A stretch of 64,000 nucleotides of DNA from an endosymbiont of Lamellibrachia barhami. Its GTDB lineage: Bacteria; Pseudomonadota; Gammaproteobacteria; Chromatiales; Chromatiaceae. The translations under genes were made by a program, and so were the position numbers. The stretch lies in assembly GCF_011947365.2 (NCBI RefSeq), contig NZ_JAAVSH020000001.1, positions 121,917 to 185,916 of the forward strand, written 5' to 3'. The notes under the pieces are model-generated. The model was not told where the DNA came from, ran no database searches, and saw only the letters and a program-made list of their open reading frames with translations. Positions 1 through 64,000 of the stretch are shown here, in pieces; position 1 is the first letter of the stretch; each line of letters starts with the position of its first letter.

Positions 1-3
1 ACA

Positions 4-204
4 CTAATCCAGGATCGTATCAAAGGGCTTCTGAATCTCCGCAAAGGCGCTCAGACTGTTATGGGCATGGATCAGCAACCGCCTGGCCTTGTCTGTCTCG
101 CCGTCCTCCAACTTCACCAGAGCAGCACCAATATGATCCCGAACAGTGTTCGCCCATATTGCATAGCGGGGAAAGACTGCAATGTCCTCTTCACACTGGT
201 TCAT
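4..204 (-). CDS. small hypothetical protein
   Basis: A 66-residue ORF with start and stop inside the window. I recognise no family. It is mostly helical in character, with no signal peptide, Cys motif or membrane segment. No clear Shine-Dalgarno lies before the ATG, and the upstream 600 bp holds only mobile-element debris, so this may be a surviving fragment of a longer gene or a spurious call. Confidence 0.4.
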   Translation of the reverse strand: MNQCEEDIAVFPRYAIWANTVRDHIGAALVKLEDGETDKARRLLIHAHNSLSAFAEIQKPFDTILD

Positions 205-356
205 GACTGAGGTTGGAATCGATAGGGTCAGACTCGATTGATGTATCTCGATTCTCGGTAAATCTTTGATTTCCGATCACCACCTCGTGCCTTCGCCGCC
301 GTAGGTCTGTTCAATTGTTCTTCGACCCGGAACCTGAAGCAATCATTTCCAAGCCC

Positions 357-512
357 CCACGCCTTGTTGGTGACTGGCCCCTCCTCACGGGACTTCGCCA
401 CCAAGGCATCGAAATAGACGATGGGATAGACTGATGAAAGTGGGTGGCCCTGCTACACCTTTACCTCTTCCATCACCTGTGCCGTGACGTTGGAGATCAG
501 TGTGGGAGAAAC
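357..512 (-). pseudogene. IS256-family transposase fragment
   Basis: The minus-strand frame from 512 to 357 reads VSPTLISNVTAQVMEEVKV, a stop, then QGHPLSSVYPIVYFDALVAK and an NKA motif. This is the conserved block of IS256 (Mutator-type) transposases that ends in the catalytic Asp of 'YPIVYLDAL'. An in-frame TAG at 453-455 replaces the usual Trp codon. Both ends of the protein are missing, so it is a non-functional relic about 52 codons long. Recognition rests on remembered family motifs. Confidence 0.7.
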
Positions 513-528
513 CTCCGAAGTGCCATTC

Positions 529-603
529 GGGTCAGTTTCGATTGAATCTCAAGGTATCGCGAAACATTATTGACCCGCGATCCCAATCAATCGAAACTGA
601 CCC
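529..603. mobile_element. short inverted-repeat element (IS-end-like)
   Basis: GGGTCAGTTTCGATTGA at 529-545 is repeated as a perfect 17-bp inverse complement at 587-603, with 41 bp between. The GGGTCAGTTT motif resembles ends of IS21-type elements, but no transposase is present. It is either a solo internal deletion derivative or a target-like palindrome. It abuts, and seems to truncate, the MITE copy at 605-749. Confidence 0.55.
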
Positions 604-604
604 T

Positions 605-749
605 TTTGATCTCGGCTGTAAATCCCTGGATGGCGATCAAGTCAGTTTATCGAACGAGGCGAATAGTGGGCCTATTTAATGAGTTCGATAAGCTGATTTG
701 ATTCGCCCCCAGTGATTTTCGCTTCAAACGGATAAACCCGACAGTCTCC
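605..749 (-). repeat. broken copy of a MITE-like repeat (partner at 28347-28531)
   Basis: Read on the minus strand from 749, the first 31 bases match the left end of the repeat at 28347 with about three mismatches. The internal motif around 'CTATTTAA..A.TTCGATAAGCTGA' is also shared. The far terminal inverted repeat is missing, and the copy stops where the inverted repeat at 587-603 begins. It is a truncated member of the family. Confidence 0.65.
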
Positions 750-753
750 TAGG

Positions 754-838
754 CCTGATCAAGCGTAGCGGATCGGGCAAATTCCGAATGGGTAGAATGC
801 TTGCCGATTCCGCTGTGCTTGAACCGGCCTGCTCCAGT
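754..838 (-). repeat. paired REP/BIME-like element
   Basis: Two related palindromes stand about 30 bp apart: CTGATCAAGCGTAGCGGATC (757-774) and, inverted, GATTCCGCTGTGCTTGAACC (804-823). The same two-part unit, in the other orientation, is at 18431-18513. It sits just 3' of trpB and may act as its transcript end or stabiliser. Confidence 0.65.
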
Positions 839-850
839 CCTCTGCTTGGC

Positions 851-2074
851 TTACAGCAGATTGCTCACCCCGTATTCACTGCCGTAGAGTTCGGTAATGA
901 AGTCGATATCCTTATCGCCCCGGCCGGATAGATTCAACAGAATGGTTCCCTTCTCCCCTTCCTGCGCCATTTTTATTGCGTAGGCGACTGCGTGGGCGGA
1001 CTCCACCGCAGGGATAATGCCCTCCACCCGGGAGAGTTCGAAAAAGGCGTCGATCGCCTCTTTGTCGTTGATGGTTTTGTACTCCACCCGCTCGATATCT
1101 TTCAGATAGCTATGTTGCGGACCGACGGAGGGATAATCCAGTCCGCTGGCAACTGAATAGACCTCCTGGGGTTCTCCTGCCGCGTCCTGGAGCATGTAGG
1201 ATTTGAAACCATGCATGATGCCGGGCTCACCCTTGGTCAGGGTGGCGGCATGTTCGCCGTCCTGATTGAGGTCGCGGCCGGCGGGTTCTACGCCAAACAT
1301 GCGCACCGACGCGTCATCGAGAAAGGCATCAAACAGTCCCAGCGCATTGGAGCCACCGCCGACGCAGGCAACCAGGTTGTTGGGGTCACCGCCGGTCATC
1401 TCCTGAAACTGCACCTTTGCCTCATTCCCCACGATAGATTGAAAGTCCCGCACCATCATCGGAAAAGGGTGGGGGCCGACCACGGAACCGATGGCGTAAA
1501 ATTGCGTGACCGGGTCTTTGACATACCCATCAAAGGCAGCATCCACAGCCTCTTTCAGCGTCCTTCTGCCATGGGTGGCCGGGATAACTTTGGCGCCGAG
1601 GATCTCCATGCGCACCACGTTCGGGTGCTCCTTTTTAATATCGACCTCGCCCATGTAGATATCGCATTCAAGTCCCAACAGCGCGGCGGCGGTGGCGAGT
1701 GCCACCCCGTGTTGTCCCGCACCTGTCTCGGCGATCAGTTTCTTTTTTCCCATCCGTTTGGCGAGCAGCGCCTCTCCCAGACAGTGATTGATTTTGTGCG
1801 CGCCGGTATGGTTGAGATCCTCCCGCTTCATATAGATCTCTGCACCATATTTTGCCGACAGGTTTTTCGCGTGGAAGATCGGGCTGGGACGTCCGACATA
1901 GTGATCGTAGAGGTCTGCCAACTCGGCCAGAAAATCATCGTCCTGGGTGATCTGTATATAGGCGCTGGTGATCTCGTCGATGATCTGCTGCAGCTGCTCG
2001 GGGATAAAGCTGCCGCCATACTCTCCAAAAAATCCCGATTCGTTGGGAAGTGTATGTTTGAAAGTATTCTTCAC
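851..2074 (-). CDS. trpB: tryptophan synthase beta chain
   Basis: This PLP enzyme condenses indole with L-serine to form tryptophan. The 407 residues match the usual TrpB length. The PLP lysine is K94 in HTGAHKIN, the catalytic Glu is E116 in AETGAGQHG, and the phosphate-binding loop GGGSNALG is at 239-246. The start is GTG, preceded by AGGAGAGG at proper spacing. No trpA or trpF lies beside it, so it is an orphan trpB here. The partner alpha chain must lie elsewhere or the gene acts as a salvage copy. It is of the TrpB1 type rather than the longer TrpB2. Confidence 0.95.
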
Positions 2075-2213
2075 AAGACCTCTCCTTACTGTTTTAGCTG
2101 CGCCGTGTGGATCTGATTCATCGATGATACAACTTTGGTAAATGATTCACCCGGTGATTTATTGATAGAGACTACTGATCGGCATGGAAGATGGAATTGG
2201 ACATTTCAGTACA

Positions 2214-2405
2214 TCAACACTCATCTTCCCGTTGGGCATTTAGGGTGATTGTCTCCCCCTCGATATCCACCAACAGAGTGATGGGGCGGCAGCAGACACT
2301 GCAATCCTCGATATATTGCTGCTGGTCGAGGCTGCAATCGATTTGCACCTCAATCATTTCACCGCAGTAGGGGCAGCCGATCTGGCGGGATTCAAGGGCG
2401 AGCAT
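2214..2405 (-). CDS. CPXCG-motif cysteine-rich protein
   Basis: A 63-residue zinc-ribbon protein with paired Cys motifs CPYCG (from residue 11) and CSVCC (about residue 35), which should bind one zinc. It matches the small 'CPXCG motif-containing' family seen across gammaproteobacteria, whose role is unknown. It follows the conserved unknown gene at 2415-2828 by 9 nt on the same strand and probably shares its transcript. Confidence 0.75.
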   Translation of the reverse strand: MLALESRQIGCPYCGEMIEVQIDCSLDQQQYIEDCSVCCRPITLLVDIEGETITLNAQREDEC

Positions 2406-2414
2406 GGTACTTTG

Positions 2415-2828
2415 CTAATCTTGGTTGGCTGCGGATTTTCCTGCACGGAAGGCTTCGTGCAAGGCTGCTTTCAGCGAAGGGTGTTGGGCGCAATCCTCTC
2501 CCTCGAAGTGGTGCTCGATGATGGCGTCCAGGATGGAGAGTTCATTCTCTTCACGCCAGCGTTTTTCAAAGCTGATGAAATCGAACTCAGTCCCTGTGAG
2601 ATAGTCGGCGGCAAAACCTGTGGGGTTGCTGAATTCGATCGGTTGGGATTCCATCACCTCGTAGAGATAGGAGTAGCTGTCGATGCCGTTGGTTCTGGCA
2701 AGCAGCGGGCGGAGCGTGTCATGGGCATTGCCCCCCTTTACCAGTTCATCGAGATCGAGACTGGCCGATGGAGTATGAGTTTCACCTTTAAAGGAGAATG
2801 TAATGCGGATGCTGATGCGGTTATCCAA
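2415..2828 (-). CDS. conserved protein of unknown function
   Basis: I do not recognise the family. I chose TTG at 2828 (137 aa) because GGAGGT stands 7 nt upstream. A longer frame to 2990 would overlap the DUF2835 gene and looks spurious. The protein is acidic, starts with a beta-rich stretch (RISIRITFSFKG) and ends in helices (AALHEAFRAGK). No signal peptide or metal motif is visible. It sits between DUF2835 and the zinc-ribbon gene in a likely small operon. Confidence 0.6.
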   Translation of the reverse strand: MDNRISIRITFSFKGETHTPSASLDLDELVKGGNAHDTLRPLLARTNGIDSYSYLYEVMESQPIEFSNPTGFAADYLTGTEFDFISFEKRWREENELSILDAIIEHHFEGEDCAQHPSLKAALHEAFRAGKSAANQD

Positions 2829-2850
2829 TGAGGTGACCTCCGTGATTAGA

Positions 2851-3078
2851 TCAGTTGCTGAGTCGATTGAGCCGTTGCAGACGGTTATTGTCATCGATGA
2901 GCAGTTCAAAGCGGCCCTGTACACCACTCTTGGTGACAAAGGGCCGGAGTGCGTTGGCGGGAAACTCGATCCGACGCCCGTCTTCAGCAATCACCGAGAC
3001 ATTTTTGGCATGTCCCTGATAGTGGCTCAGGTAGCGGTCGGCGTTGAGGTTCAAAAAGAAACGAATGCGGTCTGACAT
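2851..3078 (-). CDS. DUF2835 family protein
   Basis: 75 residues that fit the DUF2835 family: an N-terminal RFFLNLNADRYLSHYQG block followed by EFPANALRPFVT and GVQGRFEL. It is a small, soluble gammaproteobacterial protein with no assigned function. It lies 8 nt after trmN6 on the same strand and 22 nt before the next gene, so it is likely co-transcribed with both. No strong ribosome site was seen before the ATG. Confidence 0.7.
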   Translation of the reverse strand: MSDRIRFFLNLNADRYLSHYQGHAKNVSVIAEDGRRIEFPANALRPFVTKSGVQGRFELLIDDNNRLQRLNRLSN

Positions 3079-3086
3079 GGAAAAAC

Positions 3087-3803
3087 TCAGTTCTGTTGGG
3101 AGAACCTTAGCAGAAAAGGGGAAAGGTAGTGCGTACTCTCCTGTGAGTAGATCCGATCCGACTGGTAGAGGGTCAACAGCCCGGACCTGCAGGGTTGTTG
3201 TTGATGGCAGAAAGTCAGTGCGGAAACCTTTGCCTGATTATGGCAGTGGCCGCGAAAATCGGTTTGTTCGATAAGGTGCAGGCCGTGTTCCAGCGCCATC
3301 CCGGCAAATCCTGTGGCTGCATGGCTTGGCAGGAGCAGATAGAAGTGCCCGCTATCTGCGAGCAGTCTATCCACGCTGGCTAGCAGATCAGGAAATGGCA
3401 ACAGGTCTGTGTGGCGGGCCTGTCTTTTGAGTTGATCTGAAGTTTTGCTGTGGTTATGAAAGAAGGGTGGATTGCTGATGATGAGGTCATAGCGGTCCGG
3501 GGTGTTGACCGAGAAGTGCTGGATGGAGCAGTGAACGGCTTCCATCCGGCCATTCCAGGGGCTGTTGCAGAAGTTGAATTGGGCTTCATCAAAAGCCGCT
3601 TCAGTCAGCTCAACCCCAGTGATGTGAGAGGCGCCAAGTTGAGCGGCCATCAAAGCCAGTAGACCCGTGCCGGTGCCGATATCCAAGACCTGCTCGCCCC
3701 CTTTGACCGGCGCCATGGCACCGAAAAGCGTGGCGTCGGTACAGACCTTCATGGCCGACTTTTCCTGGCGCACGGAAAACTGTTGAAAGCGAAAGGTCGA
3801 CAT
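3087..3803 (-). CDS. trmN6: tRNA1(Val) A37 N6-methyltransferase
   Basis: Class I SAM methyltransferase (YfiC/TrmN6 type) that modifies A37 of tRNA-Val. The SAM loop DIGTGTG is at 41-47, and the NPPFF motif at 111-115 marks an exocyclic amino methylase. Length is 238 aa against about 245 in E. coli. The family-typical N-terminus FRFQQFSVRQEKSAMKV is present. It is followed closely by the DUF2835 gene, with which it probably forms an operon. Confidence 0.85.
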   Translation of the reverse strand: MSTFRFQQFSVRQEKSAMKVCTDATLFGAMAPVKGGEQVLDIGTGTGLLALMAAQLGASHITGVELTEAAFDEAQFNFCNSPWNGRMEAVHCSIQHFSVNTPDRYDLIISNPPFFHNHSKTSDQLKRQARHTDLLPFPDLLASVDRLLADSGHFYLLLPSHAATGFAGMALEHGLHLIEQTDFRGHCHNQAKVSALTFCHQQQPCRSGLLTLYQSDRIYSQESTHYLSPFLLRFSQQN

Positions 3804-3867
3804 GGCCTGTCAGGTAAAAAGGAGAGCACAGCCCAGATGCCCCAGACACCGTCTGGGGCATCCTGGC

Positions 3868-4737
3868 CTAGCTCAGTAGCTCCGCCATACGCTTGCCCAT
3901 TTCTGCAGGGGAGCGGACTACATGAGCGCCAGCGCCCTCCAAGGCCTCGAACTTGGCTTCGGCGGTACCCTTGCCGCCACTGATGATGGCTCCCGCATGG
4001 CCCATGCGTTTGCCGGGGGGCGCGGTGACGCCGGCAATGTAGGCGACCACCGGCTTGGAGACGTGCTCCCTGATGTAGTCGGCAGCCTCCTCCTCGGCGG
4101 AACCGCCAATCTCGCCTACCATGATGATGCCTTCGGTTTGCTCATCCTTCTCAAACAGTTCCAGACAGTCGATGAAGCTGGTGCCGTTGATGGGGTCGCC
4201 CCCCAGCCCGACGCAGGTGCTCTGGCCAAGGCCCGTCTGGGTGGTCTGGTGAACCGCCTCGTAGGTCAATGTGCCGGAGCGGGACATGACGCCAATCCTG
4301 CCGGGCTGATGGATCATGCCGGGCATGATGCCGATCTTGCACTCTCCGGGTGTGATGATGCCGGGGCAGTTGGGGCCAATGAGGCGGGAGCCGGTGGATT
4401 TCAGCGACTGCTTTACCTTCAGCATATCCAGTACTGGGATGCCTTCGGTGATGCAGGCGATGACCTTGATACCGGCATCGGCTGCTTCCAGGATCGCATC
4501 GGCGGCGAAGGGTGGCGGCACGTAGATCATGCTAGCGTCGGCGCCGGTCTCGGCGACAGCGTCATGCACGGTATTGAATACCGGGCGATCCAGGTGGGAT
4601 TGGCCACCCTTGCCTGGGGTCACGCCACCCACCAGGTTGGTGCCGTAGGCGATGGCCTGTTCGGAGTGGAAGGTGCCCTGTTTGCCGGTGAAGCCCTGGC
4701 AGATGACCTTGGTGTCTTTGTTGACGAGTATGCTCAT
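3868..4737 (-). CDS. sucD: succinyl-CoA synthetase alpha subunit
   Basis: The 289-aa alpha subunit binds CoA and carries the phosphohistidine (H247, in KRMGHAGAI). The start is ATG at 4737 ([10 protein letters not shown]). An upstream TTG at 4752 would read into repeat DNA and is rejected. It follows sucC across a 155-bp spacer filled by a heptamer-repeat element, and no clear Shine-Dalgarno survives before the ATG. Set beside the kor genes, it would convert succinyl-CoA to or from succinate, the step next to KorAB. Confidence 0.95.
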
Positions 4738-4746
4738 GTTCGGTTT

Positions 4747-4890
4747 AGGCAAAAGGCAAAAGGCGAAAGGCGAAAGGAATCAGTTCCCTAAGCCGGCGTC
4801 TTTGTTACCTTTTTTCGCCCCCCCTTGTTGTTTAGATCTGAGTGGAGTTAATCTTGTTAGCCGTTAGCCGTTAGCCGTTAGCCGTTAGCC
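4747..4890. mobile_element. heptamer-array element A (gene-less)
   Basis: The left end is a 7-bp-period array, AGGC(AAAAGGC)2(GAAAGGC), at 4747-4777. The right end is five perfect GTTAGCC units at 4856-4890. The two arrays are roughly inverse complements in their GGC/GCC spacing. The right array ends 2 nt from the sucC stop codon. The core (about 4810-4855) is clearly homologous to element B at 6074-6199. I interpret it as a non-autonomous mobile element in the sucC-sucD spacer. Confidence 0.6.
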
Positions 4891-4892
4891 TT

Positions 4893-6053
4893 CTATGCAG
4901 CCGCTGCGACCGCTTTTTTGGCCGCTTCGGTGAAGTCGGCGGCGGTGATGAAGTCGAGTCCGCTCTCCTCCAGCATCTTCAGCCCCTGTTCGGCATTGGT
5001 GCCTTCCAAACGCACCACAACCGGCACCTGCACGCCGACATTCTTAGCGGCGGTGATGACACCCTCGGCGATCAGATCGCAACGCACGATGCCGCCGAAG
5101 ATGTTGACCAGCACGGTCTTCACCTTGCTGTCGGAGAGGATCAGCTTGAAGGCCTCTGTGACCCGCTCGGCAGTGGCGCCACCGCCCACATCGAGGAAGT
5201 TGGCCGGGTCGCCACCGTGCAGTTTGACCATGTCCATGGTGGCCATCGCCAGACCTGCGCCGTTGACCATGCAGCCGATGCTGCCGTCGAGGGTGATGTA
5301 GTTGAGATCGTGTTTGGCGGCAGCCGCCTCCTTCTCATCCTCCTGACTCGGATCGCGCAGGGCGACGATATCCTGGTGGCGGTAGAGGGCGTTGCTGTCG
5401 ATGTTGATCTTGGCGTCCAGCGCCATCAGGTCACCATCGCCGGTGACGATCAGCGGGTTGATCTCGATCAGGCTGACATCCTTCTCCATGTAGAATCGGT
5501 AGAGACCCATCATGATCTTGCTGAACTGTTTGATCTGGTCGCCTTCAAGCCCCAGGCCGAAGGCGAGCTTGCGGCACTGATAGGGCTGCAGACCGGCTGC
5601 CGGATCTATCACAGTGGTGAGAATCTTCTCCGGTGTCTCCTCGGCGACCTCTTCGATGTTCATGCCACCTTCGGTAGAAGCCATGAAGGTGATACGGGAA
5701 CAGGCGCGATCCAGCAGTGCGCCGAGGTAGAGTTCACGGGCGATGTTACTGCCCTGCTCCACCAGCACCAGGTTTACCGGAAGCCCGTCGGGACCGGTCT
5801 GCTTGGTGACCAGGGTCATGCCGAGGATCTCCTCCGCAGCGGTTTCAACCGCATCCAGACTCTTGGCCAGTATCACTCCGCCCGCCTTGCCCCGACCGCC
5901 GGTGTGGGCCTGGGCCTTGACCACCCAGATTTCGCCGCCAAGCGCCTGGGCTGCAGCCCGTGCATCACTCGGCGTGGAGACCGCCTTGCCCTCGGGGACA
6001 GGGATGCCGTACTCGGAAAAGAGCGCCTTAGCTTGGTATTCGTGTAGATTCAT
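4893..6053 (-). CDS. sucC: succinyl-CoA synthetase beta subunit
   Basis: ATP-grasp beta subunit of 386 aa, close to the 388 of E. coli. It begins [12 protein letters not shown], typical of the family, at ATG 6053 with AGAGGAAG just upstream. An in-frame extension to 6128 reads through repeat DNA and is rejected. The glycine-rich segments GGRGKAGGV and GGIVRCD are present. It pairs with sucD and lies downstream of the kor/PFOR-like genes on the same strand, flanked on both sides by heptamer-array elements. Confidence 0.95.
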
Positions 6054-6073
6054 GATTCTTCCTCTGGAAGAAG

Positions 6074-6199
6074 AGGCAAAAGGCAAAAGGCGAAAGGCGA
6101 AAGGAAGCGTTCCCCAGCGCCAATGCAAAATCTACCTTTTTCACTCCTAGTTGTTTAAATCTGAGTCGAGTTTAATTTGTTAGCCTTTAGCCTTTAGCC
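6074..6199. mobile_element. heptamer-array element B (gene-less)
   Basis: The left array at 6074-6104 is identical over 31 bases to the left array of element A. The right array is GTTAGCC TTTAGCC TTTAGCC at 6179-6199. It directly abuts the stop codon (6200-6202) of the 1505-aa gene. The middle, around 'TTGTTTAAATCTGAGT' (from about 6151), matches element A with few changes. It has no ORF of its own, and it occupies the spacer before sucC. Confidence 0.6.
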
Positions 6200-9100
6200 T
6201 TATCTGTATCCCGCAAGCACCATCAGCCGCTCGCGAATGTGTCCCGCTATCTCCTCCTCCGCGCCTTTGCGAGAGGCGTTGAGCTGCGTCTCGAATTCGG
6301 CCCGGAGGGCGTTGATCTCTGTCTCATGTTCTGCTGCGACACGAACCTCTGCCGCCTGCTCCACGCGGGCGGTGAAGGGTGTGACTATCCCGGCCAGCTC
6401 CTGCAGGGTGCGCCAGGCATCGAGTTGTTCCACCACGACTTGGCCCAACTGCGGATCGACACGGTAGACCTCTGCACTCTCCTCGTTACGGGGTACAGAG
6501 ATGATCGGGGTCTTTTTAGCGCGGCTGGCCGCATCCAGGGCGAGCCAGTCTTCCAGGGCGGTGGGTGCTGAATCATCGTCCGCCAGGGGCCGGAAGCGGC
6601 TGGCGAAGCGGTCTTCAGTCAGTGCCCAGTGAGCGAGAGTGATGACCTGCTGATCGCTGCTGTTGTGTAGCAGGGTGCCCCGCGCCGGATTGCCAGCAAG
6701 ATTGAGGCGAGAGCCGAACACGCCTTCCCCACGGGGATCGTACTGGAATAGCGGAAAGGCCCGGCTGTGTACTGCCAATCTCGCCTGATCCAGGGTCCTG
6801 TCGGTGGCGAAGCCGTGTCGCGCCGGGCTGGGAGTGTGGATGCGCAGCAGCGCCGGACCCTGGAAGGCCAATGCTGCCGAGACGCTCTCCCGCAGATGGG
6901 CTGGGTCGGCAATGCTGGTCTGCGCCACATAAGCATTGCGCTGGGAGAGGGCGAGCAGTCCGAGGTTGCCCTTGGGGTCGCTGAGACGTTGCAGGGGTGC
7001 GTCTTCGAGACCCCGGCTGTCGAGTCCGAAGTCGAGCTCTGTGAGGGTGAGTATCTTGATCGGCAGGCCGGAATTCAGCAGCCAGGCGACCTGGCTGAAG
7101 TTACGCCCGCCGAGGGTCTCTTCGTTACCCACCAGCAGCAGCGGTGGGCAGAGCGCCTTCTCTTCATCGGTGAGATCCTGCCAGCTGAGCAGGTCGGGGT
7201 CGCTGGCATTACGCCCACCCTCCCCCAGCTCGATCTTTGCCTTGCGGACCAGCCGAATCGAGGTGAGAGCCTCCCCTATCTGCCCTTCCAGCAGGCCGGC
7301 AGCGAGCTGGGCGGTTTCGCCGCTGCTGTCCAGCGCAACGGGAACCTGGAAGGGGTTATGCGGAAATGACGCCGCCCAGGTGGCCATAATGCCGGGCGCC
7401 AGCGCGAGACCGTAGCGGGCGCGTCCGAGACCCTGTTGGCCCTCTGTCAGTCGCCAGTGCTGTTCTGTCAGCTGCTGAGCCAGGGTGGTGAGACGGCGCA
7501 GATGATCGGCATCGACACCGCTGTTCTCCAGGCTGCCTTCGGGCTGCCGGGTCAATTCGTTGATGTCGATCTGACCGTCGTCGAGCTCTGCCAGTCTGCC
7601 TGCGAGACGTTCGAGGTCCTCGGTGGGCAGCGCGTCCACCAGGGTCTCCTTGATGGCATCATTCAGCCGCTGCTTGAGTTGTCCTACTTCTCCGGCAAAT
7701 CGGTGCAGCAAAGGCTGCTGACGATATTCGATGGTTGCCAGGGTCAGCCGGACCGCGATCTTCTCGCCGGAGCCGGATTCGGCGCTGTCGCCGCTGGCCA
7801 GCGAGAGCAGACTGTAGCGGGAGAGCAGTTGCGCGGCCATGGTCGTTAAATCGGGATGGGCGGCAACCCGTTCGATGGTCTCGGAGGCAGTGTCAGGCGT
7901 GACTTCCCAGGCGGCCCAGATCTGGTGGCTCTGCTGCAACAGTTCAGGCGTCTGTGGAGCGATGCTCAAGGATTGTGGTTGGCAGGCAGCGATGCAGAGT
8001 CCGCAGGCCTTGCAGGCGTCGGGATTGATACCCAGGGCCAGCAGTTCACCGCCATCTTTTTTCGCCTGTTCACCGGCCTGGAAGAGTGGCTCGGTGACGG
8101 CCAGAGGCAGTGCGCCGTAGAGTTTTTCCAGATCCTTGATACCGCTCTCTGCGGCGCTCCTGCGATCTTTGGCCAGAGGCGCTTTCTCCTGCAGCCAGTC
8201 GAAGGCCTCCCGGATCAGATCCGCCGCGCTACCGCCCTGTATGGCGTTCTGCCGGCCGCGGGCGCTGATTCGTCCACCAAGTTTGGCGGCCAGGGGGCGC
8301 AGGGCGCTGGCTCCGGCAAGGCCGATACCGACATTGATCAGCGTGGTGGGTGAGAGCGCGGTGACGCCAATGGCGCCATCAGGGCACGCGCTCCAGCAGT
8401 CGCCGCAGGCGGTGCAGGTCAGGGGGTCGAACACCGGCAGCAGGCTGCGGCTGCCGCTGTGGTCGCTGAAGGTGGCGGAGAGCGGTGGCACCAAACCGGA
8501 CGCCAGATAGGGGTCGGGTGTGAGGCTGTCGAGGTCGCCGTCCCGATAGAGTATACCGGTCTGGTCCCAGAAGCGGGGCAGACTGTCGTAACTGTCGTTG
8601 TTGCCTGCCAGATGACGGACGGCCATAGGTGTCGGCCTGGGAGCTGCCGCTTCATCTTGGGTGCCGGTTTCCGCGCTGAGGTCGGTGGCAGAGGTCTGTT
8701 CCAGGCCTGTTCTGAAGGCCTCGGTCAGAATCCCCTGTTGAAGATGCTGTTCACGTGTGGTGATGAGCTTGCGGGGCTGTAGCGGCAATTTCTCTTCCGC
8801 AATCAGAACGCTGCAGATTGCACCGAGGCAGGTCTCACGGCGGGTTGTTTCATCCATCCCGCTGGTGGAGGGCATGCGATAGCACTTGAGCCCCCGGCTC
8901 TGGATGGCCTGGCGCAGGACAGGCGAAAGAGGAGATTCGGCGCCCTCTTCGTCTGCTGCCATCAGCAGGCAGCCGCCCCGGGGGAGTTGCCTTGCAGGGA
9001 TCAGTTGCGGATGGTTCAAGGGGCCGTCGAGCAGGACCAGATCCAGGGGCATTTCACTGCCGCAGTCGCGCAACCCTTCGGGGGCCATTACCACCCGGTC

Positions 9101-10717
9101 GGTCAGCCACTCACCCCAGGCGTTCCAGCTTTCGCCGCAGCGGATACGCGCCTCACCTTCCACGAGCTGGTAGATAAAGGTTGCGGTTTCGGCTGCAAGT
9201 CCCTGATCCCCCTCGCTGCTGAGACGCTGCACTGCGAAACTCAGGGATGCGTCGGGACGCAGGTCCCGAGCGGGGGTTTTGGCGCAGATGCCGAGATCGT
9301 TGATCTCCGGGTAGTCGCGGCGCAGCGCATCGAGCAGTACCTGACGTTTGGGATGTTTATCGTTGGCACGGGTGAAGTCGATGCCCAGATAGCGCCCCTT
9401 TGGCTCTGCCTGGCTGATGAGGGTGACGAGGTCGGCGCTGTTCAGCGCCAGTCCGCCCAGGCCGTAGATGACCGGGCGAAGGCGTGGCAGGTCACTTTCG
9501 CGCAGTGCCGGCAGACCGGGATGTGTCTCTTCCCCGAAGCGACCGTTTTCCAGTGCCTGGCCCAGCGCCATGCGCAGTTCCCGCAGCAGGGGTGGGTCTC
9601 CCGCCAACGGCGTTTCGGTACGCTCAAGAACGGTGACGGTGGCTTTGCCCTGCAACAGATTCAGCAGTTCCGCAGAGGGGAAGGGGCGCAAGGCGTGGAT
9701 ACCGACGATGCCAATCCGTTGTTTGTCGTGCTTCTTCAGGTGGGCGGAGAGTGCAAGCAGTGTCTCTGTGGCCGCGCCCTGAACAAGAATCAGCTGTTTG
9801 GCTTTTTCCGTGTTCAGTGTGGTGATGAGCGGCTGGCTGCGACCGGTCTGCTCTGCAAAGGTATCGCAGGCGTCCTGCAGGGTCGTACTGATGTGGCCGT
9901 CGAAGAACAGCGTGTGGGCGGCACGGCCCAGACCGTGGCTGCGCCGGTCCATCAGGGGTTCCTGCAGTACCGGCCGATCGAGATTGTGCCGCCGTGGCAG
10001 ACGGCGCCGGGTCTCGCCATGCAGTAGTTTCTCAGCGGCGCTGGCGCATTCAACCTGTTCATCGGCCCTGCCCAGGTAGCGCTGGATCAAGCCAGGTGAA
10101 AGCAGATGGACGTTTTGTATTGCAGCGGCGGTTTCGTCCTGATCGATAACCACCAGTCCGGGGGTCAGGGTCTCTTCAGCGACGCGCCGGGCAATCAGGG
10201 TGAAGTCGACCGCTTGCTGGACGTTACTGGCGAACAGGACAAAAAAACCGGCATCGCAGATCTGGTGCAGGGCTTGGTGACAGGTGCCGGCACTGCCCCC
10301 CAGTGCCCGGTTGTTGGCATGCAGCACCAGTGGCAGTTGCCTGGCAGCGGCGCTGTTGAGCAGGTCCAGTGCGGCGGTCAGATCCGGTGTGAAGAGGAAT
10401 GCGGTGGCGCGTCGTCCGGCCATTGCGAGGCCGCTGGCGGCAGCGATGGCGCCTCGGGGACTCTCCACCGGATGAGTGCCAAGCAGTTCGCCGAAGACGT
10501 TGTGCTGTTGACGGGTCTGTTCAGACTGCCACGCAAGGTCTGCACCACTGGCCGGAAATGCGCTGGCGAGTGCCGCGTTCTCGGCGATACAGGCCTCGGT
10601 TACAGCGACGGCGCTGTTGCCGTCAAGCAGGGTATGGATTCCCGTGTCCTTTGGTCCAAGTCCAGCCGGTGTGCCGAAGAGTCGGCGATAGAGGCGGATT
10701 GCGATATTAGCGGACAT
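6200..10717 (-). CDS. giant PFOR/NifJ-like protein lacking the TPP motif
   Basis: The 1505 aa resemble a one-chain pyruvate:ferredoxin oxidoreductase. The order is a pyrimidine-binding-like N-terminus (GPKDTG to about 240), domain II (ALRPFPS, VLERTETP), a gamma-like domain (VIYGLGG, about 420-640), two [4Fe-4S] motifs (CTACGDCWSACP about 770, CKACGLCIAACQ about 905) and a C-terminal TPP-domain remnant. In the remnant GDG reads GNE, the Asn-containing loop is lost, and the CxxC of the proximal cluster is gone. It therefore probably does not bind TPP and may carry electrons or scaffold KorAB. ATG 10717 follows GAGG and lies 8 nt after rnfB. Confidence 0.75.
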   Translation of the reverse strand: MSANIAIRLYRRLFGTPAGLGPKDTGIHTLLDGNSAVAVTEACIAENAALASAFPASGADLAWQSEQTRQQHNVFGELLGTHPVESPRGAIAAASGLAMAGRRATAFLFTPDLTAALDLLNSAAARQLPLVLHANNRALGGSAGTCHQALHQICDAGFFVLFASNVQQAVDFTLIARRVAEETLTPGLVVIDQDETAAAIQNVHLLSPGLIQRYLGRADEQVECASAAEKLLHGETRRRLPRRHNLDRPVLQEPLMDRRSHGLGRAAHTLFFDGHISTTLQDACDTFAEQTGRSQPLITTLNTEKAKQLILVQGAATETLLALSAHLKKHDKQRIGIVGIHALRPFPSAELLNLLQGKATVTVLERTETPLAGDPPLLRELRMALGQALENGRFGEETHPGLPALRESDLPRLRPVIYGLGGLALNSADLVTLISQAEPKGRYLGIDFTRANDKHPKRQVLLDALRRDYPEINDLGICAKTPARDLRPDASLSFAVQRLSSEGDQGLAAETATFIYQLVEGEARIRCGESWNAWGEWLTDRVVMAPEGLRDCGSEMPLDLVLLDGPLNHPQLIPARQLPRGGCLLMAADEEGAESPLSPVLRQAIQSRGLKCYRMPSTSGMDETTRRETCLGAICSVLIAEEKLPLQPRKLITTREQHLQQGILTEAFRTGLEQTSATDLSAETGTQDEAAAPRPTPMAVRHLAGNNDSYDSLPRFWDQTGILYRDGDLDSLTPDPYLASGLVPPLSATFSDHSGSRSLLPVFDPLTCTACGDCWSACPDGAIGVTALSPTTLINVGIGLAGASALRPLAAKLGGRISARGRQNAIQGGSAADLIREAFDWLQEKAPLAKDRRSAAESGIKDLEKLYGALPLAVTEPLFQAGEQAKKDGGELLALGINPDACKACGLCIAACQPQSLSIAPQTPELLQQSHQIWAAWEVTPDTASETIERVAAHPDLTTMAAQLLSRYSLLSLASGDSAESGSGEKIAVRLTLATIEYRQQPLLHRFAGEVGQLKQRLNDAIKETLVDALPTEDLERLAGRLAELDDGQIDINELTRQPEGSLENSGVDADHLRRLTTLAQQLTEQHWRLTEGQQGLGRARYGLALAPGIMATWAASFPHNPFQVPVALDSSGETAQLAAGLLEGQIGEALTSIRLVRKAKIELGEGGRNASDPDLLSWQDLTDEEKALCPPLLLVGNEETLGGRNFSQVAWLLNSGLPIKILTLTELDFGLDSRGLEDAPLQRLSDPKGNLGLLALSQRNAYVAQTSIADPAHLRESVSAALAFQGPALLRIHTPSPARHGFATDRTLDQARLAVHSRAFPLFQYDPRGEGVFGSRLNLAGNPARGTLLHNSSDQQVITLAHWALTEDRFASRFRPLADDDSAPTALEDWLALDAASRAKKTPIISVPRNEESAEVYRVDPQLGQVVVEQLDAWRTLQELAGIVTPFTARVEQAAEVRVAAEHETEINALRAEFETQLNASRKGAEEEIAGHIRERLMVLAGYR

Positions 10718-10725
10718 AGGAAACC

Positions 10726-11601
10726 TCAATGGAGCTGGGCATAGCGTTTTTCACTCTCAGCTTGCTCAGACGGCTGGCGGGTAAACTGTCCCTCCTCCAG
10801 CCATTGGATAGCGTTGGTGGGGCAGCGTTTGATGGCGATCTTGGTCATGGGGGCGCCGGAGTCGAGATCGATGGCCGGCAGGTTGTTTCGCATATCGATC
10901 AGGCCTGGGGATGCATCAGCCGCACATTTACCGCAGGCATCACAGCCCACGGAGCAGAGCACGGTTACCGCCTCGCCCTCCAACGGGTTATTGCACTGGA
11001 CGTAAAGTTTCTGGTTCAAAGGCAGGATCTCGAAGAGGTCCTTGGGGCAGGCCTCGACGCAATCTTCGCAGGCGGTGCACTTATCGACATCGACGGTGGG
11101 CAGGCCGTTGGCGTTCATGTGGATGGCATCGAAATCGCAGGAGACCTCGCAGTCAGCCAATCCCAGGCAGCCCCAGGAGCAGCCTTTACCGCCTCCAGAG
11201 ACTGTGGCGGCGGCGCGGCAGCTTTCGAAGCCGTCATATTCGGCGATTTGAAAGGCCTGTGATTTACCGCCGGCACATCTCAGCCGGGCGACCTGCTTGT
11301 CGGCCTGACCGGCATCGACCCCAAGAAAATCGGCAATGGCATCGATGGTGTTCTCATCGGCCACGGTGCAGCCGCTCGGCTGCACACTGCCATCCACCAG
11401 GGCTTCAGCAAAGGGCAGGCAGCCTGGTTCGCCGCAGGCACCGCAGTTGGTGCCGGGCAGCAGATCTTCTGTGGTGGCGATGCGGGGATCCTCCTCCACC
11501 TTGAGGAACTTGTAGGCGACCGCCAGCACCACGCCGAAAAACAGAGCGATGCCTGTCATGATGGCTGGGGCGAGGACAAAATTGGATAGAGTGTCAGGCA
11601 C
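10726..11601 (-). CDS. rnfB: RnfB-like membrane-anchored Fe-S protein
   Basis: 291 aa with an N-terminal membrane helix (IMTGIALFFGVVLAVAY), then the RnfB-type four-Cys domain (GTNCGACGEPGC). Dicluster ferredoxin motifs follow (CTACEDCVEACP and the split CSVGCDACGKC). In Rnf complexes this subunit takes electrons from ferredoxin to the membrane. No rnfA, C, D, G or E is nearby, so it is an orphan placed between two PFOR-like genes. The start is GTG without a clear ribosome site, so the true start may be internal (Met15). It is probably the membrane electron link of the KorAB system (inference). Confidence 0.8.
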   Translation of the reverse strand: MPDTLSNFVLAPAIMTGIALFFGVVLAVAYKFLKVEEDPRIATTEDLLPGTNCGACGEPGCLPFAEALVDGSVQPSGCTVADENTIDAIADFLGVDAGQADKQVARLRCAGGKSQAFQIAEYDGFESCRAAATVSGGGKGCSWGCLGLADCEVSCDFDAIHMNANGLPTVDVDKCTACEDCVEACPKDLFEILPLNQKLYVQCNNPLEGEAVTVLCSVGCDACGKCAADASPGLIDMRNNLPAIDLDSGAPMTKIAIKRCPTNAIQWLEEGQFTRQPSEQAESEKRYAQLH

Positions 11602-11628
11602 GGAGGGATTCTCGTACTCGGGGAAACA

Positions 11629-12200
11629 GGAAAAAGGATAAAGGATAAAGGATCATGTGGGGGCTGTACGTGACTGTTGGCGCACAAAGTTGCGCCTTGT
11701 CCGAATCAATCCGGCAAGCATGACGGAAATCTGTTTTGATTCTGTAATCCATCTTTTTCCAGTCACTGTATCGATATAGCCGATTTTGATGCCAATGTAG
11801 GTCTGTGTGCGCAGTTCGCCGCATGAGCCTTTAGCATATGAGAGGAAGTTCAAACTCTCTTTGAGCGATTCTCTCTCAAAGCCTTCTGCAATATTGCTCG
11901 GAACGGAAAGCCCGCTCCTGCTCAGCTGATCTTTGAAGCTGTAATCCCGGCAATCACGCAGTACTTTGTAAATCTCCACACTCAGACGGGCAGAGCGTTT
12001 CCAAACTTCAAGTTCTTCAAACTGTGTAGTCATCCATGACTCCGAGTTTTAAGTAAGAGACTTAAGGAGCCTCTAAACGAAGTCTGAATCCCAATCTGTT
12101 TCGCCCAGATTTATTCAGAGGCTCCTAACCTTGGGCCAAGGTACCATTCTGGCGTGACCCGCCAATCCCAATTCTTATCCTTTAACCTTTTTCCTTTCGC
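11629..12200. mobile_element. heptamer-array element C carrying a four-helix-bundle gene
   Basis: The left array GG AAAAAGG ATAAAGG ATAAAGG AT covers 11629-11652. The right array, ATCC TTTAACC TTTTTCC TTTCGCC, covers 12177-12200. Both have 7-bp period and inverse-complement character, as in elements A and B. Inside is one gene, whose stop touches the left array. The right array directly abuts the stop codon of the 823-aa gene at 12201. An additional 10-bp perfect inverted repeat (AGGAGCCTCT) lies at 12065-12074 and 12117-12126. Confidence 0.6.
11653..12033 (-). CDS. four-helix-bundle protein (23S rRNA IVS-type)
   Basis: The 126 aa match the family of proteins encoded in 23S rRNA intervening sequences and related loci (TIGR02436). 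They share the typical N-terminal EELEVWKRS, the core SVPSNIAEGFER and the block AKGSCGELRTQ. Family members are small, basic, pentameric helical bundles thought to bind nucleic acid, and they resemble the Avd accessory protein of diversity-generating retroelements. Here the gene is not in rRNA but inside a kor-operon spacer, flanked by heptamer arrays, with the same orientation as the operon. Its stop codon runs straight into the left array. Confidence 0.85.
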   Translation of the reverse strand: MTTQFEELEVWKRSARLSVEIYKVLRDCRDYSFKDQLSRSGLSVPSNIAEGFERESLKESLNFLSYAKGSCGELRTQTYIGIKIGYIDTVTGKRWITESKQISVMLAGLIRTRRNFVRQQSRTAPT

Positions 12201-14672
12201 CTAGTTATATTTCGCCGCCCTTTCAATCAACTCATCCAGCCCTGCTTCGGAGTCGCTGAGGGGTTTCCCCGGATGGATGCAGTCGGAGGGGCAGATCTCC
12301 GCCGCTTCCACCATTTGGGCATAGGTGCCGGCGCTGGCGTCAGCGATGTAGGCCTGGTTCTCGTCGTTGTAGACAAATACCTGGGGATTGATCGCCAGAC
12401 AGTCGTTGCAGGTGGTGCAGAGAACACTGTCGATCCAGGGCTCTTCGCTGCCGAGATCTTCCTCTTCTTCGACAGGCGCCGCAGACGCTTCCGCTGTGGG
12501 TTCTGCCGTGGTTTCCGCAGCTGTTGTGGTTGCATCAGCCGTTGGTGCGGCTGGCATTCGTGGTGCGCCACTGGTGAAGTCCATGCCCAACAGCACTTCG
12601 GTGAGGCGGGACATGACCTCACCGGCAGCTTCGTTGCGTGCCTCGACCAGTTTTTGGTCCTGTTCAGCTGTCAGCGCCTCAATCTTTGCCTCGGCTGCGC
12701 TGTTGATCTCTGCGCGGGCCTCGGCAATGCCTATCTCAAGATAACGGCTGCGAACACCCGCCATCTCCTGCAGGGCGTGCCAGAAATTGAGACGGTCACG
12801 GCAGGCATGGATCAGGGTGCGGCTCACTGCCAATTGGCGCAGCTCGCCCTTGCCGTTGAGGGCAAGGATGTAGGGGATGTGCTGGGCCGACTCTTCTTCC
12901 GGCATGGCCAGATAGTCGGCGATGGGCAGCAGAGAGTCGGTCTCACAGATCAGGGGGACTGGGGTGAAGTGCCCGTGCAGGCGAGGGATCAGTAGTGCAT
13001 AGTCGGCAAAGGTGAAGGCCAGTTCGATAGTCATGGCCTCGCCGTTCTCATCCCGGTAGCTGAATTCGTGAACCGCCCAATCCCTCTCTGGTTGCGGGTT
13101 GCCGCTGAAGTCGACCCGGTCCGCAAAGCTGTCGCCGACGGAGGGATTGATCTGGAAGAAGGGATGAACCCGCCCTTCGAGTGCGGCACCGGCCACCAGC
13201 CAGCCATTGAGTCCCACGTCCTGTCCAGTGGGGCGAAGCCCGACGTTGATGACATGCAGCCCGGTGCGGGTCGCGTCGAGTGCGGTGGAGAATTGATCCA
13301 GGAGGTGCTCGTGCCTTGCCGCCGAGGTCTGGGAGACGAAAGCCTGGCGGTGACTGATGCCGAGGTAACCCAGTTCGGTGCGGAAGTGGGCAAAGGGGTC
13401 TTTGTCGGAGTCCCGGCCGGGATTGGCGTGTCCCAGAACCCGCACCAGGATCTGCACGGGACGACCGGAATTGAGCAGACGGGAGAAGTCGGGCATCGCT
13501 TCACCGGCTACGCGCAGGGCGGTCTCCAGGGCAATGACCGCCGGTACCAGTAGCAGTTCATCGTGGGAGAATGCCTCCCAGTTGAAGGTCTCAAACCAGG
13601 GGTCATGGATGGATTCGTCGTAGAGATCGTCGATCTCCAGTTTGGCAATACGCGCGGCGGCAAAGACTTTGGCAAGGCGCGCCGCCTGTTCGTCGAAGAT
13701 CTCCTTGGCGCGAATACAGGGATTGTCGGAGACGACGCTCTCGAAGCCGGGGATGTCGCCCAGCAGTGTCTCGTCCAGGCCTTCGGTGTGAACAAAGCGT
13801 ACCAGGACCGACTCCCGACCGTAGGATTCCAGCGTCTTCAGCGCCCCTTCCACCCGCTCACGGCGAACTGTTGTCATGCCGATGGAGCCGTGGGAGTGGT
13901 CCATCACATCTGCGAGTGCGTTGGCGTCGAACATGTGGGATGAGTGGCCCACGGCCTCTTCCAGTGCGGCCGGCGCTTTGGCTTCGTCTGATTTTTCCTT
14001 TTCAACCGCCAGCAACAGCTTGAGTCCGCGGATATACTTCTCGATCTCCCGCTGGAAATGTGCATGACGGGGGATCACCTGGCTGCGGATGACGTGGATC
14101 ATCAGATGCAGCGCCGGGTGTTGTCCGTAGGCCAGGAACTGGCCACTCTCGGGGATCGAATCCAGCAGGTCGTGCAGATCACTCTGCAGTTTTTCTGTAC
14201 TGCCGCTGTCGAGCCCCAACTGTTTCACCATCCAGCTGGAGAGCTCGCTGAGCAGGGGTTTTGCGGGTACGGGGGTCTGGCTCTCCTGCAGGGCGAGGCG
14301 CAGAGCCTGCTCGAGACGTGGCAGGTTGTCTTTCAGGATGCGGGCGCTGCCCTCCCCCGGTGCAACAGCCTCGGTGGCTTCAGCCAGAAAGGCTCCCAGA
14401 GGCTTGGCCAGTTCGGCGCCCCGGCGCTCTTCGTCGCCGCCCTCGGCGGGATAGAGAAACAGCGGGTAGTCATAGCGCAGCCGGGAGGCGTCCCGATAGG
14501 GGGCCATCAGTGCGGGCAGAAAGTCGTCACCAAGCGGCTCCAGTTGACCCCTGACGCTGGGATTTCCAAGGTGGAAATGGCGCAGGGTGTGCAAAATCGT
14601 CTTGGTGGCCTCCGCATCCTTGATGGCGGAGGGCATGGCCGGCGTGGATTCGCCTGTCTGTACTGCTGTCAT
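12201..14672 (-). CDS. PFOR-domain-like protein with C-terminal ferredoxin
   Basis: 823 aa. The middle and C-terminal parts (AFVSQTSAARHEHL, HPFFQINPSVG, DRVDFSGNP) align by eye with the end of the 1505-aa protein (AYVAQTS, FPLFQYDP, SRLNLAGNP), so the two are paralogues. A charged coiled-coil region (about 640-700) and an Ala/Thr/Glu linker lead to a C-terminal single [4Fe-4S] domain (CTTCNDC about 755, CPSDC about 795). No TPP motif was found. It follows korB by 27 nt. The likely role is an electron-carrying or regulatory partner of KorAB. I do not know a named family. Confidence 0.65.
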   Translation of the reverse strand: MTAVQTGESTPAMPSAIKDAEATKTILHTLRHFHLGNPSVRGQLEPLGDDFLPALMAPYRDASRLRYDYPLFLYPAEGGDEERRGAELAKPLGAFLAEATEAVAPGEGSARILKDNLPRLEQALRLALQESQTPVPAKPLLSELSSWMVKQLGLDSGSTEKLQSDLHDLLDSIPESGQFLAYGQHPALHLMIHVIRSQVIPRHAHFQREIEKYIRGLKLLLAVEKEKSDEAKAPAALEEAVGHSSHMFDANALADVMDHSHGSIGMTTVRRERVEGALKTLESYGRESVLVRFVHTEGLDETLLGDIPGFESVVSDNPCIRAKEIFDEQAARLAKVFAAARIAKLEIDDLYDESIHDPWFETFNWEAFSHDELLLVPAVIALETALRVAGEAMPDFSRLLNSGRPVQILVRVLGHANPGRDSDKDPFAHFRTELGYLGISHRQAFVSQTSAARHEHLLDQFSTALDATRTGLHVINVGLRPTGQDVGLNGWLVAGAALEGRVHPFFQINPSVGDSFADRVDFSGNPQPERDWAVHEFSYRDENGEAMTIELAFTFADYALLIPRLHGHFTPVPLICETDSLLPIADYLAMPEEESAQHIPYILALNGKGELRQLAVSRTLIHACRDRLNFWHALQEMAGVRSRYLEIGIAEARAEINSAAEAKIEALTAEQDQKLVEARNEAAGEVMSRLTEVLLGMDFTSGAPRMPAAPTADATTTAAETTAEPTAEASAAPVEEEEDLGSEEPWIDSVLCTTCNDCLAINPQVFVYNDENQAYIADASAGTYAQMVEAAEICPSDCIHPGKPLSDSEAGLDELIERAAKYN

Positions 14673-14699
14673 CGTAGGATTTTCCCGGCTTTGTCTGAC

Positions 14700-15653
14700 T
14701 TAGATCGCGAAGGCGTCGAGAGCGGTGTTGATTGCAGCCAGCTTCTCTTCGTTGGTTTTGTTGAGGCCTTTCGCGGAGAAATCCTCATACACCACGGCGT
14801 CTGGATCATGATAGAGCAGACCCACCGGCAGTTTCGACTCGTCACGGGCGACCTTCATCGCCTCCAACCAGTCTGCAGGATCGTGTTCAATCTGCTCCTG
14901 GAACAGCCGTTTCACATTGTCTTCGGTCGGGATGCCGTTTTCGTGGGTCAGCAGCAGCATATTCTCAGGGTGGTCCTGATAAGGCTTGCAGAAGCTGTCC
15001 GAGAAGACGGGGCAGCGCTGTATGATGCGCACGAAGCTGGTGCCCCGGTGTTTATGGGCGGCCTTGATCGTTTCGTAGAGCAGCGGAGGATTCCAGTCCG
15101 GCACCTGTGCTACGAAGGATACGTTGGTGATGCCCAGAGTTACCGTGAGCGGGTTCATTGCAGGCAGCAGCGAACCTTCTGGATGAGTATTGGTACGTTC
15201 GCCAGTGGGGGTGGTGGGCGAGGTCTGCTTTTTGGTCAGGCCGTAGATGCCGTTATCGAAGATCAATATGACCATATCCATGTTGTAACGCATGGCGTGG
15301 AGCCAGTGACCTCCGCCGATGGAGAAGCAGTCGCCGTCGCCGGTGCCGACCCAGACGTCAAGGTCGGGACGGCGCGCCTTGACACCGTTGGCAAGCGGCA
15401 GGGCGCGGCCGTGCAGACCGTGCAGGCCGTAGGTGCCGACATAGTGGGGCAGGCGGCTGGAGCAGCCGATACCAGAGACGACGACACTCTTCTCCGGTGG
15501 CATCTGGGCATCGCGCAGCACGCGGTGAACGGTGTTGAGTACGGCAAAGTCGCCGCAACCGGGGCACCAGCGGGCTTCACCGCCGGCGTAGTTACCGAGG
15601 GTGAAGTAGCGTTCAAAAACATCGACGGACCAGTCAGCTTTCAATCCAAACAT
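14700..15653 (-). CDS. korB: 2-oxoglutarate:ferredoxin oxidoreductase beta subunit
   Basis: The 317-aa TPP subunit. Cluster-ligand Cys are at 30 and 33 (CPGC), 64 (GIGC) and about 214 (QRCP). The Mg-TPP motif starts at GDGD (105-108) and ends with N134 in FDNGIYGLT. A strong GAGGAG site precedes the ATG, 13 nt after korA. With KorA it would decarboxylate 2-oxoglutarate or fix CO2 onto succinyl-CoA, using ferredoxin. This is a key reductive TCA step. Substrate choice (2-oxoglutarate over pyruvate) is inferred from the SucCD context and KorAB-like architecture. Confidence 0.88.
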   Translation of the reverse strand: MFGLKADWSVDVFERYFTLGNYAGGEARWCPGCGDFAVLNTVHRVLRDAQMPPEKSVVVSGIGCSSRLPHYVGTYGLHGLHGRALPLANGVKARRPDLDVWVGTGDGDCFSIGGGHWLHAMRYNMDMVILIFDNGIYGLTKKQTSPTTPTGERTNTHPEGSLLPAMNPLTVTLGITNVSFVAQVPDWNPPLLYETIKAAHKHRGTSFVRIIQRCPVFSDSFCKPYQDHPENMLLLTHENGIPTEDNVKRLFQEQIEHDPADWLEAMKVARDESKLPVGLLYHDPDAVVYEDFSAKGLNKTNEEKLAAINTALDAFAI

Positions 15654-15666
15654 TTGGCTAATCTCC

Positions 15667-17577
15667 TCAGTTGTTCAGGGCATCGAGCCGCTGGTTGAAT
15701 TCTGCCTGCAGCATACCGGGTTGCAGCGGATGGCCGTAGACCACAGACCAGCAGTCTATGTCGATCAGGGTCTGCGCCCGCAACATCATGGCGAGTTGCG
15801 CATAGCGGCGGTTCTCTTCGGTGATCAGCGGGCCGTTTGGATCATCGCTGTAGTTGATCTCCACCGTCATGACCTTCTTGAATTTGCTGAAGATCTCTTT
15901 CAGTCCCGGCTCCAGTGGTGAGAGGAATCGCAGGTGCAGGGTGGAGATGCTCTTGCCCTGCTCGCGCAGGGTGTCGACCGACTCTTCGATGGCGCCCATG
16001 GTTGAGCCCCAGCCGATGATGAGCAGATCGCCGCCCGCTTCATCGCCATGGACCTTCGGTGGCTTGAGGGTTTTTTGCAGGGCCGCCAGTTTGCGGCTGC
16101 GGTGGGCCATGCTGGTCTGGTTGGTGTCGGAGTCGTAGGCCACCTTACTGCGATCGGTGTGGGAGAGACCGGTCAAGACATATTCGCCATTGCGTTGTCC
16201 TGGGATCGGACGCTGGGAGAGACCCGTGCCTTGGTCCCAGTCGAAGGCCGGTACGGCGTCATCCCAGGGGGACTGATCGACTGGTGCGGAGAGCCACTCC
16301 TCCTGAATCTCAGGGCGGGTGTAGGGCTGTACGCCGGTAGCCAGATTGGCATCGGTGAGCAGAATGACAGGGGTACGGAAGGCCTCCGCCAGCTTGCGCG
16401 CCAAAACCACGAAATGAAAACACTCCTCAATGGTGGCGGCGGCGATGACCACCTTCGGGGCATCCCCCGGCTCGCCGTATATGGAGGAGAGCAGATCAGC
16501 CTGCTCCACCTTGGTGGGCAGGCCGGTGGAGGGACCGCCACGCTGTACGTCGACGATGACCAGCGGTACCTCGGCCATTACCGCAAGACCGATCAGTTCG
16601 GTCTTCAGCGCCATGCCGGGACCCGAAGTGATAGTGCAGGCGGTCTTGCCGGCGTAGGAGGCGCCGAGGGCAAAGCCCATCGCGGCGATCTCATCCTCGG
16701 CCTGATGGACGAAGCCGCCGACATTGTCGAAGACATCCGCAACATAGTGAGTGGCGGAGGTGGCCGGTGTAATCGGGTACATGGAGATCAGCTCCATGCC
16801 CGCCGCCATGACCCCCAGGCCAACCGCCTGGTTGCCATTGGTGATGATGGTCGGTTTGGTCGTGTCAGTGGTGTAGGGTGGAATTTCCCACAGATAGTCG
16901 AGATGTTCAGCGGCGAAGGCGTAGCCAGCGTCAAACAGATCGATGTTGGGCTGGATTACCTTGTCACCCTTGTGAGCGAAGGTGTTGGCGATCTCTTTAC
17001 GCCCCAGATCAGGCTCGCGGCTGAAGATATGACTGATCATGCCGAGTACGAACATGTTCTTGCCCTTGCGGGCATTTTTGACGATCTTCAGGCACGCCTC
17101 TTCCATCGGCAGCTCATGCACGATCAGTCCGTGCTCGGCAAACTCTTTTACCGCTGCGGTGTATTGATTGCGGATCTTCTCGTCGGGATCGGTCTCCCAC
17201 TTGTTTTCCAGCAGAACGATGGTGCCCTCTTTATAGGCGCCGTTGGCTATGCGGGAGAAGAGTACCTGCTCATTGAAGGCGACAACCAGTTCGGCCTCGT
17301 TGCCCATATTCGTAATGTACTTTGAGCCGATGCGAATACGGATGCCGGATGCGCCTGCGGGAGAGCGGGCCGGGGGTTGGATCTCCGCCGGAATGATCTC
17401 AACGGTCCAGACGCCGTTGCCCATCTTACCGCTGATATTGCCGAAGGTCTGGCCGCACTTCTGCGCGCCCTCGCCTGAATCGGAGACGATCTCGACAATA
17501 TATTCATCTACCTTGGCGGCGGTTTTGTTCCCGCCAATCTGCACGGCACTCTCGCCGTTGTCAGCCTGTTGCGTCAT
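15667..17577 (-). CDS. korA: 2-oxoglutarate:ferredoxin oxidoreductase alpha subunit (gamma-alpha fusion)
   Basis: 636 aa. The N-terminal about 190 residues are the gamma domain (GEGAQKCGQTFGNI, then NMGNEAELVVAFNEQ). The rest is the alpha domain, with the pyrimidine-binding YPITPATS, the SGPGMALKTE loop and QRGGPSTGLPTKVEQADL. This gamma-alpha fusion is typical of two-subunit KorAB enzymes. ATG 17577 is preceded by AGGTGG. It is the first gene of the minus-strand run korA-korB-823aa-(IVS gene)-rnfB-1505aa-sucC-sucD, so its promoter should lie in 17578-18062. Confidence 0.88.
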   Translation of the reverse strand: MTQQADNGESAVQIGGNKTAAKVDEYIVEIVSDSGEGAQKCGQTFGNISGKMGNGVWTVEIIPAEIQPPARSPAGASGIRIRIGSKYITNMGNEAELVVAFNEQVLFSRIANGAYKEGTIVLLENKWETDPDEKIRNQYTAAVKEFAEHGLIVHELPMEEACLKIVKNARKGKNMFVLGMISHIFSREPDLGRKEIANTFAHKGDKVIQPNIDLFDAGYAFAAEHLDYLWEIPPYTTDTTKPTIITNGNQAVGLGVMAAGMELISMYPITPATSATHYVADVFDNVGGFVHQAEDEIAAMGFALGASYAGKTACTITSGPGMALKTELIGLAVMAEVPLVIVDVQRGGPSTGLPTKVEQADLLSSIYGEPGDAPKVVIAAATIEECFHFVVLARKLAEAFRTPVILLTDANLATGVQPYTRPEIQEEWLSAPVDQSPWDDAVPAFDWDQGTGLSQRPIPGQRNGEYVLTGLSHTDRSKVAYDSDTNQTSMAHRSRKLAALQKTLKPPKVHGDEAGGDLLIIGWGSTMGAIEESVDTLREQGKSISTLHLRFLSPLEPGLKEIFSKFKKVMTVEINYSDDPNGPLITEENRRYAQLAMMLRAQTLIDIDCWSVVYGHPLQPGMLQAEFNQRLDALNN

Positions 17578-18062
17578 ATACCACCTGTTTTATGCTGCGT
17601 GTTGCCGTGGGCCGAAGGCCCTGCTGAAAAGGCGCGAGCGGTTCAAGTCTGTCGACTTTCCTGGGGTTTGTGCACCGGCAGATCGAGGATCTGCTAGGGA
17701 TGGGGCCTACCACGGAATTTCTATCGCCGGTCCGGTATGGAACGCAAACCAGCGCCTGGAAACATGTGGTGCCCCGAGTCCCAACGGACAGGAGAGCGCA
17801 ATTTCAAAAGGGGAAAATATCTCAAAACCAACGGTTTGGGTCAATGTTTTTGTCCTGTTAAATCATGGGTTTTCCTGATAACTCTTTAGTATTCATGTGC
17901 TTATTCCATGTATGACGCTTCTGTCAAAAGATGAGCATATGGTGATGTTCCAATAATCAGCCTGCCAGAATCAATCGTCCACGAGGGCGTGAATTTTTCT
18001 GAAGTGGCTTATCTGCTAGGCTTGGCGTTGCATCAATAATTTTAATGAAGGTTTGAGTTGGC
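17578..18062. other. intergenic region upstream of korA
   Basis: 485 bp between divergently transcribed korA and a membrane-protein gene. It should hold promoters for both. I saw no convincing -35/-10 pair, riboswitch, tRNA or repeat in it. Its central part (about 17800-17930) is AT-richer than the flanking genes. Confidence 0.4.
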
Positions 18063-18416
18063 ATGCCAAAGGATATTTTTAGAAATTTTGCCTTGGGGTT
18101 GGCGATCATCATGCTGGGCGTCTGGGGTGTGATCCTGATCGTCGCTCCGGGAGAGATCACCCACATGTTCAGCAATGAACCGGTAAATCATGCATTCGCC
18201 GGCATGATGGGTGGGGCGTTGCTCGGTCTGGCACTGATCTCTCTGGCAAGTATCACCCAGTGGATGAGTGCGCCTCGGGGACTGGGGCTGGCGATGATGA
18301 TTTTGGTGGTCGAGGCCGCCTACCTCATGCTCGTTACCGGGGTGATGCTGGTGACGCCGCTGACCACCGTGAGCCTGGTAACGGCAGCGGCTGTGGCCTT
18401 TTTTCTCTTGATCTGA
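18063..18416 (+). CDS. small four-helix membrane protein, unknown
   Basis: 117 aa, very hydrophobic, with about four membrane helices (near residues 9-28, 43-62, 70-90 and 94-115). There are no charged catalytic motifs. I do not recognise the family. It is divergent from korA and followed by a REP-like pair that may end its transcript. It is distinct in style from transporter subunits, and its role is unknown. Confidence 0.6.
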   Translation: MPKDIFRNFALGLAIIMLGVWGVILIVAPGEITHMFSNEPVNHAFAGMMGGALLGLALISLASITQWMSAPRGLGLAMMILVVEAAYLMLVTGVMLVTPLTTVSLVTAAAVAFFLLI

Positions 18417-18430
18417 CATGTTACGAGTCG

Positions 18431-18513
18431 GCCGGTTCAAGCATAGCGGAACCTGCAATCCATATGTCCCGGTAATTCGACAAGGCCCGATCCGCTGCGC
18501 TTGATCGAGCCTG
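18431..18513 (+). repeat. paired REP/BIME-like element
   Basis: GGTTCAAGCATAGCGGAACC (18434-18453) and CCCGATCCGCTGCGCTTGAT (18486-18505) form two related palindromes in inverted order about 32 bp apart. It is the same composite unit as at 754-838, in the other orientation, and the linker sequences are also partly alike. It lies 3' to both the membrane-protein gene and the nuoF pseudogene, a convergent site where such repeats often act as terminators. Confidence 0.65.
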
Positions 18514-18520
18514 CGCCCTA

Positions 18521-19206
18521 TCAGTCGGTGCCGCCAAAATTCCCCATTCCAAAACGGATGGTGGGCATGATCGCCTCCTCATACTCCTCCTTGAAGTGGT
18601 AGAGGGAGCTCTCCACCACCTTGACCGCGCCGTCCAGCAGATGGCAGCGACCGGTACCCGGCAACATTTCGCACAGACTGTAGAGTGAATCCAGATCGGC
18701 CTGACTGCCCTGCCCCGTGTCTATCTTGCTCAACAGGCGGGAGATGTAGTAGGTGCCGGTCTTGCATGGCGGGCATTGGCCGCAGGAGGCGTCGGCAAAA
18801 AAGTTGACGTACTCGGTGACCCGCTTGACGATGCCGGTGCCCTCCGAGACGACGATCATGGCGCCGGTGCCCAGCGCCGAGCGGCGTGCCGCCACTGAAT
18901 CGAAGTCGAGAGGCACGTCCAGGTCCATCGGGGTCAGGATGGTGTTCGAGGGGCCGCCGGTAAACACTGCCTTCAACAGTTTACCCACCAGCATGCCGCC
19001 GCCGTAGTCGAAGATCAGATCCGCCAGTGGTGTGCCCATCGGCAGTTCGTAGGCACCAGGTTTGAGGACATCGCCACTGAGGCAGTAGATCTTGGTGCCG
19101 CTGGCTTCACCGAGTCCCTGGTCCTGGTAATTGCGCCGCGCTTACGCTTGATGATAGCCTTACATTGGCGATGGTCTCGGTGTTGTTGATGAGTGGATGG
19201 CCGTAC
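18521..19206 (-). pseudogene. nuoF: NuoF (NADH-quinone oxidoreductase subunit F) 3' remnant
   Basis: The intact frame 18521-19039, extending back to about 19137, encodes the NuoF C-terminus, with the cluster motif CGQCPPCKTGT and a later CHLLDG. Upstream, short pieces of NuoF can be read only by changing frame (YGHPLINNTETIANV near 19160-19206, then KAIIKR). At least two or three small indels are therefore present. The whole N-terminal half (NADH and FMN sites) is absent. Complex I function cannot come from this copy, which is either a decayed duplicate or an assembly artefact. Confidence 0.75.
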
Positions 19207-19252
19207 TCCTGATTCAGTGGAAACAGTATGCTTCGTTCAGTTACATGTGCTC

Positions 19253-19818
19253 TTTGGGTGCCCGCAAAGGCGAGCTTAAGGATATGGTGCCCGATGGTCA
19301 GGGGCGTGTGCGTCTTGACTATGTCATCCCTTCCCGTGGCTTGATCGGCTTTCAGACTGAGTTTATGACCAGCACCTCAGGTACCGGTCTGATATATCAC
19401 GTGTTCGACCATTATGGGCCTGCTCAGCACGGTGGTATCGCGCCGCGTAAGAACGGTGTGCTGATCTCCAACGGTCAGGGCAAGTAAGGTGCTGGGGTTC
19501 GCTCTGTTCAACCTGCAGGAACGGGGCAAGATGTTCGCTTCACCGGGGGATAAGGTCTATGAGGGGCAGCTGGTGGGTATCCATGCGCGGGCCAACGATC
19601 TTGTTGTCAATCCGCTGAAAGGCAAGCAGCTTACCAATGTTCGTGCCTCAGGCAAGGATGATGCGATTATGCTTACAACGCCGTTGAAGTTTACCCTGGA
19701 ACAGGCGCTGGAGTTCATTGAGGAGGATGAGCTGGTGGAGATTACCCCCAGTGCGATTCGCCTGCGCAAAAAGCATCTCAAGGAGCACGAGCGGAAGAAA
19801 GCGGCCCGGGGCGGCTGA
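19253..19818 (+). pseudogene. typA: TypA/BipA GTPase 3' remnant
   Basis: Homology starts abruptly at LGARKGELKDM (about 19253) and runs to the normal TypA C-terminus (KQLTNVRASG, LEQALEFIEEDELVE, near 19620-19750). The GTPase domain is missing. The reading frame breaks at about 19488. There 'GQGK' is followed by an apparent 4-bp TAAG insertion, after which LGFALFNLQERGKM continues in another frame. It lies head-to-head with truncated nuoF across a junction of about 45 bp. Confidence 0.8.
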
Positions 19819-19834
19819 AGTCAGCCTCCTGGAT

Positions 19835-20080
19835 TCAGAAGAGATCTATATCGCCGCTCGACATTTCGTTGGTCTGCACTGATTTTTCCTTGAGTCTGCC
19901 GAAATCCTGCTGAATCTGCTGCAGTATTGATGAGAGTTCTGTCAGGGGTGGTTCGCCCCCCTGATGGTGCAGCAGGATGCCGCTGATCTGGTTGGTGACT
20001 TCTGTAAGTCGCTCGAGCCAGAAGTAAACGTTAAGAGTTTGCAAGCTTCGCAGAAAAGAAAAACCCCGGCGGCATTCCAT
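19835..20080 (-). CDS. doubtful small ORF
   Basis: 81 codons with a helical, amphipathic character (LTELSSILQQIQQDFGRLKEK) and a C-terminus ending in GDIDLF. I do not recognise it. The predicted ATG lies in the loop of a strong terminator hairpin (20059-20094), so translation from there is unlikely. A TTG near 20044 is an alternative. It may be the C-terminal remnant of a larger gene, in keeping with the neighbouring pseudogenes. Confidence 0.3.
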   Translation of the reverse strand: MECRRGFSFLRSLQTLNVYFWLERLTEVTNQISGILLHHQGGEPPLTELSSILQQIQQDFGRLKEKSVQTNEMSSGDIDLF

Positions 20081-20094
20081 GCTGTCGGGGTTTT
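20059..20094. terminator. intrinsic terminator hairpin
   Basis: A perfect-looking stem of about 15 pairs (AAAACCCCG.. with ..CGGGGTTTT, two G-U pairs) with a 5-nt loop. On the minus strand the stem is followed by a long T-rich tract, on the plus strand by only TTTTAG. It is best read as ending a minus-strand transcript that starts in 20095-20387, where no protein gene on that strand is evident. Confidence 0.75.
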
Positions 20095-20387
20095 AGTCGC
20101 CTGGTTGTGGTTGGCAAAGGTGTTCTATCCGTAGCTGCGCCGTTCCTGCGCATTTCGTCGTTCCATCTGCATCCCTGCCGGCGACAGGTAGAGACTCACA
20201 CAAAGCGGTGAAATTTTGTGTGGGCAATAACCTCATCTCTTGTAGGAATTTTCTGAACATTGTGACTGTTGCAGGTGAAATATGCGGTGTTTCCCTGCGG
20301 GTTGTCAGGGTAAACTCTCGATTTCATGACAACTATCTATTCTAAAATCGAAAGCTGCGAAACTCATTGCTTTGCCAGGAGAGAGAA
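20095..20387. other. intergenic region upstream of dtd
   Basis: About 290 bp without an ORF of size. On the minus strand it leads into the terminator at 20059-20094. Near 20140 it contains a small hairpin-like TGCGC-AGGAACG-GCGCA with GGA in its loop, plus other GGA motifs. A small RNA on the minus strand is possible but unproven. The plus-strand promoter of dtd should also lie here. Confidence 0.35.
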
Positions 20388-20825
20388 ATGATTGGACTGC
20401 TGCAGCGAGTGTCAAATGGAAGCGTAAAGGTAGAGCAGGAGGTGATCGGAGAGATCGGTCGTGGGCTGCTGGTGCTGGTTGGGGTGCAGAGGGACGATAA
20501 CGAGACCAAGGCCGACAGACTGTTGGAGCGTCTGCTCGGTTATCGGGTATTTCCTGATGAAACCGGACGCATGAATCTGGGGTTGCGTGATATAGGTGGC
20601 GGTCTCTTGCTGGTGCCTCAGTTCACCCTGGCGGCGGATACGCATAAAGGAAAACGCGCCGGATTTTCCACTGCGGCACCCCCTGCAATGGGGGAGGCCC
20701 TTTTTCTCTATCTGCTCGATCGTGCACGGGAGACTCACGGGGATGTGGCGAATGGTCGCTTTGGTGCGGACATGCAGGTGGCGTTGACCAATAAGGGTCC
20801 AGTGACCTTCTGGTTGGAAACGTGA
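20388..20825 (+). CDS. dtd: D-aminoacyl-tRNA deacylase
   Basis: The 145-aa homodimeric proofreading enzyme that hydrolyses D-amino acids from tRNA. The family motif PQFTLAADTHKGKRAGF and the C-terminal TNKGPVTFWLE are present. The ATG at 20388 follows AGGAGAGA at good spacing, so the 7-codon longer frame is rejected. It is a single gene, convergent with mltF, with only 23 bp between the stops. Confidence 0.92.
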   Translation: MIGLLQRVSNGSVKVEQEVIGEIGRGLLVLVGVQRDDNETKADRLLERLLGYRVFPDETGRMNLGLRDIGGGLLLVPQFTLAADTHKGKRAGFSTAAPPAMGEALFLYLLDRARETHGDVANGRFGADMQVALTNKGPVTFWLET

Positions 20826-20848
20826 TGCTCTGACAGAGCGCCTCCCTC

Positions 20849-22321
20849 CTACTTCTTTGCTTTTCTGGTCGCCTCACGCAAGTCGAATGCCAATCGATAT
20901 GCCGTATAGTATTTGACGATATTACGTGTATAGCGCACGGTCTCCTGTCCTACGATCCTGAGCGCTGCGTACTCGACATTGAGGAACCAGCGGTTCCTGT
21001 CCAGCCCCATTTTTGCGGCTTTTGCGCGCATTTTGCGTACTTTTGCCGGGCCGGCATTGTAGGCGGCCCGGCTGAAAAAAACGCTGTCCTGCGGTGAGAT
21101 GGAGGGATCGCTGAAGTAGTGTTTGCGCAGCCAGGCCAAGTATTTAATCCCGGCGTGAATATTGTTCTCCAGCTTCTCAATGTCCGAAATGGCGACATGT
21201 TTGTCGGCGGCTGTCGCCTTGCGTATCTGCATGATGCCGATAGCCCCTGAGGGATTGCGTTTGCTCTGATCGAGTCCGGATTCCTGGTAAGCCTGAGCGG
21301 CAACGACCAGCCAGTCGAAATTATACTGTTCGGCATATTTTTTAAAGAGGTCACTGACACGATTCAGGCGGTCATGTTCATTGGGTTCCAGGGGGTTTTT
21401 AATCCATCTGGTCTTTTCGTAGTAGCGCTTGAACATCATGTTGCCGAGCAGGCTGCCCTTTTTGATCTTCCCCATATAGCTATTAAGGCTTTGCAGCAGT
21501 TTCGGATTGTTCTTTCTTACCGCCCAGGCAAGCTGGCTGCCGGAATGGATAGGGTGTCCTGGAAATAGCTGAATATTTTTCAGCACCTGTGACCAGATCC
21601 TGGCGATGTGGTCGTCGGCGACCGTGTAGTCGATGACCCCGGCGTTGGCCATTTCAAGCAGATCTTCGGTCTGCAGGTATTCACTCACTTCGATGACCTT
21701 GACCGGCAGCCGGTTTTCCCTGCGGAATCGTTGATTGAGCTGTTTCAGATGTGTGACGTAGCTGCTGCCTTTCAGCAGATGGAGGGTCTTCCCCGCCAAG
21801 TCATTCAGGGAATTCAGGGGTGCGGTGGATTTCGCGGCTACGATGATCTCCTGCACGTCGGGCAGATAGGGTTTGGTAAATGCCACCATTTTTTCCCGAT
21901 CCGGCGTAATGGTCAGTCCGGCTGCGGCGATGTCCCCTTTGCCTGCGAGTAGAGAGGGCAGCAACTGATCGAAAGGAACAGGGATAAATACCAGGGCGGT
22001 ATTGATCTGGTTTCGCTTATTGTCTTTGTTGAGGTGTTCTTTATATTGCTCCAGCAATTCGGCTTCGAATCCCTTGCGGTTACCGTTGTGGAGAAAAAAA
22101 CCGGTGCGGTTGTAACTGACCAGTACACGAATGGCGGCACGTGCCTGTATCTCGTCGAGATCGCCGGAGAATTTCCGGGTGACGGTCTCGAGTATGGAAG
22201 TGCCGTCCGACGCAAAGAGGCCAAGAGGGAGGCAGAAGAGCAGCAACAGAGTGACCAGCGTTTTTATGTCGGCAGGTTTATGGTTGCGTTTGTCCGGTTC
22301 TGTTTGAGTGGGATATTTCAT
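20849..22321 (-). CDS. mltF: membrane-bound lytic murein transglycosylase F
   Basis: 490 aa. An N-terminal hydrophobic export signal (VTLLLLFCLPLGLFA) is followed by a solute-binding-protein-like domain (about 65-300). A C-terminal SLT lysozyme-like domain has the catalytic Glu in AYQESGLD and the GAIGIMQI and AYNAGP motifs. This two-domain order is specific for MltF. It cleaves peptidoglycan glycan strands at the outer membrane during cell-wall turnover. It is divergent from lexA, and the shared 115-bp spacer holds the SOS box. Confidence 0.88.
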   Translation of the reverse strand: MKYPTQTEPDKRNHKPADIKTLVTLLLLFCLPLGLFASDGTSILETVTRKFSGDLDEIQARAAIRVLVSYNRTGFFLHNGNRKGFEAELLEQYKEHLNKDNKRNQINTALVFIPVPFDQLLPSLLAGKGDIAAAGLTITPDREKMVAFTKPYLPDVQEIIVAAKSTAPLNSLNDLAGKTLHLLKGSSYVTHLKQLNQRFRRENRLPVKVIEVSEYLQTEDLLEMANAGVIDYTVADDHIARIWSQVLKNIQLFPGHPIHSGSQLAWAVRKNNPKLLQSLNSYMGKIKKGSLLGNMMFKRYYEKTRWIKNPLEPNEHDRLNRVSDLFKKYAEQYNFDWLVVAAQAYQESGLDQSKRNPSGAIGIMQIRKATAADKHVAISDIEKLENNIHAGIKYLAWLRKHYFSDPSISPQDSVFFSRAAYNAGPAKVRKMRAKAAKMGLDRNRWFLNVEYAALRIVGQETVRYTRNIVKYYTAYRLAFDLREATRKAKK

Positions 22322-22376
22322 TTGTATGAGCTCTGGTGGTTATTATTCTCAAATCCCTGTTCAAACTATCCTTCTC

Positions 22377-22404
22377 TTGCGCCATAATCGATACTGTATA
22401 TAAT
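22377..22404 (+). promoter_or_regulatory. lexA promoter
   Basis: TTGCGC at 22377-22382, a 16-bp spacer and a perfect TATAAT at 22399-22404. The -10 hexamer lies within the SOS box, so bound LexA would block RNA polymerase directly. Confidence 0.65.
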
Positions 22405-22409
22405 AACAG
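22394..22409 (+). promoter_or_regulatory. LexA (SOS) box
   Basis: CTGTATATAATAACAG fits the gammaproteobacterial consensus CTG-N10-CAG, with the usual AT-rich centre. It lies 28 bp before the lexA start codon and overlaps its -10 box, the classic autorepression arrangement. It could also affect divergent mltF. Confidence 0.88.
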
Positions 22410-22436
22410 TATGAAAATAACCACAGGTCAAGCCCG

Positions 22437-23078
22437 ATGAAGTTGACGCCAAGACAGACAGAGGTTCTTGAGTTGGTTCGTTCTCACCTGGAGGTGACAG
22501 GTTTTCCACCAACCCGCGCGGAGATTGCGGAGGCTCTGGGTTTCCGTTCTGTGAATGCCGCTGAGGAGCATCTGCGGGCACTTGCGAAAAAGGGGGCCAT
22601 TGAACTTCTGAAGGGCCGTTCACGCGGAATTCGGCTATTGTTGCCGGGCAAGCCGGATGAAGGCATGCCCGTGGTTGGCCGGGTGGCGGCAGGCAGTCCG
22701 ATTCTGGCAGAAGAGCATATTGAAGAGCGCTACCCTTTCTCTCCGGAGCTTTTTCATCCACCGGCAGACTATTTGCTGAGGGTGTCGGGTGCGAGTATGC
22801 GGGATGTGGGCATTATGGATGGTGACCTGCTCGCAGTACATCGAACTTCTGAGGCGCACAACGGCCAGATCGTGGTGGCGCGTCTGGATGATGAGGTGAC
22901 AGTAAAACGGTTTCATCGCGATGCTCTGCATCGGCATCTGGTGGTCCTGTTGCCGGAGAATGACGATTTTGAGCCACTAAGGGTTGATCTGCGGGAACAG
23001 CACTTAGTGATTGAAGGGTTGGGTGTCGGTGTTCTGCGCCAGGGACTGGAGGTTTCGAACCGTTTCAGGCGCACCTAA
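22437..23078 (+). CDS. lexA: LexA SOS repressor
   Basis: 213 aa. The N-terminal winged helix ([15 protein letters not shown] to about 70) binds SOS boxes. The C-terminal S24 peptidase domain has the self-cleavage bond A85-G86, nucleophile S120 (SGASMRD) and general base K157 (VKRF). All key residues are intact, so RecA-stimulated autocleavage is expected. It is preceded by a perfect SOS box. No sulA-like gene follows; the next gene is a metal transporter-like protein. Confidence 0.96.
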
Positions 23079-23224
23079 AAGCGTTGTACCGTATATACTG
23101 GGATCCAGGAAGTCTTTGAAATCATGGGCCTCCTGGGCGATTGCCGGCGCTGTGTAACTGCTGAGATCTACACGGGTCGTTGTCGCTGTATTGTCGATTT
23201 CGTGCAGGCAGGGGAGACGGTTAG

Positions 23225-23914
23225 GTGCTGGGAGTTCTGTTACTGGGGTTTCTGATAGGCCTGCAGCACGCGATGGAAGCGGATCATGTTGCTGCAGTCG
23301 CGTCCCTGGCAACTCAAAACCGTACACTCGCACAGACAGCCAGGCAGGGTGTTGTCTGGGGTTTGGGACACGCCTTGACGCTGTTTCTCTTTGCTGGCGT
23401 GGTGCTGGTTTTCGACCTGATCTTGCCTGAGTCTCTGGCTCGTACCCTGGAATTGACGGTGGGCGTGATGCTGATTCTACTGGGCGTTGATGTTTTGCGT
23501 CGTCTGATAAGTGAGCGAGTGCACTTTCACGCCCACAGTCACGGAGAACTGACCCATTTTCATGCCCACTCCCATCAGGGAGGTGGTGCGCATAATGCTG
23601 ACCCGCATTTGCACAAACACTCCGAGCGGTTTCCCCTGCGGGCACTTTTTGTCGGCATGATGCATGGTATGGCGGGTTCCGCTGCGCTGATCCTGCTGGC
23701 GCTGGAGACAGTGGTGTCTCCTCTTGAAGGTCTGCTCTATATCCTGGTTTTCGGTTTCGGTTCAATAGCCGGGATGGGGCTTTTGGCGCTGGTGATCGGT
23801 CTGCCCCTGCGTCTCTCATCCCGTTCTCTCACATGGGCGCATAACGGCCTGAAAGGGGGGGTGGGTTTTCTCACGGTGGGGCTGGGCGCTGCTGTGATCG
23901 TGTCGGTCATTTAA
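23225..23914 (+). CDS. nickel/cobalt transporter-like membrane protein
   Basis: 229 aa with about six membrane helices. The first helix carries the NiCoT-type signature HX4DH (HAMEADH, residues 15-21). A His-rich loop (HFHAHSHGELTHFHAHSH) lies around 100-120, and a second MMHGMAGS motif follows. This is the NicO/RcnA/UreH-like superfamily. The direction of transport (uptake for hydrogenase or urease, or efflux) cannot be told. The start is GTG with GGGGAG 8 nt upstream. No hydrogenase or urease genes lie near. Confidence 0.75.
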   Translation: MLGVLLLGFLIGLQHAMEADHVAAVASLATQNRTLAQTARQGVVWGLGHALTLFLFAGVVLVFDLILPESLARTLELTVGVMLILLGVDVLRRLISERVHFHAHSHGELTHFHAHSHQGGGAHNADPHLHKHSERFPLRALFVGMMHGMAGSAALILLALETVVSPLEGLLYILVFGFGSIAGMGLLALVIGLPLRLSSRSLTWAHNGLKGGVGFLTVGLGAAVIVSVI

Positions 23915-24067
23915 CGTTTTTTTCCGTATCCGCTGACGGTGCATCACACTTTGTCTGCACGGGTGGATGGAACAAATTGCCTGATTCCCCAGCTCCGGTT
24001 AAACTCGACAGTTGATAACTCCCGATTTTTTCACAAATATTCAGCTACGGAAAAACATTTGGAAGCG

Positions 24068-25153
24068 GTGCAAAAAACCAATCTGCTGGAGTTCGACCTT
24101 GAGTCGATGGAGGCTTTTTTTGTCGACCTGGGCTCAAAGGCCTTTCATGGCCGCAATGTGTTCAAGTGGATTCACAAACACGGGGTGGTTGATTTTACGG
24201 CCATGACCGATATCTCCAAACGGTTGAGAGAACAACTGGAAGCCGTGGCCGAGGTGCGTCTGCCAAAACTGGTTTTCGAACAGCCATCCCGGGACGGCAC
24301 CCGCAAGTGGGTATTGGAACTTGAGGATGGCCAGCGCATCGAAACCGTTTATATCCCGGACGATGGGCGCAGTACCATCTGTGTCTCCTCGCAGGTGGGT
24401 TGTGCTCTGGACTGCTCCTTCTGCTCCACCGCCCAGCAGGGGTTCAACCGTAACCTGAGTGTGGCTGAGATTATCGGTCAGGTCTGGGTGGCGGCCCGGG
24501 AGCTGGGTCACTCCCCCACCAATGTGGTGATGATGGGCATGGGCGAGCCACTGGCCAACTTCGATCCTGTGGTGACCGCGATGGACATCATGCAGGACGA
24601 TCTGGCTTACATGCTCTCCAAATACCGCGTGACCATCAGTACCTCCGGGATCGTGCCTGCCCTGCGGAAGCTGAAGGAGGTGAGCGATGTCAGTCTCGCC
24701 GTCTCCCTGCACGCGCCGGATAATGCGCTCCGTGATGAATTGGTGCCGATCAACCGGAAATATCCCCTGGAAGAACTGATTCCCGCCTGCCGTGACTTCA
24801 TAGAAGGTGATAAGCGGCGCAAGGTGACCTGGGAATATGTGATGCTTGATGGGATCAATGACAGCATCAAACACGCCAAGGCGCTGATTCGCCTGCTTGA
24901 GGGGACACCCTCCAAGGTCAACCTGATTCCGTTCAACCCGTTCCCCGGCAGCGACTATAAAACCTCATCGCCGGAATGTATCGAGGCCTTTCGCCAACGG
25001 CTGAAACGCTCGGGTATTATTGCCATGACCCGCAAGACCCGTGGTGACGACATCGATGCCGCTTGCGGCCAATTAGTGGGTAAGGTGCGGGATCGTAGTC
25101 GCCGTGATCTCAAACGCAGGCAATCGCAGCCATTGCAGGTAAATCTCTCGTGA
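24068..25153 (+). CDS. rlmN: 23S rRNA A2503 / tRNA A37 C2-methyltransferase
   Basis: Radical-SAM methylase of 361 aa. The 4Fe-4S Cys triad is at C112, C116 and C119 (CALDCSFC). The family motifs [10 protein letters not shown] and [12 protein letters not shown] are present. I chose GTG 24068 because [14 protein letters not shown] aligns with the normal N-terminus, although its ribosome site is weak. A frame open to 23939 adds 43 unlikely residues. It overlaps pilW by 4 nt and begins the conserved block rlmN-pilW-rodZ. Confidence 0.92.
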
Positions 25154-25938
25154 AAGGTATAGGTGTGCTGCCTCTTTTTAGTGTGTTGTCAGTGGTGTTG
25201 TTGCTGGGTGCCTGCGCCGGTCAGGAGACCAGGCAGGAACAGGATAATATTGGAGATCTGGGAAGGAGTACGCAGGAGAGCCCGGCCGATATATATTTAC
25301 AGATGGGCATTGCTTATTTGCAGGATGGCCAACTGGCGATTGCGCTGAAGAAGCTGAAGAAGGGGCTTGTTATTGATACTGACAATGCCGAGATTCACAA
25401 TGTAATCGCCATTTTATACGAACGTTTGGGCGAGATGCAATTGGCTGAAACGCACTACGGTACGGCGGTAAAACTGCAGCCGAAAAACCCTTATATCCAT
25501 AACGCCCGCGGCAGTTTCTTTTGCAAACAGAAACGCTATCAAGAAGCGAAGGATGAGTTTGAACGCGCGGTGAGTAATCCGCTCTACCCCACTCCATGGG
25601 TCGCACTGGCAAATGCAGGAATCTGCGCCGAACGGGCTGACGACAAGACCCTGGCAGAATCCTATTACCGGCGGGCGCTCTCCAGCAAAAAAGACTATCC
25701 GCTGGCGCTCTACCAAATGGCGGAAGCCAGCCTGGATCAGGGGAACTATCTGCCGGCACGGGGTTATCTGGAACGTTACAATTCAGTGGCTCAGCCAACT
25801 GCAGGGTCATTGTGGCTTGGAGTGCGGATCGAGCATGCATTGGGTGGCCGGGAGCAGGCCGCTGCATATAAAAAGCTGCTCAGGGACAAGTTTCCGGACG
25901 CCCCTGAGGTTCAGCTCCTCAACAAAATAGAACGATAA
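25150..25938 (+). CDS. pilW: type IV pilus biogenesis lipoprotein PilW
   Basis: 262 aa with a lipoprotein signal (lipobox LLGAC, Cys22) and tandem TPR repeats (about 45-240). In the family it sits at the outer membrane and helps PilQ secretin assembly and pilus stability. Its start overlaps the end of rlmN, and its stop overlaps the rodZ start by 1 nt, so the three are translationally coupled. No other pilus genes lie in the window. Confidence 0.85.
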
Positions 25939-26960
25939 TGAGTGTGCTTACCAATAGTGAAACTGAGTCGGAAGCGGCAGCAGAGTCCATTGAGGGCCCT
26001 GGGGCGCGTCTGCGCAAGACGCGTCAGTCTCTAGGCTTGGACCAGTCGAAAGTTGCCGCCGAGCTTCATCTCAGTGAAGGAATGATCGAAGCGTTGGAGT
26101 GGGATGATTTCGATACCCTGCCCGATGCGGTTTTTGTCCAGGGTTATCTGCGTAACTACGCACGATTATTGAAGCTGCCGGAGGGTGAGATACTGGAAGC
26201 TTTTCTGGCCCTCTCTCCCGCTCAGCAGAATTATGGCTTTCCCGGCGGCAAGGTGGCGACAGTGGGGAAAGAGGTGCGCAGCAGCCATGGTGCTGTACGC
26301 ATGATGACTTGGCTTATTGTGATCTCTCTGTTGGTGCTGCTGGGCATTTGGTGGCAGGGTCAGCTTGATTTGAGGTTGGGTGGTGATCCCGTTGATACCC
26401 TGGGTGAGATGGCTCCTGTCAATGAGTCATTGCCGGAACCACTGAATGATCCTGGCGTGTCAACGCCTAGCTCACTCCCAGTGCAGGAAGATGTGGCGCC
26501 TGATGAATCTGAAGAGGCTGTCGCAGATTCTTTGGAAGATGAGGTGCCGAGTGAGGCTGAAGCGGCCGAGACAGAGAACGTGGTGGATACGGACCAGGAG
26601 GCAGCGCAGGAATTTGTTGCTATTCAAGAGGAGGGCGCAGCGGAAGTCGTTGCGACGGTTGACGAACCGCCTCCGGCGTCTGTGGAGATCCCGGCTCCAG
26701 CCCCCAGCGCCCCAAAGGTTGTGTTTGAATTTTCTGAGCGTTGTTGGGCAGAAGTGCGTGATGCCAACGGCAAGGCGCGTATTTTTGGCGAGATTGCCGC
26801 TGGTACCACGCGTTTGCTTGATAAAGGCCCCGCCCCCTACACAGTAGTGCTGGGTAAAGCATCGGGTGTCAGCATAACCGTTGATGGGGTCGCTTATGAC
26901 CTTGAGCCGCATACCCGGGCGAATGTGGCCCGCTTCAGTTTCGATCCGTCAAATTTGTAG
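25938..26960 (+). CDS. rodZ: cytoskeletal protein RodZ
   Basis: 340 aa. The N-terminal HTH_25 domain (GARLRKTRQSLGLDQSKVAAEL, about 21-95) binds MreB. A single membrane helix follows (TWLIVISLLVLLGIWW, about 120-137), then a long acidic Glu/Ala-rich periplasmic linker (about 150-260) and a C-terminal DUF4115 domain (CWAEVRDANG to end). It maintains rod shape. In most relatives ispG follows it directly. Here hisS follows after 104 bp. Confidence 0.9.
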   Translation: MSVLTNSETESEAAAESIEGPGARLRKTRQSLGLDQSKVAAELHLSEGMIEALEWDDFDTLPDAVFVQGYLRNYARLLKLPEGEILEAFLALSPAQQNYGFPGGKVATVGKEVRSSHGAVRMMTWLIVISLLVLLGIWWQGQLDLRLGGDPVDTLGEMAPVNESLPEPLNDPGVSTPSSLPVQEDVAPDESEEAVADSLEDEVPSEAEAAETENVVDTDQEAAQEFVAIQEEGAAEVVATVDEPPPASVEIPAPAPSAPKVVFEFSERCWAEVRDANGKARIFGEIAAGTTRLLDKGPAPYTVVLGKASGVSITVDGVAYDLEPHTRANVARFSFDPSNL

Positions 26961-27064
26961 TTTGGATTATGTGATTTCCCCCGGCACTGTGCCAGTCTGC
27001 GTCATCCGTGTTAATCTACGCGGTTTTAACCGTTCCACTTAGCGATTACCGGTAGTTCCAGCCG

Positions 27065-28336
27065 ATGGCAAAAAACATCCAGGCAATCCGCGGGATGAAA
27101 GATATCCTGCCTGAGCAGACACCCCTGTGGCAGTTTCTCGAAGATACCGTGCGTTCGGTTCTTAGCCGCTATGGATATGGCGAGATGCGCATGCCCATCG
27201 TCGAGCTGACCGAGCTCTTCAAGCGCTCCATCGGCGAGGTGACAGACATCGTCGAGAAGGAGATGTATACCTTCGAAGATCGCAACGGGGATAGCCTGAC
27301 TCTGCGTCCGGAGGGCACTGCTGGCTGTGTCCGTGCCGGTCTGGAACATGGCCTGCTGTTCAACCAGGTGCAGCGCCTCTGGTATCGTGGCCCCATGTTT
27401 CGTCATGAGCGGCCCCAGAAGGGACGCTATCGGCAGTTTCATCAAATCGGGGTGGAGAGCTTTGGTCTCGAAGGACCCGATATCGACCTGGAACAGATAC
27501 TCATTACCCATCGTATCTGGCGTGAGCTGGGCCTGGATGGACTGGAGCTGCAGCTCAATACTCTGGGCACTGCGGAAGAGCGAACTGCCTACAAGATTCT
27601 GCTGGTAGACTATTTTCGTAGTCGTATCGACGAACTGGACGCGGACAGCCGCCGTCGTCTTGAGAGCAATCCGCTACGGATTCTGGATACCAAGAACCCG
27701 GATATGGCTACAGTGGTGAGCGATGCGCCGACCCTGATGGACCATCTTGGTGATGCTTCGCGCACTCACTTTGAAACCCTTTGCGCCGGTCTGGATGCGG
27801 CGGGGGTGGCCTATGTCATTAATCCGCGTCTGGTGCGAGGGCTGGATTACTACGCCCGCACAGTGTTTGAGTGGGTCACCACGCGGCTCGGTGCTCAAGG
27901 TACGGTTTGTGCCGGCGGACGCTATGATGGGCTGGTTAAACAGCTGGGAGGACGCCCCACGCCGGCGGTAGGTTTCGCCATGGGCCTGGAGCGGCTGATT
28001 GCCCTGCTGGAAGAGAGTGAGACAGCCAAGCGTCTGCCGTCGGTGGGCCTCTATCTGGTGATGATGGGTGAAACTGCGCAACGTGAAGGAGTGCAACTGG
28101 CTGAGCGCCTGCGGGATGAGCTGCCGGATCTGAGGTTGATTGTGAACTGCGGTGGCGGTGGTTTTAAGAGCCAGTTCAAGAAGGCGGACAAGAGCAATGC
28201 CCGTTATGCCCTGATCTTTGGGGACGATGAACTGGCCAATGGAGAGGTGGGTCTAAAGCCACTGCGTGGCGAAGGCGAGCAGCAGCAGGTGAAATTGAGT
28301 GAACTGGCGGGCATTATTGCCGGTCTGACAGCGTAA
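27065..28336 (+). CDS. hisS: histidyl-tRNA synthetase
   Basis: Class II synthetase of 423 aa. Motif 2 is [22 protein letters not shown] in its usual place, and the histidine-specific motifs [15 protein letters not shown] and CAGGRYDGL follow. The motif 3 arginine lies in GFAMGLERL, and an anticodon-binding domain forms the last about 90 residues. The start [18 protein letters not shown] is typical. A MITE-like repeat separates it from yfgM, so operon read-through may be altered. Confidence 0.95.
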
Positions 28337-28346
28337 AATCACATTA

Positions 28347-28531
28347 GGAGGCTATCGGGTTTATCTGTTTGAAGCGACTAATCCGCAGGTTCGGATTGAA
28401 CAGCAAAGCTGGCCCCGAAGGGTGCGAGGCAGGACGCCGAGCATCAATAGTGGATCTATTTAACGAATTCGATAAGCTGAGTTGATCGCCAACCAGGGAT
28501 TTGCAGCCAAACAGTGTTAAATCCGATAGCC
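28347..28531. mobile_element. MITE-like element between hisS and yfgM
   Basis: About 182 bp bounded by imperfect 22-24-bp terminal inverted repeats: GGCTATCGGGTTTATCTGTT at 28350 and its counterpart ending ATCCGATAGCC at 28531. There is no ORF. The left end matches the broken copy ending at 749 in about 28 of 31 positions, and the internal motif around 28450-28485 is also shared. No obvious target duplication is visible. Confidence 0.7.
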
Positions 28532-28571
28532 ACTTGGTGGTGATTATTTTTGACTGAACAAAGGAAACCGG

Positions 28572-29198
28572 ATGAGCGTTTACCAGACTGAAGAAGAGCA
28601 GGTCGAAGTGTTAAAAAAGTGGTGGCAGGAGAACGGTAAATCCGTAGTCGCCGGCGTGGTGATTGGATTGGGCGCCGTATTTGGCTGGCAGTCCTGGGGC
28701 GATTACAAAGAGCGGGTTGGTGGAGACGCCTCTGTCGCTTTCAACCAGATGATCACAGCTGTAGAAACTGGTGACAGTGATTCTGCCAGCAAGCAGGCAG
28801 AGCTATTGCGCCTGGAGTACGAATCCTCGAACTATGCGGTTTTCGCAGCGTTGGCGCAGGCGCGTATCAAACTCGAGGCAGGGGACTCCCCGGCAGCCCG
28901 CTCACAGTTGGAATGGGCTATAGATAACGCCTCTGAACCCGGTCTGAAACAGATCGCACAGTTACGGTTGGCGCGTATTCTGTTGAGCGAGGGCGACCTG
29001 GACGGCGCTGCCGTCCAAACGAAGGTCGATAGCGGGTCCTATGCAGGTGAATTTGCCGTACTACGGGGCGACATTGCCCTGGCCCGTCAAGATAATAACA
29101 GCGCCCGCGACGCCTATAGTCTGGCCCTTGCCAGTGGGGTGGGTAACAGCGCGCTGGTGCAGATGAAACTTGACGATCTGGCAGTGGAAACACCCTGA
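28572..29198 (+). CDS. yfgM: YfgM-like periplasmic chaperone/ancillary SecYEG protein
   Basis: 208 aa. It has a short cytoplasmic N-terminus (YQTEEEQVEVLKKWWQENGK), one membrane helix (SVVAGVVIGLGAVFGW) and a periplasmic TPR-like domain. This architecture and its place between hisS and bamB define YfgM. It associates with the Sec translocon and PpiD. The bamB start follows 7 nt after its stop. Confidence 0.9.
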   Translation: MSVYQTEEEQVEVLKKWWQENGKSVVAGVVIGLGAVFGWQSWGDYKERVGGDASVAFNQMITAVETGDSDSASKQAELLRLEYESSNYAVFAALAQARIKLEAGDSPAARSQLEWAIDNASEPGLKQIAQLRLARILLSEGDLDGAAVQTKVDSGSYAGEFAVLRGDIALARQDNNSARDAYSLALASGVGNSALVQMKLDDLAVETP

Positions 29199-29205
29199 GG
29201 TCGTT

Positions 29206-30369
29206 ATGAAGCGCGTCTGGTTTGGGTTCTTTCTGCTCTCGCTGCTGTCTGGCTGTAGCAGTCTCTTTCCCGCCAAGGATAATGCAGATCCACCGGCGGA
29301 ACTTGTGGATTTCACTGCGGCCCTGGAACTTGAAACGCTATGGCAGCTCACGGTGGGCGGCACCGACGGTAAGTTTCTTGAGATCGCCCCTGCAGTTGCT
29401 GATGAACATCTCTTTATCGCAGACCCGAAAGGCCGGGTGGTGGCGGTTGACCGCCTCAATGGCAAACAATTGTGGAATGTGGAGACCAAGCTGCAGGTAA
29501 GTGGTGGCCCGGGTGTGGGCAATGGTCTGGTGTTACTGGGTACTGCTGAGGCTGAACTGGTGGCGCTTGACGCAGCAGATGGCAGTGAGAAGTGGCGGCG
29601 CCGGGTCAGTAGTGAGGTGCTCTCGGTTCCTGCTGCGTCCCGAGGCGTTGTGGTGGTGCGCACTGTCGATGGACGGGCGGCCGGGCTGTCGGCTGATACA
29701 GGAGCCAGCCGTTGGACCTTTGACCATTCAGAACCTGTTCTCACCCTACGTGGCAACAGTTCACCAATCATCAATGAAGACCAGGTATTCATCGGCTTTT
29801 CCAACGGTAAGCTTGCCGGACTCTCTCTGGATAGCGGCACTGCCAATTGGGAAGCAACGGTTGCCACCGCGCACGGGCGGACCGAACTGGAGCGGATAGT
29901 GGATATCGACTCCGATCCGGTGGTGGTGGAGGGTGTCATCTACGCTGCCAGTTTTCAGGGGCAGGTTGCGGCGGTTTCCGAAAGCAGCGGCGTGGTGCTA
30001 TGGAGGCGGGATATCTCGGTGCACGCTGGTCTGGATGCGGATTGGAGACAGCTCTATGTCACTGACGACGAAGACTCTATCTGGGCACTCGAAGCGGGCA
30101 ACGGTGCGACCCTGTGGCAACAGAAGGCACTTCGCGCAAGAAAGTTGTCGGCCCCCGCGATTATCGGCAACTATCTGGTAGTGGGAGATTACGACGGTTA
30201 TCTGCACTGGTTATCCCAGGAAGATGGCCGCATGGTTGCACGCATTCGTGTGGGCAGTGAGGGTATTCGCGCCAAACCCCAGGTGGTGGACGACATCGTC
30301 TATGTCTTTGACGACAGTGGAAAGCTGACTGCATTGCGCATACGTCTGCCCGCAACGGAAACCCCCTGA
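29206..30369 (+). CDS. bamB: outer membrane assembly lipoprotein BamB
   Basis: 387 aa with lipobox LLSGC (Cys17) and eight PQQ-like beta-propeller repeats (for example GRVVAVDRLNGKQLW, AELVALDAADGSEKW). It is the BAM complex component that aids outer-membrane protein folding. The in-frame frame to 29170 is rejected because ATG 29206 gives a proper lipoprotein signal. It is followed 9 nt later by der. Confidence 0.93.
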   Translation: MKRVWFGFFLLSLLSGCSSLFPAKDNADPPAELVDFTAALELETLWQLTVGGTDGKFLEIAPAVADEHLFIADPKGRVVAVDRLNGKQLWNVETKLQVSGGPGVGNGLVLLGTAEAELVALDAADGSEKWRRRVSSEVLSVPAASRGVVVVRTVDGRAAGLSADTGASRWTFDHSEPVLTLRGNSSPIINEDQVFIGFSNGKLAGLSLDSGTANWEATVATAHGRTELERIVDIDSDPVVVEGVIYAASFQGQVAAVSESSGVVLWRRDISVHAGLDADWRQLYVTDDEDSIWALEAGNGATLWQQKALRARKLSAPAIIGNYLVVGDYDGYLHWLSQEDGRMVARIRVGSEGIRAKPQVVDDIVYVFDDSGKLTALRIRLPATETP

Positions 30370-30378
30370 GCCGAGGCC

Positions 30379-31776
30379 ATGCTTCCTGTCATAGCACTTG
30401 TCGGTCGCCCCAATGTGGGCAAGTCCACGCTTTTCAATCGCCTCACCCGCAGCCGGGACGCCTTGGTGGCGGATCAGCCCGGTCTCACCCGTGATCGTAA
30501 ATATGGCACCGGAAAGATGGGTGACAGCCCCTATGTGATCGTCGATACCGGCGGCATCAGTGGTGATGAAGGAGGGGTTGAGTTCCTGATGGGGCAGCAG
30601 GTGCGCCAGGCCATTGGCGAGGCGGATCATATCCTCTTTCTGCTGGATGCCAGAGAGGGCTGTACCGGCAGTGACGAGACGATTGCCGCTGAGCTGCGCC
30701 GCACCGGCAAGCCGATTACCCCGGTGGTGAATAAGAGTGAGGGTTTGGAGGTGGAGATGGCCACTGCCGACTTCTTCTCCCTGGGACTGGGTGAGCCCTC
30801 AGCGATTGCCGCAGTTCACGGTCAGGGTGTGAATACCCTGATCAACCAGGTACTCGACACCCTGCCACCGGTGGAGACGCCGGACGAGGAGATCAAGGGG
30901 ACGCAGATCGCGGTGGTTGGGCGCCCCAATGTGGGTAAATCGACGCTGGTCAACTGTTTGCTGGGAGAGGCGCGGGTGGTGGCCTTCGACCAGCCGGGCA
31001 CCACCCGGGACAGCATCTTCATCCCTTTTGTCCACGACGAACGTCCCTATACGCTCATCGATACGGCGGGTGTGCGACGGCGTGCGCGCGTCACGGAAGT
31101 GGTCGAAAAATTCAGTATCGTCAAAACCCTGCAGGCTATCGAGCAGGCCAATGTGGTGCTGATGGTGCTCGACGCTCATCAGGGTGTGGGAGAGCAGGAT
31201 GCGACGCTGGCGGGTCATGTGCTGGAGAGTGGCCGTGCACTGGTACTGGTGGTGAACAAATGGGATGGCCTCACACCTGACCAGCGTGAGCATATGAAAG
31301 AGGAGATTGGCCGGAAACTGCCGTTTCTCGGTTTTGCGCGGCTGCATTTCGTCTCTGCTCTGCACGGTTCAGGTGTGGGTGACCTCTACCAGCTGGTGGA
31401 TCAGGCCTATGAAAATGCCATGCGGAACATGGCGACGCCCGAACTGACCCGGTTGCTGGAGCTGCTGGTGCAGGAGCATCAACCGCCATCCGTGCATGGG
31501 CGGCGTATCAAGATGCGCTACGCGCATCAGGGTGGAAAGAACCCGCCGATTATCGTGATTCACGGCAATCAGACCCAGCATGTGCCGAATCCCTACAAAC
31601 GCTATCTGGTGGGCCGTTTTCGCGAAGCGATGAAATTGATCGGGACGCCGATTCGCATCGAGTTCCGCTCAGGCGACAACCCCTACGAGGGCAAGAAGAA
31701 CAAGCTGACCAATCGGCAGATACAGAAGCGCCAGCGACTGAAGAGACACGTCAAACGCCAGGATCGAAAAAAATAA
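30379..31776 (+). CDS. der: ribosome biogenesis GTPase Der (EngA)
   Basis: 465 aa with two tandem GTPase domains, each with a P-loop GRPNVGKST (residues about 9 and 182). It has NKSE/NKWD G4 motifs and a C-terminal KH-like domain ending in a basic tail ([16 protein letters not shown]). It acts in 50S subunit maturation. It is the last gene of the conserved block, and a short REP-like palindrome at 31789-31818 separates it from convergent gdh. Confidence 0.96.
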
Positions 31777-31788
31777 CAGTCAGGTGTC

Positions 31789-31818
31789 GCCCGACCCGCA
31801 AGCTTGATCGGACCTGCG
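31789..31818. repeat. REP-like palindrome (short variant), likely bidirectional terminator
   Basis: GCCCGACCCGCAAGCTTGATC followed by GGACC is a shortened form of the REP core found at 754, 18484 and 58736. It lies exactly between the converging der and gdh stop codons. Confidence 0.55.
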
Positions 31819-31819
31819 G

Positions 31820-33241
31820 CTAGAACACCCCCAGATCTTGATAAGAGCGCGCCAGCTTGCTTACCGCGATATAATAGGCTGCGGTGCGGTAGTCCTCGAT
31901 CTCCTCTTTACGGCAGCGGGTGTCGATGATCTCCTGTAGTGCCTGGCGCATACTGTCATCCAGACCCGAACACACCAGATCCTCCTCATTCGCCCCCTTC
32001 TCCAACTCACTTTTGATCCACTTCGGAACAGTCCGGTCGCTGGTCTCTTCCAGCGCTTGCAGGATATGACGCCCGCGGCTCTCATCGTAACGGCGTTCAA
32101 GGCGGCCGAAACGGATATGGGTGAGGTTCCGAATCCATTCGAAATAGGAGACCACGACACCACCGGCGTTGACATAGACATCCGGCAGGATGGTGATACC
32201 GCGGCTGCGCAGGATGCGGTCTGCCTCGAAGGTGATCGGACCGTTGGCGGCCTCGGCGATCAGTTTCGCCTGGATATTGGGCGCGTTCTCTTCGGTGATG
32301 GCGGCTTCGACGGCGGCCGGGATCAGTATGTCGCACTCCATCTCCATCACCTTGGCGCCATCCTCCTGAAAATCTGCCCCGGCAAAGCCCTGGAAGCCGC
32401 CGTGGGAACATTTATGGTAGAAGGCCTCCTCGATATGGATGCCGTCAGGGTTGATGAGCGCCCCGTCGTGTTTGATGATAGCGATGATCTTGGCGCCGTC
32501 CTCCTCAGAGAGAAACTTGGCGGTGTGGTAACCGACATTACCGAAGCCCTGGACGATGATGCGTTTCCCCTCCAGATCGCCATCCAGACCGGCCTCATTG
32601 CACTCCTCCCGATGTCTGAAAAACTCCCTCAGGGCGAACTGCACGCCACGTCCCGTGGCCTCGGTGCGTCCCTTCAGACCGCCGTGGGCGACCGGCTTGC
32701 CGGTGACGCAAGCCACATAGTTGATATCTTCCGGATAGAGATGTTTATAGGTATCTGCAATCCAGGCCATCTCCCGCTGGCCGGTGCCGACATCGGGAGC
32801 GGGTACGTTGGTGGCTGGATTGAGGAAGCCTTTGCTCGCGAGTTCCCGGGCAAAGCGGCGGGTGATGATCTGTAACTCATCCCGGGTATAGTTATTGGGA
32901 TTGATGTGCAGTCCCCCTTTGGAGCCACCGAAGGGGACATCCACGATGGCGCACTTATAGGTCATCAGTGCTGCCAGAGCCTCCACTTCCATCTGATCCA
33001 CTTTCTCGGAAAAACGGATACCGCCTTTCGATGGCAGACGATGGATGCTGTGCACTGCACGCCAGCCGGTGAACACCTCGAGGTGGTCACGTATCTTTAC
33101 CGGGAAACTGACCTGGAGTACTGAGGTGCAACTCTTGATGGCGTTGTCGACCCCCGGTGGCAGATCCAGGATTTGCAGTGCCCGGTCGACCATGTGATCG
33201 ATGCTCTGACGAAAAGATAGGCCGCCTGGGACTTCTGTCAT
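31820..33241 (-). CDS. gdhA: Glu/Leu/Phe/Val family glutamate dehydrogenase
   Basis: 473 aa. The substrate-binding segment KGGIRF with PFGGSKGGL and the NAD(P) fold GFGNVGYHTAKFL (about residue 245) identify the glutamate dehydrogenase family. It interconverts glutamate and 2-oxoglutarate plus ammonium. Cofactor choice cannot be read safely. ATG 33241 is preceded by AGGAG. It is a single gene, convergent with der. 2-oxoglutarate made by KorAB would feed ammonium assimilation here (inference). Confidence 0.88.
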   Translation of the reverse strand: MTEVPGGLSFRQSIDHMVDRALQILDLPPGVDNAIKSCTSVLQVSFPVKIRDHLEVFTGWRAVHSIHRLPSKGGIRFSEKVDQMEVEALAALMTYKCAIVDVPFGGSKGGLHINPNNYTRDELQIITRRFARELASKGFLNPATNVPAPDVGTGQREMAWIADTYKHLYPEDINYVACVTGKPVAHGGLKGRTEATGRGVQFALREFFRHREECNEAGLDGDLEGKRIIVQGFGNVGYHTAKFLSEEDGAKIIAIIKHDGALINPDGIHIEEAFYHKCSHGGFQGFAGADFQEDGAKVMEMECDILIPAAVEAAITEENAPNIQAKLIAEAANGPITFEADRILRSRGITILPDVYVNAGGVVVSYFEWIRNLTHIRFGRLERRYDESRGRHILQALEETSDRTVPKWIKSELEKGANEEDLVCSGLDDSMRQALQEIIDTRCRKEEIEDYRTAAYYIAVSKLARSYQDLGVF

Positions 33242-33301
33242 TTTGGAAACTCCTGAATCGGGGAAAGAGTTTTGCTGTTTGAAGTCTAGTTGATGGTGCG
33301 G

Positions 33302-34063
33302 TTACTGCTGCAGCGTGCGGCCTCCATCGACAGGGATAATCTGGCCAGTGATGTAGCGAGCGTCCCGCACCAGAAACAGCAGGGTTTGGGCAATATCCTC
33401 AGGGCTGCCGGGGCGCTTCAGGGCCGTGCGGTTGAGGATCAGTTCCTTTTCCTCGGCATCCAGGCCCTGTTCCGGCCAGAGGATGGCGCCGGGTGCGATG
33501 CCGTTGACGCGGATCTCCGGTCCCAATTCGCGGGCCAGGGATTTTACCAGCATGGCGTTGCCCGCCTTGGCGATGGAGTAGATCGGATGGGCCTTGAGTG
33601 GCCGTTCTGCGTGGATATCCACCAGATTGACGATGCAGCCGTCAGACACTTTCAGCAGAGGGGCGGCAGCCCGGGAGAGAAAGAAGGGGGCCTTCAGATT
33701 GCTGCCGATAAGGTCGTCCCAGTCGGTCTCGGTGGCTGTTTCCAGCGGGGTCGGGTAGAAACTGGAGGCGTTGTTGACCAGCAGGTCGAGGCGGCCGAAG
33801 AGAGTCTTGGCCACTTCAATCAACAGTGGCAGATCTGCGGTTTCGTGCAGATCTGCCTGCGCGAGGGCGACTGATCCGGGGCGCTTGGTTTCAAGCTCCG
33901 CCTTTAGTCTTTCAGCAGCCTGGATGGAGTTGCGGTAGTGCAGAACCAGGTTCATCCCTTCCCGATGGAGGGTGCGGGCGATTTGGGCGCCGATGCGGTG
34001 GGCGCCGCCTGTGATCAGTGCGCACCTGCCGCTGAGTGGCGTGGTGATCGTTTTTTGCGTCAC
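33302..34063 (-). CDS. folM: pteridine reductase (SDR family)
   Basis: Short-chain dehydrogenase of 253 aa. The N-terminal nucleotide loop TGGAHRIGAQIA and the arginine-bearing HYRNS point to NADPH. NNASSF, the catalytic YSIAK (Y and K four apart) and the C-terminal VDGGRTL follow. The TGGAHRIG loop is typical of pteridine reductase/FolM, which reduces dihydromonapterin or dihydrofolate. It is divergent from midA with 59 bp between starts, a common gammaproteobacterial arrangement. Confidence 0.8.
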   Translation of the reverse strand: MTQKTITTPLSGRCALITGGAHRIGAQIARTLHREGMNLVLHYRNSIQAAERLKAELETKRPGSVALAQADLHETADLPLLIEVAKTLFGRLDLLVNNASSFYPTPLETATETDWDDLIGSNLKAPFFLSRAAAPLLKVSDGCIVNLVDIHAERPLKAHPIYSIAKAGNAMLVKSLARELGPEIRVNGIAPGAILWPEQGLDAEEKELILNRTALKRPGSPEDIAQTLLFLVRDARYITGQIIPVDGGRTLQQ

Positions 34064-34122
34064 GCTCGTACTCCGTGGTTGAATGCGCCACTACTCTAAC
34101 GCATTACCCCGGTTTCTACATT

Positions 34123-35328
34123 ATGTCCGATTGTCTTCAGTCGCCGCACCACTCATCCCCCAACAGCCTGCCGTCCCCGGATGCCGCTGCACTGGCTGTC
34201 AGTGAACAGTTGGCGCGCAGGATTCGTGATGAAATGGAGCAGGCGGGCGGTGCAATCCCCTTCGATCGGTTCATGGAACTGGCGCTCTATGCGCCGGGGC
34301 TGGGCTATTATGTGGCGGGCAGCCGCAAGTTTGGCGAGGCGGGGGATTTTATCACTGCGCCAGAGATCTCGCCTCTGTTCGCCTGCTGTCTTGCCCGTTC
34401 TGCACAGCAGCTGCTGGCGGAGATCAACGGCGGGGCGATTCTGGAGTTCGGTGCCGGTTCAGGTCTAATGGCCGCCGATATGCTGGCCGAGCTCGAACGG
34501 CTGGATGCGCTGCCGCAGCGCTATCTGATCATGGAGGTCAGTCCGGAGTTACAGGCGCGGCAACGAGAGACCATAACCCGGCGGGTGCCGGAACTGTCGG
34601 CGCAGGTCGAGTGGCTGGATCATCTGCCGGATTCTTTCTCCGGGCTGGTAGTGGCCAACGAACTTCTCGATGCCATGCCGGTACACCGTTTTCGCATGCG
34701 CTCAGGGTGTGTGGAGGAGAGCTTCGTCGCCTGGGATGAAGCGGGATTTGTTGAGCGTTTCGAGACGGCTGTCAGCCCGGAATTAGACTCAACTATTGGG
34801 CGGATCCAGGCGACCAACGGGGAGTTGGCGGAGGGTTATGTCTCCGAGGTCAATCTGCGTCTGCATGGTTGGATGAAGGCTTTGGGAACTATGATGCAGC
34901 GCGGTGCCGTCCTATTGGTGGACTATGGCTATCCGCGCAGCGAATTCTTTCATCCACAACGCACCAGCGGTACCCTGATGTGCCACTATCGCCACCGCGC
35001 TCACCCTGATCCTTTTCGTTGGGTCGGTCTGCAGGATATTACCGCCCATGTCGATTTTACCGCTGTTGCAGAGTCGGGTGTTGCAGCAGGGTTTGAACTG
35101 TTGGGGTATACCACCCAGGCGCACTTTTTGATGGCCAGTGGACTGGATAGCCTTCTGGCGGGTTCGGATCCCAATGACCTGGTCAGTCACATGGAGCTGG
35201 TGCAGGGGGTGAAACGCCTGACCTTGCCTTCGGAGATGGGTGAAAGATTCAAGGTGTTGGGGTTGGGTATGGATGCCGGGCAGCGTCTCAGTGGTTTTAG
35301 CCTGAGGGACTTACGTGACCGACTCTAG
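34123..35328 (+). CDS. SAM-dependent methyltransferase, MidA/NDUFAF7 family
   Basis: 401 aa from ATG 34123. The family signature GDFITAPEISPLFA, the SAM loop EFGAGSGLMAADML and the LLVDYGYPRSEF motif are present. The eukaryotic member methylates an arginine of complex I subunit NDUFS2. Bacterial targets are mostly unknown. An upstream GTG at 34075 adds 16 residues without a better ribosome site. Its stop overlaps the end of the convergent thioredoxin-like gene by 4 nt. Confidence 0.85.
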   Translation: MSDCLQSPHHSSPNSLPSPDAAALAVSEQLARRIRDEMEQAGGAIPFDRFMELALYAPGLGYYVAGSRKFGEAGDFITAPEISPLFACCLARSAQQLLAEINGGAILEFGAGSGLMAADMLAELERLDALPQRYLIMEVSPELQARQRETITRRVPELSAQVEWLDHLPDSFSGLVVANELLDAMPVHRFRMRSGCVEESFVAWDEAGFVERFETAVSPELDSTIGRIQATNGELAEGYVSEVNLRLHGWMKALGTMMQRGAVLLVDYGYPRSEFFHPQRTSGTLMCHYRHRAHPDPFRWVGLQDITAHVDFTAVAESGVAAGFELLGYTTQAHFLMASGLDSLLAGSDPNDLVSHMELVQGVKRLTLPSEMGERFKVLGLGMDAGQRLSGFSLRDLRDRL

Positions 35329-35834
35329 GGTTGGACCTCTGATTTTGCAGTTTCCCGGGGCTTTAGCTGGACCAAAGCCTCGTCAATTGCGGCATCAAGG
35401 TAGAAGGAGAACATCTCCACCGTGTTGATGCCGATCATGCGTTGGCGTACCTCTGAGCCCTCCCCATTGAGAAACAGCAGCGTTGGGCTTAAATGGACAT
35501 CGTATCCATGGACAAAATGGGAGGCATCCTCGCGTTGGCCCTCGAAGTTCGTGACGTCCTGGCCCAGGTCGATAAGGATTTCGCGCATGATGATCTTCTC
35601 TTCATACTCCCCGCTCAACAACATCGGATGCAGTATTTCCTGTTTCATCAGGTCGCAGAATGGACAGTGGTCCTGAGAAACCATCAGGAGAATGGGGAGT
35701 TGCCGCTGGATGGAGAGCCTGCCATCCTGCTGTAGATCGGTGGTGATGGGGATACGGATTTCCTCGGTGGAGAATGCCGGGCAAGAGAGCAGCAGAAAGA
35801 AGCCGGCAAGACAGCCGATTGTCAGGTTTCGCAC
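35325..35834 (-). CDS. secreted thioredoxin-like protein (CPFC)
   Basis: 169 aa with an N-terminal signal peptide (LTIGCLAGFFLLLSCPAFS) and a thioredoxin-fold active site CPFC at about residue 57, followed by LMKQEIL and a cis-Pro segment (HLSPTLLFLNG). It resembles SoxW-like periplasmic thioredoxins. It lies 115 bp downstream of a paralogue with CGYC on the same strand. The partner is unknown. No sox or ccm genes lie in the window. Confidence 0.75.
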   Translation of the reverse strand: MRNLTIGCLAGFFLLLSCPAFSTEEIRIPITTDLQQDGRLSIQRQLPILLMVSQDHCPFCDLMKQEILHPMLLSGEYEEKIIMREILIDLGQDVTNFEGQREDASHFVHGYDVHLSPTLLFLNGEGSEVRQRMIGINTVEMFSFYLDAAIDEALVQLKPRETAKSEVQP

Positions 35835-35949
35835 GATATCTCCAAGCTGTCAGTGGGACGAACGCAGTATAAAGAAATCTACTCTCATCGTCCCGTAGGA
35901 TGCCCTTGTGGAGATTATCTGTCAGTGATGAAATGACTAAACCATACTC

Positions 35950-36504
35950 TTAATATGGAAAAGACCCCAAGTTGACCGGTTTGGCGGATCCGGCGATAGC
36001 ATCTGTCGGCAGCCCGATCTTCTGCATGGCTGTCCGGGAGTCTCTGAGCGCGCTGTCGAGTAGGTCTTCGTAGTTCTCCTTGCCGTTGAAGCCAGCGATG
36101 GGTGCTGTCAGAGGGTTGCCATTGGGATCGAGAATTACCACCGTTGGGGTGGCAAAGACCTTGTAGCGTCTGGTGAACTGGCGGCTGCGGATTCGACTGC
36201 CGTCAAAATCGGTGATTTTGCCGCCATTGCTGATGTTGTATTCCAGAATTGTGGCCTTTTTAGCGGCCTCTGGATCGGCGAGCATCGGTTTCAATACCTG
36301 CTCTTTGAGTAACTCGCAGTAGCCACAGCCATCGGCAGTGAATGCCACCAAAATCGGACTATCGGTCCTGGCGGCCTGCTCAGATACGGCCTCCCAGTCA
36401 GTGGTGCTCTTGAGTTCTGTTGCGTTGGAGACAGAAAAGACCAACAAAAACAGAAAGGCTAAAAGTAATCGAAACTGCATGATCATCCGAGTTATCAAAT
36501 CCAT
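35950..36504 (-). CDS. secreted thioredoxin-like protein (CGYC)
   Basis: 184 aa with a signal peptide (MQFRLLLAFLFLLVFSVSNA) and active site GCGYCELLKEQVLKPML, with cis-Pro in VFATPTVVILD. Translation may begin at 36504 or at Met 36480, which gives a tidier signal. It is a paralogue of the next gene downstream (35325-35834). The two share the spacing from the Cys pair to the KQE/KEQ helix. Probable periplasmic disulfide or redox carrier. Confidence 0.75.
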   Translation of the reverse strand: MDLITRMIMQFRLLLAFLFLLVFSVSNATELKSTTDWEAVSEQAARTDSPILVAFTADGCGYCELLKEQVLKPMLADPEAAKKATILEYNISNGGKITDFDGSRIRSRQFTRRYKVFATPTVVILDPNGNPLTAPIAGFNGKENYEDLLDSALRDSRTAMQKIGLPTDAIAGSAKPVNLGSFPY

Positions 36505-36679
36505 GATTCACACATAAGAATATCATGAAGCTTTAATATATCAACTACTTCTCAGGGTTTTTGCCACTAACTGTGAAAGGGTTCATATCGCCGATATCTT
36601 TCTTTTCAGCTTGAGTGGATCGGTTTGAGTGAAACGGGAGGAGATGGTGCTACAGGCCCTGACATGCTATCGACTTTCC

Positions 36680-37642
36680 TTAACGGGCTGTGGTTGAACG
36701 ATAGCGCTGAAAACGGCCACGATAATTTTTTCCGCCCAGATAGAGCGGCACAATTTCATCGATATCCTTGGGTTTGATACCCAGGTCGGGAAAACCATTT
36801 TCACTGCAGGTGCTATCCATTTGCAGGGAGAGGTAGTTGTCCTGAGAGAAAGGTTTACCGGGGAGGTGCTCCAGAAGGCGGGCTTGCAGTTGGGAGGTGC
36901 GGTCTCCCAAACCGACGACTCGCCGCTTCAGATTAAGCATCTGCGCGGTATAGAGGACCAACTCCCGCAGAGAGAAACTGCGTGGCCCGCAGAGATCGAA
37001 GTGTTTGCCAAAGGCGTGACGATTTTTCAAAGCCCGGCTGAATGCTTCAGCCACGTCGCCAACATAAACGGGTGCGAAGCGGGTTTCAGGGCAGGCGAGG
37101 GGGAACATGCCGGGTGTGAAGCGCAGTAGCTGAGCGAAGCGATTGAAGAAGCTGTCTCCAGGGCCAAAGATGACCGAGGGACGAAAACTGGTGACCTGCA
37201 TAGAGGCGCTGCCGTGAGTGTGGGCGCGGTTTTCCCCCTCGCCTTTAGTGCGGAGGTATTGGCTGGTGCCGTTTGCCTCGCTGGCGTTTAATGCGCTCAT
37301 GTGCAACAGTCGGGGAACCCCTGCGTCACGGCAGGCATCGACAAGCGTATCCACCAGTTCAACATGAATTTTTCGGAAGCTGCCCGTGTAACTATCCTCG
37401 TTGAGTATGCCGATGAGATTGATCACCGCATCGCAATCCATAAACTGCCCTGCCAACGCAGCCCGGTCGAAGATGTCGGCACTGACGAGTTCGCAACCAG
37501 GGTAGATCTTGAGATGAGAGAAACGTTCGGGATGGCGGGTAACTATCCTGCAGGCGGTGTCCGCTTTGCTTAGCCGCCCCACCAGATGTTGTCCAACAAA
37601 TCCGCTTCCACCGAGGATACAGACACGAACATCCGCCATCAC
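36680..37642 (-). CDS. NDUFA9-like NAD(P)-binding SDR protein
   Basis: 320 aa atypical SDR. The dinucleotide loop GGSGFVGQHL is at the N-terminus, then NLIGILNED, and FRPSVIFGPGDSFFNRFA near the middle. It fits the 'complex I NDUFA9 subunit family' of bacterial epimerase-like proteins. These lack the classical Tyr-Lys pair, and their role is unclear, perhaps quinone or lipid related. Start ATG 37642 has GGAGAG upstream. It is divergent from tauE. Confidence 0.75.
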   Translation of the reverse strand: MMADVRVCILGGSGFVGQHLVGRLSKADTACRIVTRHPERFSHLKIYPGCELVSADIFDRAALAGQFMDCDAVINLIGILNEDSYTGSFRKIHVELVDTLVDACRDAGVPRLLHMSALNASEANGTSQYLRTKGEGENRAHTHGSASMQVTSFRPSVIFGPGDSFFNRFAQLLRFTPGMFPLACPETRFAPVYVGDVAEAFSRALKNRHAFGKHFDLCGPRSFSLRELVLYTAQMLNLKRRVVGLGDRTSQLQARLLEHLPGKPFSQDNYLSLQMDSTCSENGFPDLGIKPKDIDEIVPLYLGGKNYRGRFQRYRSTTAR

Positions 37643-37767
37643 ATTCTCTCCATCGTTTTTATACTTGTAGTTGGTGAATAATGGACCCGAACCGATAGTG
37701 GTTCAACTATCCTGTTTCTGTTTGATATTCATGAAATTCCCCGTAGCTGAGTGAAGCCAAGGCGCCG

Positions 37768-38583
37768 ATGGAGAATCTAACCCTGACATTTGGACTCTAT
37801 CCGACACTGCTCTTCCTTATTCTGGGTGGCGTTGTGGGTATAGTTGCCGGTCTGTTTGGTGTGGGCGGCGGCTTGGTGGTGGTGCCTGCACTGATATGGG
37901 GATTGCCACTGGTGGGGGTTGAGGTGGATCTGGTGGTTCATATCGCCGTGGGGACCTCACTCACAACGATAGTTTTTACCTCGCTGGCTGCTATTCGCGC
38001 CCACCAGAAACGTGGTGCTGTGATCTGGGTGCATGTCTCGCGATTGACCCCGGGCATACTGGTGGGCAGTTGGCTTGGAGGGATCGCCGCCGGCGCGATG
38101 GATGCGATTATGTTGCAGCGGGTATTTGGTACCTTTGCCGTCCTGGTGGCGCTGCGGATGTTTTTTCTCGGCAACGGCAGCCCTGTCTATCGCCTGACAC
38201 AGGCGTGGTTGATGACTCTGGCGGGCAGCGGTATCGGCTTGGTGTCAGCGATCGTCGGCATTGGTGGCGGCACAATGACCGTGCCGTTGCTGCACGCCGG
38301 CGGGGTGGAGATGCGCAAGGCTGTGGCAACATCGAGCGCCTGCGGCCTGCCGATTGCGCTCGCCGGTGCCGCCAGTTTTGCGATAACGGGTTGGGCTGTG
38401 GAAGGGCTGCCGGCTGGGAGTACCGGTTATCTCTATTGGCCGGTTGGCCTGATCATCGTAATGACCAGTGTGCTGACAGCACCATTTGGTGCGGCATTGG
38501 CGCATCGGCTGCCGGCAGCGATTTTGAAACAGGTGTTTGCGATTTTTTTACTGTTGATGGGTACCCGGTTACTGTTGGGGTAG
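37768..38583 (+). CDS. TauE/SafE family anion exporter
   Basis: 271 aa with about eight membrane helices arranged as two repeats. The repeats are marked by GVGGGLVVVPAL (about 28-40) and GIGGGTMTVPLL (about 166-178). The family exports sulfite, sulfoacetate or related anions. In a sulfur-oxidising background, sulfite export is plausible but not shown. Its 3' end overlaps the convergent hypothetical gene by 15 nt. Confidence 0.8.
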   Translation: MENLTLTFGLYPTLLFLILGGVVGIVAGLFGVGGGLVVVPALIWGLPLVGVEVDLVVHIAVGTSLTTIVFTSLAAIRAHQKRGAVIWVHVSRLTPGILVGSWLGGIAAGAMDAIMLQRVFGTFAVLVALRMFFLGNGSPVYRLTQAWLMTLAGSGIGLVSAIVGIGGGTMTVPLLHAGGVEMRKAVATSSACGLPIALAGAASFAITGWAVEGLPAGSTGYLYWPVGLIIVMTSVLTAPFGAALAHRLPAAILKQVFAIFLLLMGTRLLLG

Positions 38584-39366
38584 AAGCAACTGCCTCGATT
38601 GTATCGCGGAAGGACTGGGCAGCTGAATCGGCATTTTGCGAAAAAGCAGGAGTTGATTCTGAGTGCCTTTCAGCACCAGGCGTCCCTGGTCGTGGGCGAA
38701 CACATAGGTCTGGGTTTTGTTCGACTTGGGGTCGTGAATCAGGAGTTGGTTCTGCCCGACTCTGTACTGTCCATCCAGGTAGTGATCGCGGTTGGCATAG
38801 ATTCGGAAATGACCGTATGCAAGAATCAGAACCTTTCCATCCTGTCCTTTCCAGACGCCATCCAATGGAGACTGGGACACGTTGAGCAGTTGAGTGGCGC
38901 TAGCAGGCGCAGTTTGCTGGTAAGGCTGAGCGTTGGGTGTGGCAGGTGTAGCACCTCCAGTGATCTGGTTCCCCAGGTTCTGCAGCTGTTCCTGTCCGGA
39001 TTTGGCCAGAGCGGGGGCCTGCGACATCATGCCCTGCATTGGCTGTTGCGTAACAGATGGCATAGCTGGTGTAGCCATGCCTGGCATCATCTGCTGACCT
39101 GGAATCGTACCCCCCGGCATGGTGTAGAGAGACCAGGGTGCGGGGGTCATATTCTGCCAGCTGTTGAAGGGCTGAAAGTTGTTGCCGGAGGACCAGTTGG
39201 CCCCGTCATTCTGGTTGCTGCCCTGAGACTGATTGGCAATCTTTCCCATCGCATCCATCATCGACAGCATTGCTCTTGCCATGGTGTTTGAGGTGGAGTT
39301 CCCACCTGCCATTACGAGCGGGGAGCAGAGGATGAGTAATAATAACTGTTTGTTGAATCGAAACAT
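38569..39366 (-). CDS. secreted Met/Gln/Pro-rich protein, unknown
   Basis: 265 aa. A signal peptide (KQLLLLILCSPLVMAGG) is followed by a low-complexity region rich in Met, Gln, Asn and Pro (about 25-150: MPGGTIPGQQMMPGM, QQPMQGMMSQ). A compact C-terminal domain (about 160-250) has DGVWKGQDGKVLILAYGHFRIY and repeated beta-strand-like segments, resembling lipocalin-type small folds. I know no family. Met-rich segments can bind Cu(I), but that is speculation. It is probably periplasmic or surface exposed. Confidence 0.6.
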   Translation of the reverse strand: MFRFNKQLLLLILCSPLVMAGGNSTSNTMARAMLSMMDAMGKIANQSQGSNQNDGANWSSGNNFQPFNSWQNMTPAPWSLYTMPGGTIPGQQMMPGMATPAMPSVTQQPMQGMMSQAPALAKSGQEQLQNLGNQITGGATPATPNAQPYQQTAPASATQLLNVSQSPLDGVWKGQDGKVLILAYGHFRIYANRDHYLDGQYRVGQNQLLIHDPKSNKTQTYVFAHDQGRLVLKGTQNQLLLFRKMPIQLPSPSAIQSRQLLLPQQ

Positions 39367-39624
39367 CTTTAGTCTGTGGTTTAACCTCAGGTCATCTCAT
39401 TCTTGGACAGGGGTTGAGTGGCCGCGCCGCTCTTGTCAGGAAAGGCTAATGGTGGTTAGCTATGCGTAGAGCCGTCAATTGACTGCCGGAGCTGCTTTCT
39501 GTGATTCCGATACCGCAAATGGTAGCAGGGTTATGGGCAGATGATATGCCTGAATGGTTGAAAATAAGATGACAATAAATACCGAGACTCAAATTTGCTT
39601 GGGCGAGGGGAGAGAGTAGATTCA

Positions 39625-40074
39625 ATGAACACGCAACAACGATCTGATGGAGAACGTCGAACCGGTACCCAGGGAATGATTGACAAACTGCTCGACGAGC
39701 GTCAGGAGATGCTGGTGCTTTTTTGTCAGGTGGCCGGGCTTGAACCCTATTCACGGACGGAGTCATTGGAAAAACTGCTGCAGACTTTTTGCCAGGTCCT
39801 GGTGGATTACACCGCCTTTGGTCATTTCGAAGTCTTCGGTCATATCAGTGACGGTTCTGAGAGACGTAGTCGTGTGATCAAGGTGGCCGAAGAGATCTAC
39901 CCCGGTTTTGTCGAGGCTACAGAAGCTGCAGTGGACTTCAACGATAAATATGACCTTTCAGACCATGAATTGGAACTCGACAAGTTGTCAAATGACCTCT
40001 CTTCTCTGGGTGAAGAGTTGGCGATTCGTGTCGAACTTGAAGACCGGCTGGTTGCAACCATGTTGGCGCGTTGA
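39625..40074 (+). CDS. rsd: sigma-D regulator Rsd/AlgQ
   Basis: 149-aa all-helical protein. The motif ERQEMLVLFCQVAGL and the following LQTFCQVLVDYTAFGHFEVF identify Rsd/AlgQ. It binds region 4 of sigma-70 and eases holoenzyme switching in stationary phase. ATG 39625 follows AGGGGAGAG. A longer frame is rejected. It stands alone, 228 bp before the cyclase-like gene. Confidence 0.88.
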   Translation: MNTQQRSDGERRTGTQGMIDKLLDERQEMLVLFCQVAGLEPYSRTESLEKLLQTFCQVLVDYTAFGHFEVFGHISDGSERRSRVIKVAEEIYPGFVEATEAAVDFNDKYDLSDHELELDKLSNDLSSLGEELAIRVELEDRLVATMLAR

Positions 40075-40302
40075 GCTTCCAATCCCCAAAAAATGAGAAC
40101 TTTCACTTAGTAATCAGGAATTCAAGTCACATTTCTGCGAGGATTCCCTACTTGTTGTCGATATAGATAGGGCGAAAATAGTAGATCAGTACCTGGAGTT
40201 GCTTGTCTGTCAAGGCAAATATTCTGAACTATTCAACATTTGCGCAACATTTATATGGAATTGGTGTAACATCCGCTCAGTATTAAAAACAGCTTGGTGG
40301 GT

Positions 40303-42702
40303 ATGGGAAAGCGACTGAAAAAGCTGTTTCATTGGCAGCCTGGGCGTGCAGAGTTCCTGTCGCCTTTAAGGAAGCTTACGCGCCCGGTTTTGCCGCTGGA
40401 AAGATTTCAGATCGGCATAGATAACACCCACATCGACATCTTCCTGAGCCCGAAGATCAGCGCCACGGCCAGTGAACTTGTCAGACGCATAGTCAATGAG
40501 GATCTTGCCCGGAACAATTGGGGCGAGGTGGGACCAGAAGCCTCCAGCAAAGATTTTGACGCTTTCAGAGATGCCTACAGCGGTTTGATGGAATTGGTCG
40601 TAGAGCGGGTGCATGACCGTGCAGTGGCGACTGAAGTCATTCAACTGTTGCATATGTCGTTATTGAAGCTCCTGCTGGAGTTGCCTGGTCAGGAGATTAA
40701 ACGTCTGCGGCATCAACTGCAGCAGGATTCCAGCAATTTCTCACCTCAACTGGCAGGACGATCACTGGAGCTCCATGAGCGGGCCGTGGCGCTCGCAAAG
40801 CTTGAACCCGGGGTCACCTATCGGACCCTGCGGCGTCTATTCAAGGTGGTTCAGCGACAGGAATCGACCAGTTTGCGCAAGATGCGCAAGTCGGTACTCG
40901 GTGCTTCCTGGATGGTTCCTAAGCTGGCACTCTTCAATCCCTTATTGCACCTGCCGAGCCTGACCTCAGAAGAGTATTTCATGAACCACTATCCATTGCT
41001 CTGCATGGATAATGGCGAACAGAATTTTTTTGCGCTTACCAATCAGATTGTCTGTGATCTGTTTCAGGATTATCTGCCCGAGTGGGCTGTTGCGGCGGAT
41101 GAGTTATCCGAGCGTAATGTTCCCCAGGGGCTTCGGATTAAGGAGCGGGATACCGGAGAGGGGATCTCCGGCTTTCTTGAAGGGCAACGCCTGCTTGAAC
41201 AGTCACTGCAGGATGAGGAATTCATGGTGCCGCGGACATCCTGGCTGGATGTCCCAGACAATATCGAACGCCTCATTCAACCTGTAGGCGGACATTGGCT
41301 TTTCGGGTCGATAAATAAAGCGCCTCAGCCCAATGCGCCATGGCATGACAAAAACTGGCCGGAATTCCAGCAGCGTCTTGCGAGTGAGTTGTTTCGGCGT
41401 TGTCTCAGGGCTGATATTACGCGCCGAGCCGTTGCCTCCTACCGGGCTCCGCGTCTCTATAGGCAGTTGGAAGGGCGCATACCTGTCCAGGAGGTCTACC
41501 AGTATCTGGCTGGTGTCATACCAAAAAGGAAACTGGTACGCCGGCTCAGCGCACTGCCCCAGAGTGAGAGCAGCAATGATATGGTCAAGGCGCTGGACAT
41601 GGTATCCAACCATATTAGGCGCATGTCCACGGCCAAACAGCAGGAGTATGTGGTCCGCTATATCCGGGATTTTCTTGGTTTTCGACGCGACCTCAAGCTG
41701 GCCTATTTCGTGAACCGGGCAATGGCACGGCTGAAATTGCTCTCCTCGCCAGAAGATATCAAGCTTTCGAAAGATAACGGCAGCCTCTACGACTACCCGC
41801 TGCGTACCGAGGTGGAGCCGGATGAACAGAAGATCCAGGCGCATGTGATCATGAAGGCGGATCTGCGGGGCTCCACTGAAATTACCAAACAGCTGTTGGC
41901 CAAGAGACTCAACCCGGCCACTCATTTCAGCATGAACTTTTTCGGGCCGATTACCAAGCTGTTGAATGATTTCGGCGCACAGAAGGTATTTGTTGAGGGG
42001 GATGCGCTGATCCTGACCATTCTCGAATATGAAGGTGCGTCTCCCCAGTGGATGAGTGTGGCAAATGCCTGTGGTATGGCGCGCAAGATCCTCTCTGTGA
42101 TGGATACGCAGAACACGCAGAATCGCATGCATAATCTGCCGGAACTCGAACTGGGATTGGGCATCGCTTTCAGTGAGGATGCGCCAGCCTACCTCTACGA
42201 TGAGCGCCGCAAGATTATGATTTCTCCTGCGATTAATCAGGCTGATCGGCTCTCCTCATGTTCGGCTGAGTTGAAGCGCAACCTGCAGTGGTCGAGACAC
42301 AAGGGCCACCGGGTGGAAGTGATGACAGCACTTGGGCAGGATAGCGAAGCGGGCAGATTGTTACGCTATAACGTCAATGGTATCGAGCTTGATTCACCAG
42401 CATTTTTTAAGCTTAAATCGGAGTTGGCGCTGCACAAAGTACGGTTACGGGATCGTGAAGGAGATTCACACTACTATCATGTCGGCCGCTATCTGGATCG
42501 CCACGGCACAACGCACTGGCTGGTGGTGCGCGAAGCGCCGGTGTTGCTCTGGCAAGGTGATGTTACGGCAGGCCCCGAGCCGCTTGGACGTCATTTCTTT
42601 GAAGTCGTCACTGAACCCAAACTGGTCGCCCGAGCCAAATCCAAACTCAGTTCAAAGCGTAAGGATTCACATAACGGTCGGCAGACGGGTTCTGCCGGGT
42701 AG
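40303..42702 (+). CDS. large protein with class III nucleotide cyclase-like domain
   Basis: 799 aa. Residues 1-500 are a helical region of no recognised family. About 510-680 is a class III cyclase fold: first metal Asp D520 in MKADLRGST, second D567 in VEGDALIL, and the transition-state pair N645/R649 in INQADRL. The adenine-selecting Lys is not at its usual place three residues before GD. The C-terminal 120 residues are unknown. It may make a cyclic nucleotide or be a sensor relic. The start is uncertain (ATG 40303, or GTG/TTG a few codons upstream). Confidence 0.65.
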   Translation: MGKRLKKLFHWQPGRAEFLSPLRKLTRPVLPLERFQIGIDNTHIDIFLSPKISATASELVRRIVNEDLARNNWGEVGPEASSKDFDAFRDAYSGLMELVVERVHDRAVATEVIQLLHMSLLKLLLELPGQEIKRLRHQLQQDSSNFSPQLAGRSLELHERAVALAKLEPGVTYRTLRRLFKVVQRQESTSLRKMRKSVLGASWMVPKLALFNPLLHLPSLTSEEYFMNHYPLLCMDNGEQNFFALTNQIVCDLFQDYLPEWAVAADELSERNVPQGLRIKERDTGEGISGFLEGQRLLEQSLQDEEFMVPRTSWLDVPDNIERLIQPVGGHWLFGSINKAPQPNAPWHDKNWPEFQQRLASELFRRCLRADITRRAVASYRAPRLYRQLEGRIPVQEVYQYLAGVIPKRKLVRRLSALPQSESSNDMVKALDMVSNHIRRMSTAKQQEYVVRYIRDFLGFRRDLKLAYFVNRAMARLKLLSSPEDIKLSKDNGSLYDYPLRTEVEPDEQKIQAHVIMKADLRGSTEITKQLLAKRLNPATHFSMNFFGPITKLLNDFGAQKVFVEGDALILTILEYEGASPQWMSVANACGMARKILSVMDTQNTQNRMHNLPELELGLGIAFSEDAPAYLYDERRKIMISPAINQADRLSSCSAELKRNLQWSRHKGHRVEVMTALGQDSEAGRLLRYNVNGIELDSPAFFKLKSELALHKVRLRDREGDSHYYHVGRYLDRHGTTHWLVVREAPVLLWQGDVTAGPEPLGRHFFEVVTEPKLVARAKSKLSSKRKDSHNGRQTGSAG

Positions 42703-43080
42703 TTCGTCAAGTCGGCCGGATCCTCAGTGTGGTGATCTGCCGAGACTCTCTTCCTCCGCTTGAATGTGCCCGCCCCGAGATAAGTGCATTTGCTGATTTT
42801 ATTGCACCAAGAATATCCTCTGCACCTGATCATCAATGACAGTCGCTCCCTGATCCTGCCCCGTTATCACTATCCGAACCCCCTCTCTAATGATCTGCTA
42901 TATGAATATCGCTGAATAAAAGTTTCAGTAATTAATTTCTCATGAGTCCTGGATCTTACCTTGTAATCTAAAGAAAGGCGCTTGTCTGCCGCAAAGAATA
43001 AACAGAATTCATAGATACGGAGCAGGCAATAAATAATTAATAGTTAATGATTATTTTATTTTTTGTCTGGCAAAAAGATT
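42703..43080. other. AT-rich intergenic stretch
   Basis: 378 bp between the cyclase-like gene and the asnB remnant. It is clearly AT-richer from about 42880 on. No ORF, repeat or RNA was recognised. It marks the left border of a decayed block. Confidence 0.45.
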
Positions 43081-44198
43081 GTGTGTGGTATTGCGGGCAT
43101 TGCAGCTAATTTGGTAAATGGTGCGGGAAATCTTGGACGGGTCCGTCGCATGATTTCGCAAATCACTCATCGTGGTCCAGATGATGAAGGGTATTTTTTT
43201 GATTCCGGTATCTGTCTGGGACATGCACGTCTTAGCATTATTGATCTGGATAGTGGCCATCAGCCCATTGCGAACGAAGACAAGTCGATTCACGTTGTAT
43301 TCAACGGTGAGATTTTCAATTACATTGAATTACGCTCAGATCTCATAAAGTCAGGACATCACTTTTCCTCCCATTCCGACACCGAAGTTATTGTTCATCT
43401 TTACGAAGATTATGGTGACGATTTTGTACGCTTTCTCAATGGGCAGTTTTCCATCGCCTTGTGGGATAAAAATAAGCAGAAACTGCTTCTTGTACGGGAT
43501 CGAGTAGGGATCGTTCCTCTTTTCTATACATATGTTGATAACCATCTGATTTTTGCCTCAGAAATAAAGGCAATTCTTCCAGCGCTCCACTCTTCCCCGA
43601 GCATAAATATTCATGCCTTGGACCAGATAATGACGTTCTGGAATTCCGTAGGGCAGGAAACGATATTTGAAGGGATTTATGAGCTTGAACCTGGAAACAT
43701 GATGGTATTTCAGGGCGGAGAGATGACTCATTCTCAATACTGGGAGTGGGAATTTACCGACGCGCATTATGGTGAATCTGACCGTGATCTGGCTGAGCAA
43801 CTAGAAGATATCCTTGATGATGCAACCAGATTACGATTGCGTGCAGATGTCCCTGTTGGCGCCTATTTATCCGGTGGTTTGGATTCATCAGTACTGACCG
43901 CGTTGGTTCACCGATACAAGAAAGGCAATCTGAGAACATTCTCTATCGGCTTCGATGATAAAAGTTTCGATGAAAGTGACTATCAAAAGGAGATGATTGA
44001 GTACTTAGGAAGTGATCATAGTCACCTATCCTGCACATATGGGACATATCTGATAGTTTTTTGCAATCTATCTGGAATATCGAAGCGCCGTACGGTTACG
44101 TATTGCTCCCCGAACCGCCATTCCTGCAGTGCTTAGCGGCGCTGCCTGACTATTTTTCAGGAAAATGGCGATATGGGTGCTTTACCTCAGAAGAATAA
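43081..44198 (+). pseudogene. asnB: asparagine synthetase (glutamine-hydrolysing), truncated and frameshifted
   Basis: GTG 43081 gives M-C-GIAGI, placing the nucleophile Cys at residue 2. The glutaminase domain (HRGPDDEG, FNGEIFNY, VRDRVGIVPLFY) and the start of the synthetase domain with the PP-loop YLSGGLDSS are intact. At about 44040 the frame shifts. DISDSFLQSIWNIEAP continues in the next frame and stops at 44196. The remaining about 200 residues of the synthetase domain are missing. It cannot be a full enzyme and is best read as a decaying gene in an AT-rich tract. Confidence 0.8.
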
Positions 44199-44243
44199 AG
44201 CCTCTCCCCTCAAATCGACTGGCATCGCCAGTGGACTCTCCTT

Positions 44244-44357
44244 CGTTTAAAACCTCAGTCACGAGAGCAGTTGCTGTTTCTGCGTGACGCCGGGTGCGAT
44301 GATGTGCAGGGTTACCTGTTCTGTTATGTTTTAAAAGGAATTACCGGTGGTATTTGA
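44244..44357 (+). pseudogene. EAL-domain C-terminal fragment
   Basis: One frame reads QSREQLLFLRDAGCDDVQGYLF, the highly conserved end of EAL c-di-GMP phosphodiesterases. Nothing else of the domain (EAL loop, metal ligands) is present upstream, where the asnB debris lies. It ends at TGA 44355-44357, overlapping the start of the HDOD remnant. It may once have been the tail of an EAL protein encoded just before the HDOD gene. Confidence 0.7.
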
Positions 44358-45192
44358 TACAAACGAAACGTTAAAACTTATCGAGGGTATAACAATACCT
44401 CTTGCACCTTTATCCTGAAACAACTTCATCAAGAGTTACAGAAGGATGAACCCGTCCTAATGGACATTGCAAATATTATCTCCCAAGACGTTGGAATGTC
44501 CGCTCTTATATTGCAAACAATCAACTCTTCATTCTTCGGCCTGAGGACGAAAATGTTCTATTCAGCATGCTGCCAGCCTGCTTGGTATAACTTATGCCAT
44601 CAATATCGTAACGGGATTGTCGTTAAAGCGCACTTTCGAGGAGTCAGGAGGTGCAAATCCACCTAATTACTGGGACTCGCCGACAAATATTGCAATGATA
44701 GCCGCAGATGTTGCACGAGTTGTTTCAGGTGTTGAACCTGACGAAATGTACATGCTTGGTCTATTTCATAATGCTGGCCATGCATTATTGAGTCAACGTT
44801 TTCCAGATTACAAGGAGTTCCTCAAGAAGAATATTAATAGAGAGGACATAATCATTACAGAGATCGAAGATCAACAATACAACACTGATCATGCAGTGCT
44901 CAGTTATTATCTTGCGCGTTCCTGGAAGCTAGATAGTCATATTGTGGAAGTGATAAGAGATCATCACAATACTAAAGAACAGTTGACTGAAATGGATGGG
45001 GAAGCTTGCACAAAGGGAAGACTATTAGCCATTCTAAAAATAGCAGAACACGTGGACAAGATATTCTGGAAGATGGATCCTGATAGTGAATGGGTGCAAA
45101 TCGAAAATGTAGTACTTGACTATTTGGGTATGAGTAAACCTGATTTTGACGATCTACAAGCAGACATGTTAGACAAGTTAATTTCTGGTTGA
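44347..45192 (+). pseudogene. HDOD-domain protein broken by two frameshifts
   Basis: It starts at GTG 44347 with AAGG upstream and reads VFDTNETLKLIEGITIPLAP. The frame shifts at about 44410 (a T-run), then continues LKQLHQELQKDEPVLMDIANIISQDVG with NSSFFG. It shifts again at about 44550 (an A-run) and continues to 45192 with LFHNAGHALL and IVEVIRDHH. The three parts together make a complete HDOD signalling domain of about 280 aa. Both breaks are in homopolymers, so sequencing error is possible. The EAL tail just upstream suggests a former EAL-HDOD signalling pair. Confidence 0.75.
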
Positions 45193-45309
45193 ATCAAATA
45201 TCGTTGTTTCGGCGTTAACGTTTAGTAGAAAACATAACAATCGGTTGCACTCCGACCAATAAGCGGGCGGAACTTCAGGCAGATAACGGGCATTTCAAGG
45301 AGAACTCTC

Positions 45310-46710
45310 TTGGACAACGAAGAGAAGAACACAGGGAACATGTTGCATCGCCTCGTGGGTGGTTTTTCCTATTTCAGCATCAAACAGCGACTGTTCGCCG
45401 GAGCAGTATTGATTGGACTGATCTTCTCTCTGGGCCTGGCCAGTGCAGCCCACTCCCAACATGAGATCGAAACGAGCCTGCATGCCGTTGCGACACTGGC
45501 ACTGTCACCCCAGGCGGAAGCGGTAGTGGCCGAGGCATTGACCCAAGTAAGCAGTGGCGCACAACGTCTCTATCTGATCGGCGGCACAGGATTCCTGCTG
45601 CTTCTACTATTGACCATGAGTGGATTCTATATCCTCACCCACCCGCTTGGGCGATGCGTGAAAGCCATGCAGGAGTTTGCGAATAACGGAGATCTCGGGT
45701 GCCGCATGCCGGTGCGGGGAAAGAATGAATTCACCGAACTCGCGGATGCCTTCAACAATTTCGTAGGAAGGATGAGCCAGATTGTGGATCTGGTGAATGC
45801 CTCCTCGGGTACTCTGGTGGCAGAATCACAACGGCTTACCACTGTTACCAGCCTGAACCGAGAGTGTGCAGGTAACCAAAATGAGCGGGTTCAGGAGGTG
45901 ACGGTTGCTGTTCAGGCAATGAATGAAACCCTCTCCAAGATCGAGGCACTGACCTCCGATGCGGCCACCAAAGCAAAAATGGTGCGCGACGAGGCGGATC
46001 GCGGCAGCCGGATTGTGGAGAATACTGTCGGGGCGATCAACGAAGTCGCGGCCCAGGTCGAAAGCGCAAACCAGGCAATCGGTGAACTGAAAGCAGCGAG
46101 TGAACGCATCGGCAACATCGTGATCCTGATTGACGGTATCACCGATCAGACCAATCTATTGGCCTTGAACGCCGCCATCGAAGCCGCCCGGGCCGGAGAG
46201 TACGGTCGTGGTTTTGCCGTGGTGGCCAACGAGGTGCGCGCGCTATCACATGAGGTGGCGGAGCAGAATGCCCGCATCGGCCAACAGATCAAAGAGTTGC
46301 AGTCGGCCACCAACAAAGGTGTGGACATTATCAGCAGCGCATTTGAGAAGGCCCACAACAGCGTGGATGTGGCTGCGCAGGCCGGTACTGCCCTGATTGC
46401 CATTACCGAAGCCGCAGAGGAGATATCCGGTATGAACGCGCACATTGCCGATGCCATGGCCGGTAATCGCAAACAGACACGGCGTGTCGATGACAATCTG
46501 GATCGAATCGTCGCTCTCTCCACCGAGACGATGGGGATCGCCGACGAGACATCAGCCATGGGTAACGAGTTCAAGGTACTGGCCCAGCAACTGGGCAGTC
46601 TGGTAAGCCAGTTTCTGGGTGGTGAGCGCCAATCGCCAGTTAGCGAAGTGGAACAGCGATCAAACAAGGGAACTGAGAGCGTCTTCGGAAACGGCACTGA
46701 ACTGTTTTGA
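45310..46710 (+). CDS. methyl-accepting chemotaxis protein
   Basis: 466 aa. There are two membrane helices (about 27-46 and 79-100) around a very short periplasmic loop of about 30 residues, then HAMP (about 100-155) and the signalling domain with the hairpin tip [19 protein letters not shown]. The sensor loop is too small for a usual ligand domain, so it may sense an intracellular or membrane cue. The TTG start is chosen because AAGGAGA lies 7 nt upstream. An ATG at 45340 is the alternative. It ends in ELF, without the CheR-binding pentapeptide. Confidence 0.85.
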
Positions 46711-46722
46711 CTGCACGCTATT

Positions 46723-46788
46723 GTAGGAGCGGCGCCTCGCCGCGATTACTCCGCAGATGGATAAATATCGGCGAGGCGCCGCTTCTAC
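46723..46788. repeat. REP-like inverted repeat, likely bidirectional terminator
   Basis: GTAGGAGCGGCGCCTCGCCG (from 46723) is repeated in inverse complement at 46767-46788, with one mismatch and a 2-nt gap. It is the common 'GTAGGAGCGGC' type of gammaproteobacterial repeat. It lies between the converging MCP and polB genes. Confidence 0.75.
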
Positions 46789-46807
46789 GGAATCAAACCC
46801 AAAAGAT

Positions 46808-49222
46808 TCAAAACAGGTCCATCTGGTTGGTGGTGATACGTTCAAAACTTCCGCCGACAAAATGGAGGATGCCATCCGCCACAGGGGCCAACTGCCGATC
46901 GATGTAGTGTTGATAATCAATGGGACTGCGCAGATCAGCAAGCGGCTCCGGACCGTTGAGGGTGATCAAATAGCTGATCCAACGGCCTGCGCGCTTCAGT
47001 TTGCGGGCCGCCTGAATATGGGGCGGCACATTGCGCCGATAACTTTCCAAAGGATTGCGGATGCGCTTACGATAGACCAGCTGTTCATCGAGTGCGCCCG
47101 ACTTGAGGCTTGTGAACGTCTCCCGGATGTAATCGTCCCAGGGTTCATTGAAAAAGACCCGCCGGTAGAGTTCCCGCTGAAAGACCTGAGCCAGTGGGGT
47201 CCAGTCACTACGTACACTCTCCAACCCCTTGAACACCAGTTCATACTCTCCCACCCCATTACGCACGTAACCCGCATAGCGTTTTTTGCTACCGGTTTCC
47301 GCTCCCCTAAGGGTAGGCATGACAAAGCGGATGAAGTGGGTCTCAAACTCGATTTCCAGGGCCGATTCCAGACGGTATTCTGTCTGTAGTTTGTCACTCC
47401 ACCACTGGTTGAGGGAGGTCTTGAGTTGCCGGCCGATACGCTTTGACGCCGCTTCGTCGTGATCCGCTCCAAGCAACACGAAGACCGAGTCGGTATCCCC
47501 ATAGATAACACGATAACCCTGCTGTTCGATGTAGTCCCGAGTGGTAGTGATGATCTCATGCCCCCGACGGGTGATGCTGCTGGCCAGCCGGGCGTCATGG
47601 AAACGGCAACCGCTGGAACCCAGCACCCCGTAGAAGGAGTTCATGATGATCTTGATCGCCTGGGAGAGTGAACGGTCTCCCTGCCGTTTGGCCTCATCAC
47701 GCTGTTGCCAAAGCTCGGTGATGATCTCCGGCAGAATCGACGCTTTGCGGGAAAAAACAGCACCCAGAAAACCCGGCACAGGGTCATCTCCCGGACGGAC
47801 CAGACCGAGCGGGTCTATGAGGAAGGTACGGATGATGCTGGGATAGAGACTCTTGAAATCGAGTGCCAGCACATTTTCATAGAGCCCCGGCTGGGAGTCC
47901 ATCACATAACCGCCGGGACTGGAAACGCCGTCTGTGTTGGCGCCGATATCCGGGGCCACGACACCTGCCCGGTGGAGTCTGGGCAGATAGAGGTTGTCGA
48001 AGGCGGCTACCGATCCACCCTGGCGCCCCAGTGAAAGCCCCGTCATCACCGATCGCTGAATCACGAAATTGAGCAGATCGGTCTTTTCAAAGATCGCCTC
48101 CACCAGTCGACAATCTTCCAGGTTATAAGCCGCCAGTGCAGGTTTATCCTCCCGGAAGAGCCGAAGAATCTCCTCGACCTTACCTTCACTCCCTTCGATC
48201 AGCTTCTTGCGGCCCAACAGTTTATTAGCCACTGAACCCAAGGCAAAACTGTCGAAACGCCAGAAGGCTGCCTTCAGATTGTCGATACCATCCAGCACCA
48301 CCCTGCCGGGAATGCTGGCAATCCTGACCTGTCCTGTCTGCTGGGGCTGCAGAATCGCCGCCTGCTCTCCCCCGCGTCCCATGTCGAATCGTAAACGATG
48401 GTGGCGACATCGCAACTCGATGGTATTCAGATCGAAGTTGATGACATTCCAACCCAGGATAAGATCCGGATCCCACTCGCGAAATCGAGCAAAGAACCCA
48501 GTCAGCAGATCACGTTCGCCGGGAAACCATTCGACAGGCAGATCGGTCGTCCAGTCCGCGCCATCTCCCTGCATCAAAATGGCCTCACGATCCCGGCAAC
48601 TCAGGGCGATGGAGAGGATTTCGCCGCTGAATGCATTGGTCTCGATATCGAGACTGGCGTAACTGAGTTCCGGGGTGATCATCGCTGGGCGAAGCCGTGG
48701 ATTGACCAACTCCCGGTAACCCGCCTTTTGGATCGGCTGACCCAGCACCTCCAAGCTCGCAGTGATAAAACGCTCCATCAAATAGCGGTCATGGGGTTTG
48801 ATGTCCGATTCGTAGAGGGGAATGGCATCGGCTGCGGCCCGTTCACGAAACTGCTGCAGCGATTTCTGAGCAGAAAAGTAGAGTCCATCGACGGCCACAC
48901 CATCCAGCCCATGAAGATCCAAAGGCTTGCGTTCAGGACGGCTTCCCGGCAGGTAATCCGGCCCCAACTGGATTTCGGATGGAATGAAACAGACAGCACG
49001 CTGCCCCGGATAGACACAGCGCAGCGGCCCTTCCTGGGTGTGAACCCAAAAGACAAGATCGATCCCGTTAGGCCGGTCTCTCCAGTGACGGGTTAGCAAA
49101 AATCCGGTATGTGCAGTGCAACCATCAAGAAGGTTTTCTGAGTGGATCAGTGCCCTACCAAAACCGGACGCGGCCGGTATCCAGATGGACAAAATCTGAT
49201 TTGGGATAGTAACCGACGCCAC
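46808..49222 (-). CDS. polB: DNA polymerase II
   Basis: Family B polymerase of up to 804 aa. The exonuclease residues are in DIET (SLDIETNAFSGE), WNVINFDL and YNLEDCRL. The polymerase motifs are DFKSLYPSII, IIMNSFYG and YGDTDS. The C-terminus QMDLF fits the sliding-clamp binding motif. The expected start lies just before GFLLTRHWRD, but no ATG, GTG or TTG is in frame there. The nearest in-frame starts (TTG about 49192, GTG 49222) lie inside the preceding gene. No SOS box was found directly upstream. Confidence 0.92.
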   Translation of the reverse strand: MASVTIPNQILSIWIPAASGFGRALIHSENLLDGCTAHTGFLLTRHWRDRPNGIDLVFWVHTQEGPLRCVYPGQRAVCFIPSEIQLGPDYLPGSRPERKPLDLHGLDGVAVDGLYFSAQKSLQQFRERAAADAIPLYESDIKPHDRYLMERFITASLEVLGQPIQKAGYRELVNPRLRPAMITPELSYASLDIETNAFSGEILSIALSCRDREAILMQGDGADWTTDLPVEWFPGERDLLTGFFARFREWDPDLILGWNVINFDLNTIELRCRHHRLRFDMGRGGEQAAILQPQQTGQVRIASIPGRVVLDGIDNLKAAFWRFDSFALGSVANKLLGRKKLIEGSEGKVEEILRLFREDKPALAAYNLEDCRLVEAIFEKTDLLNFVIQRSVMTGLSLGRQGGSVAAFDNLYLPRLHRAGVVAPDIGANTDGVSSPGGYVMDSQPGLYENVLALDFKSLYPSIIRTFLIDPLGLVRPGDDPVPGFLGAVFSRKASILPEIITELWQQRDEAKRQGDRSLSQAIKIIMNSFYGVLGSSGCRFHDARLASSITRRGHEIITTTRDYIEQQGYRVIYGDTDSVFVLLGADHDEAASKRIGRQLKTSLNQWWSDKLQTEYRLESALEIEFETHFIRFVMPTLRGAETGSKKRYAGYVRNGVGEYELVFKGLESVRSDWTPLAQVFQRELYRRVFFNEPWDDYIRETFTSLKSGALDEQLVYRKRIRNPLESYRRNVPPHIQAARKLKRAGRWISYLITLNGPEPLADLRSPIDYQHYIDRQLAPVADGILHFVGGSFERITTNQMDLF

Positions 49223-49733
49223 CGCCCTTCAGCGCCAGTGCCGCCTTGCGAAGATTGTGAAGCTCAGTCCCGGGCAGGCGCACGTCGATCGCCTTGCCCT
49301 GCATGTGCAAGCTGCGCTTGGCCACGCCACTCTTCCCACTCTTACCCCGCAGCATCGCGTTGGTATGGGGGGAACGATAACCTGAAATAATGCGGAAGGA
49401 TCGGTTGGAACCGAGTCCTGTTTTCAGTGTATGCAGCAGGTCCAGCAGATCCCGGTCGATTGCCAGGGCGTCTCCGGTACGGTGATCTCTAAGCAGCTGA
49501 CTGATCTCCTGAAGCCCGCCATCCAGGTACTCCCCATCGGCCCAGTAAGTGGCCGTCAGCCGCTCCCCGGTATGCAGATGGCGAAAAGCCAGACTCCGCG
49601 TTTCACTACGGGCGGCAGCGGCGACCCAGGATGGGGCTATCAAACCACTGGCCACAACGGCGCAACCACTCAGAAAGCGGCGACGACTGATGGTGTCTTG
49701 ATGATCGGCAGAGATTCTGTTCTGTAACTTCAT
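49155..49733 (-). CDS. YcbK/DUF882-type murein peptidase-like protein
   Basis: 192 aa with a Tat signal (SRRRFLSG followed by a hydrophobic stretch) and a peptidase M15-type domain. The likely zinc ligands are in SLHMQGKAIDV and FVHLD, and GYRSPHTNAML is also typical. E. coli YcbK (MepK) cleaves peptidoglycan cross-links and is encoded beside the L,D-transpeptidase ycbB. Here an ldtD-like gene lies 3.3 kb away, split off by a PKD-protein gene. Its 3' end overlaps the polB start. Confidence 0.85.
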   Translation of the reverse strand: MKLQNRISADHQDTISRRRFLSGCAVVASGLIAPSWVAAAARSETRSLAFRHLHTGERLTATYWADGEYLDGGLQEISQLLRDHRTGDALAIDRDLLDLLHTLKTGLGSNRSFRIISGYRSPHTNAMLRGKSGKSGVAKRSLHMQGKAIDVRLPGTELHNLRKAALALKGGGVGYYPKSDFVHLDTGRVRFW

Positions 49734-50085
49734 GAGCCTTCAATCTTCATCCAGCAGGTTGTTTCTGCTAACTATTTTCGGCCATCCGGCAGATAAATTG
49801 AGGGCAAGGTTAACAGAATATGAGGAAGAAGTGCCAAATCTGTGACCAAATTCACGGGGTTGGGCGGCTATTCGGCCGGTTTACGGTCCTCTCTCCCTTA
49901 GGAAGAGGGTTAGGGCGAGGGAGTTTACGGGGACTCTAAATACCTTATCTGTAGCGACCTGATCGCTGTTTATCGACCCCGCATCTGGAATAATCGCATA
50001 ACGATTGATCTGAATCATTCGGGTCATCCGAATAGCAAAGAAGCCATCACGAAATTAACTAATATTGGAGTAGAGGAGGCGGCAG
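49734..50085. other. intergenic region with short repeat
   Basis: 352 bp between divergent genes. It contains a CCTCTCTCCCTTAGGAAGAG-type short repeat (49888-49921), similar to widely dispersed 'CCCTCTCCC' hairpins. Promoters for the ycbK-type gene and the membrane-protein gene should lie here but were not identified. Confidence 0.5.
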
Positions 50086-50217
50086 ATGGCTGCTTTTGGA
50101 CGTTCGGGTCGGATTTTATCGACGGTGGCCCTAGGGCTGTTGTTGCTGGGGGGGGCTTGTTTATTTGCTTTGCCGCAACAGTTCGTCAGTCTATTTCCTG
50201 GCAAGCCTCTTTCCTGA
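50086..50217 (+). CDS. small membrane protein or 5' part of a frameshifted gene
   Basis: 43 codons from ATG 50086 with an excellent GAGGAGG site 6 nt upstream. It has one hydrophobic helix (ILSTVALGLLLLGGACLFAL) and ends PGKPLS. The next ORF (to 50584) overlaps it in the +1 frame and has no ribosome site. The two may therefore be one membrane-protein gene of about 165 aa broken by a one-base indel near 50200. Confidence 0.5.
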   Translation: MAAFGRSGRILSTVALGLLLLGGACLFALPQQFVSLFPGKPLS

Positions 50218-50584
50218 ACCGATTGCTTACTCCATGTCGGCCGCAGCTGTTTGTAGTGCGGTTCCCTCCTTCATCCATATCTATGCATTTATTTTACTCA
50301 CAGCCGTCGTGCTTAATCCGTCCAGAGCCGGACTGATCCTGATCTGTCTTGGCTGGATAGCCATAGAACTCTTTTTTGAATTCGGTCAACATCCATTTTT
50401 CGCTCAATACCTGACGGATAGGATACCCGCGTGGTTTGAAGATTTTCCTTTCCTGGAAGTGGCGGACACCTATTTTCTAACCGGCACATTCGATCCTCTG
50501 GATGTGCTCTTCATTCTCTTTGGCACAGCTGCGGCATTACTCACTTTGCATAAGGTCCAGCGGTGGGAGGTGGATCATGTTTAA
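50165..50584 (+). CDS. membrane protein, unknown (possibly frameshifted 3' part)
   Basis: The reading frame is open from 50165, and the first ATG is at 50234. It has three predicted membrane helices (around SFIHIYAFILLTAVVL, GLILICLGWIAIELFF and VLFILFGTAAALL). I recognise no family with certainty; the pattern recalls VanZ-like proteins. Its stop overlaps the start of the PKD protein (ATG 50577), so the two are coupled. The well-placed ribosome site belongs to the overlapping short ORF upstream. Confidence 0.5.
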   Translation: MLCRNSSSVYFLASLFPEPIAYSMSAAAVCSAVPSFIHIYAFILLTAVVLNPSRAGLILICLGWIAIELFFEFGQHPFFAQYLTDRIPAWFEDFPFLEVADTYFLTGTFDPLDVLFILFGTAAALLTLHKVQRWEVDHV

Positions 50585-52958
50585 GAGCAATATGGGCTTA
50601 CAGGTTTGGCGGCTGCTGTCGCTCATGCTGGTGGTCGTCTTTGGTGTCTTGTCGATACTCGGTTCGAGTGGCAGCGACCATCTGTGGGGTATTGGTGATC
50701 CATACGGTATTGCGGATGCGGGGCCTGATCAGCATGTTGAGTATTCGTCAACTGTCTATCTTGATGGCAGTGGCAGTAACACTCCCCTTGGGACAGATCC
50801 AAGCGATTATAGCGTAGTCTACGGTTGGGAAATGCTAGAAACACCGGTAGATGCTCAGTTCTGGCTCAGTGCCACAGATATTATCAATCCAATATTTCGT
50901 ACCTATTACCCAGGTGAATATGTTGTTCAGCTAACGGTCTGGTATGACGACCATATAGGGTCGGATACGGTCAAGATCACCGCTTATAAGGAGGCTGATG
51001 AGGTTCGGCCGGTTGCCAAGGCGGGTGCGGATATTGTTGCAAAACATGGTGCCTTGGTTGAGTTGAATGGCAGTGATAGCTTCCATGACCGCATCAATAT
51101 GCCGCTCAGCTATAGCTGGTTCATGACGGAGCAACCTTTGGATAGCACATCAGTGCTCTCTTCAATCGAGGTGGTCAATCCCTCTTTTATTGCTGAATTT
51201 AATGAGAGTGACAGGGGGGGACGCTATGAGGCTCGCCTGCATGTGATCGATGAGAATGAGTGGGTAAGCACCGCTGATCATGTCAGCATCTATGTCTACC
51301 CTTCAGAGGGGTATCTCCATCCCACACCGATCACCGGACCGGATCAAAATGTCACTACAGGTACGCAGGTAAGCCTCAATAGTAGTGAAAGCTATGATAT
51401 AGATGGACGGCCCCTGACTCACGAGTGGCAGTTCTACTCAAGGCCGCTGGGCAGTCATGCAACACTCTCAAATGCCAATACCCCGACACCCTCTTTTACC
51501 CCCGATGTTGACGGTCTCTATGTGCTCTTTCTAGCAGTCGATAATGGTGAATATAACAGCAGTGGATATTTTGATCATTTCGACTTTATTCGAAGTAGTT
51601 ATGACCAGCAACGCCGGGACCGGGTAAAGGTGCTTGCAACATCAAGTGCGCCTGAACCCATCGCCATCCTTGGGCCGGATCAGCGGATTGCCTATGCCGG
51701 GGCGGATAGTCTGGTACTGGATGCCAGTCGCTCCACCCCTGTCGTCGGTGGAGAAACCTGGTATAGCTGGTGGCTGATCAACAAACCGGCCACCAGTAAC
51801 GCCACTGTTGTAGCTTCTGATCAATATGATCCCAATGGTGGTCAGCTGAATTATGATATGGAGGGGGATTATGTTGTAAGAGTGACTGCAAAAAGTGTTC
51901 CTTACGATACAATCGTCTATAAGGTCACCACGAATACCCCGCCGGTCGCGGATGCGGGTATCGATCAGAATGTCACGGCCAATTTCCCGGCCACCTTGAA
52001 CGGCAGCAATAGCAGTGATGTTGACTTTGACCCTGTAGCCTATAGCTGGAGCCTGGTTTCCACGCCTGTAGACTGGACATCCTGGCCAGGCGCATGGCCG
52101 CTGCTTTCCGAAGGCAGAGAGGCCAGTCCGACCTTTACCCCAACGGTGAATGGCAACTATCTTTTACGGCTGACCGTTAATGATAATCAGGCAAACAGCG
52201 AAGCTGACAGTGTAACGATCAGTGTCTCCGGATCGATGATCAATTCACCGCCGGTCGCCGATGCAGGCCCCGACCAGCCCGATGCGGTAACAGGGGTACA
52301 GGTTACCCTGGACGGCAGTGGCAGCAGTGATCCGGATACGGATCCAATCACCTTCCTCTGGCATTTTGAATCTGTGTCTCCGGGGAGCATGATGTCCGAT
52401 GCCTCACTCGCAACGCCAACCCTTGAGCAACCGGTGTTTACACCCGATGTTGAGGGTATCTACCAACTCTCGCTTGTGGTAAATGACGGCCAGCTCGACA
52501 GCACTGCGGATACGGTAAATGTAACCGCCACAGATCCGGGTAGTGTTTGCAGCAATCCACTCACCCTGCAAACCACTTTGCCTTATCTACCAGGACTTGG
52601 AGAGGCGCCAACGATAATTCAGATTGATGCCTCAGGCGCTGACACAATCCGGCTGGTCACCTTCGATGATCCCAGTGCTTCTACGGACGTCTCGGCATTG
52701 CAGGCATTCATTCCTGATCTGAATCAGGCATCGGAAGTTAATTTTATTACGATCAATGGAAACTGGACGATATTCAGCAGGACGCATGACAATCCAGTGA
52801 GTGACACCGTATCGCCGTCATTCATCCTGGAGCGGCAGAGCGATAATATCTTCTTTAAGATCGATGTGGCGTTCACCGGTTCAGACGCGCTCGCCGAGGT
52901 GCAGATCGATTCACTGACGGCTTGTCGTTGTGGTGCGGATGTGGGGGATTGTCCATAA
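50577..52958 (+). CDS. secreted PKD-repeat surface protein
   Basis: 793 aa from ATG 50577 with GGAGGTGG upstream. An N-terminal hydrophobic signal (LLSLMLVVVFGVLSILG) is followed by about six PKD/Ig-like repeats, each opening with a form of ADAGPDQ..(V)..LDGSGS. The divergent copies include AKAGAD, ITGPDQ and AILGPDQ. A C-terminal Cys-containing domain (from CSNPLTLQT) ends CRCGADVGDCP. It is probably extracellular, in adhesion or matrix. It is translationally coupled to the preceding membrane-protein gene. Confidence 0.75.
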   Translation: MFKSNMGLQVWRLLSLMLVVVFGVLSILGSSGSDHLWGIGDPYGIADAGPDQHVEYSSTVYLDGSGSNTPLGTDPSDYSVVYGWEMLETPVDAQFWLSATDIINPIFRTYYPGEYVVQLTVWYDDHIGSDTVKITAYKEADEVRPVAKAGADIVAKHGALVELNGSDSFHDRINMPLSYSWFMTEQPLDSTSVLSSIEVVNPSFIAEFNESDRGGRYEARLHVIDENEWVSTADHVSIYVYPSEGYLHPTPITGPDQNVTTGTQVSLNSSESYDIDGRPLTHEWQFYSRPLGSHATLSNANTPTPSFTPDVDGLYVLFLAVDNGEYNSSGYFDHFDFIRSSYDQQRRDRVKVLATSSAPEPIAILGPDQRIAYAGADSLVLDASRSTPVVGGETWYSWWLINKPATSNATVVASDQYDPNGGQLNYDMEGDYVVRVTAKSVPYDTIVYKVTTNTPPVADAGIDQNVTANFPATLNGSNSSDVDFDPVAYSWSLVSTPVDWTSWPGAWPLLSEGREASPTFTPTVNGNYLLRLTVNDNQANSEADSVTISVSGSMINSPPVADAGPDQPDAVTGVQVTLDGSGSSDPDTDPITFLWHFESVSPGSMMSDASLATPTLEQPVFTPDVEGIYQLSLVVNDGQLDSTADTVNVTATDPGSVCSNPLTLQTTLPYLPGLGEAPTIIQIDASGADTIRLVTFDDPSASTDVSALQAFIPDLNQASEVNFITINGNWTIFSRTHDNPVSDTVSPSFILERQSDNIFFKIDVAFTGSDALAEVQIDSLTACRCGADVGDCP

Positions 52959-52992
52959 GTCCAGGCCTCCTGAGCGGGGTCGACACCCCGCT

Positions 52993-54702
52993 TTAGCGAG
53001 TCATCGAATTGGAAGAGACTGGAAGTCCGGCCACCGACAGACTGGACAACTTGTTGCCACCGGATTCCAAGGCTTGAATCAAAGGGGCATCCAGGCCATA
53101 GACGTCAGCCCGGAACTGGGGGATGCCATCCTCATTCGCCCATGCAGAGAAGTAGGCCAGATAGACCGGTATCGGTTGTTTTAGCCGCCAGATCATCGTC
53201 TGACCGGAGTCGATACCCTCCTGCAGCGCCAATGCCGAGGCCTGTTCGCTCTCCCCCTGTAGCAGCTGTGTAGCCAGTAGGGAGGCGGACTCAACCCGCA
53301 CGCATCCTGAACTGAAAGGACGTGATGGCCGTTCAAAGAGTCCTTTTGCAGGGGTATCATGAAGAAAAACCGCGTAGGGGCTGACCATATGAAATTTGAT
53401 TTGGCCCAGGCTATTGCGGGGACCCGGCATCTGTTTCAAGACAAAGGGGAAGTCATTCTTGTGATACAAACTCCAATCGATGGCCACCGCATCCTCCTGA
53501 ATCCAGTCACCCTCTTCTCCCTTACGAAATACCACAATCCCCTTGCTGTCGAAAAAATTATCGTCCTGCAACTGCTTTGGCAGTAAATCCTCCACTGCAA
53601 TACGTCTTGGAACCGTCCATTGCGGGTTGAGCACCAGATGGGTAATCCGACTTTTGAAGGAGGGCGTTTCACGTTCCAGCTTGCCACCGACAGTACGTCG
53701 GCGAAAAACCTCTGCACCCTGATCCCTCATCGTCACTTCGAAACCTGCTGTGTTGACCAACAGGTAACGCTCTTCCAAAGAGTGGGGCAACCAGCGCCAA
53801 CGCTCCATATTGGCCTTGATCTGGGCAATGCGGTGTCCCACGGACACATTCAGCGCAGCCCGTGTTTTCGGGCCAACCCAACCGTCCACATCCAGCCCAT
53901 GGCGCTGTTGGAAACGTCTCACCGCAACTTCCAACAGTGGATTAAAATAGTCATCCCCGTCCGCCGGTGGTTCGAGATAGTCACCTTCCATACGCAACCG
54001 CTCCCGTAGCAGCAAAATCGAGGGATGACGATCACCCGGACGCAGGATCTGGATCCTGGGGAAGGTTTTCCAGCCCCCTCTGCTCTCTATTTCATGGTAA
54101 TCGAAAAGCACCTGCCGCAAACGCTTGTACTCCAGCGAGTCTGGAGCCAGATCACTCAACAGGTCAGACAGGCCGTCTGCCGACAACGCGGCCTGCAGGA
54201 GCTCCATCGGTTCAGTCCGGTCAAATTCAAAGTGCCAGAGCGGATCCAGATCTGCCGCTTTGACACGGCCTCCACGAAGATCACCTGCATAGCGGAAAAA
54301 GGCATCGGTGAGCAGAAGTTCCCGCTCCAAAATCACAGCCGGATCCTGCTGGTGCCGTGATACTTTCAAACGCGGGAAATGATAGTCAACAGGCTCCAAA
54401 CCTTCCGTCAAGGCACTGTCAAGCAGGGTCAGTAGTGTCTCACCCTGAGCATTGAGTTGTTCACTCTCATGCCATACCGCTCGTCCCTTCCGGTCTTTGT
54501 AGAAAGCCTGCAACTGCATCCAGTTGGGTTCGCGGGCGGGAATGGCGACTTCAACATCCTGTAGCACAGCCTGCAGACGGCCACGAATCGCCGACACCCC
54601 GCGCAGCTCGTCTTCAAGCGATGCACTGTTCGCTGTTCCACACCACAGCGTGACAAAGAACAATCCGATAATAGTAGATATGTGGTTATGCGATTTTCCC
54701 AT
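52993..54702 (-). CDS. L,D-transpeptidase (LdtD/YcbB-like)
   Basis: 569 aa from ATG 54702 (MGKSHNHISTIIGLFF, a signal sequence). The order is an N-terminal scaffold, a peptidoglycan-binding domain (about 290-350: AVRRFQQRHGLDVDGWVGPKT) and the YkuD catalytic domain with the Cys in SSGCVRVESA. It forms 3-3 cross-links in peptidoglycan, and the E. coli homologue supports envelope stress resistance. A longer frame to 54798 adds an unlikely N-terminus. The functional partner YcbK-type peptidase is at 49155. Confidence 0.88.
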   Translation of the reverse strand: MGKSHNHISTIIGLFFVTLWCGTANSASLEDELRGVSAIRGRLQAVLQDVEVAIPAREPNWMQLQAFYKDRKGRAVWHESEQLNAQGETLLTLLDSALTEGLEPVDYHFPRLKVSRHQQDPAVILERELLLTDAFFRYAGDLRGGRVKAADLDPLWHFEFDRTEPMELLQAALSADGLSDLLSDLAPDSLEYKRLRQVLFDYHEIESRGGWKTFPRIQILRPGDRHPSILLLRERLRMEGDYLEPPADGDDYFNPLLEVAVRRFQQRHGLDVDGWVGPKTRAALNVSVGHRIAQIKANMERWRWLPHSLEERYLLVNTAGFEVTMRDQGAEVFRRRTVGGKLERETPSFKSRITHLVLNPQWTVPRRIAVEDLLPKQLQDDNFFDSKGIVVFRKGEEGDWIQEDAVAIDWSLYHKNDFPFVLKQMPGPRNSLGQIKFHMVSPYAVFLHDTPAKGLFERPSRPFSSGCVRVESASLLATQLLQGESEQASALALQEGIDSGQTMIWRLKQPIPVYLAYFSAWANEDGIPQFRADVYGLDAPLIQALESGGNKLSSLSVAGLPVSSNSMTR

Positions 54703-54896
54703 CCTGTTACCTGAAAACATCCTCAACCGTTGCGCAGTTGCGGCTTTTCCCAGGGGCAGTGTGCATGGAAAAAGTGGCCGGTACACTGATGCACACAAGC
54801 AGGCTAACTCAGCAACTCCTTACATTCTAGAGTATAGAGGCCAGAATAGATTCAACTGCGATTACCCTTTTCTATCAAGGGTCTGCCATATTGTGG

Positions 54897-55955
54897 CTAG
54901 AAAAGATCGATCTCACCGATTTGCGGTTGCTCAGTGTTTTCCAGCAAATTCTGCTCGACCAGATCTTCGTAGATATGCAGCTGATTCCGCCCGTTGTTCT
55001 TTGCGTAGTAAAGCGCCCTGTCGGCACTTCCGATCACCTCTGCAGTACCGTTTTGATCTCTGATTTCAACGGCCCCGATACTGATAGTGATACGGCCTGC
55101 CTGCGGCATCTCATGGGATCCCACCGTCCTAAGGCAACGCTCCAACACAGAAACCGCATCTTTCTGGGAAAATACCTTGAGTATGACGACGAACTCTTCA
55201 CCGCCATAACGAAAAAGCAGATCCCCATCACGGAAGGTATCTGTCAGCAGACGCGCTAACAGGATAAGCACTTCGTCCCCAAACAGATGACCAAATCGAT
55301 CATTAATCCTCTTGAAATAATCGACATCGATCAACGCCAACCAGTAGGTGACCTCATCTTCAGAGCGGCGTTTCACCTCAGACTTGGCGCTGTTGCGTTT
55401 GTGACAGCTCAACGTCAACTGTTTCATCACTTCGCTACTCAGGGTTTCACGATTCAGCAGACCGGTAAGTTTGTCCTTCTGGTTTTCGTCCAGCAGAGTG
55501 AGGTAATTTGAGTAGACTTTTAACAGTCCGTAGGTCAGGCGTTGAAATTCAAAACTGAGTTTTTCAGTAAACTGCACCAACACGGCGAAGACTTCGTTTC
55601 TGGTATTGAATACCGGATAGATCGTATCTGTTATGCCACGCCTCTCATCGTCCAACGAGACAACCTCGCCCTCCTCCACGGCAACGGCAATGCCCTCGGA
55701 AAGCGTTTTGGAGATATGCCGTTCAATCGCAGGAATATCTGAAACCTCTTTGTTCTCAACCATGTGGGCAAGCAGAAGCAGATCGAGATCCTCTGCCGCA
55801 CCAACCACTTGGTAGAGACGCAGCTCCTTGCAGGGCGCAACCTCAGACAGGGTTTTCACCAAACTTCTTTCGATCAACTCACGGTCGTGAAACCGGGTGA
55901 TCTCCGCCAGAGAATCGACTACCTGGACGGCTGAGACTTTTTTCAAGAGTGCCAT
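54897..55955 (-). CDS. diguanylate cyclase (GGDEF)
   Basis: 352 aa. The N-terminal about 150 residues are a GAF-like sensor of no clear ligand. The GGDEF domain starts at LTGLLNRETL, has DVDYFKRINDRFGH, and carries the active site GGEEF. An RxxD I-site (RDGD) lies exactly five residues before GGEEF, so product feedback inhibition by c-di-GMP is expected. No EAL domain is present. The C-terminus is GEIDLF. It is monocistronic. Confidence 0.88.
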   Translation of the reverse strand: MALLKKVSAVQVVDSLAEITRFHDRELIERSLVKTLSEVAPCKELRLYQVVGAAEDLDLLLLAHMVENKEVSDIPAIERHISKTLSEGIAVAVEEGEVVSLDDERRGITDTIYPVFNTRNEVFAVLVQFTEKLSFEFQRLTYGLLKVYSNYLTLLDENQKDKLTGLLNRETLSSEVMKQLTLSCHKRNSAKSEVKRRSEDEVTYWLALIDVDYFKRINDRFGHLFGDEVLILLARLLTDTFRDGDLLFRYGGEEFVVILKVFSQKDAVSVLERCLRTVGSHEMPQAGRITISIGAVEIRDQNGTAEVIGSADRALYYAKNNGRNQLHIYEDLVEQNLLENTEQPQIGEIDLF

Positions 55956-56447
55956 CTGATTTCTTCTTTATTATTACTGACTTGAGAGGAAAAAATAGCG
56001 ACAGAAACTGGCGCCTCCAGTTGCAGGAAAAATGTAGGGAAGCATGCTAAATTGATCATTTTCATGTCCATTGAAGACCCATGGAAAGATATTTTTTCCA
56101 TATCTGGACACCCAATGCTTCTATTCCTTTTTCCTTGCCTTTACTCAGCATTCATTACAAAGCCGCTACCTGGAGAGGCATGCGCTTCAACAACTTATTT
56201 CGCAATTATTAGCGGCAGCTGATTTAAAACCTTAAATTGAAGAAATTTGGTCATTTAGCCTATCTATATTTGGCACAAAAACTCATATGAAGTAGTTCAC
56301 TGGCACGTTGCAAATCTAACCCGCATTCCCCTCATCATACGGTGGAATAACTGGCATTTTTTCAACACGCTGGCTCTTATCGTCTATGGTTGAATCCAGG
56401 CAGCTGTCATATCCGTAAACTCTCACAAAACAGAAGGAAGTCTCTTC
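55956..56447. other. intergenic region upstream of maeB
   Basis: 492 bp between divergent genes, rather AT-rich in the middle. I saw no ORF, repeat pair or RNA. AGAAGGAAG before the maeB ATG is a clear ribosome site. No convincing sigma-54 or sigma-70 promoter was recognised. Confidence 0.4.
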
Positions 56448-58709
56448 ATGTCAGAGGACCCACAAAACAGCGCCTTGCGCTATCACCGATACCCCCGCCC
56501 GGGTAAGCTTGAGATCAAGCCGACAAAACCGCTTGCCAATCAGCAGGATCTTTCGCTCGCCTACTCACCAGGTGTTGCCGACCCCTGCCGGGAGATTGCA
56601 GCCGACCCTGCTAAGGCGGCTGACTACACTGCTCGCGGCAATCTGGTGGCTGTCATTACCAACGGCACCGCCGTGTTGGGTCTTGGCAACATCGGCGGAC
56701 TCGCCTCCAAACCGGTTATGGAGGGCAAAGCGGTCCTGTTCAAGAAATTTGCCGATATCGATGTATTCGATATCGAAGTGAACGAAACAGACCCTCAGCG
56801 ATTTATCGATATTGTCGCCGGCCTGGAAGCCACGTTCGGCGGCATCAACCTGGAGGACATTAAGGCACCCGAATGTTTCATCATCGAGGCGGGGTTGAAA
56901 GAACGGATGAACATCCCGGTCTTTCACGACGACCAGCACGGCACCGCCATCGTCGTCTCCGCTGCCATTCTCAACGGCCTGCGGGTGGTCGGTAAAAAAA
57001 TCGATGAAGTTCGACTGGTGGCTTCCGGCGCCGGTGCTGCCGCCCTTGCCTGCCTTGATCTCCTGGTGGAACTGGGCTTGAACAGGAAAAACATCATTGT
57101 CACCGACATCGCAGGCGTGGTCTATCGCGGGCGTTTGGAAGCGATGGACCCCTACAAGGCCCGTTATGCCATCGAGACCGAAGCCCGCTCACTGAGCGAC
57201 GCCATGGAAGGGGCTGACATTTTCCTGGGCCTCTCTGCCGCCGGGGTGTTGAAACCAGAGTTCCTGCAGAGTATGGCGGAAAGACCGTTGATCATGGCAC
57301 TGGCCAATCCGGTTCCCGAGATCATGCCGCACGAGGCCAGGGCAGTACGTCCCGACGCGGTCATCGCCACCGGGCGTTCCGACTACCACAATCAGGTCAA
57401 CAATGTGCTCTGTTTCCCTTTCCTCTTTCGGGGAACACTGGACAGCGGGGCGAGTGAGATCAACTGCGAGATGAAGAAGGCCTGCGTCCGCGCAATAGCC
57501 GACCTCGCCCTGGCAGAGGCTTCTGATGTGGTGCAATCAGCCTATGGCGGTCAACAACTTCAGTTTGGCCCTGAATATCTGATCCCCAAGCCGTTCGACC
57601 CGCGGCTCATGGAGCATATTGCACCAGCAGTGGCTCAGGCTGCGATGGAGACCGGCGTGGCCCAGCGCCCAATCAGCGACCTGATGGCCTACAGGGAGAA
57701 ACTTCAGCGACAGGTTTTTCGCACCGGTATGACCATGAAGCCGGTATTCGACTGCGCCCGTGAAGATCCAAAAAAGGTTGTCTACGCCGAGGGCGAGGAG
57801 CAAAAGGTATTGCAGGTCATCCCGCAGGTACTCGAGCAGGGCATTGCCCGCCCCATCCTCATTGGAAGAAGAGCGGTAGTCACCCAACGCATTCAGGAAC
57901 TTGGCCTTACCATCGAGATAGGACGGGAGATCGAGCTGGTCGATCCCCAGGATCACCCTCGCTATCGCCACTACTGCGATCGTCTCTTTGGTCTGCTGGC
58001 CCGGAAAGGCTGTTCATCCACTGAAGTCCGCCAACGGGTACGCACCAGTTCCACCGTGCTTGCCTCGATGATGCTCCTGGAGGGTGATGCGGATGCCATG
58101 ATCTGTGGCGTGGTGGGGCGTTATGGAAATCATCTGCAACAGATTCAGGACATCATCGGCCCCGCAGAGGGGATGAAAAAACTCACCTCGATGAACGTCC
58201 TTGTACTTCACTCCTGTACGCTGTTTATCACCGATGCCTATGTGCAGGAGGAACCTGATGCTCAGGATATCGCCGACATGGTTCGGGTCTGCGCTGACGA
58301 AGTGCGCTGGTTCGGCGTCGAGCCCAAGGTCGCACTGCTCTCTCACTCCAATTTCGGCAGCCACGATTCGGCCTCAGCCAAAAAAATGCAGGCGGCACTA
58401 CACATCGTCCGGGCAGACCAACCTGAACTGGAGATCGATGGAGAGATGCACGCCGACCTCGCCCTGGACGCCACGCTGCGCAAGCTGCGTCTACCCGGCT
58501 CCAGACTCGAAGGTGCGGCAAATCTGCTGGTGATGCCCAATCAGGATGCTGCGAATATCGCCTTCAACGTGTTGAAGATACTGGGTGACTGCATAACGAT
58601 CGGTCCGATCCTGCTCGGCGCAGCGAGCTCAGCCCACATCGTCACACCATCCACCACCGTGCGAGGACTGTTGAACATGACCGCACTCGCCTCGGTAAGG
58701 GCAACATAA
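56448..58709 (+). CDS. maeB: NADP-dependent malic enzyme (MaeB type, with PTA-like domain)
   Basis: 753 aa, near the 759 of E. coli MaeB. The malic domain (about 10-150: [23 protein letters not shown]) is followed by the NAD(P) fold ([15 protein letters not shown]) and a C-terminal phosphotransacetylase-like regulatory domain (about 425-750). It converts malate to pyruvate and CO2, with acetyl-CoA inhibition through the PTA-like part in known members. It is a single gene ending in a REP palindrome. Confidence 0.93.
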
Positions 58710-58735
58710 TAGAAGGTGAACAGTCAATCCAGAAC

Positions 58736-58766
58736 GCCCGATCCGCTACGCTTGATCGGGCCTACG
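58736..58766. repeat. REP-like palindrome, likely bidirectional terminator
   Basis: GCCCGATCCGCTACGCTTGA continues with TCGGGC and forms a near-perfect stem. It is almost identical to the units at 757-778 and 18484-18510. It lies between the converging maeB and acnB genes, which supports a transcript-end role. Confidence 0.65.
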
Positions 58767-58812
58767 TCTTCTGAATGGTTTTCAATAATCCAATGATGTT
58801 TCCGAACAGAAA

Positions 58813-61407
58813 CTACTCAGGCAGGCTGACCTTTACCGCCTGATCCCGGTACTCCGCAATCTGGTCGAAATTGAGATAACGGTAGATCTCATCCGCCATC
58901 GGATCGAGGTTTTCAACCTGCTGCCGATACTCTTCCAGGGTTGGGATCCGCCCCAGTATGGCGCAGACCGCCGCCAGTTCCGCCGAGCTGAGATAGACGT
59001 TGGCCCCCTTCCCCAGGCGATTGGGAAAGTTACGGGTGGATGTGGAGATCACCGTAGCGCCGTCAGCAACACGTGCCTGGTTGCCCATGCAGAGTGAGCA
59101 GCCTGGCATCTCGGTGCGGGCGCCGGCCCTGCCAAAAATACTGTAGTACCCCTCCTCCACCAGTTGATGTTCATCCATGCGTGTGGGGGGACAGATCCAG
59201 AGGCGGGTCGGCAGGTGGGTCACCGTTTCGAGTACCTTTCCGGCAGCACGGTAGTGCCCGATATTGGTCATGCAGGAACCGATAAAGACCTCATCGATAG
59301 TGGCGCCGGCCACCTCGGAGAGCCGCTTCACATCGTCCGGGTCGTTGGGACAGGCGAGGATGGGTTCCCTGATCGTATTCAGGTCGATCTCCAGCACTGC
59401 GGCATACTCCGCATCTGCATCGGCTTCCATCAGCTCCGGGTTCTTCAACCAGGTCTCCATTGCCTCGACCCGGCGTCCCAAAGCGCGGGCATCTTCGTAG
59501 CCGTTGGCTATCAGCGTTTTCAACAGGGTGATGTTGGAGTTGAGATATTCGATGATCGGCGCCTTATCCAGTTTGATGGAACAACCTGCTGCGGAGCGCT
59601 CGGCTGTGGCATCAGAGAGTTCAAAGGCCTGCTCTGCCTTCAGATCCGGCAGCCCCTCGATCTCGATAATGCGGCCGGAAAAGATATTCTTCTTGCCCTG
59701 CTTGTCCACCGTCAACAGGCCATCCTCTATCGCCTGGTAGGGGATGGCGTTGACCAGATCCCGCAGGGTGACACCTGGCTGCATCTCTCCCTTGAAACGC
59801 ACCAGTACAGACTCAGGCATATCCAGGGGAATAACACCTGTAGCGGCGGCGAAGGCGACCAATCCGGAGCCCGCAGGAAACGAGATGCCGATGGGAAAAC
59901 GGGTGTGGGAATCACCCCCGGTGCCCACCGTATCCGGCAGCAACATCCGGTTCAGCCAGGAGTGGATGATGCCGTCTCCCGGCCGCAGAGCGACACCACC
60001 GCGGGAAGAGAAAAAATCGGGCAGCGTGTGGTGGGTCTGAATATCCACCGGCTTGGGGTAGGCCGCTGTGTGGCAGAAGGACTGCATCACCAGGTCGGCG
60101 GAAAAGCCAAGACAGGCGAGATCCTTCAGCTCGTCCCGGGTCATGGGCCCGGTGGTGTCCTGAGATCCCACCGTAGTCATGCGCGGTTCGCAATAGGTGC
60201 CTGGGCGCACACCTGCTACACCGCAGGCACGTCCCACCATCTTCTGCGCCAAGGTGTAACCTTTGTCGCTCCCGGCTACAGCCACCGGTCGTTTGAAGAT
60301 CTCAGACGGGGCAAGTCCCAGTGCTTCACGCGCCCGGTCGGTCAGGCCGCGTCCGATGATCAGAGGGATGCGGCCACCCGCCTGTACCTCATCGAGCAGC
60401 ACCCCGGTCTTGAGTGTGAATTCGGTGATGGTCCCGCCGTCCTCGTGACTCCGTATCACCCCTTCATAGGGGTGGATATCGATAACATCGCCCATAGTCA
60501 TACTGGAGACACCACACTCCACCGCCAGAGCACCCGCATCCTCCATCGTATTGAAAAAGATCGGTGCAATCTTGCCGCCGAGACAGAAGCCTCCGGCCCG
60601 CTTGTTGGGAATATGGGGGATATCTTTGCCGATGTGCCAGAGTACCGAGTTGGTGGCCGACTTGCGTGACGAGCCGGTGCCCACCACATCCCCTACGTAG
60701 ACCAGGGGATGCCCCTGCTTTTTCAGCTCAGCGATGGTCTCCAGTGGATTGCCATCCAGCCCTTCACGGGGATTCTGCAGCATGGCATTGGCGTGCAGGG
60801 GAATATCGGGACGCGACCAGGCATCGGTTGCGGGGGAGAGATCGTCGGTATTGGTCTCACCAGGCACCTTGAACACCGTGAGCGTTACCTTCTCAGGCAA
60901 TTTCTCACGCTGGGTGAACCAGTCGGCATCGACCCAGGACCGCACTACCGCACGGGCGTACTTATTACCGGCATCCGCCTTCTCCTTCACATCATGGAAG
61001 GCGTCAAACATCAGCAGGGTTCTGCTCAGACCCTCGACCGCAGTCGGCGCGAGTTCGTCGTCATCGAGGGCAGCAATCATGGGGGTTATGTTGTAACCAC
61101 CGAGCATGGTGCCCAGAAGCCGCACCGCCTCGATACGGCCGATCAGGGGCGATTGAGCCGCACCCTTGGTGACGTCCGCCAGAAATGCCGCCTTGACGTA
61201 GGCCGCCTGATCCACACCGGCAGGCACACGTTCGGATATCAGCTCCAGCAGAAACGCCGCTTCACCGCTCGGCGGGTTCTTCAGGAGTTCCACCAGATCA
61301 GCCACCTGCTCAGGCTTCAGGGGCAGCGGGGGAATGCCTTCTTCGGCACGTTCTGCTATATGCTTTCGATAGGAATCAAGCAACGCAACATCCTCATGAG
61401 ACAGCAT
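58813..61407 (-). CDS. acnB: aconitate hydratase B
   Basis: 864 aa from ATG 61407 ([27 protein letters not shown]), matching E. coli AcnB (865). An upstream in-frame ATG at 61455 gives an unlikely extension. The AcnB-type order has the HEAT-like N-terminus and swivel domain first ([20 protein letters not shown]). The catalytic part has the cluster Cys in [11 protein letters not shown] and [11 protein letters not shown]. It interconverts citrate and isocitrate in both TCA directions. It is a single gene. Confidence 0.95.
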
Positions 61408-61544
61408 CCCCGCAAGGATGCGTAAACCACACCACCGCAAGCAGCGGAAATTCATACTGATGTTTCTATTGGATATTCTATTTATAGCTCAGGCAGGGAG
61501 AGGTATATTCACAGAAAATGAAGGGATTGGCCCCCTGCCAACCC

Positions 61545-62360
61545 CTAATAGTCGAACTCCGCCCAGATCGGACAGTGATCCGATGGCTTCTCCATCCCCC
61601 GGATCTCATGGGCGATCCCCGCGCCAGTGCAACTCCGATTGAGAGGGTCAGTCGCCATGATCAGATCGATGCGCAGTCCCCGTTTCGGCTCCCGGTCAAA
61701 TCCCCGGCTGCGATAGTCAAACCAACTGAACTGGTCGTCCACATCCGGGTAAAGAGTGCGATAGGTGTCGTGCAATCCCCAGGACCTCAGACGCTCAAGC
61801 CACTCTCTCTCTTCCGGGAGAAAGCTACACTTGCCGGTGCGCAACCAACGCTTGGCGTTTTCCTGGCCGATACCGATATCGAGATCCAGCGGCGCAATAT
61901 TCATATCACCGATCACCAGCACTGGATCGGTCGGCTTGTGGTTTTCTTTCAGATAGCAGAGCAGATCCGCGTAAAATTTTCGCTTGGCAGGGTATTTCGT
62001 CTCGTGATCCTGGCTTTCGCCCTGGGGAAAATAGCCATTGATCACAGTGACTTCGTTACCTTTCTCAGAGGCATAGCGAGCAATGATCAAACGTCGCTGG
62101 GCATCCTCCTCATCGCTGGGGAAACCCTTCTCCACCGCCAATGCCGGCTGTTTGGAGAGCAGCGCCACACCATAGTGGGTCTTCTGGCCGAAGAACTGCG
62201 CCTGATATCCCAGGCTCTCCATCATCTCGAGGGGGAAATCCTGATCCTGTACCTTGCTCTCCTGAATGCCGATGACATCCGGATCGTGAATCTCCCGCAG
62301 TCTGGCAAGCTGATGCTCACGGGTGCGGATACTGTTGGTATTGAAGGAGACGACTTTCAT
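61545..62360 (-). CDS. xthA: exonuclease III
   Basis: 271 aa EEP nuclease. It has the N-terminal [12 protein letters not shown], the metal Glu in [10 protein letters not shown], the motifs NGYFPQG and IGDMNIAP, and the C-terminal catalytic [10 protein letters not shown]. It acts at AP sites and as a 3' exonuclease in base excision repair. It is a monocistronic gene followed by acnB on the same strand. Confidence 0.94.
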
Positions 62361-62399
62361 AATTACACCCTTAATCCAGTGTCTGCCAGGAAAACCCTA

Positions 62400-62481
62400 T
62401 CTAACCACAAAGAACATGCAGAGCACTAAGGTAAGCAGTTGATTAACAATAAGCTTTCTTCGTGCGCTTCGTGGTTAAAGC
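62400..62481. repeat. imperfect inverted repeat upstream of xthA
   Basis: TAACCACAAAGAACATGCAG at 62402 pairs loosely with TTCGTGCGCTTCGTGGTTAA ending at 62478. Such 'TAACCACGAAG' hairpins are common dispersed repeats in bacterial genomes. It stands in the 151-bp spacer between the small hypothetical gene and xthA. Confidence 0.5.
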
Positions 62482-62511
62482 GTGTTCCCAGGCAGAAACA
62501 AATCCAATGTA

Positions 62512-62805
62512 TCAGAGCACTTCCCGGATCTCTTTCTCACCCGTCTCGAAACCATGCAGATAGGCTTTTCCCCAGGGCAAAAACTCCTGTCCGCTGATAC
62601 GCTCGTCACTGTCTGCATCGACTGTCTGGGATATCTGTGCTCCATAGCCCAGATCCCGCAGGGCGCGGATCATGCCGTTGGCATAACCCCGGTTATACCA
62701 GAGCTGCAGGTCGCCATCCGCTTCGGCCAGTCCGTCACTCTCTGCATAGAGCCGTTGCAGCAACCGCAACATTTTTTCTGCGACAATCTCTCTACCCTGA
62801 TTCAT
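62512..62805 (-). CDS. small conserved-looking hypothetical protein
   Basis: 97 aa from ATG 62805 ([16 protein letters not shown]). It is a soluble protein rich in acidic residues. [19 protein letters not shown] in the middle and [11 protein letters not shown] near the end resemble small gammaproteobacterial helical proteins, but I assign no family. The longer frame to 62853 lacks a better start. It is divergent from yaaA. Confidence 0.55.
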
Positions 62806-62950
62806 TATCAGACCTGTATTGATATTGCGGGAAAGGCTAACACGCGATTGCAATCTGCACTACTTCACCATACCCACAGACTGGTTGCGGTTGTATTTCA
62901 CCACCAGGATCGCGATTATTAGTCTCATTCACCCATTCGGCATCAGCACC

Positions 62951-63718
62951 ATGTTAATCGTCATCTCCCCCGCCAAGACCCTGGACTATGAAACACCCCC
63001 GGTCACCAAAACCCATAGCAAACCGGCGTTCCTGAAACAGTCCCAGCAGTTGATCAATAACCTGCGCAACTATTCTGCACTGGATCTGGCGGAACTGATG
63101 AAGCTGAGCATGAAGCTGGCTGAACTCAATTTCGACCGCTATCACGACTGGAAGACCCCTTTCACCACGAAAAACGCCAAGCAGGCGGCGCTGGCGATGA
63201 AGGGCGATGTCTATACGGGACTGGACGCAGAGAGCCTGAATGAAGATGATTTTACCTTCGCCCAGGATCACCTGCGCATCCTCTCCGGACTCTACGGTCT
63301 GATGCGTCCCCTCGATCTGATGCAGCCCTACCGGCTGGAGATGGGCACCAAACTGCCCAATGAGATGGGCAAGGATCTCTACACCTTCTGGGGAACCACC
63401 ATTACCGATGCGATCAACAAGGCGTTGCTGAGACAGGGAGATGACGTACTGGTCAATCTCGCTTCTAATGAATACTACAAATCGGTCAGGCCCAAACTGG
63501 TGAAGGGACGCATCATCACCCCGCAATTCAAAGAGAATAAAAACGGCAGCTATCGCATGATCGGCGTCTACGCCAAAAAGGCCAGGGGACTGATGAGCCG
63601 CTACATTATCGAAAACCGGCTTACCAAGCCGGAGGATATCAAAGGCTTCGATGCTGCGGGTTATGACTACAATGAATCGCTCTCCCAGGGGGACCAATGG
63701 GTCTTCTCCCGAGGCTGA
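62951..63718 (+). CDS. yaaA: peroxide stress protein YaaA
   Basis: 255 aa from ATG 62951, giving the family start [14 protein letters not shown]. The DUF328 signatures [25 protein letters not shown] and [12 protein letters not shown] are intact. E. coli YaaA lowers free iron and limits oxidative damage during hydrogen peroxide stress. An ORF extension to 62819 is rejected. Its end overlaps the tatD start by 22 nt. Confidence 0.93.
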
Positions 63719-64000
63719 TCGACTCCCACTGCCACTTTGACGATGCCCGCTTCGACCAGGATCGGGATCAGGCCTTTCAACGTGCCAGGGACGCAGGGGT
63801 TACCCGCCAGATCATCGCCGGGATCAAGGCCGAATGGTGGCCGCGGCAGAAGCAAGTCTGCAGGGACTATCCTGGACTCTACCCCGCCTACGGTTTGCAT
63901 CCTATGTTCCTTGGGGATCACCAGCCCGAGGATATAGAGCAACTCGCCTCCTGGATCGAACGGGAACAGCCGGTAGCCGTCGGCGAGTGTGGTCTGGACT
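63697..64000 (+). CDS. tatD: TatD-family metal-dependent hydrolase (partial, runs off the window)
   Basis: ATG 63697 opens a frame that continues to the window end. It reads [10 protein letters not shown] (metal-binding HxH), a YPAYGLHP motif and VAVGECGLD, the conserved first half of TatD DNases. An A/G-rich ribosome-like site lies before the start, within the 3' end of yaaA, so coupling is likely. Only about 101 residues are inside the window. Confidence 0.88.

Follow-up and report, generated by a model that had tools for sequence, protein, structure and literature searches.

The locus described here raises a question of identity and origin: what is a gene of the type known from insertions in 23S rRNA doing between two genes of a metabolic operon, framed by mirrored arrays of a 7-bp period? 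It lies in the window, a stretch of 64,000 nucleotides analysed as a whole, from an endosymbiont of Lamellibrachia barhami whose genome (G000, hereafter the host genome) measures 4.17 Mb. A preliminary description had assigned the gene to the 23S-IVS type, had noted that one array touches its stop codon and the other the stop codon of the upstream operon gene, and had suggested a small mobile element whose insertion mechanism was unexplained. The anatomy held in every point, and we consider it likely that the locus is a minimal mobile element in which a gene of this family (hereafter IVP) lies between inverted arrays of a 7-bp unit that act as terminal inverted repeats.

The gene product scores 106.3 bits against PF05635 (cut-off 33.8) and 106.9 bits against TIGR02436 (cut-off 24), families with relatives of solved structure (2GSC and 2RLD; profile A1). 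The distal array, whose letters at 11628-11655 read AGGAAAA-AGGATAA-AGGATAA-AGGATCA (Tandem Repeats Finder rows 11622-11652 and 11628-11653, period 7), runs up to the IVP stop codon at 11653-11655; the proximal array (TTATCCT-TTAACCT-TTTTCCT-TTCGCCT at 12175-12202; Tandem Repeats Finder row 12175-12197) shares two bases with the TAG stop codon at which the upstream operon gene ends (12201-12203). At its opposite end, the element stops 20 bp ahead of the GTG start of the RnfB-like gene (Table 1). Among periods 4-12, only period 7 yielded arrays at threshold in the window. A chance origin of the window array is excluded: the window has 11 copies of AGGNNAAAGGNNAAAGG and 100 dinucleotide shuffles have none, and the host genome has 91 + 99 (190), compared with 1 + 0 copies of the reversed pattern. 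Apart from the IVP gene, the element contains no ORF of at least 80 aa, which agrees with the unexplained mechanism of the preliminary description, and no transposase. It is not inside an rRNA gene but, as had been described, between two oxidoreductase operon genes, and a search of 11400-12400 against Rfam gave no match at E ≤ 0.1, thus neither rRNA nor a group I/II intron structure. Its predicted RNA folds 5.7 standard deviations better than shuffles and includes 31 arm-arm base pairs. Like an rRNA IVS, the element carries an IVP/S23 ORF in a segment whose ends are predicted to pair into a stem; like an insertion sequence or MITE, it ends in inverted terminal repeats. Genomes of the genus and the family contain the core of its leader hairpin repeat at other sites too.

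Table 1. Features of the window element, its operon and neighbouring array-bounded segments (window coordinates).
Feature	Coordinates	Strand	Remarks
E1, gene-less, array-bounded (AGGCAAA arm and GTTAGCC arm)	4747..4890	.	between the stop of the sucC-like gene (4893-6128) and the next gene
E2, gene-less, array-bounded	6074..6201	.	ahead of the sucC-like gene
Downstream operon gene, RnfB-like Fe-S protein	10726..11601	-	GTG start
Whole array-bounded IVP element, 581 bp	11622..12202	-	arms paired in predicted RNA fold, z = -5.67
Distal array, AGGNNAA units	11622..11652	.	downstream arm relative to the operon; abuts the IVP stop codon
IVP gene, 126-aa TIGR02436/PF05635 four-helix-bundle family protein	11653..12033	-	family HMMs
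Hairpin repeat in the 5' leader of the element	12064..12126	-	
Proximal array, TTNNCCT units	12175..12202	.	inverted copy of the distal arm
Upstream operon gene, 823 aa	12201..14672	-	ferredoxin domain (PF13370) near the C-terminus; ends at the element
2-oxoacid:acceptor oxidoreductase beta gene	14700..15653	-	upstream, co-directional
2-oxoacid:acceptor oxidoreductase alpha gene	15667..17577	-	upstream, co-directional

Arrays accompany IVP genes as a rule of the family. PF05635 matches occur in 88 of 210 genomes of the host's order, in 78 of them above the cut-off, and we scored a locus as array-bearing when a period-7 array of score 10 lay no more than 250 bp from the IVP gene. Among 30 loci from the best PF05635 matches listed in that order (set 1), arrays lay on the left in 23, on the right in 19, on both sides in 15 and on at least one side in 27; equal windows further out held 3 and 1, and other periods gave 0-2, except for the harmonic 14. 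Set 2 consists of the best 80 of at least 586 confirmed candidates from an IVP-profile scan of 84,980 species genomes. Here arrays lay on the left in 46 loci, on the right in 48, on both sides in 38 and on either side in 56, compared with 3 of 73 and 6 of 69 distal control windows; period 8 reached 7 loci, the remaining non-harmonic periods 0-5, and dinucleotide-shuffled flanks a mean of 0.3 and a maximum of 2 of 80. By our reading, the two-armed loci of set 2 span nine bacterial phyla. Set 3 was framed as a prediction: starting from the GGGAATC arrays of Xanthomonas published in PMC4692102 (available in part), we looked for genomes that bear them. Of 369 genomes, G573 alone had such arrays; GGGAATC-type arms flank its IVP gene, itself a partial domain match, and those of several IVP relatives in its family, where 16 of 22 loci have an array on either side and 12 on both. 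The preliminary description had envisaged that arrays might be absent around other intergenic family members; at least one side bore an array in 27/30, 56/80 and 16/22 loci.

Some redundancy exists in these sets, as L098 = L129 and L101 = L206 (same records) and two loci sit in both set 1 and set 2; L098 and L101, together with loci lacking two arms, were left out of the counts of arm similarity, orientation, unit sharing, folding and junction clusters given below. Array-less loci at threshold number 3/30, 24/80 and 6/22 in the three sets, and one of the loci, on a short contig (L114), has an array nowhere at threshold. Location in rRNA was ruled out as the reason for missing arrays, since none of the 20 array-less loci given to Rfam had an rRNA match nearby. 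At L094:1971-2072, near an IVP element, lie inverted period-8 arrays of the AGTTAAGA type, which suggests related families with another period. L300 (G155:C26:41611-42675) carries a divergent IVP ORF in three tandem copies that look identical and are spaced 375 bp apart; a single heptamer-like array lies beyond them at either end (arms identified by eye). At the level of whole genomes, AGTGG arrays were found in 37/88 IVP genomes compared with 11/122 others, a comparison in which genome size and phylogeny are uncontrolled, some of the arrays are the IVP arms themselves, and the reversed pattern used as control forms arrays of its own type (GGTGANN) in some genomes.

The two arms of an element belong together. 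In 51 of 56 two-armed loci they are more alike inverted than direct, and inverted similarity within a locus averages 0.79, compared with a permuted mean of 0.50 and a maximum of 0.55 in 300 permutations. Units differ from locus to locus. With loci of arm similarity below 0.6 left out, IVP proteins more than 70% identical tended toward a common unit (14 pairs, 0.81 versus about 0.5), and unit and IVP identity were correlated (Mantel r 0.245; p 0.0005, the lowest value that 2,000 permutations allow; related hosts uncontrolled). In the predicted RNA, leaving aside elements above 900 bp, the arms form a stem with a median of 25 bp, and 61 of 67 elements reach at least 14 bp; when a foreign right arm was swapped in, 28 of 67 still did and the median fell to 9. 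These data bear on the view that IVP is an ordinary host gene and that the arrays are unrelated intergenic simple-sequence repeats. In many bacteria long SSRs are indeed most often heptamers (Mrazek et al. 2007, cited from the accessible part of PMC4679880), yet arrays occupy 92 of 158 (58%) 150-bp IVP flanks and only 23 of 130 (18%) other intergenic segments of the same loci (delimited by a simple ORF finder), and the two arms of one locus resemble each other much more closely than arms of different loci do. With the presence/absence and lineage replacement reported below, this view seems hardly tenable to us.

We next consider where the elements sit. Of 130 loci examined, 68 have arrays on both sides and 64 of these have both neighbours called; relative to the IVP gene, both neighbours run with it in 45, both against it in 6, convergently in 8 and divergently in 5 (45 versus 6, p = 2e-8 with every locus counted). 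Because many loci have a junction in common, we clustered them by neighbour similarity, and with one vote for each of the 44 junction clusters the bias persisted (29 with, 5 against, 7 and 3 others; p = 4e-5). The left array starts no more than 10 bp from the upstream stop codon in 38 of 54 loci with a co-directional upstream gene. Where the downstream gene is co-directional (51 loci), its called start follows the end of the right array by 0-25 bp in 35, whereas the array overlaps that start in 13 and lies further off in 3; gene calls for these distances are crude. By eye, the opening AG of the array is often preceded by a T that completes a TAG stop, as in the window. Occupied junctions include accB-accC, yicC-gmk, BREX pglZ-brxL and cas6-cas4, and at nrdB-nrdA the IVP gene runs against the operon. 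The pattern could reflect selection against other positions as well as targeting.

Direct traces of insertion came from plasmids, where one IVP query matched 32 of 72,556 records; the same kind of search with one IVP query gave no match in 50,697 phage records at E 1e-5. In a VirB10 operon of related cyanobacterial plasmids, the element is present in three records, two of them identical, and missing from six at 97.4-97.7% identity, of which two were read and some of which may represent one lineage. The empty allele reads AAAAAGTAA-TTAACAAATAAAT-ATG and the filled allele AAAAAGTAA-[TAAATCAGAATTCAG... IVP ...TTCTTTG]-TAATTAACAAATAAAT-ATG, with the junction ...AAAAAGTAA[TAAATC...CTTTG]TAATTAAC...; the insert measures 428 bp, lies directly after the stop codon and has (G)TAA on both sides, the one plasmid site with an unambiguous short target repeat. 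Because the empty allele at this clean site is free of arrays, arms and gene arrived together. A decayed copy occupies the VirB10-operon site of a further plasmid (L240), and homologous elements of 78-82% identity lie directly after the stop codon at two further plasmid junctions (L246; L247 and L248). At an integrase junction and at the L247 junction, stop and start are 3 nt apart in the three element-free relatives read at each. A TraM plasmid comparison likewise showed presence and absence, without a clean target repeat. Two other comparisons were rejected: cas6/cas4 and nrdB/nrdA plasmid pairs are not clean empty sites, since their junction DNA differs, and two NIES-22 plasmids do not represent one element in two contexts, since their identity spans a block of about 3 kb.

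Chromosomal junctions record turnover. At the window junction, an IVP element is present in all six genomes of the genus; in five genomes of other genera the flanking genes instead overlap in three cases and are separated by 7 nt in one and by 45 nt in another. The six occupants belong to three IVP lineages: the window lineage unites G000 and G002 at 98%, the occupants of G003 and G004 group with G001 by eye, and nucleotide identity of the IVP gene among G000, G001 and G005 is 67-70%, with pS of 0.63-0.82, at or near saturation, while the RnfB-like neighbour is 95-96% identical across sister species (dS 0.16-0.20). An identical fixed position in all relatives, with no empty site, had been named as the outcome that would speak against mobility; three lineages and five element-free genomes were found instead, and, with the filled and empty plasmid alleles, they support the suggestion of a small mobile element. 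The second IVP gene of the host genome (C1:3603006), with short arms of an AGGGCCN unit seen by eye below the array threshold, has no counterpart in G005, and its copy in G002 is decayed. A further genus (11 genomes, eight with both flanks of the junction) shows turnover in the gap downstream of a gene that we take to be cbbQ-like: G125 has one IVP lineage there, and G128 and G130 have a second; G127, G129 and G134 have a different gene, and in G132 and G135 the gap is free of both IVP and arrays. At that junction three species (L281, L283 and L286) carry a Fic-like ORF, recognised by eye, in an unrelated insertion.

Occupancy of the window junction throughout the genus, and the strong predicted folding of the inverted arms, would also fit a domesticated translational or processing device of the host operon, for instance one in which RNase III cutting tunes downstream expression. 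The IVP reading frame is, however, broken in two of the six species (G003 and G004) and the occupant lineage changes, and we hold domestication to be distinctly improbable. IVP genes are under purifying selection: dN/dS is 0.09-0.17 in five of the six pairs that yield a ratio, including 0.09 for the window gene against G002, and 0.86 in the sixth, which has almost no changes.

Array-bounded segments also occur without an IVP gene. E1 and E2, which flank a gene that we take from its translation to be sucC-like (4893-6128), go beyond the array-bounded segment of the preliminary description; their cores are partly alike in the host genome, and in sister species both junctions are occupied by different cores with different arm units. 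Across the window and 31 stretches of the host genome, about 20 arrays pair as AGGNNAA...TTNNCCT, around gene-less cores of about 50-240 bp. These gene-less elements use the unit of the IVP element, exist in many copies and in part occupy similar junctions; apart from the common unit, no sequence common to gene-less and IVP elements of the host genome was noticed by eye. Many of the gene-less cores (L039, L041, L059, L060 and others in the host genome) contain a palindrome (GTAGGCC...GTTCAAGCGTAGCGGAACCGG and its partner), which we presume to be REP-like, perhaps nested RAYT-type repeats. A further array-bounded cassette, 1143 bp long (L035:2012-3154; G000:C1:111911-113053), places another cargo between heptamer arms, namely a TacA1 antitoxin gene (PF08681, 1.4e-16) and, after it, a 174-aa ORF that matches no Pfam family.

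Such segments raise the alternative that the arrays came first, and that an IVP cassette was swapped into pre-existing short array-bounded elements by recombination between arms. One plasmid junction carries either an IVP element (L235/L245) or a gene-less array-bounded element (L244) with a matching left border; given their common outer border, it seems that the interior can also be exchanged between arms. The differing cores of E1 and E2 between sister species, and the TacA cassette, point the same way. Against this order of events stand the array-free empty allele of the clean plasmid site and the geometry of the arms, as insertion into one direct array cannot yield inverted arms; on the same two grounds a pre-existing direct array was ruled out as the IVP target. 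As the origin of the IVP elements we therefore regard it as quite unlikely, and favour joint movement of gene and arms.

What moves the element is less apparent from its gene. In five IVPs the only domain matches were PF05635, weak bAvd and one chance-level TPR model. Through the weak HMM matches, below cut-off in four of the five IVPs (PF22296; best E 4.5e-7, L096) and absent for the window IVP, the family is related to Avd, the accessory protein of DGRs. The IVP-Avd link rests on the PF22296 matches, because IVP profile A1 and the Avd protein of the host gave no significant hhalign alignment. In a DGR, an RT lies beside Avd, whereas no RT adjoins the window element among the neighbours scanned. 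Away from the window element, at L124:1288-3626 (G000:C1, about 718.9-721.2 kb), the host genome has a DGR-like locus with an RT, a bAvd-family protein (PF22296, 2.6e-15) and an FGE-sulfatase-domain protein. A search of the PADLOC anti-phage library with two IVPs gave no match.

These relations bring in a second route of movement, in which IVP-bound element RNA would be copied by a resident RT and integrated, with the arrays arising by RT slippage. The bAvd matches, the prevailing orientation of IVP genes with the operon and the presence of both a bAvd protein and an RT in the host's DGR-like locus are consistent with it, as is the higher frequency of RVT_1 in IVP genomes (70/88 versus 57/122, OR 4.4), although genome size and kinship confound that association. 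However, 18 of 88 IVP genomes have no RVT_1 match, some of them with clear arms (among them G098, G117 and G220); 13 of the 18 are listed as at least 95% complete, three of which (G089, G124 and G132) rest on weak IVP matches. A strict dependence on RT is thus not supported, and given also the non-significant hhalign result we judge retro-mobility to be possible but rather unlikely.

For the mobile unit itself, present or absent between relatives and replaced by other lineages at one junction in our sequence comparisons, the following course of events can be proposed. The operon promoter would supply IVP expression, and since the junction also lies between two reading frames, insertion there would be nearly harmless. 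In the transcript, pairing of the arms would give a stem of about 25 bp, which RNase III could cut by analogy with the rRNA form; the cut would thus release the IVP RNA and leave the flanking cistrons translatable, and because the cistron junction alone is touched, the cost to the host would be low. The IVP, as a relative of Avd, may bind arm nucleic acid and work with an enzyme supplied in trans, either a host replication or repair nuclease or a resident RT. Slippage by 7 bp and exchange between arms would keep the two arrays alike, and gene-less elements with the unit of an IVP element could be its non-autonomous partners.

Seven-bp repeats are familiar from other settings, and cyanobacterial STRRs are one such family. 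Others are described in the accessible parts of two sources: GGGAATC in Xanthomonas and GGGGA(C/T)T in Nostoc (PMC4692102), and TAACTGA in Beggiatoaceae (PMC4679880). In Xanthomonas the arrays often form convergent, that is inverted, pairs (70 and 75 cases), and there and in Nostoc the repeats are given a G-quadruplex or regulatory reading and are 'generally' unassociated with mobile elements (PMC4692102, in part). Both these families and the IVP arms are intergenic 7-bp arrays, but the IVP arms flank a gene; the terms 'S23' and 'four helix' have 0 occurrences in the main texts of PMC4679880 and PMC4692102. The partial texts of PMC4679880, PMC4692102, PMC4990558 and PMC11270868 read heptamer repeats as SSR, G-quadruplex or regulatory sequences and IVSs as rRNA elements. 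The literature found, in which subscription papers and bioRxiv are poorly covered, never ties heptamer arrays to S23/IVP genes outside rRNA and contains no description of IVP operon elements.

The rRNA form is nonetheless close. The available text of PMC4990558 describes the IVS of Coxiella 23S rRNA as 428 nt long, with terminal inverted repeats that form a 28-bp stem, heptameric repeats (GACAGAT) directly 5' of the S23p ORF and cleavage by RNase III in vitro, and rRNA IVSs in general as sporadically distributed, with mobility suspected in the 1990s. A stem of 28 bp, equal to four heptamers, together with the repeats amounts to the anatomy of IVP elements. IVSs with an S23p/IVP ORF (Coxiella; Leptospira) have the protein family name in common with the operon elements, but they lie inside 23S rRNA helices, whereas the operon elements lie between stop and start codons of coding operons, with many different array units and with filled and empty sites as evidence of mobility. 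MITEs, REPINs and IS elements are similarly small and intergenic, with inverted terminal repeats and a short target repeat (for IVP at one site), but IVP elements have no identified transposase partner (the search in trans covered RVT_1) and end in tandem heptamer arrays whose sequence varies by element.

Together, these results make the mobile unit and its anatomy well supported, and IVP elements probably form a transposase-less mobile class, with rRNA IVSs likely included; judged by this analogy, the simplest inference is that rRNA IVSs would be members that landed in rRNA. We extend a more tentative reading, to which we give slightly less than even credence: that this is a categorically new transposase-less class in at least nine phyla, in which IVP recognises its own arms and moves them, with or without the gene (as in gene-less elements and toxin-antitoxin cassettes), into stop/start junctions of operons, and which is the common source of rRNA IVSs and many heptamer families. 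Operons such as accB-accC, yicC-gmk, nrdB-nrdA, BREX pglZ-brxL and cas6-cas4 can hold a one-gene insert between cistrons. For any genome, the prediction follows that its IVP arms should use a unit that is also one of those in its dispersed heptamer arrays. IVP elements may thus be the source of orphan 23S-rRNA IVSs and of many 7-bp repeats, which would unite the origin and mobility of rRNA IVSs, the role of TIGR02436 proteins and the origin of abundant 7-bp repeats in one testable question.
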